33,577 nucleotides of DNA from Synechococcus sp. AG-679-C18 (lineage in GTDB: Bacteria; Cyanobacteriota; Cyanobacteriia; PCC-6307; Cyanobiaceae), in contig QCUL01000028.1 of the NCBI GenBank assembly GCA_003210755.1, forward strand, positions 1-33,577. Reading direction: 5' to 3'. The position numbers were made by a program, and so were the translations under genes. The notes under the pieces are model-generated. The model searched no databases. It was not told the DNA's origin and saw nothing but the letters and a program-made list of their open reading frames with translations. How positions within the stretch are numbered: the first letter of the stretch is position 1; every line of letters begins with the position of its first letter. This document shows positions 1 to 33,577 of this stretch, one piece after another.

Positions 1-378
1 TATTCTTGCAGTGATTGACGTCTCTTTTCTAGTTTCTTGTCTCTGCTGTTGATGTTGACGTCAGTCATTCTTTTCTCCCAGCTTGAAGGAATTGAGTAGT
101 TTCTTTGCAGATGCTTATAAATTGATCGATTGCGGACTGTAAGGTTTACATGGCGAGCCATCAACAGCTTAAACAATCTGCTGATATTAGCTTGCTTCGA
201 TTCTGCCTTTTCATTGTTCGCCTTGTGTGCAGGTCAATGGCAATTGTCTGGTTAGAGCTTCTTCCTCAGATGACCTTTCTTAAGTTCAAACCTTTGCTAA
301 AGATCATGCAAGTCATACTTGAAACAACCAATACTGTTCGGATCGAGATTGGATCATTTTTATTTTTGGGTATGGATC

Positions 379-478
379 GCTACAAACAAAATGAAGGAGA
401 TAAAGGATTCTTGCCCCAGTAGCGTCGAGCTGCTTACGAAAGGGAGATTGAGAGCGGCCTGAGAAACCGCTCTTTTTT
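379..478 (+). ncRNA. candidate sRNA ending in a strong terminator
   Basis: A promoter-like pair, TTGGAT at 349-354 and TATGGA at 371-376 with 16-nt spacing, would start a transcript near 383. The transcript would end at the terminator at 451-478, giving about 95 nt. The body is purine-rich, and a second hairpin is possible between GCTGC near 429-433 and GCGGC at 454-458, competing with the terminator stem. The size suits a cyanobacterial regulatory RNA, possibly of the Yfr2 class, but I could not confirm the family from sequence memory. The promoter match is modest, so the 5' end is uncertain. Confidence 0.4.
451..478 (+). terminator. intrinsic terminator
   Basis: AGAGCGG at 451-457 pairs perfectly with CCGCTCT at 467-473 across a 9-nt loop, followed by a six-T run. 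No protein gene lies upstream for it to serve, which supports a small RNA transcript. Confidence 0.75.
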
Positions 479-795
479 ATGTTGACATGAGATAGGACCT
501 GTTTGCTGAATAGGTTTGAAGTATCTAAGCATGTTTGTTCTGTTGCGTTCAGTTTCTTTGTATTGGGTTTTTAACTGATGAGAGCAGTGACTGCGATTCA
601 TGCAGTGCTCAAAGCTCTCGTGCTGAATGGTTCCGTCAATGTGCTATTTCAGTGATTATTTCTCCGAGCCAGTTTCATTGCTGTCGTAGGAACTTGAAAG
701 GAGTATTTGGTTTGCTTGGGCCTGCTAGTCAAAGATATGCCGACTCGATGGTTGCTGAGAATCACTGCATCAGTCGCTTCTTGTCATTGATTTGA

Positions 796-826
796 TTGCC
801 GCAAGCTTCCGTCAGCGTTCTATAAA
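796..826 (+). promoter_or_regulatory. probable promoter of first Yfr1-like sRNA
   Basis: TTGCCG at 796-801 and TATAAA at 821-826 with 19-nt spacing. The -10 element is strong and places the transcription start at about 831-834, exactly where the conserved sRNA unit begins. Confidence 0.55.
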
Positions 827-830
827 TGGG

Positions 831-898
831 GAAGCCAACTCCTCACAAGGTTTGGCTCCTCACACACCCCAAAGAAGGCTTCCTCGCCTTCTTTTTTT
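831..898 (+). ncRNA. Yfr1-like small RNA, copy 1
   Basis: A compact unit with three parts. The 5' hairpin pairs AGCCAA (833-838) with TTGGCT, and its loop reads CTCCTCACAAGG. A single-stranded linker carries CTCCTCACACACC. The 3' terminator hairpin AAGAAGGC / GCCTTCTT ends in seven Ts (892-898). The hairpin, CTCCTCACAC linker and terminator hairpin together form the known architecture of the cyanobacterial sRNA Yfr1, whose invariant single-stranded core is ACTCCTCACAC. Here the core is present almost twice, once in the loop and once in the linker, which differs from the Yfr1 I know. In Prochlorococcus, Yfr1 acts on porin mRNAs. The canonical gene lies near trxA/guaB, so this copy is probably a paralogue or a Yfr1-derived family. 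A second copy at 1576-1642 matches at 64 of 67 positions. Confidence 0.75.
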
Positions 899-962
899 AT
901 GTCTTGCCTGGACCTGCTCGGTTCAGCGCTTTCTCATCGCAGTGCTATGTGTCGAGGTAATG

Positions 963-986
963 AAGGCGAGAGGGCTCGCCTTTTTT
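963..986 (+). terminator. intrinsic terminator
   Basis: AAGGCGAG (963-970) pairs perfectly with CTCGCCTT (975-982) around a 4-nt loop and runs into six Ts. It lies only about 65 nt beyond the end of the first Yfr1-like unit. It may be a back-up terminator for that unit or the end of a separate short RNA starting near 900. Confidence 0.65.
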
Positions 987-1108
987 CATGCCATATGGCC
1001 AAACCTCCCGGCATAATCCATTTCTCGCGATTGAGAAGCCCGCGCGAGGTTGAGGGACTTTGACCTTTTTTATACAGCAATCGGAATCCCTGAACGTTAT
1101 GTTTTTAA

Positions 1109-1186
1109 AGTCCCGTCCAAGGCCAGGACTGCCCTCACAGGAAGACCTGTTGGGGCTTGCCTGACATCGGGTGTCAGATGGGCAAG
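1109..1186. ncRNA. structured RNA candidate with three consecutive hairpins
   Basis: Three hairpins follow each other almost without gaps. AGTCC (1109-1113) pairs with GGACT (1126-1130). GCCC plus ACAGG (1131-1134, 1137-1141) pair with CCTGT plus GGGC (1146-1150, 1153-1156) around an AAGA loop. CTTGC and CTGACA (1156-1166) pair with TGTCAG and GCAAG (1172-1177, 1182-1186). No long protein frame explains it. I found no match to the signatures of SRP RNA, RNase P RNA or the tmRNA tag. The strand is undetermined because the stems fold on both. A T-run with a weak GAGC/GCTC stem follows at about 1217-1246 on the plus strand. Confidence 0.4.
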
Positions 1187-1411
1187 ACGGAGATACCGGA
1201 AAGTCATACAAACGTTTGAGCCAAGACTATTTCTGCTCGTTTTTTACAGAGTTATTCACTTTAATTCATCTTTTTATTCATGCCATGAATAGGTTTATTT
1301 GGAATCGTTTTTCGTTTGCCTATCAATAATAATAACTCTAATCTAGCTCTTCAATATCTGCTCTCTTTTGAGATCATGCATTTGATTTGATTTGAGATTT
1401 TGTTTCTGTGT

Positions 1412-1452
1412 TTTTGATTGCCATGATGAAGCTATCATCATGGCAATCAAAA
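1412..1452. repeat. perfect 18-bp inverted repeat
   Basis: The 18 bases at 1412-1429 are the exact reverse complement of 1435-1452, separated by a 5-nt loop. The arms start with TTTT and end with AAAA, so the Ts are 5' and the As 3' of the stem. That is the reverse of the terminator layout, so it is unlikely to be an ordinary intrinsic terminator on either strand. It could be a protein-binding dyad, a cruciform, or a very stable RNA hairpin. Confidence 0.8.
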
Positions 1453-1540
1453 TGCCATAATCCGGATTTCCTGTTTTTGAAGATTGGATTATTTTCAAAA
1501 CGTTGAAAACTTTACGATTAAATCAGTACGTATCAGTTGG

Positions 1541-1570
1541 TTGACCGATTGGCATTGTTTCCTTAATGAT
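1541..1570 (+). promoter_or_regulatory. probable promoter of second Yfr1-like sRNA
   Basis: TTGACC at 1541-1546 and AATGAT at 1565-1570 with 18-nt spacing predict a start at about 1576-1577, matching the 5' boundary of the conserved unit. Its hexamers and flanks differ from those of the first copy, so the two copies may be regulated separately. Confidence 0.5.
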
Positions 1571-1575
1571 AGGAA

Positions 1576-1642
1576 AAGCCATCTCCTCACAAGATTTGGC
1601 TCCTCACACCCCCCAAAGAAGGCTTCCTCGCCTTCTTTTTTT
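1576..1642 (+). ncRNA. Yfr1-like small RNA, copy 2
   Basis: This is the second unit of the pair and differs from 832-898 at only three positions: one at the base of the hairpin loop, one at the loop exit and one in the linker. The 5' stem AGCCA/TGGCT, the loop motif CTCCTCACA, the linker motif CTCCTCACAC and the AAGAAGGC/GCCTTCTT terminator with seven Ts are all kept. The flanking DNA is unrelated to that of copy 1, so conservation stops at the RNA boundaries. That is good evidence that the RNA itself is the selected unit. The family assignment rests on the Yfr1 core motif and layout. Confidence 0.75.
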
Positions 1643-1989
1643 GTGCCTTATCGTTTTGTCAAATCGTTGTGCCACCGCATTAAGACTGTTGTTTGTACGA
1701 GTCACTGAGGGTTTCCATACCATTAGAAAAACAGATTCAAATCAGCCTTGCAGCGCTGTAAAAGCTCCTTTGATGCCTGAGATTCCACGCGGCCCCCACT
1801 TGCTTTCGGGTGATCATCTATGGGACCTTCCATCCAGAGGGCAGCACTCTGCGATGGTTCCATTTCTTTTAGAGGTGCCAGGGGTGCAACATTGATCCTT
1901 CATAAGAATCAAATCAGCATCATCCTTTCTGATCTCTTTCGATGTTGTGGGAGTGCACCTGCCTTGATTGGTCAATTTGAAAGAAACGC

Positions 1990-2649
1990 ATGATCGGTTG
2001 GCTTCATGGCGAGCGCATCGAACACTGGAGTCAGGGTGGCCGTCAGGGGTTGGTTATCGCCTGCGCTGGAGTGGGTTATGAAGTCCAACTTGCTTCCAGA
2101 TACTTACAACCTCTCTCCATAGAAACGATCTGCACCCTCTGGATTCATCAGGTTCAGAGGGATGATGGATCGAGTTTGTTTGGTTTCCCTGATCGCAGAG
2201 AGCGAGACTTATTCCGCGTTTTGATCGGTGTGAACGGTGTTGGCCCTCAGATGGCTCTGGCTTTGTTGGAGTGTTGTAGAGCTGAGGAGTTGATCGAAGC
2301 GATTATTGATGGTGATCTACGCCGTCTGACTCAGGCTCAGGGTGTTGGGAAACGAACAGCGGAACGTCTTGCGGTGGAACTACGTGATCGCCTGGGTGCT
2401 TGGAGTACGCAGCCGGAGAGTGATGGCTCTGGACTGTCGCTTGTTGATAGGAGTGATCTCAAAGAGCTGCCGATTCAACCTGATCCGCTACGAGACTTAC
2501 AGCTCACTCTTGGTGCACTGGGTTATGAGGATTTGGAGATCCGTCGAGCGATGCGTGCTGTCGCCGCAGGAGGAGAAGTCCCTCCATCAGATGATGGAGA
2601 TGCTTGGCTTCGCTCCAGTTTGCAGTGGTTAAACCGCCCTTCGTCGTAA
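1990..2649 (+). CDS. ruvA: Holliday junction branch migration protein RuvA
   Basis: RuvA binds four-way DNA junctions as a tetramer and loads the RuvB motor during recombinational repair. The protein starts with the typical MIGWLHGE, an N-terminal OB domain (residues 1-65). Two helix-hairpin-helix motifs follow: [14 protein letters not shown] near 80-93 and [14 protein letters not shown] near 118-131. A flexible linker leads to the small C-terminal RuvB-binding domain (about 165-219). Its length, 219 residues, is slightly above the usual 200. It is the first gene after the long non-coding region and is followed by rpsO after 56 nt. The start is clear because the MIG motif is the family N-terminus. 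Confidence 0.96.
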
Positions 2650-2705
2650 TCGTGCAGACGAAGAGGTAAATTAGTTCTTTGCACTGGAAGGGCTGGACGC
2701 CTCGC

Positions 2706-2975
2706 ATGTCGCTCGATACCACCGAAAAGCAACAACTCATCAACAGCCACCAAACCCATGCCACCGATACCGGATCGGCAGAGGTTCAGGTCGCCATGCT
2801 GAGTGAGCGCATCTCGAAGCTCAGCAGCCATCTTCAACAGAACATTCACGACTATTCGTCTCGCCAAGGTCTGTTGAAAATGATTGGTCGTCGCAAGCGC
2901 TTGCTTGGTTATGTGCGTGGTAAAAGCGAACAGCGCTATAGCGATCTGATTTCTAAGCTTGGAATACGCGGCTAA
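2706..2975 (+). CDS. rpsO: 30S ribosomal protein S15
   Basis: Small-subunit primary binding protein that contacts the 16S rRNA central domain. The 89-residue product has the family start [12 protein letters not shown] and the conserved [11 protein letters not shown] segment, then the [19 protein letters not shown] core that binds 16S helices 20-22, and ends near [10 protein letters not shown] longer frame from 2679 adds nine residues that do not match the family, so the ATG at 2706 is chosen. It sits between ruvA and the PAM68 gene in the same direction, probably in one transcript. Confidence 0.97.
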
Positions 2976-3002
2976 GAAAGCCGTACCTGACTTCAAAATT
3001 CC

Positions 3003-3413
3003 ATGGCTGATCGACGCAATTCTCTGCCCTTCGAGCCGCGTCGGTCAGTTGAAACTGCGAAATCAAAATCCGAGCGAGCTGCTTCAAAGTCAAAAAGTAG
3101 TCAAGCTATTCCCAAGTCAGTTGCCAATCGAATGGCACGTCGAGTTGCTATTGCAACCGGCATTCCATCGGTCATGGGCATGGGTGTTTTCGTAGGAAGC
3201 TATTTTCTGGTTTCACGCCAGATCATGGACGTACCTCCTGGAATCACTTTGCTGGGTTCTGGAGGTTTCTTTTTGTTGGGCCTTGGAGGTCTCAGTTATG
3301 GCGTTCTATCTGCTAGCTGGGAACAAAATGCGGGAACTTTCCTCGGACTCGAGCACATCAAGCCGAATATTCAGAGGATGCGCGAATCGATTCGTGCGCA
3401 AAAACAGAATTAA
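3003..3413 (+). CDS. PAM68-family photosystem II assembly protein (DUF3464)
   Basis: A 136-residue membrane protein of the cyanobacterial and chloroplast PAM68 family, which helps early photosystem II assembly, probably during insertion of CP47. The first 45 residues are basic and rich in Ser/Lys. Two membrane segments follow, about 48-70 and 81-103, joined by a short DVPPG turn. The C-terminal tail contains the conserved SASWEQNAGTFLGLEHIKPN stretch typical of the family. It follows rpsO after 27 nt and ends 26 nt before the convergent dnaE stop. Only a small CTTCT/AGAAG hairpin (about 3436-3450) lies between them. Confidence 0.88.
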   Translation: MADRRNSLPFEPRRSVETAKSKSERAASKSKSSQAIPKSVANRMARRVAIATGIPSVMGMGVFVGSYFLVSRQIMDVPPGITLLGSGGFFLLGLGGLSYGVLSASWEQNAGTFLGLEHIKPNIQRMRESIRAQKQN

Positions 3414-3439
3414 GCCCATGATGTTGTGACAGTTTTCTT

Positions 3440-6400
3440 CTAATTGAGAAGAGGTTCACTGCATTTTACGTTGAAGCTTCGCTCCTCTAAATGAAGAGCT
3501 GCTGCAGAAGCATCACGTACACAAAACTGAGGCCCTAGGCGAACGTATCGAATCGAGCTTCCCTGGCGGACTGCCGCGACAACGGGTACTCGGACTCCCA
3601 ATTCCTCCTGATCAGGGCGATAAGCCTGTAAACATTCACGCAGTTTGTGCTGCACTGCTACGTCGCTGGCCTGTTCAGAGTCAAGTTCCACCATCAGTAA
3701 GCGCAAATCATCGATGGCCCGACAGTCATCAACAATCAATTGGACCCTTTCGTCGCGGCGATCGACAGCTGCCCAGACAAGAAGGCGGGCTTCAGCCATG
3801 AGGTGATCAGCCAAGCGCGAATAACTTTTTGGAAAAACCACCGCTTCGCAGGATCCAGTTAAGTCTTCGAGGGTTAAAACGGCCATACGATCGCCCTTTC
3901 GAGTGGTGACCTGACGCATCTCACTAATCATGGCGATTGCGCTTACTTTTGATTTATCGGCTTGCTCATCAAGGCTGCCGAGTCCAATCGGTGCCAATAG
4001 CTTCGCTGGTGGTGTGAGTTGTTTTAGAGGATGGTCGGAGAGATAAAACCCAACAAGATCTTTCTCTAGCCGTAGTTTTTCAGTTGGATGGTAATCCTTC
4101 ACCGGAGCAGCCTTCGGCGCCAGACTGAGATCTGTTCCAGAACCACCATCATCGCTATCACTGGGAGCTGCCATCAGATCAAACAAATTGCCCTGACCAC
4201 TGGCTCGATCTTTTGCGCGTGAGGTTGCCCAGTCAAGAAGAAGATCCAAATCAGCCATCAATTGAGCTCGATTAGCGTTGGGCTCAAGAGCATCCATTGC
4301 TCCGCAATGAATCAGTGATTCCATGCTTCTGCGATTTAGAACAGAAGAAGGAAGGCGATCACAGAGATCAGCCAGAGATTCAAAAGAACCTTCTGCGTGC
4401 CTCGAAGTGATGACTGCACGGATCGCTCCGTCTCCGAGGTTCCGAACAGCGGACAAACCGAACAGGATTCGATCACCTTTTGGAGTGAAATCAATGCCAG
4501 ATGCATTGATATCGGGGGGCATGACTTCAATCCCCATTGCATTGCAATTGGAGATGTAGCGCTGCACTTTGTCGCTGGCTCCAGCATTCACCGTGAGCAA
4601 GGCGGCCATATAGGCCACTGGATAATGTGCTTTTAGGTAAGCGGTTTGATAAGTAACAGCTCCATAGGCAGTGGAATGGCTTTTGTTGAAGCAATATTCA
4701 GCGAATAAAACCATTTGATCAAATAATTCGTCAGCCACTTTTTTGTCGACACCTCGATCAGAAGCACCCTTGACGAAAATTCCTCGATGTTTCTGCATTT
4801 CTGACACTTTTTTCTTACCCATTGCGCGCCGAAGTAAATCGGCTTCTCCAAGGGAATATCCAGCCATATCTTGAGCTATTTTCATGATCTGTTCCTGATA
4901 AACCATGATCCCGTAAGTCTCTTTCAGGATTGGCTCAATCGAATGATGAGCAAAGTCAATCGCTTCACGACCATGCTTACGGTTAATAAATTTAGGAATC
5001 AATCCTGCATCGAGCGGACCTGGTCGATAGAGCGCCAAAATGGAGGAGATATCTTCTAAAGAAGAGGGTTTTAGATCACGAACGATTTGACGCATCCCTG
5101 TTGATTCAAGCTGAAAAATCCCTTCAAGATCTCCTCGAGCCAGGAGGGCAAATGTTTCAGGGTCTTCCGGAGGCAGTTTGTCTGGATCAACCCGTTCTCC
5201 GATACTGGCAGCCACAAGCTCCAGAGTTTTATCGATCATTGTGAGATTTTTAAGGCCAAGGAAATCCATCTTCAGGAGTCCCATGGACTCCACATCTTCC
5301 ATGAAGTATTGAGTGATTACTTGTCCATCATTGTTTCTCTGAAGAGGAACCAGTTCATCCAATGGGTTTGCTGCAATGACAACTCCAGCTGCATGAACTC
5401 CATACGTTTTGTTGGTTCCTTCAATCCGCATCGCCATATCGACCCAGCGCTTTACTACAGGATCTTTTTTGTATTTTTCGCGAAATTCAGGATTTGGAGA
5501 TTCATCGCCAATCATCGCTGCCAGCTTGGCTGGCTTGCCGCGAACAACCGGAATCAACTTTGCTAAGCGATCTGCATCTCCATAAGGAATATCGAGCACT
5601 CGTGCCACATCTTTTAGAACCGCTTTAGAGGTCATGCGGTTGAACGTGATAATTTGCGCCACCTTGTCTGCGCCATAGCGACGAGTGACGTAATCAATCA
5701 CTTCACTACGACGTTCAATACAGAAATCGGTATCAATATCAGGCATTGACTTTCGTTCTGGATTCAGGAATCGTTCGAACAGCAGGCCATTGCTAACTGG
5801 ATCGATATTGGTAATTCCAAGGGCATAGGCAACAAGTGATCCAGCAGCCGAGCCCCGCCCTGGACCAACGGGAATTCCTTGTTCTCGTGCAAAACGAATG
5901 TAATCCCACACCACTAGAAAATAGGTTGGGAATCCCATCTGCTCCATGATTTTCAATTCATGAGAAAGACGTTCTCCGTAGTTTGTATCAATTTCTGTTT
6001 CGGAATCAATTCCCAAACGATTGCGCAGACCCTGCTCAGTGACCTCCTTTAAATAACTCACAGGAGTGTGTTCTTCAGGAATTGGGAAACGAGGCATTTG
6101 ATATCTGCCAAGAATGTCGTAATCCTCTACCTTCTCTGCAACTTGAACGGTGTTACTAATTGCTGCTAACACCACATCTGGTTCAAGGTGATCAGCAAAA
6201 AGGTGTCTCATCTCCTCCTCACTTTTAAGGTATTCGGTGCCGGTATAGCGCAACCTCTTCTCATCGCTGATCAGCTTGCCTGTCAGGACACAGAGCAGGG
6301 CGTCATGGGCTTCTACATCGTTGCGAGTGAGGTAATGAGCATCATTGGTAGCAATCACTCGAATCCCAAGTTCCTTGGCGATCCGAACAATTTCAACATT

Positions 6401-6964
6401 AACAATCCGATCTTCAGGTGATCCGTGATCCTGTATTTCTAAATAAAAGTCATCGCCGAACGTTTGCTGATACCACAGGGCTACATCTCTTGCTACATCA
6501 TTGCGTCCACGCATGATTGCTTGAGGAATTTCACCACCAAGACAGGCGGTGGCCACAATTAGGCCTTCGCCGTATTGCTTGAGTAGCTGTTTATCAACGC
6601 AGGCTCGGGAAAAAATCCCTCTTCCACGCATTCCACGCAGATGACTAATGCTAGTGAGCTTCACTAAGTTTCGATAACCAGTAGCATTCTTTGCCAGAAC
6701 TACAAGATGATATCGGCGTTCTTTTTTAGGTTGTGGGTCATCAATCGATCCATTGATGACATACATTTCATTGCCAATAATTGGTTTTATCCCTGCTTTT
6801 TTACATAATTTCAGGAGTTCAACGGCTCCGTACATCACTCCGTGATCCGTGAGCGCTAGCGCTGGCATGCCTAAGTCCTTTGCACGCTCCACCATTTGGG
6901 GGAGCTGGGATGCTCCGTCCAGAAGGCTGTAGTCGCTGTGGTTATGAAGAGGAACAAATGCCAT
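3440..6964 (-). CDS. dnaE: DNA polymerase III alpha subunit
   Basis: Catalytic subunit of the replicative polymerase, 1174 residues, a full-length DnaE1-type protein. The N-terminal PHP domain starts with [15 protein letters not shown]. The polymerase core includes [10 protein letters not shown] (367-376) and the catalytic PDIDTDF (408-414, with Asp409 and Asp411), plus the third Asp in KMDF (567). A helix-hairpin-helix region and an OB domain (about 985-1065) follow. The split-intein site used in many freshwater cyanobacteria, between EY and CFN, is uninterrupted here (EYCFN at 756-760), so this is an intact gene. It is the last gene of the minus-strand cluster and lies 78 nt after gatA, with a hairpin between. 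Confidence 0.97.
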
Positions 6965-7005
6965 CCCCTCAGTTTAGGCGCATGCGCAAGATGTGGTGGT
7001 ATCAA

Positions 7006-7030
7006 CCCCTGCAGGCGCTAGATGCAGGGG
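7006..7030 (-). terminator. hairpin between gatA and dnaE
   Basis: CCCCTGCA (7006-7013) pairs perfectly with TGCAGGGG (7023-7030) around a 9-nt loop, just after the gatA stop and before dnaE. There is no T-run, so it may be a weak or factor-dependent terminator, or a stabilising or processing hairpin, rather than a full stop. Confidence 0.45.
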
Positions 7031-7042
7031 CTTGGCTTGAAA

Positions 7043-8506
7043 TCAGGCCGGGATGAAGGCGCCATCGGGACGCGTGGTCATGACGTTTGCAGTCTGCTCG
7101 TACTGATGAGCGACCTGAAGCAGCAGGGGTTCCTCAAGAACATTTCCAATGAGTTGAAGGCCAATCGGTAGCCCGTTGCTGTTGAATCCACAAGGCACAT
7201 TGATGGCAGGCAACCCGGCCAAGTTGGCAGGAATGGTGAGTAGATCAGCTAGGTACATCGCAAGCGGGTCATCTGTATGGGAGCCAGCGGCGAATGCAGT
7301 GGAGGGAGCCGTAGGCGTCAACAACACATCAACGGCGCCAAAGGCCGTTTCAAAGTCTCGACGAATCAACGTTCGAACCTGCTGAGCTTTTCGGTAATAA
7401 GCGTCCACATATCCTGCCGACAGGGCATAGGTGCCAATCAGGATGCGTCTTTGAACTTCGCTACCAAAGCCTTCGGCTCTGCTTCGAGCCGTCATGGCAG
7501 CAAGGCTGGATGCATCGTCAGCACGGAAGCCATACTTCACGCCGTCATATCGGGCCAGGTTGGCCGATGCCTCTGATGGGGCGATGACGTAGTAGGTGGC
7601 GATGCCATCGTTAAATCGAGGACAACTCACATCGACAAGCTCAGCGCCTAAGGACTGCAGGTGGTTGGCAGCTGCAAGGACTGAGGCTTTGACCTGAGGG
7701 TCCAATCCTTCTTGCTCAAAGCACTCTCGAACCATTCCAACCCGGAGCCCACTGACGGATCGCTCAAGAGCATCGAGGTAATTGGGTACAGGTGCTTTCA
7801 GGCAGGTTGAATCTCTCGGATCTTCTCCAGCGATGGCCTGAAGAAGTTCGGCTGCATCGGAAACTGACGTTGCAAAAGGACCGACTTGGTCTAGTGAACT
7901 GGCGAAGGCCACCAGCCCGTAGCGGCTGACTCGGCCATAGGTAGGTTTTAGGCCAACGACACCACAAAAAGAGGCTGGTTGTCGGATGGATCCACCTGTA
8001 TCGGAGCCCAGAGAAGCCATGCATTCACCTGCTGCAACAGCAGCGGCGCTTCCACCAGAGCTTCCTCCAGGTACGAAATCTGTATTCCAGGGATTGGCTG
8101 TAGGTCCAAAAGCGGAGGTTTCGGTGGAGCCGCCCATCGCAAACTCGTCGAGATTGGTTTTCCCAATCAAGACAGCTCCTGAACGCCAGAGACGCCCAGT
8201 CACTGTGGATTCATAAGGCGGAACAAAAGACTTCAGCATCCGACTGGAGCAGGTCGTTCGAATTCCTTTCGTACACAGGTTGTCTTTGATGGCAATCGGC
8301 ACACCAGCCAAAGGTGGGAGTGATTCACCTGCTGCGCGAGCCTCGTCGAGCCGATCTGCATCCGCGCGAGCCCGCTCGGATGTGACCTCTAAAAAGGCAT
8401 GAACACTGGGATCAACTGCCTCAATTCGAGCCAAATGATGATCTGTGAGCTCCCTTACGGATACGTCACCACTTTCAAGTTGCTGACGCCACTCGGCAAT
8501 CGCCAT
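7043..8506 (-). CDS. gatA: Asp-tRNA(Asn)/Glu-tRNA(Gln) amidotransferase subunit A
   Basis: Amidase subunit of the GatCAB complex, which turns Glu-tRNA(Gln) (and possibly Asp-tRNA(Asn)) into the amidated form. It releases ammonia from glutamine for transfer in GatB. The 487 residues show the amidase-signature fold with the catalytic triad Lys74 (PIAIKDN), cis-Ser149 (GGSSGGS) and nucleophile Ser173 ([10 protein letters not shown]). Length is normal. gatB and gatC are not in the window. It lies between the DUF1816 gene and dnaE on the same strand. Confidence 0.96.
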
Positions 8507-8543
8507 CTGCAGGATTTAAGTTCCGATCTTGACGCTATCAGCT

Positions 8544-8789
8544 TCAGCCTTGGGCATTGATCGTTAGGGGTTCGGATCGACGACAACGAAGAACCGAATG
8601 ATTCATGGACGATGGTGCCTCTGAGGAGAGATCTTCAAGAAAAGCAGGTAGTACTTTCTCAAGCCCACTCTTGGTTACAAAGGGTCCGAACCAGTAAGTG
8701 ACGTCAGGTCCATGGGTCTGGACCCGAGCCCACCATGCAAATCCGAGACCGTTGGCGAGACTGCGCAGGGGCCTGATCAGGGGGCTCAT
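8544..8789 (-). CDS. DUF1816-family small protein
   Basis: An 81-residue protein with the DUF1816 signature: WWARVQT, then a short turn and DVTYWFGPF, then a helix (KSGLEKVLPAFLEDL). The family is largely restricted to cyanobacteria and its biochemical role is not established. The last 20 residues look variable. It lies between rlmB and gatA on the same strand, 77 nt after rlmB, and is probably in the same transcript. No signal peptide or membrane segment is seen. Confidence 0.75.
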   Translation of the reverse strand: MSPLIRPLRSLANGLGFAWWARVQTHGPDVTYWFGPFVTKSGLEKVLPAFLEDLSSEAPSSMNHSVLRCRRSEPLTINAQG

Positions 8790-8866
8790 GGAAGAGCAGT
8801 CGAGGTCGAATCATTGTGCCTTGCTTCAGGTCCTTTAACTGCAATAACGGAGGAATACTGCCGAAA

Positions 8867-10468
8867 TTAGAGATCAATACTCACTCCAAAAGCATCAGTT
8901 CCTGACATTGGGGCCGAGTCTCTCTGTAAATCAAGGGTGACCATGGACGTTTCTGAGGTCTGATCCAAGACGATCTCCTCAACGGGGTCTGAAGTGATGG
9001 GCACCTTTGTTGCAGAAGACCCAGCCAATTGGGGCCTGGTGATTCTTGGAGATGGGTTCTGCCCTTTGAGACCCTTCATCCAACCGCGACGCGCAACTTC
9101 ATAGACACAGAGAGCTGTCGCTACCGATGCGTTCAAGCTCGGGGTCACTCCTCGCAATGGAATGCGGATCAACTGATCACAATGACGACGCGTCAACATC
9201 GAAAGCCCCTGCCCTTCAGAGCCGGTCACAATCACCAGAGGACCGTCTAAGTCGACCTCTTCGAGGGTGAGGTCCCCTTCCTCTGCCAATCCGATTACTC
9301 GATAACCAGCTGATTTCAAGGTTTCCAGGGAACGGTTGAGATTGACGACCCGTGCGACTGGTAAATGTTCCAGTGCACCCGCAGCAACCTTGGCCACTGA
9401 ACCAGTTAAACCGGCACTTCTGCGCTGAGGAAGCACGACCCCATGGGCTCCTAGAGCTTCGGCTGAGCGTACGATCGCCCCTAGATTTTGTGGATCGGTT
9501 AGGCCATCCAAGGCCAACAAAAGCGGGGCTTCCTCCAGGGCGCTGCATCCATTCACTAAGTCTTGAAGATCAAAGGTTTCAGCTGCTGCTGTCTGCAAAA
9601 CAATGCCTTGGTGAACAGCGCCACCTGTGAGCTGACCGAGTCTTGCCCAAGTGACTTCTTCAACCAGGACACCCGAGGATTTTGCGTCTTTAAGCAGCTG
9701 TAGAAATTTTGAGGCGCTGCGGAGTTCAGAGGTGCACCAAATGCGATGAATTGGCCTGCCTGCCTCTAAAGCAGCTTGTGTGGCGTGACGACCCCAGAGC
9801 AAATCATCGGCTATTCGCTCAGCTGCATGCGGACTCGACTCACCTCTTGGTTTGTCTTCCAGCCTGGGTGAAGACCGCTTGCTGTTGTCAGGGCTTTGAG
9901 GACGGCGTTCTTCGAACCGTGGTCGACGATCTCCAGAGGGTCGAGGAGATGGTCGACGATCGAAAGAAGGCCGGGGAGTTTTTGAATTCTGATCTCTGGG
10001 TCGTCTTTCTGAAAACCGGTTTTCCGAAAAACGATCTCCGGATGAACGGCCTTCATAGGAACGCTCCTCAGAAGTACCCCTCTCAAACGAAGGACGACGA
10101 TCATTGGAATCTCTTGGACGACGGTCAGAAAACCGCCGATCTGATTGGCTTCGATCCGAGGATCGGCGTTCGAAGGATGATCGACGATCATTGGAACTGA
10201 AATCCCCAGGTCGGCGCTCTGAAAAACGTCGATCAGAGCTGCGCTTGTCGGAGGGGCGTCGATCTGTAGAGCGTCGGCCTGAAGGTCGCTCCTCAGAAGA
10301 GCGTCGATCAGTAAAACGGCGTTCTGAGCTTCCAGTTTCAAATCGTCCCCCCCAGGGTTCATCCCGATCACGGCGAAGAGGGGGGCCATCGCGGAAGGGA
10401 CGACGACCGCGTGAACCTGAGCTGCTGCCAGAACCTTGGGAGGGGCGGCGATCAAATCGTGAGCTCAT
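8867..10468 (-). CDS. rlmB: 23S rRNA 2'-O-methyltransferase (TrmH/RlmB family) with Arg/Ser-rich N-terminus
   Basis: SPOUT-class RNA methyltransferase that probably methylates a guanosine ribose in 23S rRNA. Residues about 220-295 form the substrate-binding domain (LLWGRHATQAALEAGRPI onward). The knotted catalytic domain follows with motif 1 DPQNLGAIVRSAEALG (325-340), motif 2 VTGSEGQGL (414-422) and motif 3 SLNASVATALCVYE (444-457). The oddity is the first 210 residues, a low-complexity chain of RRSS, DRR and ERRP units that should be disordered and very basic. A 70-residue tail after the catalytic domain (463-533) is also extra. E. coli RlmB is about 245 residues. The gene starts 11 nt after the mini-III stop. 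The exact target nucleotide cannot be told from sequence. Confidence 0.9.
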   Translation of the reverse strand: MSSRFDRRPSQGSGSSSGSRGRRPFRDGPPLRRDRDEPWGGRFETGSSERRFTDRRSSEERPSGRRSTDRRPSDKRSSDRRFSERRPGDFSSNDRRSSFERRSSDRSQSDRRFSDRRPRDSNDRRPSFERGTSEERSYEGRSSGDRFSENRFSERRPRDQNSKTPRPSFDRRPSPRPSGDRRPRFEERRPQSPDNSKRSSPRLEDKPRGESSPHAAERIADDLLWGRHATQAALEAGRPIHRIWCTSELRSASKFLQLLKDAKSSGVLVEEVTWARLGQLTGGAVHQGIVLQTAAAETFDLQDLVNGCSALEEAPLLLALDGLTDPQNLGAIVRSAEALGAHGVVLPQRRSAGLTGSVAKVAAGALEHLPVARVVNLNRSLETLKSAGYRVIGLAEEGDLTLEEVDLDGPLVIVTGSEGQGLSMLTRRHCDQLIRIPLRGVTPSLNASVATALCVYEVARRGWMKGLKGQNPSPRITRPQLAGSSATKVPITSDPVEEIVLDQTSETSMVTLDLQRDSAPMSGTDAFGVSIDL

Positions 10469-10479
10469 GGCAGGGGTTG

Positions 10480-10887
10480 TTATGACAGGGCGGTGTCGGT
10501 CTCCTCGAGGCGATCCAAGAGCTGCGCAAGCCGCGCCGGATTCTGCAAAAAGAGCCAGCCAACCATTGTCTCAAATCCCGTTGCTCTTCCATAGATACCG
10601 GGATCAGCTCGCTTCGGTCCTCGACCAGCTTTATTGCGTCCTCTCCTGACAAAGTCCCTTTCTTGATCGGTCAGGAATGGATCAAGTTCGTCCAATGCCT
10701 TGGCCTGTGCATCAGCCCGAACTTGAGAAACAACCGCCCTGTGAAGATCCTGAGATCTCCCAGGGTTCTTACACAATTTCAGCCGTTGATGAAGTTCCCA
10801 AACGGCATCTCCAAGCCAGGCAAGCTGCAGCGAGCCCAAATCATGATCGGGCTCCTGTGAAGACTGGAAACGGATCCAATCGCTCAA
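10480..10887 (-). CDS. mrnC: Mini-ribonuclease III
   Basis: A stand-alone RNase III catalytic domain without a dsRNA-binding domain, as in the Mini-III family that matures 23S rRNA ends. The 135 residues include LAWLGDAVWEL, with catalytic Asp27, and the second acidic site ATGFETMVGWL, with Glu106. The basic RRGRNKAGRGPKR loop (about 81-93) fits RNA binding. Its start overlaps the end of the STAS gene by 4 nt (ATGA), and its stop lies 11 nt before rlmB. Pairing with an rRNA methyltransferase suggests a joint role in 23S rRNA maturation. Confidence 0.9.
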   Translation of the reverse strand: MSDWIRFQSSQEPDHDLGSLQLAWLGDAVWELHQRLKLCKNPGRSQDLHRAVVSQVRADAQAKALDELDPFLTDQERDFVRRGRNKAGRGPKRADPGIYGRATGFETMVGWLFLQNPARLAQLLDRLEETDTALS

Positions 10888-11300
10888 CTTGCGAACGGTG
10901 CAATGGCTTTGTCAAGGTCTTCCTTCAGGTGGAGAAAATCTTCAAGTCGAACCAGCTTCACGGTTTGAACTACTCGAGCATTGCCTACAACAGCAAAACG
11001 CCGTTTGGCGTCCTTGCATTGCTTGGCAAATTGCACAAGAGCACCAAGACCTGAGGAATCAAGAAAATCAACCTTAATGAGGTCGATCACGGCCGGTGAC
11101 TTGTTCGTTTTAAGGACATCAGTCACGTAGGTCATGAACTGACTCTCGGAATAGGCATCAAGCTGACCGGTGAAATGAAACACCATGCAGCTACCTTTTT
11201 GCTCGAAGCCACCCCGAAGCGAAACGGTTAATCGCTGCAGTTCAGTAATGGGACCAATCCCCCGGATTTCTGTTGGAGCAAATACTAGGGAGATTGGCAC
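10884..11300 (-). CDS. STAS-domain anti-anti-sigma-factor-like protein
   Basis: A single STAS domain of the SpoIIAA type (about residues 25-135 of 138). The segment VDFLDSSGLGAL carries the phosphorylatable Ser position (Ser82/Ser83) that switches partner binding in this family. No kinase or phosphatase partner is next to it. It starts 14 nt after carA and overlaps mrnC by 4 nt. The start is uncertain: the first 20-35 residues may not be translated, and an internal Met at 39 (MVFHFTGQ) is a less likely alternative. Function here is unknown beyond a likely switch in partner binding. Confidence 0.8.
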   Translation of the reverse strand: MPISLVFAPTEIRGIGPITELQRLTVSLRGGFEQKGSCMVFHFTGQLDAYSESQFMTYVTDVLKTNKSPAVIDLIKVDFLDSSGLGALVQFAKQCKDAKRRFAVVGNARVVQTVKLVRLEDFLHLKEDLDKAIAPFAS

Positions 11301-11314
11301 CTTCTCACCACGAT

Positions 11315-12454
11315 TCAGCGGCGAGCCGCCATCAAGGCCGCAAAACGAGCGAAGTGATGATCAGCGTCATGGGGCCCTGGGCTTGCCTCCGGGTGGTATT
11401 GCACTCCAAAGACGGGTTGCTCTCGATGCGCAAATGCGGCCACAGTTCGGTCGTTGAGATTGAAATGAGTGACTTCAATTTTGTCCGTAGGCAGTGACGC
11501 AGCATCAAGTGCAAAGCCATGGTTCTGACTGGTGATTTCCACCTGACCATTCGTGCCACATGGATGATTGAGGCCACGATGGCCATAGGCCAACTTGAAG
11601 GTTTTGCCACCCAAAGCAAGGCCCAGGATTTGATGCCCGAGACAAATCCCGAACATTGGTAAACAGCTCTGCTCGAGTAAACCGCGTGCCAGCTTGATTC
11701 CTGATGTCACAGCCGCTGGATCTCCTGGACCGTTCGATAGAAAGACGCCCTCAGGCTCACGGGACAGCACGGTGTTGAGATCTGTGTTTGCCGGCAAAAT
11801 CGTTAAGTCACAGCCATGGCCTACCAATCGATTCAAGATGGCTCGCTTGATTCCAAAATCAATCGCCACAACTCGATATGGAAGCTCAGGACGTGACTGA
11901 AGACGTTGGTCAAATTTGACGCCGCACGGCTTATTCCAGGTGTAAGGAGCTGGCGTAGAGACCTGGTCAGCAAGATTGAGACCTTCCATTGAAGGGGCCT
12001 GATTCAGCTCTTCCAACAGTTCAACAGCTGAACGACCATCACTACTGATCACGCCGTTCATCGGCCCTAATTCGCGAAGGTGCCGCACAAGAGCACGAGT
12101 ATCCACACCTTGAATGCCAATCACACCGTGTTGTTCCATCCACTCCGGAAGAGATTGTTGACTGCGCCAATTGCTTGGTTGAGGAGAAAGCTGTCGCACG
12201 ATTAATCCACGCGCATGAGGCTCATCAGCTTCCTGGTCATCAGAATTGACACCCGTGTTTCCTATCTCTGGATAGGTGAAGGTGATGAGCTGACCTGCAT
12301 AACTGGGATCTGTCAGTACTTCCTGATATCCGGTCATCCCGGTGTTGAACACCACCTCGCCAATCACGCTGCCGTGCTGACCGCAGGCAAAGCCTTCGAG
12401 GACAGTGCCGTCCTGCAGGACTAGACGCGCTGTTAATTCGTTAGTAGCGGTCAT
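11315..12454 (-). CDS. carA: carbamoyl-phosphate synthase small (glutaminase) subunit
   Basis: Hydrolyses glutamine and feeds ammonia to the large subunit for carbamoyl phosphate, used in arginine and pyrimidine synthesis. From the ATG at 12454 it is 379 residues, the usual length. The N-terminal CPSase domain begins [15 protein letters not shown]. The class I amidotransferase domain has nucleophile Cys271 in FGICLGHQ and the His354/Glu356 pair in [12 protein letters not shown] longer frame to 12529 adds 25 residues and overlaps trpD, so it is rejected. It follows trpD after 31 nt. carB is not in the window. Confidence 0.95.
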
Positions 12455-12485
12455 CAGCAGAAGGCAACTGGCAGCAATGGCCTCT

Positions 12486-13532
12486 TCATTCTTCCTTGCG
12501 ACCTTCCAGGGCATCACGTAGAGACACAAGTCGACGCCATGGACGACCCTCCTGCATCTTTGTCAAAGCGAGCTGAACTCCAGCAGCAAGATCAGATTGA
12601 ACTCCTGAAGTCCATAGAACCAAGGCTGTGTTGAGGGCAACAACATCGCGATGAGCCGCTGGCGCTTCTCCCTTCAGCACGGCTTCAAGCATGTGTTGAT
12701 TGGTGATCAAATCACCACCGCGTAAGGCTTCGAGAGGTGCAGGAGTCAGACCAAAATCAGAGGGGTGGAGTTGCTCTGAACGGATGTGGTCATTTTCGAG
12801 AATGCGTAACTGATTGGAGCCCTCCAGGGATGCTTCATCCAAGCCTCCGGCGCCATGCACCACGATGGCTCGATTCAACCCGAGTCTCTGCAGTGCCTCA
12901 GCCATGGGGTCAAGTAATTCAGCTCTCGCCACGCCGAGCACCTGAGCTTCTGGTGTCAGTGGATTGACCAAAGGTCCGAGCAGATTGAAGACTGTTCGCA
13001 CTCCCAAACTGCGTCGAAGAGGAGCGAGATTCACCAAGGCTGGATGCCATGCAGGAGCAAATAAAAAGGTGACTCCTGATTGAGTGAGTGCACCCACCAC
13101 GGTTTCCATTGGGGCCTTGAGCTGTAATCCCAATCCTTCAAGAACATCAGCAGATCCAACTTTCCCGCTGGCGCTGCGATTGCCGTGTTTGGCAACCGTT
13201 GCACCACAGGCTGCAGCTGTGAACGCCACCGCTGTTGAAATATTGAAGGTGTTCGCTCCGTCTCCACCGGTTCCACAGGTGTCGACAAGGGCAAGCTCAG
13301 GTCGCACGTCAGGCAACTCACAGGCTCTTCGTAAAACCTTTGCCATGGCGGCAAGTTCCGAACCATGGAGATTTCTGATACGCAGCGCGGCAAGAAATGC
13401 ACCTGTTTGCACTGGTGTGAGCTCTTCCGCCAGCCAAGCTTCCATTAGGGCAGCGGCATCCTCTTTTGAAAGAACGATTCCTGCTAGCAATTGTTCAAGG
13501 AGTTGTGGCCAGGGTGCTGAGGCGGTGACCAT
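12486..13532 (-). CDS. trpD: anthranilate phosphoribosyltransferase
   Basis: Second step of tryptophan synthesis, joining anthranilate and PRPP. The 348 residues have the family motifs: the PRPP-binding loop [15 protein letters not shown] (86-100), [21 protein letters not shown] next, and a C-terminal part containing NLLGPLVNP. Length is normal. It is the first gene of the long minus-strand cluster and is preceded by a terminator hairpin in its leader (13565-13595). No other trp gene is nearby. Confidence 0.96.
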
Positions 13533-13564
13533 CTGGGAAACGCGATCGGAATGGTTGGGTCAGT

Positions 13565-13595
13565 AAAAAGCCCGGTGTGCAGATGCACGCCGGGC
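13565..13595 (-). terminator. terminator hairpin in the trpD leader
   Basis: On the minus strand, GCCCGGCGTGC (13595-13585) pairs with GCACACCGGGC (13580-13570) around a 4-nt loop, with one mismatch, and runs into five Ts. It lies 33 nt upstream of the trpD start and points toward trpD. It either ends a short upstream RNA or acts as an attenuator. Two more possible stems, CAACC/GGTTG and CCAGA/TCTGG, lie upstream at about 13640-13690. Confidence 0.7.
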
Positions 13596-13695
13596 CGGGT
13601 GATGGGGACACTTCCACTATTACTCACAAAAGTCTCAATTACCAGATCAATAAACCTCTGGCACCAACCTCTACGGCAGCTGGTTGCAGCCCCAC

Positions 13696-13724
13696 TTGAC
13701 ACAGAGACGAATGTCTAGGTTGAT
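13696..13724 (+). promoter_or_regulatory. possible promoter of the ABC transporter gene
   Basis: A perfect TTGACA at 13696-13701 with a weak -10 GTTGAT at 13719-13724 (17-nt spacing), about 19 nt before the transporter ATG. The -10 match is poor, so this is tentative. Confidence 0.3.
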
Positions 13725-13742
13725 GCTTGTTCTGCAACAGGC

Positions 13743-15494
13743 ATGGCCGCCTTTCGTCTCGATTTAATCGGTCGCTATTTGCGTCCGCACCGCCGCACTG
13801 TTGTCGTCGGAGCGCTGACCCTGGTTGTCGTGAACATCCTCAGCGTCACGATTCCACTGGAAGTGAGGCGAGTGATTGATGATCTGCAAGATGGATTTGC
13901 GATTTCCGATGTTCTGCGTCAGGCCGGTTTTATCGTGTTGCTTGCCACAAGCATGGGCATTGCGCGACTGATTTCGCGCCAATTGGTGTTTGGAGTGGGG
14001 CGGCAAGTTGAGGTGGAATTACGCCAAAAATTATTTGACCAGATGTTGCTGCAAGAACCGGGTTGGGTGCAGCAGACCGGAAGCGGAGAAATCATCAGCC
14101 GTGCAACTAGCGATGTTGAAAACGTCAGAAGGCTGCTTGGATTTGCGGTCTTAAGCCTGACCAACACGGTTTTGGCTTATGCCTTCACCCTCCCGGCGAT
14201 GTTGGCCATAGACCCAGGTCTGACAGTGGCTGCGATTGCTTTGTATCCGGTGATGCTGGGCTCGGTGCGCTTGTTTGGTGGCCGAATGATGCGTCAACAG
14301 AGACGACAGCAGGAAGATCTGGCAGGTCTCAGTGAGCTCATTCAGGAAGACCTCTCCGGTATCGCAGCCATCAAGATTTACGGCCAAGAGGAGCCGGAGC
14401 TCGACGCCTTTGGGAACCGTAATAAGAGCTACAGGGATTCAGCGATTCGTTTGGCTCGCACCCGAAGCACTCTTTTCCCGTTGCTTGAAGGAATTTCCTC
14501 CATCTCTCTATTACTACTGATCGCTTTGGGCAGTGGTCAGCTGGAACGGGGGACGCTCTCGATCGGTGGCTTGGTTGCGTTGATTCTTTATGTGGAGCGG
14601 TTGGTATTCCCGACAGCTTTGCTGGGATTCACTCTTAATACCTTCCAAACGGGTCAAGTGAGCCTGGAGCGTGTCGAAGAATTGCTTTCTCGCCAGCCTC
14701 TCATTAGAGATCCATTGGAACCTGCAACGGTCAGGGAACAGATTCAGGGTGAACTCGAAGCGAGAAATTTGCATGTTCGTTACGAAGGCAGCGATCAAGA
14801 CACCCTGAGGGGACTTTCGTTTCGCATTGCACCGGGCGAATTAGTTGCAGTTGTGGGTCCTGTTGGCTGCGGAAAGACCACCTTGGCTCGAGCCCTTGGA
14901 CGCATGGTGGAAGTTCCAGAGGGACAGCTGTTTCTTGATGGTTGCGATCTCACGCAACTCCGACTTCAAGATCTGAGGCAACAGATCGCGCTCGTGCCTC
15001 AGGAGGGCTATCTGTTTACGAGCACCCTTGCCGACAATCTGCGCTATGGAGACCCTGAGGCTGGGATGGATCGGGTGAGCGCGGCTGCAGAGCAAGCCCG
15101 TTTGCTTGATGACGTGAAGGGTTTCCCCGATGGCTTCGAGACTTTGGTGGGAGAGAGAGGCATCACGCTCAGTGGAGGCCAACGTCAGCGCACGGCTCTT
15201 GGTAGGGCCTTATTGATGACTTCACCATTACTGGTGCTGGATGACGCTTTGGCCAGCGTTGATAACAACACGGCTGCAGAGATTCTTGCCTCTGTTCGCA
15301 GGCAAACCCAACGCACGATTGTGATGATTAGCCACCAACTTTCCGCCGCTGCAGCCTGCGATCGGATTCTTGTACTGGAGCAGGGACGGCTCTCTCAACA
15401 AGGCCATCACAATCAACTCATCAGTGTTCAAGGGCCTTATCGAAGGCTTTGGGAGCGGGAACAGGCCGCCGAACGATTGGATGCTGTGGCTTGA
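13743..15494 (+). CDS. ABC exporter, fused membrane and ATPase domains
   Basis: A half-transporter of the type I exporter class, 583 residues, probably working as a dimer in the inner membrane. The membrane domain covers about 1-310 with six likely helices. The ATPase has Walker A GPVGCGKTT (372-380), Q-loop VPQE (418-421), signature LSGGQ (476-480), Walker B LLVLDD (496-501) and switch His531. The residue after the Walker B Asp is Asp rather than Glu (LDDALASVD), as in MdlA/YheI-type multidrug exporters, and this points to that subgroup. The substrate cannot be predicted. It is transcribed away from trpD. Confidence 0.9.
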   Translation: MAAFRLDLIGRYLRPHRRTVVVGALTLVVVNILSVTIPLEVRRVIDDLQDGFAISDVLRQAGFIVLLATSMGIARLISRQLVFGVGRQVEVELRQKLFDQMLLQEPGWVQQTGSGEIISRATSDVENVRRLLGFAVLSLTNTVLAYAFTLPAMLAIDPGLTVAAIALYPVMLGSVRLFGGRMMRQQRRQQEDLAGLSELIQEDLSGIAAIKIYGQEEPELDAFGNRNKSYRDSAIRLARTRSTLFPLLEGISSISLLLLIALGSGQLERGTLSIGGLVALILYVERLVFPTALLGFTLNTFQTGQVSLERVEELLSRQPLIRDPLEPATVREQIQGELEARNLHVRYEGSDQDTLRGLSFRIAPGELVAVVGPVGCGKTTLARALGRMVEVPEGQLFLDGCDLTQLRLQDLRQQIALVPQEGYLFTSTLADNLRYGDPEAGMDRVSAAAEQARLLDDVKGFPDGFETLVGERGITLSGGQRQRTALGRALLMTSPLLVLDDALASVDNNTAAEILASVRRQTQRTIVMISHQLSAAAACDRILVLEQGRLSQQGHHNQLISVQGPYRRLWEREQAAERLDAVA

Positions 15495-15568
15495 ATCATG
15501 AAACGCTTATCCATAAATCCACGACAAATCCCTTGTTCGGGGCTTAGCTGGTTCAAAAGCTCTTAGCG

Positions 15569-15820
15569 ATGTCTTCCAGCTCTCCCTTCGCGGTGCGCTG
15601 CACCCTCACCTTTGGTGATATCTATGGCCAGGTTCTGGCCTGGATGGCAGTGATTTTTGTGAGTCTGGCCTCTGGGCTCGCTCTGATGGGGTCTTCCAAA
15701 CCACTGTTTGCTCTGGTGGGTGTTGGCCTGATTCTCGTCTTGAGTTTGCCTTTTCTTCTCTTCGCATTCGTCACGACATTGCTCAATCACATTCAACTGG
15801 AACCCAAATCAGTTGCCTAG
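15569..15820 (+). CDS. small two-helix membrane protein
   Basis: An 83-residue protein with two clear hydrophobic helices (about 20-42 and 46-72) and short polar ends. I do not recognise a named family. It lies 74 nt after the ABC exporter and 24 nt before msrA on the same strand. The clean codon structure and two well-formed membrane segments support a real gene. Function unknown. Confidence 0.65.
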   Translation: MSSSSPFAVRCTLTFGDIYGQVLAWMAVIFVSLASGLALMGSSKPLFALVGVGLILVLSLPFLLFAFVTTLLNHIQLEPKSVA

Positions 15821-15844
15821 GGTTTTGACACTGGCTCTTTTTCA

Positions 15845-16573
15845 ATGCTGCCCTCATGGATGACTGGACAGTCGACACCTTCACAACCTTCTGATAATCA
15901 AAGTCGTCACGTTGTTCTCGGGACTCCTTTGAACGCCCCCCTGATGGATGACCAGGAGGAAGTTCTGTTTGGTTGCGGTTGTTTCTGGGGAGCTGAGAAA
16001 GGGTTCTGGAGATTGCCAGGTGTGTTCTCAACTGCTGTTGGTTATGCCGGCGGTCAGGTTGAGAATCCAAGTTATGAACAAGTTTGCAGCGGTCGCACTG
16101 GGCATTCAGAAGTGGTGCGAGTGGTTTGGAGCACTACGGCAGTTGACTTCAGTGATCTTCTGAAACTTTTTTGGGAATGTCATGATCCGACTCAAGGTGA
16201 TCGGCAGGGCAATGACCGAGGAAGTCAATATCGATCAGCGATTTTCACCACCACTGATCATCAAGCTGAGCTCGCAAGAGCAAGCCGCGACTGGTACGAA
16301 TCAGAGTTGAAGCAACAAGGCGGACAGAACATCACGACCGAAATCGCAGCTGATCAAGTTTTCTTCAGCGCCGAGGAGTATCACCAGCAGTATCTGGCGA
16401 GACCGGGCAGCAGGCCGTATTGCTCAGCGATGCCTAGTGGTGTGTTGCTCGGAGCTTTTAAAGGCGCAAACTATATACTCCCTATTTCGGTTTGGAGTCA
16501 TTACGACTGGTCTGTGAGTCATTGCGTTTTGCGAGGAGACAACAGCCCAATTCCCTTGAATGCCAACGCATGA
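15845..16573 (+). CDS. msrA: peptide-methionine (S)-S-oxide reductase MsrA
   Basis: Repairs the S-epimer of methionine sulfoxide in proteins, part of oxidative stress defence. The catalytic motif is GCFWG with Cys46, followed by the conserved DPTQGDRQGNDRGSQYRS and AEEYHQQYLARPGSRPYC. The 45 residues before the motif and the tail after PYC (SAMPSGVLLGAFKG onward) are longer than in E. coli-type MsrA. I recall similar ends in marine Synechococcus homologues. Met34 (15944) is an alternative start just before the catalytic domain. The stop overlaps the next small gene by 4 nt. Confidence 0.93.
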   Translation: MLPSWMTGQSTPSQPSDNQSRHVVLGTPLNAPLMDDQEEVLFGCGCFWGAEKGFWRLPGVFSTAVGYAGGQVENPSYEQVCSGRTGHSEVVRVVWSTTAVDFSDLLKLFWECHDPTQGDRQGNDRGSQYRSAIFTTTDHQAELARASRDWYESELKQQGGQNITTEIAADQVFFSAEEYHQQYLARPGSRPYCSAMPSGVLLGAFKGANYILPISVWSHYDWSVSHCVLRGDNSPIPLNANA

Positions 16574-16731
16574 ATAATGCTTTGCCGGACAGAGTCGTTA
16601 TGGCGGCGATAGCCCTAACGCTTGCATTGGTCTTTATTTTGATCTTCAGCTTGAAGCTCAATAAGAACAATTCAGAGCCATTTCTCTGGCGGGAGAAGTC
16701 CTCACCTGGCCAGAGCACCTTGGCGATTTGA
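16570..16731 (+). CDS. 53-residue single-helix membrane protein
   Basis: Starts at the ATG inside the ATGA overlap with the msrA stop, a typical translational-coupling arrangement. One membrane helix spans about residues 10-30, followed by a short polar tail with NKNNSEPFLWREK. No family is recognised. The overlap with msrA and the well-defined helix make it likely to be expressed with msrA. It is short, so some doubt remains. Confidence 0.55.
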   Translation: MNNALPDRVVMAAIALTLALVFILIFSLKLNKNNSEPFLWREKSSPGQSTLAI

Positions 16732-16797
16732 TCACAATTGGAGATTTCAATATGAAAGTGCGTTTAGTTAGAACCATCAAGTCAGAGCAAGAGGTTC

Positions 16798-17145
16798 GTG
16801 TCGTCCTCACCTGATCCGCGCCAGCGCCGCCGGCTGCATCCATTGCCTAAGGGATTGGTGGAGCTCTATGGCTTGATCGCCGTTCTGGTGGTGCTCATTC
16901 CAGAGTGGCTTGCGGATGGCACGCTTTCACTGAATGATCGCCCTAGTCGCTCAGCGATGCCCATGACCAGCAGAGCTTGGCGCACCTTGCCTGAGCTTCA
17001 GCTGGCTTCATTGTCAATGTGTGAGCTGCGTCAGCTTGCGAGAGACATGCATATCTGGGGTTTCAGTAGTGATCCCCGCGACCTGCTGACAGAACGCCTG
17101 CTGAAACGGGTTATACGTTTGAACAAAGGGGGAGATACGCTGTGA
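16798..17145 (+). CDS. membrane-anchored protein with SAP/Rho-N-like segment
   Basis: A 115-residue protein starting at GTG 16798, with an AGAGG-like site just upstream. A basic N-terminus (RQRRR) is followed by one membrane helix at about 21-39. The last part, LCELRQLARDM-like to LLTERLLKRVIRL (about 72-108), resembles the small SAP/Rho-N helix-turn-helix fold (leucine-rich, "elrqlar"). That fold often binds nucleic acid, but this is pattern resemblance only. It ends 14 nt before tRNA-Pro. Function unknown. Confidence 0.65.
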   Translation: MSSSPDPRQRRRLHPLPKGLVELYGLIAVLVVLIPEWLADGTLSLNDRPSRSAMPMTSRAWRTLPELQLASLSMCELRQLARDMHIWGFSSDPRDLLTERLLKRVIRLNKGGDTL

Positions 17146-17156
17146 TAACTTCAATC

Positions 17157-17233
<77 letters not shown>

Positions 17234-17273
17234 TTCTTAAAAAGCCAGTCACCAACTAAAACCCTAGTCACAG

Positions 17274-17297
17274 AGCGGCATTTGCGCCGCTTTTTTT
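17274..17297 (+). terminator. intrinsic terminator after tRNA-Pro
   Basis: AGCGGC (17274-17279) pairs with GCCGCT (17286-17291) around a 6-nt loop, followed by a seven-T run. It probably ends the tRNA transcript. Confidence 0.8.
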
Positions 17298-17509
17298 ATT
17301 TCAACTCTCTTGAACAGTCGACTACAGTCTCGACTGATCAGTATTCGATTATCTATTGACTTTAGAGCAGGTGTTCGTTAAGGATTTGCGCGGTTAGTCT
17401 GTTACTGATGAACATCTTTCCCTAAACTGTCTTATGAGTAACTCAAAAGATATTGCTATTACATAGATTAACCGTAAGATATTTGAATCATATATTTAAG
17501 ATAAAAAAA

Positions 17510-17809
17510 ATGGCTGAAACAACCAATCTCCTCGCTCGTCTCATCATTCAAAACACCAAAGGGATGGATGGAGAGGCCTTTCAAATGCTCAGGTCTGACG
17601 TCTCTATTTTTCTGACCAGGCTTCAAGCAAAGGTCATGGTGGGCCCTAGAACAGGTTGTGATGAAGATGCCATTACCTGTGTTTTTGAAATTTGTCCTAA
17701 TCAAGAAACAGCTGTTACTAATTATATTCATCATGAGCGTAATTTAGGTGAAATAGCCAATGTTAATGTGCAATTTAATCCAGTTAATGCTGTTGCTTCC
17801 TGGTTGTAA
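17510..17809 (+). CDS. hypothetical protein, 99 residues
   Basis: Starts at MAETTNLLARL (17510). A longer frame from 17453 adds 19 residues encoded by AT-rich leader DNA and is less likely. The product is soluble, with no signal peptide or membrane helix, and two Cys (CDEDAITCVFEICP region gives three Cys spaced 8 and 5 apart). No family is recognised. It sits alone in AT-rich DNA between the tRNA-Pro terminator and a long gap, and it has only a weak ribosome-binding site. That fits either a lineage-specific gene or an acquired one. Confidence 0.5.
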   Translation: MAETTNLLARLIIQNTKGMDGEAFQMLRSDVSIFLTRLQAKVMVGPRTGCDEDAITCVFEICPNQETAVTNYIHHERNLGEIANVNVQFNPVNAVASWL

Positions 17810-18079
17810 TGTCGTTTCTTGAAGTTTCTGAACGTCTATGATCCAAACTCTGGTCTGACTGATGTGATCCTTTACTTTTAGTACGATCGAATATTTTTGT
17901 TTTATAATTATCTCAATGATTTTGGGCTTTGTAATGTTGTCTTGCCTGTTAAGGATTTAGCCTGCGAATCGTTATTGCAATTCAGAGCAAATCTAACTTG
18001 AATTTATTGAAGATGGTTTATAGTTGTTAAAGCTCTAATATTTGTATTGGTATAACTTGTAACACTTTACTGGCTCCTT

Positions 18080-18109
18080 TTGGTTGACTATTCCAATAGT
18101 CGCTATGAT
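18080..18109 (+). promoter_or_regulatory. promoter with an operator-like dyad in its spacer
   Basis: TTGGTT (18080-18085) and TATGAT (18104-18109) are spaced by 18 nt. Inside that spacer, GACTATT (18086-18092) and AATAGTC (18095-18101) form a perfect 7-bp inverted repeat around CC. A dyad between -35 and -10 is a classic repressor or MerR-type activator position. The start would be near 18116, 25 nt before the small frame. Confidence 0.45.
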
Positions 18110-18140
18110 GATCAAAATTCTATTTATGAAAACAACTTAA

Positions 18141-18239
18141 ATGAATCCTAGGATTAGAATGAGACTTCTTGCGCAAGGTGGAATGTTGCTCACGTTCGTT
18201 TTTATCAATGTGATTGCCTTTTGCATGCGATCGTTTTAG
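18141..18239 (+). CDS. possible 32-residue single-helix membrane peptide
   Basis: An ATG frame encoding a basic start (MNPRIRMRLLAQGG) and one hydrophobic helix (MLLTFVFINVIAFCM), ending MRSF. The positive-inside pattern is that of a small membrane peptide. A promoter-like site lies at the right distance upstream. No clear Shine-Dalgarno is visible, which is common in cyanobacteria. It is too short for statistical certainty and belongs to no family I recognise. Confidence 0.4.
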   Translation: MNPRIRMRLLAQGGMLLTFVFINVIAFCMRSF

Positions 18240-18356
18240 AATTATTTTTAGCGTGTAAATGATAGAATCGCTCCTAGACAATACTTTCTAATGACTTGTA
18301 ATTGCGTAATGAATTAGATTGGATGTGATTGTTGGATCATATTTTTTGGCGTCGCA

Positions 18357-18704
18357 TCAATGCTCTGGTGCATTTTTGAAGCTTTGATCTTGAAGTTGCC
18401 GAGGATTATTGAAACGAGTTGCTACTGCATATCGAGTTAGCCATCGGTTCACCCGAAGGCGTTGCACTGGCGGCACTTCCTCTAGTAATTGTGAAAGTTC
18501 AATCGCCCCAAGCCTTCTAAGTTCCCGTACATCTACATGCCAAAGCGATTCGGCCTCGCGAATCAAGCGAGCCCAAGTTCGCACCTGTTGCCATCGCCTC
18601 AAGCGACGTCTTAGGGGATCCAGGGTCTGGAGTTGGCAATGACTGAGAGGTCTTTGCACGTTGGGCCGCAGATAGAGAACAACCTTGTTTGCAGCTTGAT
18701 GCAT
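18357..18704 (-). CDS. hypothetical basic protein, 115 residues
   Basis: An Arg-rich, helical protein (LDPLRRRLRRWQQVRTWARLI, then DVRELRRLGAIELSQLL and RLRVNRWLTRYAVATRF). No domain is recognised; the many Arg and amphipathic helices could suit nucleic-acid or protein binding. It lies 67 nt downstream of the exonuclease gene on the same strand and may be co-transcribed. No signal peptide or membrane helix. Confidence 0.55.
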   Translation of the reverse strand: MHQAANKVVLYLRPNVQRPLSHCQLQTLDPLRRRLRRWQQVRTWARLIREAESLWHVDVRELRRLGAIELSQLLEEVPPVQRLRVNRWLTRYAVATRFNNPRQLQDQSFKNAPEH

Positions 18705-18771
18705 TGAACTTATTCAGCCAAAAATCCCCTATGTGGCTTCGGATTGCTGAAACATTTGGAGGTGGTTCTCT

Positions 18772-19566
18772 TCAAGATTCTTTTTGCGTAATCACTGGAA
18801 AGGGAAGCGTTTCGGCTTCGCGAGCGCTGAGCCGCCTTGTCCAGGCTCCTTTGATTGGATCATTCCAGCGAAATCCTGCATCACGAGCCAGGTGACGATC
18901 TTCATATGACACCTGGGCAAGCATCAAGGTGCGAGGTTCCAGTCCAAGTGCGATCAACATTTCAAGTTGATCGCAACGGCGAAACACTTCTGCCAGATAA
19001 ATGCAATCGGTGAGGGCTCTATGAGCTGCCCAAACTGGAATTTCATAGGCGAGTGCCAGGTCTCTCACCGAGGGCCTTGCTCTGAGATGTTTGTTTTCAG
19101 GCCATCGCATCTCTTCCATGCTGCAAAGCCAGGGAACATCAGTTGCAGGAAGATGTCCTTGTCCAAACCATTTCTTGTCGAAGGCGGCATTGTGTGCCAC
19201 CAGAAGATCGGCACTGTTTAATAGTGATTGGAAATAATCGAGCCCCTGCCTCCAGGGCTGAGGTAAACGGGTGACCTCCGCTGGAATGTGATTGATTGCT
19301 TCTGCTGAATTGGAATCTGCTGGTAATAGGCACGACATCTGCGCGAGGATCTGCCGGCTTGGGATATCGAACAAAATGGCGCCAAGTTCAAGGCAGTGAT
19401 GCTCTTCAGGTTCAAGTCCTGATGTTTCGGTGTCGATGATCAACAGAGTTTGCGGTGCTGATTCACCGATGTCGACCTTCTCCTTCACCTCTAGAGATTG
19501 AGGCTCTTCAGCGTTCAATTCACCGAGAAGATTCAGCTGACCAGGAACAGCCTCTAACTCCATCAC
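18772..19566 (-). CDS. DEDDh 3'-5' exonuclease with C-terminal DUF5710-like domain
   Basis: An exonuclease of the DnaQ/epsilon superfamily, 264 residues. Exo I is IDTETSG (Asp45, Glu47), Exo II is VAHNAAFD (Asp130) and Exo III is AHRALTDC (His182, Asp187), so all DEDDh residues are present. After about residue 208 there is an extra module, QVSYEDRHLARDAGFRWNDP and then AWTRRL, which resembles the small DUF5710 fold seen attached to DNA-processing enzymes. The first 38 residues are a variable acidic leader. It is not a standard polymerase proofreading subunit and probably acts in repair or RNA/DNA turnover. It is transcribed away from the peroxiredoxin gene. Confidence 0.85.
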   Translation of the reverse strand: MMELEAVPGQLNLLGELNAEEPQSLEVKEKVDIGESAPQTLLIIDTETSGLEPEEHHCLELGAILFDIPSRQILAQMSCLLPADSNSAEAINHIPAEVTRLPQPWRQGLDYFQSLLNSADLLVAHNAAFDKKWFGQGHLPATDVPWLCSMEEMRWPENKHLRARPSVRDLALAYEIPVWAAHRALTDCIYLAEVFRRCDQLEMLIALGLEPRTLMLAQVSYEDRHLARDAGFRWNDPIKGAWTRRLSAREAETLPFPVITQKES

Positions 19567-19647
19567 TTCAGTTCGCTCGCTCTTGAAAGCATTCTCCCGT
19601 GTTGTCTCAGGTGTTGCCTAGGGTGCCGCCACTTCTTGGTTACTTCC

Positions 19648-20106
19648 ATGCCTCTCACGATTGGAGACCAGGCACCAGAGATTGCGCTCGAAGATCAAGA
19701 CGGAGTCCTTCGCCGCCGTGACGAGCTTCAAGGCAAGGTTTTAGTGCTGTTTTTCTATCCCAAAGACGACACCCCTGGATGCACTGCCGAAGCTTGTGCA
19801 TTCCGAGATACACACTCCAGTCTTGAGGCACTTGGTGCCGTGGTGTGGGGTGTCAGTAGCGACGATGCCGTAAGCCATCGCAAATTCGCCCAGCGTCATC
19901 AGCTCCCATTTCCTCTCTTAATTGATCAGGGTCAAAGACTCCGTAATCGTTTTGGAGTGCCAAAAGTCCTTGGGCTGCTTCCAGGTCGAGTCACCTACGT
20001 GATCGATGCCGAAGGAACCATTCGCCACACGTTCAGTAACTTGCTGGATGGTCCGGCGCATGTGCGCGAGGCCGAACGCATCGTGAAGGAGTTATCAAAA
20101 GAATGA
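19648..20106 (+). CDS. bcp: thioredoxin-dependent peroxiredoxin, BCP/PrxQ type
   Basis: Reduces hydrogen peroxide and organic peroxides. It starts MPLTIGDQAPEIALEDQDG (19648); a longer frame begins at a TTG and is unlikely. The product has 152 residues. Peroxidatic Cys45 lies in DDTPGCTAEAC with resolving Cys50 five residues on, the atypical 2-Cys PrxQ pattern. It overlaps the DUF1350 gene by 4 nt. Confidence 0.93.
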   Translation: MPLTIGDQAPEIALEDQDGVLRRRDELQGKVLVLFFYPKDDTPGCTAEACAFRDTHSSLEALGAVVWGVSSDDAVSHRKFAQRHQLPFPLLIDQGQRLRNRFGVPKVLGLLPGRVTYVIDAEGTIRHTFSNLLDGPAHVREAERIVKELSKE

Positions 20107-20846
20107 GCCGCTGGCAGCGACAACAGGGGTGCTGGTGCCTATGGCCAGCTTCAGCACAAGGGTTGGTTGAATTTATTGGTGGGAGTTACCTAGCTACGAA
20201 CCCTCAAATCAGTTATCGGCGCATGCTTGAAGGGTTGGCTGCACGTCAGCTCGCAGTCCATGCTTGGAGTTATGTTCCCGGTTTCGACCATCAGCTTCAA
20301 GCGCGGGAAGGCTGGCAAGCGCTGCGGGCTTGTAGATCTGCACTCAATAAACGCTTGGGGAAAGAATTGATGCCAGTCCGCGTCGGCCACAGCTTGGGCT
20401 GCAAATTGCACCTACTCGCACCGGATGGTGGGCGCAATAGCCTCGCTTTCGCTGCCCTTAGTTTTAACAATTTCACTGCTGAGCGATCGATACCCCTGCT
20501 TGGTTCATTGGCGCCGAGCCTTGGTGTGGTCACTGAATTCAGTCCTGGACCGCAGGAAACGCTTCGCCTGATCGAGCGTTATTACCTGCAGGCTCAAAAT
20601 TTGGTGATCCGTTTCGGTACAGACCAGCTTGATCAAAGCCAGGACTTAATCGAGGCTTTAAGCAAGCGTTCGCAGGACCGCAGTCAGTTTGTGCAAATGA
20701 AAGGAGATCACCTCACGCCTGCGAGTGCAGGACTTCGCCAGGGATTGCTTGGAAGTTGGGCTGATGATCCCTCAAGAGCAAAAGTGATCAGGGAACTGAT
20801 TCAAACCATTGGGAATTTAGGACTTGGTATTGAAAGTCGGCGATGA
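20103..20846 (+). CDS. DUF1350-family alpha/beta-hydrolase-like protein
   Basis: A 247-residue cyanobacterial/plant-type DUF1350 protein. The nucleophile elbow is VGHSLGCKLH, with Ser97. Possible triad partners are Asp174 (FGTDQLD) and His203 (KGDHLTP). These look like a working hydrolase triad, but no substrate is known. Its ATG lies in an ATGA overlap with bcp, so the two are probably translated together. Confidence 0.8.
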   Translation: MSRWQRQQGCWCLWPASAQGLVEFIGGSYLATNPQISYRRMLEGLAARQLAVHAWSYVPGFDHQLQAREGWQALRACRSALNKRLGKELMPVRVGHSLGCKLHLLAPDGGRNSLAFAALSFNNFTAERSIPLLGSLAPSLGVVTEFSPGPQETLRLIERYYLQAQNLVIRFGTDQLDQSQDLIEALSKRSQDRSQFVQMKGDHLTPASAGLRQGLLGSWADDPSRAKVIRELIQTIGNLGLGIESRR

Positions 20847-20862
20847 TTGAAAAAGATTTTTA

Positions 20863-21354
20863 TTGATACTGGTGATCGACAACACACAAAGGGTTCTATT
20901 GCAGATTGCTCGGTGCATTGCACTGAGTGACGGCTCGATTTCCGCAGAGGAAGAGCGTTTGCTCAAAGAATTACCTGAGCGCTTGTTTATTGATGAAGGT
21001 GCTGCTGCCGATGTCGTTGAACGGTCTGTCAAGCAGCAAAGTTTGACGGAGCTTGCAAAGTCGCTCACGAATCACAATGACCAATGCGCGGCAGCCAGAG
21101 TGGCCTGCTTGATTGCTGGTGTTTCGCGTAATCCTGGCGACGAAACTGATATCAATTCAAAAGAACGACATGCTTATCGCGAATTAATAGAAGCGCTTCA
21201 ACTCTCAGAGGACGACTTAAATGAAATTCAATGGGCCGCAAAAGAAGAGCTTCAGCAGAAACGATCGATTCTCAATGTCATTTTGGATGCGATCTATGGA
21301 AAAGATGGATGGCCCGATCAAGCTCTGCTCCCCCCCGATTTCCCAATGATTTGA
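20863..21354 (+). CDS. TerB-like small acidic protein
   Basis: An all-helical protein of about 163 residues. IARCIALSDGSISAEEERLLKELPERLF matches the TerB/DjlA N-terminal pattern, in which an acidic pair in the loop may bind a metal ion. It ends with a lineage-like tail after about residue 140. No ATG start exists; TTG 20863 and GTG 20872 are the options, and a stop at 20848 rules out an earlier one. It lies 17 nt after the DUF1350 gene on the same strand. Role unknown; tellurite resistance should not be inferred. Confidence 0.65.
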   Translation: MILVIDNTQRVLLQIARCIALSDGSISAEEERLLKELPERLFIDEGAAADVVERSVKQQSLTELAKSLTNHNDQCAAARVACLIAGVSRNPGDETDINSKERHAYRELIEALQLSEDDLNEIQWAAKEELQQKRSILNVILDAIYGKDGWPDQALLPPDFPMI

Positions 21355-21411
21355 ATCTCATCTCAACGGTGCAGGAGTAACAGAAGCTGCCCCTGCATTG
21401 TTTTGTTTGAG

Positions 21412-23382
<1,971 letters not shown>

Positions 23383-23473
23383 CGCCTGCAGCCCAAATGC
23401 ACTGACAGCACAACACTATCGACGGTTTCATCATCCGGACGAGTCACGTTGTCAGAATCCACAGAAGAGTGAC

Positions 23474-24172
23474 ATGGTCAAGATGCCAAAGGCAGGATCT
23501 TTGTCAGCGCCAAAAGCTTGCCTCTTTGACCTGGATGGCTTGCTGCTTGATACTGAGCCCTTGCAGGCTGAAGCGTGGCAGGCAGCGGCACAATGCTTCA
23601 ACGGATCCTTAACGCGACGCCAACTTCAACAGCTCAAGGGCCGTCGCCGCGATGACAACGCCGACTTGGTTTGTTCTTGGTTGCAGCAGCCAGTAACAGC
23701 AAAGGAATTACTCAGTGCGAGGCAGCCCATTGCTAAACGCTTAGTTGCTACAGCTCTAGCGATGCCCGGTGCTGAAAATCTCATCAGATTTTGCAGTACT
23801 CAGCAACTACCCATGGTGTTGGTCACCAGCAGTGACGAAGTTTCGTTCCAGCACAAAGCGTCTGGCCATCCTTGGTTGAATTTGATTGAAACCAGAGTTC
23901 TTGGAGACGATTCTGAACTTCGTACGGGCAAACCAGCTCCAGATCCGTTTCTGTTGGCATGCGAGAAGTTGCGAGTTCCCTCAGATGAATGCTGGGCTTT
24001 TGAAGATTCTCGGGCTGGATGTCAGTCGGCTTTGGAAGCTGGCTGCTGGGTATGGCATCTTGTCACTGAGGCCAATCAAGCCGATCTCTTTCAACACTCA
24101 CGTCTGGCCACTATTTCAAGTTTGAGCGAGGGAGAGGAATACTTGAGACAAAGCCTCAATACAATCGGCTGA
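23474..24172 (+). CDS. HAD-superfamily phosphatase, phosphoglycolate/beta-phosphoglucomutase-like
   Basis: A 233-residue HAD hydrolase of subfamily I (helical cap). Motif I is FDLDGLLLDTE with nucleophile Asp19 and acid Asp21, motif II is VTSSDE, motif III is a Lys in TGKPAPDPF, and motif IV is FEDSRAGCQSA. Substrate unknown; sugar phosphates and phosphoglycolate are common. The longer frame from 23363 overlaps acs and is rejected. Met4 (23483) is an equally possible start. The 3' end overlaps the convergent polyprenyl synthase gene by 17 nt. Confidence 0.88.
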   Translation: MVKMPKAGSLSAPKACLFDLDGLLLDTEPLQAEAWQAAAQCFNGSLTRRQLQQLKGRRRDDNADLVCSWLQQPVTAKELLSARQPIAKRLVATALAMPGAENLIRFCSTQQLPMVLVTSSDEVSFQHKASGHPWLNLIETRVLGDDSELRTGKPAPDPFLLACEKLRVPSDECWAFEDSRAGCQSALEAGCWVWHLVTEANQADLFQHSRLATISSLSEGEEYLRQSLNTIG

Positions 24173-25127
24173 GTACGAAGTCAGGAAGTTCCAAGAGTGC
24201 GCTTCGAGAAGGAGAGTCAGGCAACCAGTTCAAGGATTCCCGTGCTTCGCGGGCAAACGTTTTTGCTAATTCGCGTGTGCGGGGAATCGCTTCAGACTCA
24301 CGCACCAAAGCCAAGGCTTCTTCAAGATCTCCATCTTCACTGAATTCTCGTTCAATCAAACCAGAGAGAGAGGGTCTTTCTTCAAGGGCATAAAGAGCGG
24401 GAGCAGTGAGATAGCCGCTTGAAAGATCACTGGCTGCTGGTTTTCCAAGCTGTTGATCGTTTCCAGTGAAATCGAGGATGTCGTCCACGACTTGAAAGGC
24501 AAGACCAAGCTGCCGGCCGTAGTGATAAAGCGACTCAAGCTGAGGCTCCTTTAAACCGCTGAGAACGCCAGCCGCTTTGCAGCTATTGGCAATTAATGAG
24601 GCTGTTTTGCAGTAACTCTTTTCAAAATAGGTTTCGAATGTTTGCCCTGTATCGAAACGAAATAAACCCTGCTTCACTTCTCCGTCTGCAAGATCCATGA
24701 TCACGCGGCTCAGCAACTTGACAACATCCAAATTGTCTAAATTGGCGAGATGCCAGCTCGCTTGGGCAAATAGGAAATCACCTGCGAGAACAGCAACCCT
24801 GTAATCAAATCGACTGTGAACAGTTTCCACTCCTCGTCTGGTTGATGCATCGTCAACGACATCATCATGAACAAGAGAGGCGGTATGAATCATCTCAGTG
24901 ATTTCCGCCAAACGTCGATGGCGTGAGCTCAGCTCACCATCCTCTGAAAGTGCTCTAGAGATTAATAAAACGATTCCTGGTCGAAGGCGCTTGCCGCCTG
25001 CACTGAAAAGATGTTCAGCAGCGGCCTGAAGAATCGGATGACCGGCTCCTATCAGACTGCGAAGGTCGCCGAGCAGGATCTCAAGATCCGCCTCAACCGG
25101 CTGCAGCAACTCGGTGACGGTGGCCAT
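24156..25127 (-). CDS. sds: long-chain polyprenyl diphosphate synthase (solanesyl type)
   Basis: Trans-prenyl chain elongation enzyme that probably makes the C45 side chain of plastoquinone. It has 323 residues from the ATG at 25127; a longer frame overlaps murI and is rejected. The first Asp-rich motif is LVHDDVVDDASTRR (Asp88, 89, 92) and the second is FQVVDDILDFTG (Asp215, 216, 219). The small residues before the first motif (Thr/Ala/Ser) fit long-chain products, but the exact length cannot be read. It starts 40 nt after murI and is probably co-transcribed with it. Confidence 0.9.
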   Translation of the reverse strand: MATVTELLQPVEADLEILLGDLRSLIGAGHPILQAAAEHLFSAGGKRLRPGIVLLISRALSEDGELSSRHRRLAEITEMIHTASLVHDDVVDDASTRRGVETVHSRFDYRVAVLAGDFLFAQASWHLANLDNLDVVKLLSRVIMDLADGEVKQGLFRFDTGQTFETYFEKSYCKTASLIANSCKAAGVLSGLKEPQLESLYHYGRQLGLAFQVVDDILDFTGNDQQLGKPAASDLSSGYLTAPALYALEERPSLSGLIEREFSEDGDLEEALALVRESEAIPRTRELAKTFAREARESLNWLPDSPSRSALLELPDFVLSRLY

Positions 25128-25167
25128 GAATCCTCTCTGTGACCAGATCCTAGGAAACACAGGCCTA

Positions 25168-25956
25168 CTACTGCAGTTCCACGAGATCGACACGTGGCCT
25201 CTGTCCGAGCCAGGCAGTGGCTCGCTCAGCAAACCCATCGGGGTCTTCCGTCACGAATAAACGTGTAGCTGCCAACGACACCGGTTGATTGAGGCCCCCT
25301 GCCAAAGGTTGACCGAGTAAGGCATCCAATTGAGCCGCCACAGCCACAGCTGGGTCAATGAGACGCATATGAGCGGGTAACAAGTTTGCAAAAAGTGGCA
25401 CCAAGAGCGGGTAATGCGAGCAGCCCAACACCACTGAATCCACAGATGCTTCCAACAACGGCTGCAGATAACGAATGGCAGCTTTGCGAAGCTTGTTGGA
25501 GCCGAGATCTCCCGCTTCGATGAGTGGAACAAAGTCTGGACAGGCCTGCTGAACCACTAGCGTTCCTGGATGTAAGGCTTCGATGCTTTCCCTGTAGGCG
25601 CCGGACGCCACTGTTGCCGGAGTTGCGAGAACACCAACCCTGGACTCCCTAACCAGGGCAGCAGCGGCACCGATGAGGCCAACGACAGGAACACCTGCTT
25701 GTCCTTCGGTGACGTCTCTGGCAAGAGCGTTCGTGGTGTTGCAAGCCATCACAACCGTGGAGACCTGCTGAGTTCGTAACCAGGCCACGACCTCTGCTGC
25801 AATCGAACGAATTTCAGAGGGAGAACGGCTTCCGTAGGGGACACGCGCGGTATCTCCTAAGTAGGTCACTGATACTTCCCCGTGACGCTCCAGCACTCTG
25901 CGCAGGACCGTCAGCCCGCCAATGCCGCTGTCGAATAATCCGAGACGAATAGTCAA
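25168..25956 (-). CDS. murI: glutamate racemase
   Basis: Makes D-glutamate for peptidoglycan. The 262 residues contain the catalytic cysteines Cys72 (VMACNTTNAL) and Cys179 (VLGCSHYPLL), with GLFDSGIGGLTVLR at the N-terminus. It overlaps the upstream amidase gene by 4 nt (25953-25956) and precedes the polyprenyl synthase. The combination links cell-wall synthesis and isoprenoid supply. Confidence 0.96.
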   Translation of the reverse strand: MTIRLGLFDSGIGGLTVLRRVLERHGEVSVTYLGDTARVPYGSRSPSEIRSIAAEVVAWLRTQQVSTVVMACNTTNALARDVTEGQAGVPVVGLIGAAAALVRESRVGVLATPATVASGAYRESIEALHPGTLVVQQACPDFVPLIEAGDLGSNKLRKAAIRYLQPLLEASVDSVVLGCSHYPLLVPLFANLLPAHMRLIDPAVAVAAQLDALLGQPLAGGLNQPVSLAATRLFVTEDPDGFAERATAWLGQRPRVDLVELQ

Positions 25957-27047
25957 CGCACCCCTTTCAGATAGTCAAGAATGCCGGTGGCAATCGCCAG
26001 AGCAAGTCTCCGCCTGTGAGAGGACGTAGCCAGACGGGGTGAATCAAGATTGCCGGTAACAAAGCCCATCTCTACAAGCGCAGCGGGCATTGTGGTGCGC
26101 CTGATCACAAAGAATCGCCCTCGTTTAACGCCTCGATTTGGGCTTCCTGGCGAAACATTCAGCATTTGCTGCTGGAGATGAGCGGCTAAACGTGCGGAGC
26201 GACGATCGGCATAGAAAAAGGTCTCAATGCCATTCACATCTGGTCTGGACATGCTGATTGCGTTGGCATGAATGCTTACGAATGCACTGGCTCCAGCCCG
26301 ATTTGCGATTGCAACGCGGGGTGGAAGATCCACATCCACTTCAGCGGTGCGGGTCATGATCACCTGGACACCTTTGGCTTCGAGCAACTGAGCCACTTGA
26401 AGTGAAATATCAAGAACGATCTCACTCTCACGAACGCCTCTGATGCCAACAGCACCAGGATCAGGGCCCCCATGGCCTGGATCAATGACGACGCGATATT
26501 TTCCCCTCGTCACATTGGGTAATCCCGACGCATTGACTGGCGTGCGGCTGGGTTGAATCCTGACTCCACCTGCCCAGGAACCGGAGGTAGCGCGGATCAA
26601 GCTCCCTTCGCCAATCGCTCGCAATCCAGCGGTTGGAAGTCCCTTAAAGCTGAGCTTCCACCGATTTGTCGCGGTACCGACCAATTTCAGTTGGCCTGGA
26701 TCGAGATTCACCCCTGGCTGAAATTCAACGACCAATCGAGTGGACCCTGTGCTGGGTTTTCCAAGACGGATTTCTCGGACTGGTCCCGAACCGCGCAGGC
26801 TTCTTGGACGACTGAGCTCTCCCGGGAAATCGATCCATACCCTTGGACCTCGCTGACGATCTCCGGCTTCGAAAAATGCTTGAAGCCGAGCACCAGCGGC
26901 TGTTCGAAGCAGAAGCTCACCTGAAGCATTGAGTCTCCAAGCTGCCAGAGCGCTTGCAGCCTTTGCTGGCAAGCTGATCAGAAGCGTTGAAGCCTGCAGC
27001 GCCATTGCAAGAACAAGGGAGCTGTAGCGGAAGGGCAGCAGGGCCAT
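25953..27047 (-). CDS. amiC: N-acetylmuramoyl-L-alanine amidase with AMIN domain
   Basis: Periplasmic zinc amidase that cleaves the peptide from muramic acid in peptidoglycan, typically at cell separation. A signal peptide (1-31, ending PAKAASA) precedes an AMIN domain (about 36-135) and then the Amidase_3 catalytic domain (185-363). Zinc and catalytic residues are visible: His192 (DPGHGG), Glu207, His260 (SIHAN) and Glu326 (VEMGFV). It is 364 residues long, overlaps murI by 4 nt and starts 6 nt after the nitrilase-family gene. It is a typical cyanobacterial AmiC-type protein. Confidence 0.92.
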   Translation of the reverse strand: MALLPFRYSSLVLAMALQASTLLISLPAKAASALAAWRLNASGELLLRTAAGARLQAFFEAGDRQRGPRVWIDFPGELSRPRSLRGSGPVREIRLGKPSTGSTRLVVEFQPGVNLDPGQLKLVGTATNRWKLSFKGLPTAGLRAIGEGSLIRATSGSWAGGVRIQPSRTPVNASGLPNVTRGKYRVVIDPGHGGPDPGAVGIRGVRESEIVLDISLQVAQLLEAKGVQVIMTRTAEVDVDLPPRVAIANRAGASAFVSIHANAISMSRPDVNGIETFFYADRRSARLAAHLQQQMLNVSPGSPNRGVKRGRFFVIRRTTMPAALVEMGFVTGNLDSPRLATSSHRRRLALAIATGILDYLKGVR

Positions 27048-27052
27048 GACCT

Positions 27053-27874
27053 TCAGAACAATGCAGGTCTGCGGTGCTTGAGGCTGGGCATCTGCCCACG
27101 AATACGTTTCAAGTGGCTGGGATCAATCGGGGCTATGGCCGCTCCTGGAGAGACTCCCGCATCCGACATCACGGTTCCCCAAGGATCGACCACCATCGAA
27201 TGTCCATGGCTCTGCCTCCTTTGGTAGTGCACACCGGTCTGGGCAGGAGCCAACACGTACGCCGTGTTTTCAATCGCTCGTGACTGGAGAAGAACTTGCC
27301 AATGATCTTTACCTGTAAAGGCCGTAAAGGCAGCGGGGATCATTAACAATTCAGCTCCGGCTCCAACGAGATGTCGATACAGCTCAGGGAAGCGCAGGTC
27401 GTAGCAAATGGACAGCCCTACGCGACATAGTCCAGGCACATCAACAACTGGAGGTGAGCTGCACCCAGGGCTGAAGCTGGCTGATTCCCGGTAGGAGCTG
27501 CCGTCGGGGAGGTCGACGTCAAAGAGGTGAATCTTGTCGTAACTAGCCAGGATTTGACCATCGCGTCCTACCAGCTGTGACCGTTGAAAGTGTTGTTGTC
27601 CATCGCCAACAGGCACTGGAAACCCCCCACCCAGGATCACCACTTGATACCTGCGGGCCATCGTGACCAGAAAGCGCGAGGCCTGTTCAGACAAAGACGG
27701 CGCAATCTTTAAACGCTGAGCATCGTCTCCCATGAAGGCGAAGTTTTCTGGTAAAGCGATCAGTTCAGCTCCACGACGAGCTGATAAATCGATTTGTTCT
27801 TCGGCCGCAGCAAAATTACTGTCAGGGTCGGTTGTGCTGGTGAGTTGCAGGGCCGCAGCCAAAAAGTCACTCAC
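27053..27874 (-). CDS. carbon-nitrogen hydrolase (nitrilase superfamily)
   Basis: A 273-residue Nit-type hydrolase with the Glu-Lys-Cys triad Glu43 (LPENFAF), Lys114 (YDKIHLFDVDLP) and Cys157 (ICYDLRFPELYR). The pattern resembles the Nit1/Nit2 branch, whose members hydrolyse deaminated glutathione or omega-amides, but the substrate cannot be assigned. It lies between comB (48 nt away) and the amidase (6 nt away) on the same strand. Confidence 0.88.
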   Translation of the reverse strand: MSDFLAAALQLTSTTDPDSNFAAAEEQIDLSARRGAELIALPENFAFMGDDAQRLKIAPSLSEQASRFLVTMARRYQVVILGGGFPVPVGDGQQHFQRSQLVGRDGQILASYDKIHLFDVDLPDGSSYRESASFSPGCSSPPVVDVPGLCRVGLSICYDLRFPELYRHLVGAGAELLMIPAAFTAFTGKDHWQVLLQSRAIENTAYVLAPAQTGVHYQRRQSHGHSMVVDPWGTVMSDAGVSPGAAIAPIDPSHLKRIRGQMPSLKHRRPALF

Positions 27875-27922
27875 GTGCGTTTTATCTAGTTGGCAAATGG
27901 TATTGGCCCCACAGACCTGCGG

Positions 27923-28669
27923 CTAGCAAGATGTCGCACGGAGAACGCCGGGTTCAACTTGCATCGGCACCACCGAAAGCTTGTCGAGCTCAGCGCAGCA
28001 TTGAAAGTCAGCGTCGTGATCACCCAGTCCAATCAATCTCTGACCGTGAGAGGCGATTCGTAAACAGGCTTCAGGATTGCCCTTCCATTGCGACCATAAA
28101 GCGAGAGCTGCCTGCATTTCATCATTGGCAATGGTGGCTCCAGAGGCGACTAGAGATTCAGCCAGGGCACCTGCGGCTAAGGAATCTTCCAGGGAATAGG
28201 TGCCCTCCCAACCGCTGCCAACCATCCACACGTGTTGGGGTTGATCTTGAATGAGTCGTTGTGCCACCGCCAAACGGTTGGGCAACGCCATTGTGAGCAC
28301 GCACGACACCTCTCGAACCTTGTGCAGAGAGCGAGTGCCATTGGTGGTGCTCATCAACAATCTTTTCCCTTGCACGGTCTCAGGAAGCACTGAGACGGGG
28401 GAGTTACCCAGATCAAATCCGTTGAGCTTGCTCCCACCGCGTTCACCAACCAACAACCGTTTTTCGTCTGGCCAGGATCTGGCCTCGGCGCGAAGTTCGT
28501 CGAGATCAGCAAAGGCTTGAACAGCCTCAGCACCATTGTGTAACGCCCAGGCGATGGTGGTTGTGGCACGAAGCACGTCGATGACAACTGCAGCGTCTGG
28601 ACCGTTTGGCCCATTGATGCCTTCTGGCACCTCAGCAGCCACGTGGAAATAGGACACCTTCATGGCCAC
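27923..28669 (-). CDS. comB: ComB-family 2-phosphosulfolactate phosphatase homologue
   Basis: A 248-residue protein of the ComB family; the characterised member removes phosphate from 2-phosphosulfolactate in coenzyme M synthesis in methanogens. The family start [18 protein letters not shown] and [16 protein letters not shown] and [17 protein letters not shown] segments are clear. Cyanobacteria do not make coenzyme M, so its role here is probably in sulfolactate metabolism or is unassigned. It is transcribed divergently from the UbiD-family gene. The initial MAM leaves a two-residue choice of start. Confidence 0.85.
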
Positions 28670-28728
28670 GATCTCGATCAGCGTGCGTCACAGTAACCAG
28701 ATTGCTACCTGCGACACCCGTTATCTCC

Positions 28729-30288
28729 ATGGCTTTGTTTGGACCCGGGCCTGGAACGAGAGATTTGCGGGATTTTCTCAAGTTGCTTGAAGACCGTGGT
28801 CAGCTCCGTCGAATCACGGCTCCGGTTGATCCAGATCTCGAACTCGCAGCAATTGCTGACCGAGTTCTTGCCGCAGGTGGGCCAGCATTGCTGTTCGAAA
28901 ATGTGATTGGATCCACCATGCCTGTGGCCGTCAACACGCTCGGCACTGTGGAGCGTGTTGTTTGGAGCATGGGATTGGAGCGTGCTGAACAACTCGAGGA
29001 GCTTGGATCCAGGCTTGCGATCCTTCAGCAACCGAGACCTCCGAAAGGCTTGAAGGAAACAAAACAGTTCGCAAGAGTGTTTTGGGACCTTGTCAAAGCT
29101 CGGCCAGATCGTGACTTATCACCTCCCTGTCGTCAGCAGATTTTTCTTGGGGATGAGGTCAATCTTGAGAACATTCCGCTGATCAGACCCTGGCCTGGTG
29201 ATGCAGGTGGCGTCATCACCTTGGGACTCGTGATTACTAAGGATCCTGAAACAGGGGTTCCAAATGTTGGGGTTTACAGGCTTCAACGCCAATCGCTCAA
29301 CACCATGACTGTTCATTGGTTGAGTGTTCGAGGAGGCGCACGTCACCTCCGTAAAGCGGCAGCGTTGGGAAAAAAGCTTGAGGTCGCCATTGCGATCGGT
29401 GTGCATCCATTGCTGGTGATGGCAGCAGCTACCCCAATACCTGTGCAACTCAGCGAATGGCTTTTTGCAGGAATTTACGCCGGTGAAGGAGTCCGTCTTA
29501 CACCTTGCAAAACGATTGATTTGCAAGTGCCTAGCTGCAGTGAGGTTGTCTTGGAGGGAACGATTACACCAGGAGAAGTGAGCCCAGACGGACCTTTTGG
29601 TGATCACATGGGTTTTTACGGTGGGGTTGAAGATTCACCACTGGTTCGTTTCCATTGCATGACCCAGAGGCGATCACCCATCTTCCTCACCACTTTTAGT
29701 GGTCGTCCACCAAAGGAAGAAGCGATGTTGGCGATTGCCCTCAATCGAATTTATACGCCAATTCTTCGCCAACAGATACCAGAAATCAGTGATTTCTTCC
29801 TGCCAATGGAGGCACTAAGTTATAAACTAGCAGTGATTTCTATCGATAAAGCTTACCCAGGGCAAGCTAAACGTGCAGCTATGGCATTTTGGAGTGCTCT
29901 TCCTCAATTCACTTATACAAAATTTGTGGTGGTGGTTGATAAACACATTAATGTGCGTGATCCCCGTCAAGTTGTATGGGCGATTGCTGCACAGGTTGAT
30001 CCTCAAAGAGATCTTTTTGTATTAGAAAATACACCTTTCGACACCCTCGACTTTGCTAGTGAACAACTTGGGCTTGGTGGAAGAATTGCAATCGATGCCA
30101 CTACAAAAATAGGACCTGAAAAGAATCATGAGTGGGGTGAGCCACTTAGCAGACCCGCAGATCTTGAACAAAAAGTGTCGGATAGGCTTGAAGAACTAGG
30201 CCTATCCGATCTCGATCACACTGATCCTGATCCTGCGTTATTTGGTTATGTACTCGACAAACTTATTTCCATCCAGCCTCGGTCATGA
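28729..30288 (+). CDS. ubiD: UbiD-family decarboxylase
   Basis: A prenylated-FMN-dependent decarboxylase of the 3-polyprenyl-4-hydroxybenzoate type, 519 residues from the ATG at 28729 (a TTG-started longer frame is rejected). In cyanobacteria a UbiD homologue is thought to act in plastoquinone synthesis from 4-hydroxybenzoate. Typical segments are RDLRDFLKLLEDRGQLRRI, a GVYRLQRQSLNTMTVHWL central part and the SPDGPFGDHMGFYGG loop. The 3' end overlaps convergent idiA by 26 nt, and the last third (about 29800-30250) looks richer in A and T than the first. Confidence 0.9.
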   Translation: MALFGPGPGTRDLRDFLKLLEDRGQLRRITAPVDPDLELAAIADRVLAAGGPALLFENVIGSTMPVAVNTLGTVERVVWSMGLERAEQLEELGSRLAILQQPRPPKGLKETKQFARVFWDLVKARPDRDLSPPCRQQIFLGDEVNLENIPLIRPWPGDAGGVITLGLVITKDPETGVPNVGVYRLQRQSLNTMTVHWLSVRGGARHLRKAAALGKKLEVAIAIGVHPLLVMAAATPIPVQLSEWLFAGIYAGEGVRLTPCKTIDLQVPSCSEVVLEGTITPGEVSPDGPFGDHMGFYGGVEDSPLVRFHCMTQRRSPIFLTTFSGRPPKEEAMLAIALNRIYTPILRQQIPEISDFFLPMEALSYKLAVISIDKAYPGQAKRAAMAFWSALPQFTYTKFVVVVDKHINVRDPRQVVWAIAAQVDPQRDLFVLENTPFDTLDFASEQLGLGGRIAIDATTKIGPEKNHEWGEPLSRPADLEQKVSDRLEELGLSDLDHTDPDPALFGYVLDKLISIQPRS

Positions 30289-31267
30289 GTTGGATTGCTT
30301 CTTTGTTATAACGGCTCAGTTCTGAAACAGTTACAGGATCAGGGGTGAATTTTGTCATCCCTTTGAGATAGGTCGAACCACCAACTCCCTGTAAGGGAAA
30401 TTCGTAAGTAGGGCCTGCTAAACCTGCGCTACCTGTAGGAGATGCGAGAAATTCAATTAATTTAACTGCATTCTTTTTATTTTTAGAATAACGAGAAACA
30501 GCTGCGGCACTAATGTTGACATGTGCTGGATTAGGCATCACAATTTTTACTTTATTTGCTAGTTGCTCATCTTTCTTTCCATTCACTCCAGCTCTCATGC
30601 GAGCTAGATAATAGTGGTTAACTACACCAACACCACACTGGCCCTGCGCTACAGCACGGATCAGAGCAATATCACCACTGAAATAAGGCTGGCTTACATT
30701 GCTCGTAACACCTTTAAGCCATGATTTTACTTTCGATGTTCCATTAAGAGCGAGCTGATCAGCCACTAAGGATTGGTTATAAACATTTTTGCGCTTTCTT
30801 AAGCACAACTTTCCTTTTAAAGAGGGACTTGCCAATTGAGAATACGATTGAACCGCTGACGGTGAGACGATAGAGGGATTCACGATGATCGCTCGCACAC
30901 GGCGCGTTAGACCAAACCATCTTTGGTTTGGATCTCGATAGCGGGAAGGAACAGAATTTACCAACTTATCTGATTGGATTGGCCCAAAAAGTCCTGCATT
31001 GGCTGCATTGTTGATTCGTGCTGCATCAACCAAAACGATCACGTCTGCTTTGGTATTTGCACCTTCACTTTTCAAACGCTGCACTAATGAAATCCCAGAT
31101 GCTTCAATCAAACGAACTTTGATACCGGTTTGGTCTGAAAACTTTTTATAAATCTGTCTATCAGTATTATAATGGCGACCTGAATAAACACGAACTTCTT
31201 CTGCTGCTAAAGCTGGAGCAAACAACGCAAGAGGAAGAAGATATGTGAGAAACAGAACGCGTTGCAT
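30263..31267 (-). CDS. futA: Fe(III) ABC transporter periplasmic binding protein (IdiA/FutA)
   Basis: Binds ferric iron in the periplasm and passes it to a FutBC-type permease, which is not in the window. It has 334 residues: a signal peptide (1-21, ending PALA), then YSGRHYNTDRQIY with the usual His32/Tyr33, a Tyr near 163 (RKNVYNQSL) and the paired Tyr219/Tyr220 in NHYYLARM that ligate iron in this family. In cyanobacteria it is strongly induced by iron shortage. It is divergent from the PiuC-type hydroxylase gene, with about 100 nt between them. A -10-like TATAGT lies about 30 nt upstream; I could not recognise a convincing Fur box. Confidence 0.92.
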   Translation of the reverse strand: MQRVLFLTYLLPLALFAPALAAEEVRVYSGRHYNTDRQIYKKFSDQTGIKVRLIEASGISLVQRLKSEGANTKADVIVLVDAARINNAANAGLFGPIQSDKLVNSVPSRYRDPNQRWFGLTRRVRAIIVNPSIVSPSAVQSYSQLASPSLKGKLCLRKRKNVYNQSLVADQLALNGTSKVKSWLKGVTSNVSQPYFSGDIALIRAVAQGQCGVGVVNHYYLARMRAGVNGKKDEQLANKVKIVMPNPAHVNISAAAVSRYSKNKKNAVKLIEFLASPTGSAGLAGPTYEFPLQGVGGSTYLKGMTKFTPDPVTVSELSRYNKEAIQLMTEAGWK

Positions 31268-31369
31268 TTTTAGAAAGCAGTACCTTTTACTATAGAAGCA
31301 TTCGGCGACAAGAGCAGATCATTTGTCACAGGGTCATGCTGGGCAAGTCAATTTGAAAGAGAAGTATCA

Positions 31370-32032
31370 ATGAATCACCTGAAATTGCAATTGTTCGATC
31401 AAGAGTCTTGTGAAAAATTGCTCGAAAGAATTAATCGTGAGGGTGAATGGTTAGATGGTGTTCTCACTGCTGGCAGTCATGCTAAAGGTGGAAAAAGAAA
31501 TTCACAAATTATATATGATTGTCCACTGAGAGAAGATCTACATGGTTTAGTTGAGCGATTTATGTGGAAAAATCCTGCGATCAAGGGGTATTGTTTGCCG
31601 AGAAAGTTGCATCGATTCCTAATTAGTAAAACTGAAAAAGGAGGTGGTTATGATAGCCATGTTGACAACGCCTATATGAGTAGTGGTAGAAGTGATCTGT
31701 CGTTTACTTTGTCATTAACTGACGACAGTCTCTATGCCGGAGGTGAGCTTGAAATTGATAGCCTCTCTGAGTCTTATTCGTTTAAGCTCAAACAAGGTGA
31801 AATCATTATTTATCCAAGTACATCACTGCATCGTGTTTGTACGGTGACGAGTGGTGCACGTATTGTCTGTGTTGGATGGATTGAAAGCTACGTGAAAAAT
31901 GAAAATGATCGAATATCGTTATTTCAATTAGAAAGTGGCGCTCGCGGAATCCTGGCGAAGCAAGGGCGAGGCGACGAATTGGATATGATTTTCTTGGCGT
32001 ATACAAATCTCTTGCGCCGGTTAGGCAACTAG
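31370..32032 (+). CDS. PKHD-type 2-oxoglutarate/Fe(II) hydroxylase (PiuC-like)
   Basis: A 220-residue oxygenase of the PiuC/YbiX family. Iron ligands are His97 and Asp99 (YDSHVDNAYM) and His154 (TSLHRVCTV); Arg164 (GARIVCVGW) would hold 2-oxoglutarate. PiuC genes often sit beside TonB receptors or iron-uptake genes and are Fur-regulated in proteobacteria. Here it is divergent from futA, which fits that link. The substrate is unknown. The start at 31370 is preceded by AGAGAAG-like sequence. Confidence 0.88.
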   Translation: MNHLKLQLFDQESCEKLLERINREGEWLDGVLTAGSHAKGGKRNSQIIYDCPLREDLHGLVERFMWKNPAIKGYCLPRKLHRFLISKTEKGGGYDSHVDNAYMSSGRSDLSFTLSLTDDSLYAGGELEIDSLSESYSFKLKQGEIIIYPSTSLHRVCTVTSGARIVCVGWIESYVKNENDRISLFQLESGARGILAKQGRGDELDMIFLAYTNLLRRLGN

Positions 32033-32099
32033 ATTTGTATCAAAAGTATCTAGATAAAGCATTTAATTTTGTAGAATTAATCTGTTTGTTCAGATTTTT

Positions 32100-32342
32100 A
32101 TGAAGAAGTCTACGGCTCTTTCAGTTTTCCTTGCGAGCGCGACAGCTTTGACAGGGCATCTCTCAATTGTTGAACCAGTGCAAGCAGATACGGACATGAT
32201 TGGTGGAGGCCTTCAGGAATGGACCACTGACCAAGATGTTGATGCAGAAGCAAAGAAAGATACTGAGGCAAAAGCTGCTGCTAAAAAAGCAAAAGAACAG
32301 GACATTTGCGTTCCGATCGGTGAAGGTGAAAACTGTTGGTAA
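32100..32342 (+). CDS. small secreted protein, 80 residues
   Basis: Begins with a clear signal peptide (MKKSTALSVFLASATALTG, cleavage likely after VQA near 29). A short acidic/basic helix rich in Ala, Lys and Glu follows (about 48-67), then DICVPIGEGENCW with two Cys nine apart at the very end. No family is recognised. It is probably periplasmic. It lies between the PiuC-type gene and the porin, with its own terminator 22 nt after the stop, so a role with these envelope genes is plausible but unproven. Confidence 0.7.
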   Translation: MKKSTALSVFLASATALTGHLSIVEPVQADTDMIGGGLQEWTTDQDVDAEAKKDTEAKAAAKKAKEQDICVPIGEGENCW

Positions 32343-32364
32343 GATCAATCATTCTTTCTTAATC

Positions 32365-32393
32365 AAAAGGGAACAATACGTTCCCTTTTTTTT
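32365..32393 (+). terminator. intrinsic terminator of the small secreted protein gene
   Basis: AAAAGGGAAC (32365-32374) pairs perfectly with GTTCCCTTTT (32380-32389) around a 5-nt loop, with an eight-T run from 32386. Confidence 0.88.
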
Positions 32394-32399
32394 GTCAAA

Positions 32400-32425
32400 A
32401 AAAGGAGGGTTTAAACCCTCCTTTT
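32400..32425 (-). terminator. palindromic terminator of the porin gene
   Basis: A perfect 26-bp palindrome from 32400 to 32425 (arms AAAAGGAGGGTTT). On the minus strand it is followed by a run of Ts, 27 nt after the porin stop. It lies back to back with the plus-strand terminator, so transcription from both sides should stop here. Confidence 0.85.
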
Positions 32426-32451
32426 GATGAAATCAACTGAACTTTAAGTTC

Positions 32452-33577
32452 TTAGAACTTGAAAGTTGTCAAAAGTAGACCACCGAATGTGTTGAAGGTG
32501 TCAGCACCTGCACCACCATTTTCAGCATTTAGTCCAGTCTTTTCGCCGAAAGGACGGCTCAAGTAGAACAGGGCAGGAGTCACAGTGATGTTGTCTGTGA
32601 CCTGGAAGTCGTAATACAGTTCGAAAGCATAGTTGCCGTCGTCTGCATATTTTTGACCATTTTTGCCTTGGTTTTTAACCCCAGTGACAAATTGTGGCTG
32701 ACCAACAGCGAAACCTAAACGGTTGCCGCGCATAAAGGCATCTTTCCAGTTGAGGCCAACAAGCCAACCTTGAGCTTGATTACGTGTGCCATCTTTAGCA
32801 CCCTTTTCGAGGTTAAAGCTTGTGATACTCCAACCAACACTGATGCTTGGAATCCAGCCGCTATCAATGGGCTGATAGTAAGCATTCAAATTGAATTGAT
32901 TGGCATCAGCAAATTTGCTTGTTGATTTGCCCAATGGAGTACCAGCTCCACCAACTGTCATGCCCTTTTGTGAATAGGCGTACGCTGCTGAAACTTGCCA
33001 TTGAGCATTTCCGTAAGCCAATTGGCTGAGGAATTTACCCCTCGAGTTGTCGGTAGCAATTCCACCGTCGGTAGGGTTGCTGTCTGCTCCGTCTTTAGCA
33101 ACATAGTTGGCGCTAATTTTGAACTTAGGAGAACCGAAATCAGCATTTCTGTTGCTGATCCAGTTGATACCAGCACCTGGGGAAGTACTAGCGCCGTAGG
33201 CACCGTAATAGCCGCCAAGCTTGAACTGCTTCAATACATGCTTATAGACGCCAGGAGTGGCGGCGAGCATGTAGTAGTTTTCGATCTTTGGTCCAACAAA
33301 CACCTGGAAATCATTTCCGAGGGGGAATTGATACCAAAGCTTGTCAACTTTAAGAATGTCTTCAGAGCTCTTAGAAGCTTCAATTTGGCTTTGGCTTTTT
33401 GTGTAACCTTTTCCAGAGAAGGTATTAGTACCAAAATTACCCGTTCTTAAACGGGTGTAGAGCAGATCCTTACCGGTGAAGCTGGTGTTCAGGTTAAGTG
33501 TGGTGCGGTAAGAGAAAACCGCGCCGTCATCACCTAAGTAGTTTCCTTTTTTATCAAACAGTTGATCTGTTTCGTCA
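32452..33577 (-). CDS. Som-type outer-membrane porin, C-terminal part (5' end outside window)
   Basis: The frame stays open from the stop at 32452 to the right edge, giving about 375 residues. It has the features of cyanobacterial Som porins: many alternating beta strands (for example FNLNAYYQPIDSGWIPSISV and YAFELYYDFQVTDNITVTP), Gly/Asn-rich loops, and a final Phe (TTFKF), the outer-membrane insertion signal. The N-terminal SLH domain and signal peptide expected for the family lie beyond the window. In Prochlorococcus, porin mRNAs of this class are regulated by the sRNA Yfr1. The GTG at 33303 is internal, not the true start. Confidence 0.88.
   Translation of the reverse strand, partial: DETDQLFDKKGNYLGDDGAVFSYRTTLNLNTSFTGKDLLYTRLRTGNFGTNTFSGKGYTKSQSQIEASKSSEDILKVDKLWYQFPLGNDFQVFVGPKIENYYMLAATPGVYKHVLKQFKLGGYYGAYGASTSPGAGINWISNRNADFGSPKFKISANYVAKDGADSNPTDGGIATDNSRGKFLSQLAYGNAQWQVSAAYAYSQKGMTVGGAGTPLGKSTSKFADANQFNLNAYYQPIDSGWIPSISVGWSITSFNLEKGAKDGTRNQAQGWLVGLNWKDAFMRGNRLGFAVGQPQFVTGVKNQGKNGQKYADDGNYAFELYYDFQVTDNITVTPALFYLSRPFGEKTGLNAENGGAGADTFNTFGGLLLTTFKF

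Follow-up and report, generated by a model that had tools for sequence, protein, structure and literature searches.

In Prochlorococcus MED4, experiments have established that the small RNAs Yfr1 and Yfr10 bind Yfr2 as well as mRNAs through a shared motif, and the resulting Yfr1/Yfr10/Yfr2 titration network is proposed to tune the carbon and nitrogen metabolism of Prochlorococcus (PMC6778093). Yfr1 (RF01116) ranges in size from 54 to 69 nt, and its motif is placed in the stretch that links two hairpins (PMC2190773). The Yfr10 family, which includes Yfr10, Yfr12 and Yfr18 of MED4, Yfr104, Syr5 and others, bears the Yfr1 motif in sRNAs other than Yfr1 (PMC6778093, PMC2518516). Yfr10 is described as displaying the motif in a loop, interacting with Yfr2 and having partly distinct targets, and its presence has been verified in Synechococcus WH8102 (PMC6778093). 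Neither the stem sequence nor the genomic place is conserved in the family, whose genes often lie beside a Yfr2-type gene (PMC2518516, PMC6778093); in MED4, Yfr10, Yfr12 and Yfr18 adjoin Yfr2, Yfr4 and Yfr5 (PMC2518516).

The window analysed here, a 33,577-nt stretch of Synechococcus sp. AG-679-C18, contains two closely similar units, w1 and w2, which very probably encode sRNAs of a Yfr10-like rather than a Yfr1 type. The Yfr10 family is their nearest known kin: the units likewise carry at least the core of the Yfr1 motif in predicted sRNA genes other than yfr1, vary across the genus in stem sequence and place, and often have a Yfr2-type gene beside them in relatives. However, the family's motif is described once, in the loop, whereas the units carry it twice, in loop and linker (the Yfr10 of WH8102 being compared by its description), and MED4 Yfr10 lies upstream of Yfr2 in the same orientation (PMC2518516), whereas the units are mostly head-to-head with Yfr2. 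The units resemble Yfr1 in the linker motif between two hairpins and in size (PMC2190773) and differ from it as separate, RF01116-negative genes present in several copies, with the motif doubled and short of its full 11 nt. Yfr2 (Cyano-1, RF01701) is a neighbour gene of the units in relatives and the partner strand of the pairing proposed below. The initial annotation had taken the units to suggest an undescribed family. This does not hold for motif-bearing sRNAs other than Yfr1 as such, in view of Yfr10, Yfr12, Yfr18, Yfr104, Syr5 and the Yfr10 of Synechococcus WH8102 (PMC6778093, PMC2518516). The main-text passages covered from the literature on these sRNAs mention neither a doubling of the motif nor a fixed head-to-head placement with Yfr2, and both look new.

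The two units and their fold

The boundaries and the identity (64 of 67 positions) initially assigned to the pair are exact, and sequence comparison agrees that the DNA upstream of w1 differs from that upstream of w2 and that conservation ends at the terminator (Table 1). Each unit begins with a 5' hairpin and closes with a terminator, the two being joined by a linker that contains CTCCTCACAC; this layout of two hairpins and a motif-bearing linker was confirmed by fold prediction for both units (fold z = -5.63 and -4.95, none of 200 shuffles being as good). The terminators (871-894 and 1615-1638) were recovered by a separate pattern scan. The predicted unpaired stretch is 13 nt long, against 16-20 nt described for Yfr1.

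A second motif copy, overlooked earlier, is present in the 5' hairpin of each unit, and the core CTCCTCACA occurs twice in each. Described for Yfr10 as a motif in a loop atop a stem (PMC6778093), this display is matched by the first copy, partly paired in w1. The linker copy reads GCUCCUCACAC in both units, which is 10/11 of the Yfr1 motif, and the loop copy reads ACUCCUCACAA in w1 and UCUCCUCACAA in w2; the full 11-nt motif ACUCCUCACAC is thus present in no copy.

Table 1. Positions, strand and basis of the features assigned to the two units in the window
Feature	Position	Strand	Basis
TATAAA, possible -10 box of w1	821..826	+	by eye; has a TATAAA counterpart in the alignment upstream of w1-type genes in five relatives
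Unit w1, predicted sRNA gene (~67-71 nt)	832..898	+	64/67 to w2; fold z -5.63; 94.4 bits to model R1, w1 being among its building sequences
w1 5' hairpin, arms 833-838 / 852-857	833..857	+	fold; two-sided changes at 5/6 stem pairs in the 61-unit alignment
w1 first motif copy CTCCTCACA, in the 5' hairpin	839..847	+	sequence, fold
w1 second motif copy CTCCTCACA, mostly single-stranded linker	856..864	+	sequence, fold
w1 terminator hairpin and T-run	871..898	+	fold and terminator scan
Imperfect palindrome ATCAGTTGGTTGACCGAT, possible operator, over the w2 -35 box (TTGACC, 1541-1546)	1532..1549	+	recurrence before units
w2 promoter-like site TTGACC-18-AATGAT	1541..1570	+	promoter scan, 9/12 consensus bases
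Unit w2, predicted sRNA gene (~67-70 nt)	1576..1642	+	identity to w1; fold; R1 match, w2 being among its building sequences
w2 first motif copy CTCCTCACA, in the 5' hairpin	1583..1591	+	sequence, fold
w2 second motif copy CTCCTCACA, mostly linker	1600..1608	+	sequence, fold
w2 terminator hairpin and T-run	1615..1642	+	fold and terminator scan

Conservation of the structure was examined in an alignment of 61 matches (57 distinct) from 53 chosen sources, a few of them from another genus. Paired cells amount to 93.5% against 78.6% in shuffles, and double-change cells to 150 against 36.2, in an alignment fitted to the model, which favours both counts. Slid structures leave 31.6-64.7% of the cells paired. 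Changes on both sides were found at 13 of the 18 pairs, including 5 of the 6 pairs of the 5' stem, and 13 double-change pairs were reached by 24 of 500 shuffles. Computation thus shows that the 5' stem carries compensatory changes.

The promoter scan of the region returned three sites against a shuffle mean of 1.7, with none for w1. The palindrome over the -35 box of w2, of which none was found upstream of w1, starts 43-44 nt upstream of 30 of the 61 aligned units with at most 4 mismatches in 18, the remaining units having 5-11. All three exact sites in the genome precede a unit; at two mismatches there are six sites in the genome against seven for the reversed control. Because the upstream regions of w1 and w2 are unrelated, the two similar RNAs may be placed under two controls, that of w2 possibly acting through the palindrome as its putative operator.

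Copies, relatives and Yfr2 neighbours

Contig C28, which makes up the window, belongs to a genome that totals 2,626,211 bases over 91 contigs at 93.67% completeness. Its 12 matches to the phycobilisome family PF00502 point to Synechococcus rather than Prochlorococcus. The genome contains five units: w1, w2 and three copies outside the window that the initial annotation did not include (C33:12193, C12:61260 and C21:40528). Further copies may be missed, since the assembly is incomplete. Relatives were searched with R1, a model of ten units, five of this genome and five from named records. Matches were found in 26 of 300 family genomes; in the genus they number 60 places in 22 of the 31 genomes, the family being absent from the other nine by this search. 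An expanded Yfr1-related family, as originally suggested, is therefore borne out by five copies here and by 1-6 per genome in those 22 genomes.

An independent two-motif pattern (CTCCTCAC-N5-20-CTCCTCAC) matched 41 of 400 family genomes, namely the same 22 of the genus and 19 of 369 others, the latter resembling, by eye, heptamer repeats or other unrelated sequence. In a phylum sample the pattern matched 30 of 292 genomes, five of them of the genus; the rest, among the matches listed, likewise appeared by eye to be heptamer repeats or unrelated sequence. Seemingly unrelated matches also occur in G193 (2/3) and G332 (1/2), and a reversed control pattern matched 5 of the 31 genus genomes. Four stem types, assigned from the matched letters, were distinguished in the 22 genomes: GCCAA/TTGGC, the type of the window (nine genomes), GGAAAG/CTTTTC (three), GATCAACT/AGTTGATC (three) and AGTTGG/CCAACT (seven). 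Terminators are present in 18 of the 22; G301, G312, G322 and G332 are known from matched letters and R1 places.

Units of typical form were also observed on three MAG contigs labelled Phycisphaerae, Gammaproteobacteria and Crocinitomicaceae (L035, L036 and L037), the last two with Yfr2 as well, and these are probably mis-binned Synechococcus contigs. A contig labelled Planctomycetota (L034, 4563-4594) has the two-motif hairpin stretch in exact form but no terminator after it, and the stretch apparently falls within the last part of a reading frame.

The ruvA/rpsO locus was compared in the seven relatives with R1 matches above 50 bits in the 300-genome search (G332, at 94.3 bits, was found later and lies outside this comparison). 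A unit was found upstream of ruvA in all seven, with both types in four (G034, G123, G239, G075), the w2 type alone in two (G101, G222) and the w1 type alone in one (G289, where the R1 match on C53 arises by construction, L039 being among the R1 sequences). The local pair is thus a kept feature. The w2 type of six relatives shares 60-64 of 67 positions with w2. In relatives, the loop of w1-type genes reads CTCCTGAC, and the DNA upstream of these genes can be aligned with that upstream of w1. In its body, w1 is nearer to w2 (64/67) than to the w1-type genes of four relatives (54-55 of 72 columns), a likeness that may stem from gene conversion.

Cyano-1 (Yfr2) was detected in all 31 genus genomes (29 above cut-off) at 108 places. 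Of the 60 genus units, 31 are head-to-head with a Yfr2 at 78-86 bp (25 of them at 81 or 82), five are divergent from one at 321-454 bp and five are tail-to-tail at 53-72 bp, which gives 41 units with a Yfr2 no more than 500 bp away on the contig and 19 units without. The adjoining Yfr2-type gene typical of Yfr10 in Prochlorococcus is accordingly seen in many genus units and in the C21 copy, the only one of the five in this genome with a Yfr2 within 500 bp, the other four being on contigs without any. RF01701 gave no match in the window, units included, at the gathering cut-off or at E 10; three of five w1-type genes in relatives have a Cyano-1 match at 86 bp, which w1 lacks.

The 5' GUGAGGAG of Yfr2 is complementary to the unit motif. 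Plain co-folding spoke against pairing between w1 or w2 and the two Yfr2 of the genome, in that 93-98 of 100 shuffled units equalled or surpassed them; shuffled units are a poor control here because shuffling destroys the unit fold, and accessibility energies were used instead. With opening energies counted, the best contact is the motif on the GUGAGGAG region of Yfr2 in 10 of 11 divergent unit-Yfr2 pairs picked from loci in hand (five by the loop copy, five by the linker copy; the exception is L103). Against 40 shuffled Yfr2, at most one was as good for seven of these pairs, three for two pairs, seven for one and 17 for one. On the C1 Yfr2 of this genome all five own units have their best contact at the anti-motif, while on the diverged C21 Yfr2 none of the five chose that place. 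In the same comparison with 40 shuffled Yfr2, four were as good for w1, three for w2 and none for canonical Yfr1, and the predicted Yfr2 pairing energies of w1 and w2 are modest to weak.

The C21 unit (L114, 2883-3094) has CTTCTCACA as its loop motif and a divergent Yfr2 with GAGAAG, a possible matched change; at L057 the same CTTCTCACA change in the unit goes with an unchanged Yfr2. With one case for and one not, co-variation of a unit with its own Yfr2 is not claimed.

Probable function and rival explanations

It is probable that w1 and w2 encode trans-acting sRNAs of about 67-71 nt of the Yfr1/Yfr10 motif class, two-headed, which pair with Yfr2 and with ribosome-binding sites. The computed part of this explanation comprises sequence, predicted fold, covariation, copy number, synteny and the nearness of yfr2 in relatives. 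Transcription, the pairing with Yfr2 and mRNAs, the action of both motif copies and the operator are its putative components, the mechanism being inferred from what Prochlorococcus experiments have shown for Yfr1, Yfr10 and Yfr2. Each RNA would present CUCCUCAC twice, once in the 5' hairpin loop, a Yfr10-type display, and once in the linker before the terminator, a Yfr1-type display. It could mask GAGGAG-type ribosome-binding sites by pairing, and could also pair with the 5' GUGAGGAG of Yfr2, leading to mutual titration. About half of the genus units are head-to-head with yfr2 across ~81 bp; at the site of w1, three relatives carry this yfr2, which the window lacks.

A more extended proposal is put forward tentatively: the two-headed sRNA might hold two Yfr2, or one Yfr2 and an mRNA, its gene being coupled head-to-head to that of its antagonist, with ~81 bp of shared DNA of fixed length between them, and this gene pair having been copied around marine Synechococcus genomes. 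A double-motif member that reaches six copies in a genome and frequently faces a Yfr2 gene would alter the stoichiometry of the network in marine Synechococcus. Such an RNA would also provide a natural test of target selection by loop and linker display, since both are present in one molecule, where PMC6778093 compared two RNAs.

The rival that survives best, although it is rather unlikely, is a single-headed Yfr10-like sRNA in which only the linker motif is active, the loop copy being either a relic or part of the structure of the 5' hairpin. Among the 61 units, CTCCTCAC is exact in the linker of 56, in the loop of 39 and in both of 38, counts to be read with R1 having been built from two-motif units; the loop copy is therefore less constrained than the linker copy, as this rival would predict. 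Three bases of the w1 loop copy are predicted to be paired in a small inner stem (unpaired probability 0.04-0.18), and the CTCCTGAC loops of relatives' w1-type genes point the same way. Against this rival, the 22 genomes of the 31 display the loop copy on four stems of unrelated sequence, and it is the preferred contact in five of the 11 pairs from relatives.

That the units are extra copies of yfr1 itself is very improbable, even though motif and two-hairpin layout are common to both and the unit size is inside the Yfr1 range of 54-69 nt (PMC2190773). The Rfam Yfr1 covariance model, proposed at the outset as a check, gave no strong match: RF01116 did not match the units at the gathering cut-off or at E 10, and the Rfam search up to E 10 returned nothing related. 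Its sole match in the genome is the canonical yfr1, a separate gene (C9:65565-65621, 64.2 bits) between guaB (IMP dehydrogenase) and trxA (thioredoxin), and across the genus every one of the 31 genomes has a single match above cut-off, two genomes having one extra below it. The reading of the units as Yfr1 does not stand: w1 and w2 lie upstream of ruvA and rpsO, the guaB-trxA place, typical of most Yfr1 homologues, is occupied by the canonical gene, and the 11-nt motif is incomplete. Orthology to yfr1 was rejected on the RF01116 result and the canonical yfr1 elsewhere in the genome.

It is similarly improbable that the units belong to a dispersed repeat or palindromic element that gives rise to no separate transcript. 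The presence of five similar copies in the genome and the longer stretch shared around w1 and the C33 copy would suit such an element, but conservation ends at the terminator, the upstream palindrome is fixed at 43-44 nt, the stem covaries and the place before ruvA is kept. Least probable of all is a leader or attenuator of a longer transcript, for which the units are suitably placed (same strand as ruvA, 348 and 1092 bp before it) but each ends in a strong terminator of its own and other copies are found at other places.

Further elements around the units

Several other stretches of the region were observed. A conserved stretch at 368-481 (+) ends in a terminator-like hairpin (GAGCGGCCTGAGAAACCGCTC followed by a T-run), is ~80% identical in L083, L084, L087 and L092, with lower similarity at three further loci, and is possibly another small RNA. 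A second terminator-like hairpin lies at 963-986 (+), ~70 bp after w1, and is kept in the C33 copy. Between the units, at 1412-1452, there is a near-perfect inverted repeat, TTTTGATTGCCATGATGA...TCATCATGGCAATCAAAA.

The stretches 1006-1168 and 1201-1233 (+) represent a fragment of a different multi-copy element; they are 92% similar to C33:12448-12611 and do not include the first part of the C33 copy. Yfr103 is a multi-copy sRNA of 290-328 nt with a palindrome at -29 to -58 (PMC5069720). The units, also multi-copy and with an upstream palindrome, were considered as Yfr103 and rejected in view of the length of its paralogues. The element of 1006-1233 may instead be Yfr103: it has 2-5 matches each in 6 of the 31 genus genomes, in some directly after a unit, and its intact copies have CTCAATAG...CTATTGAG upstream.
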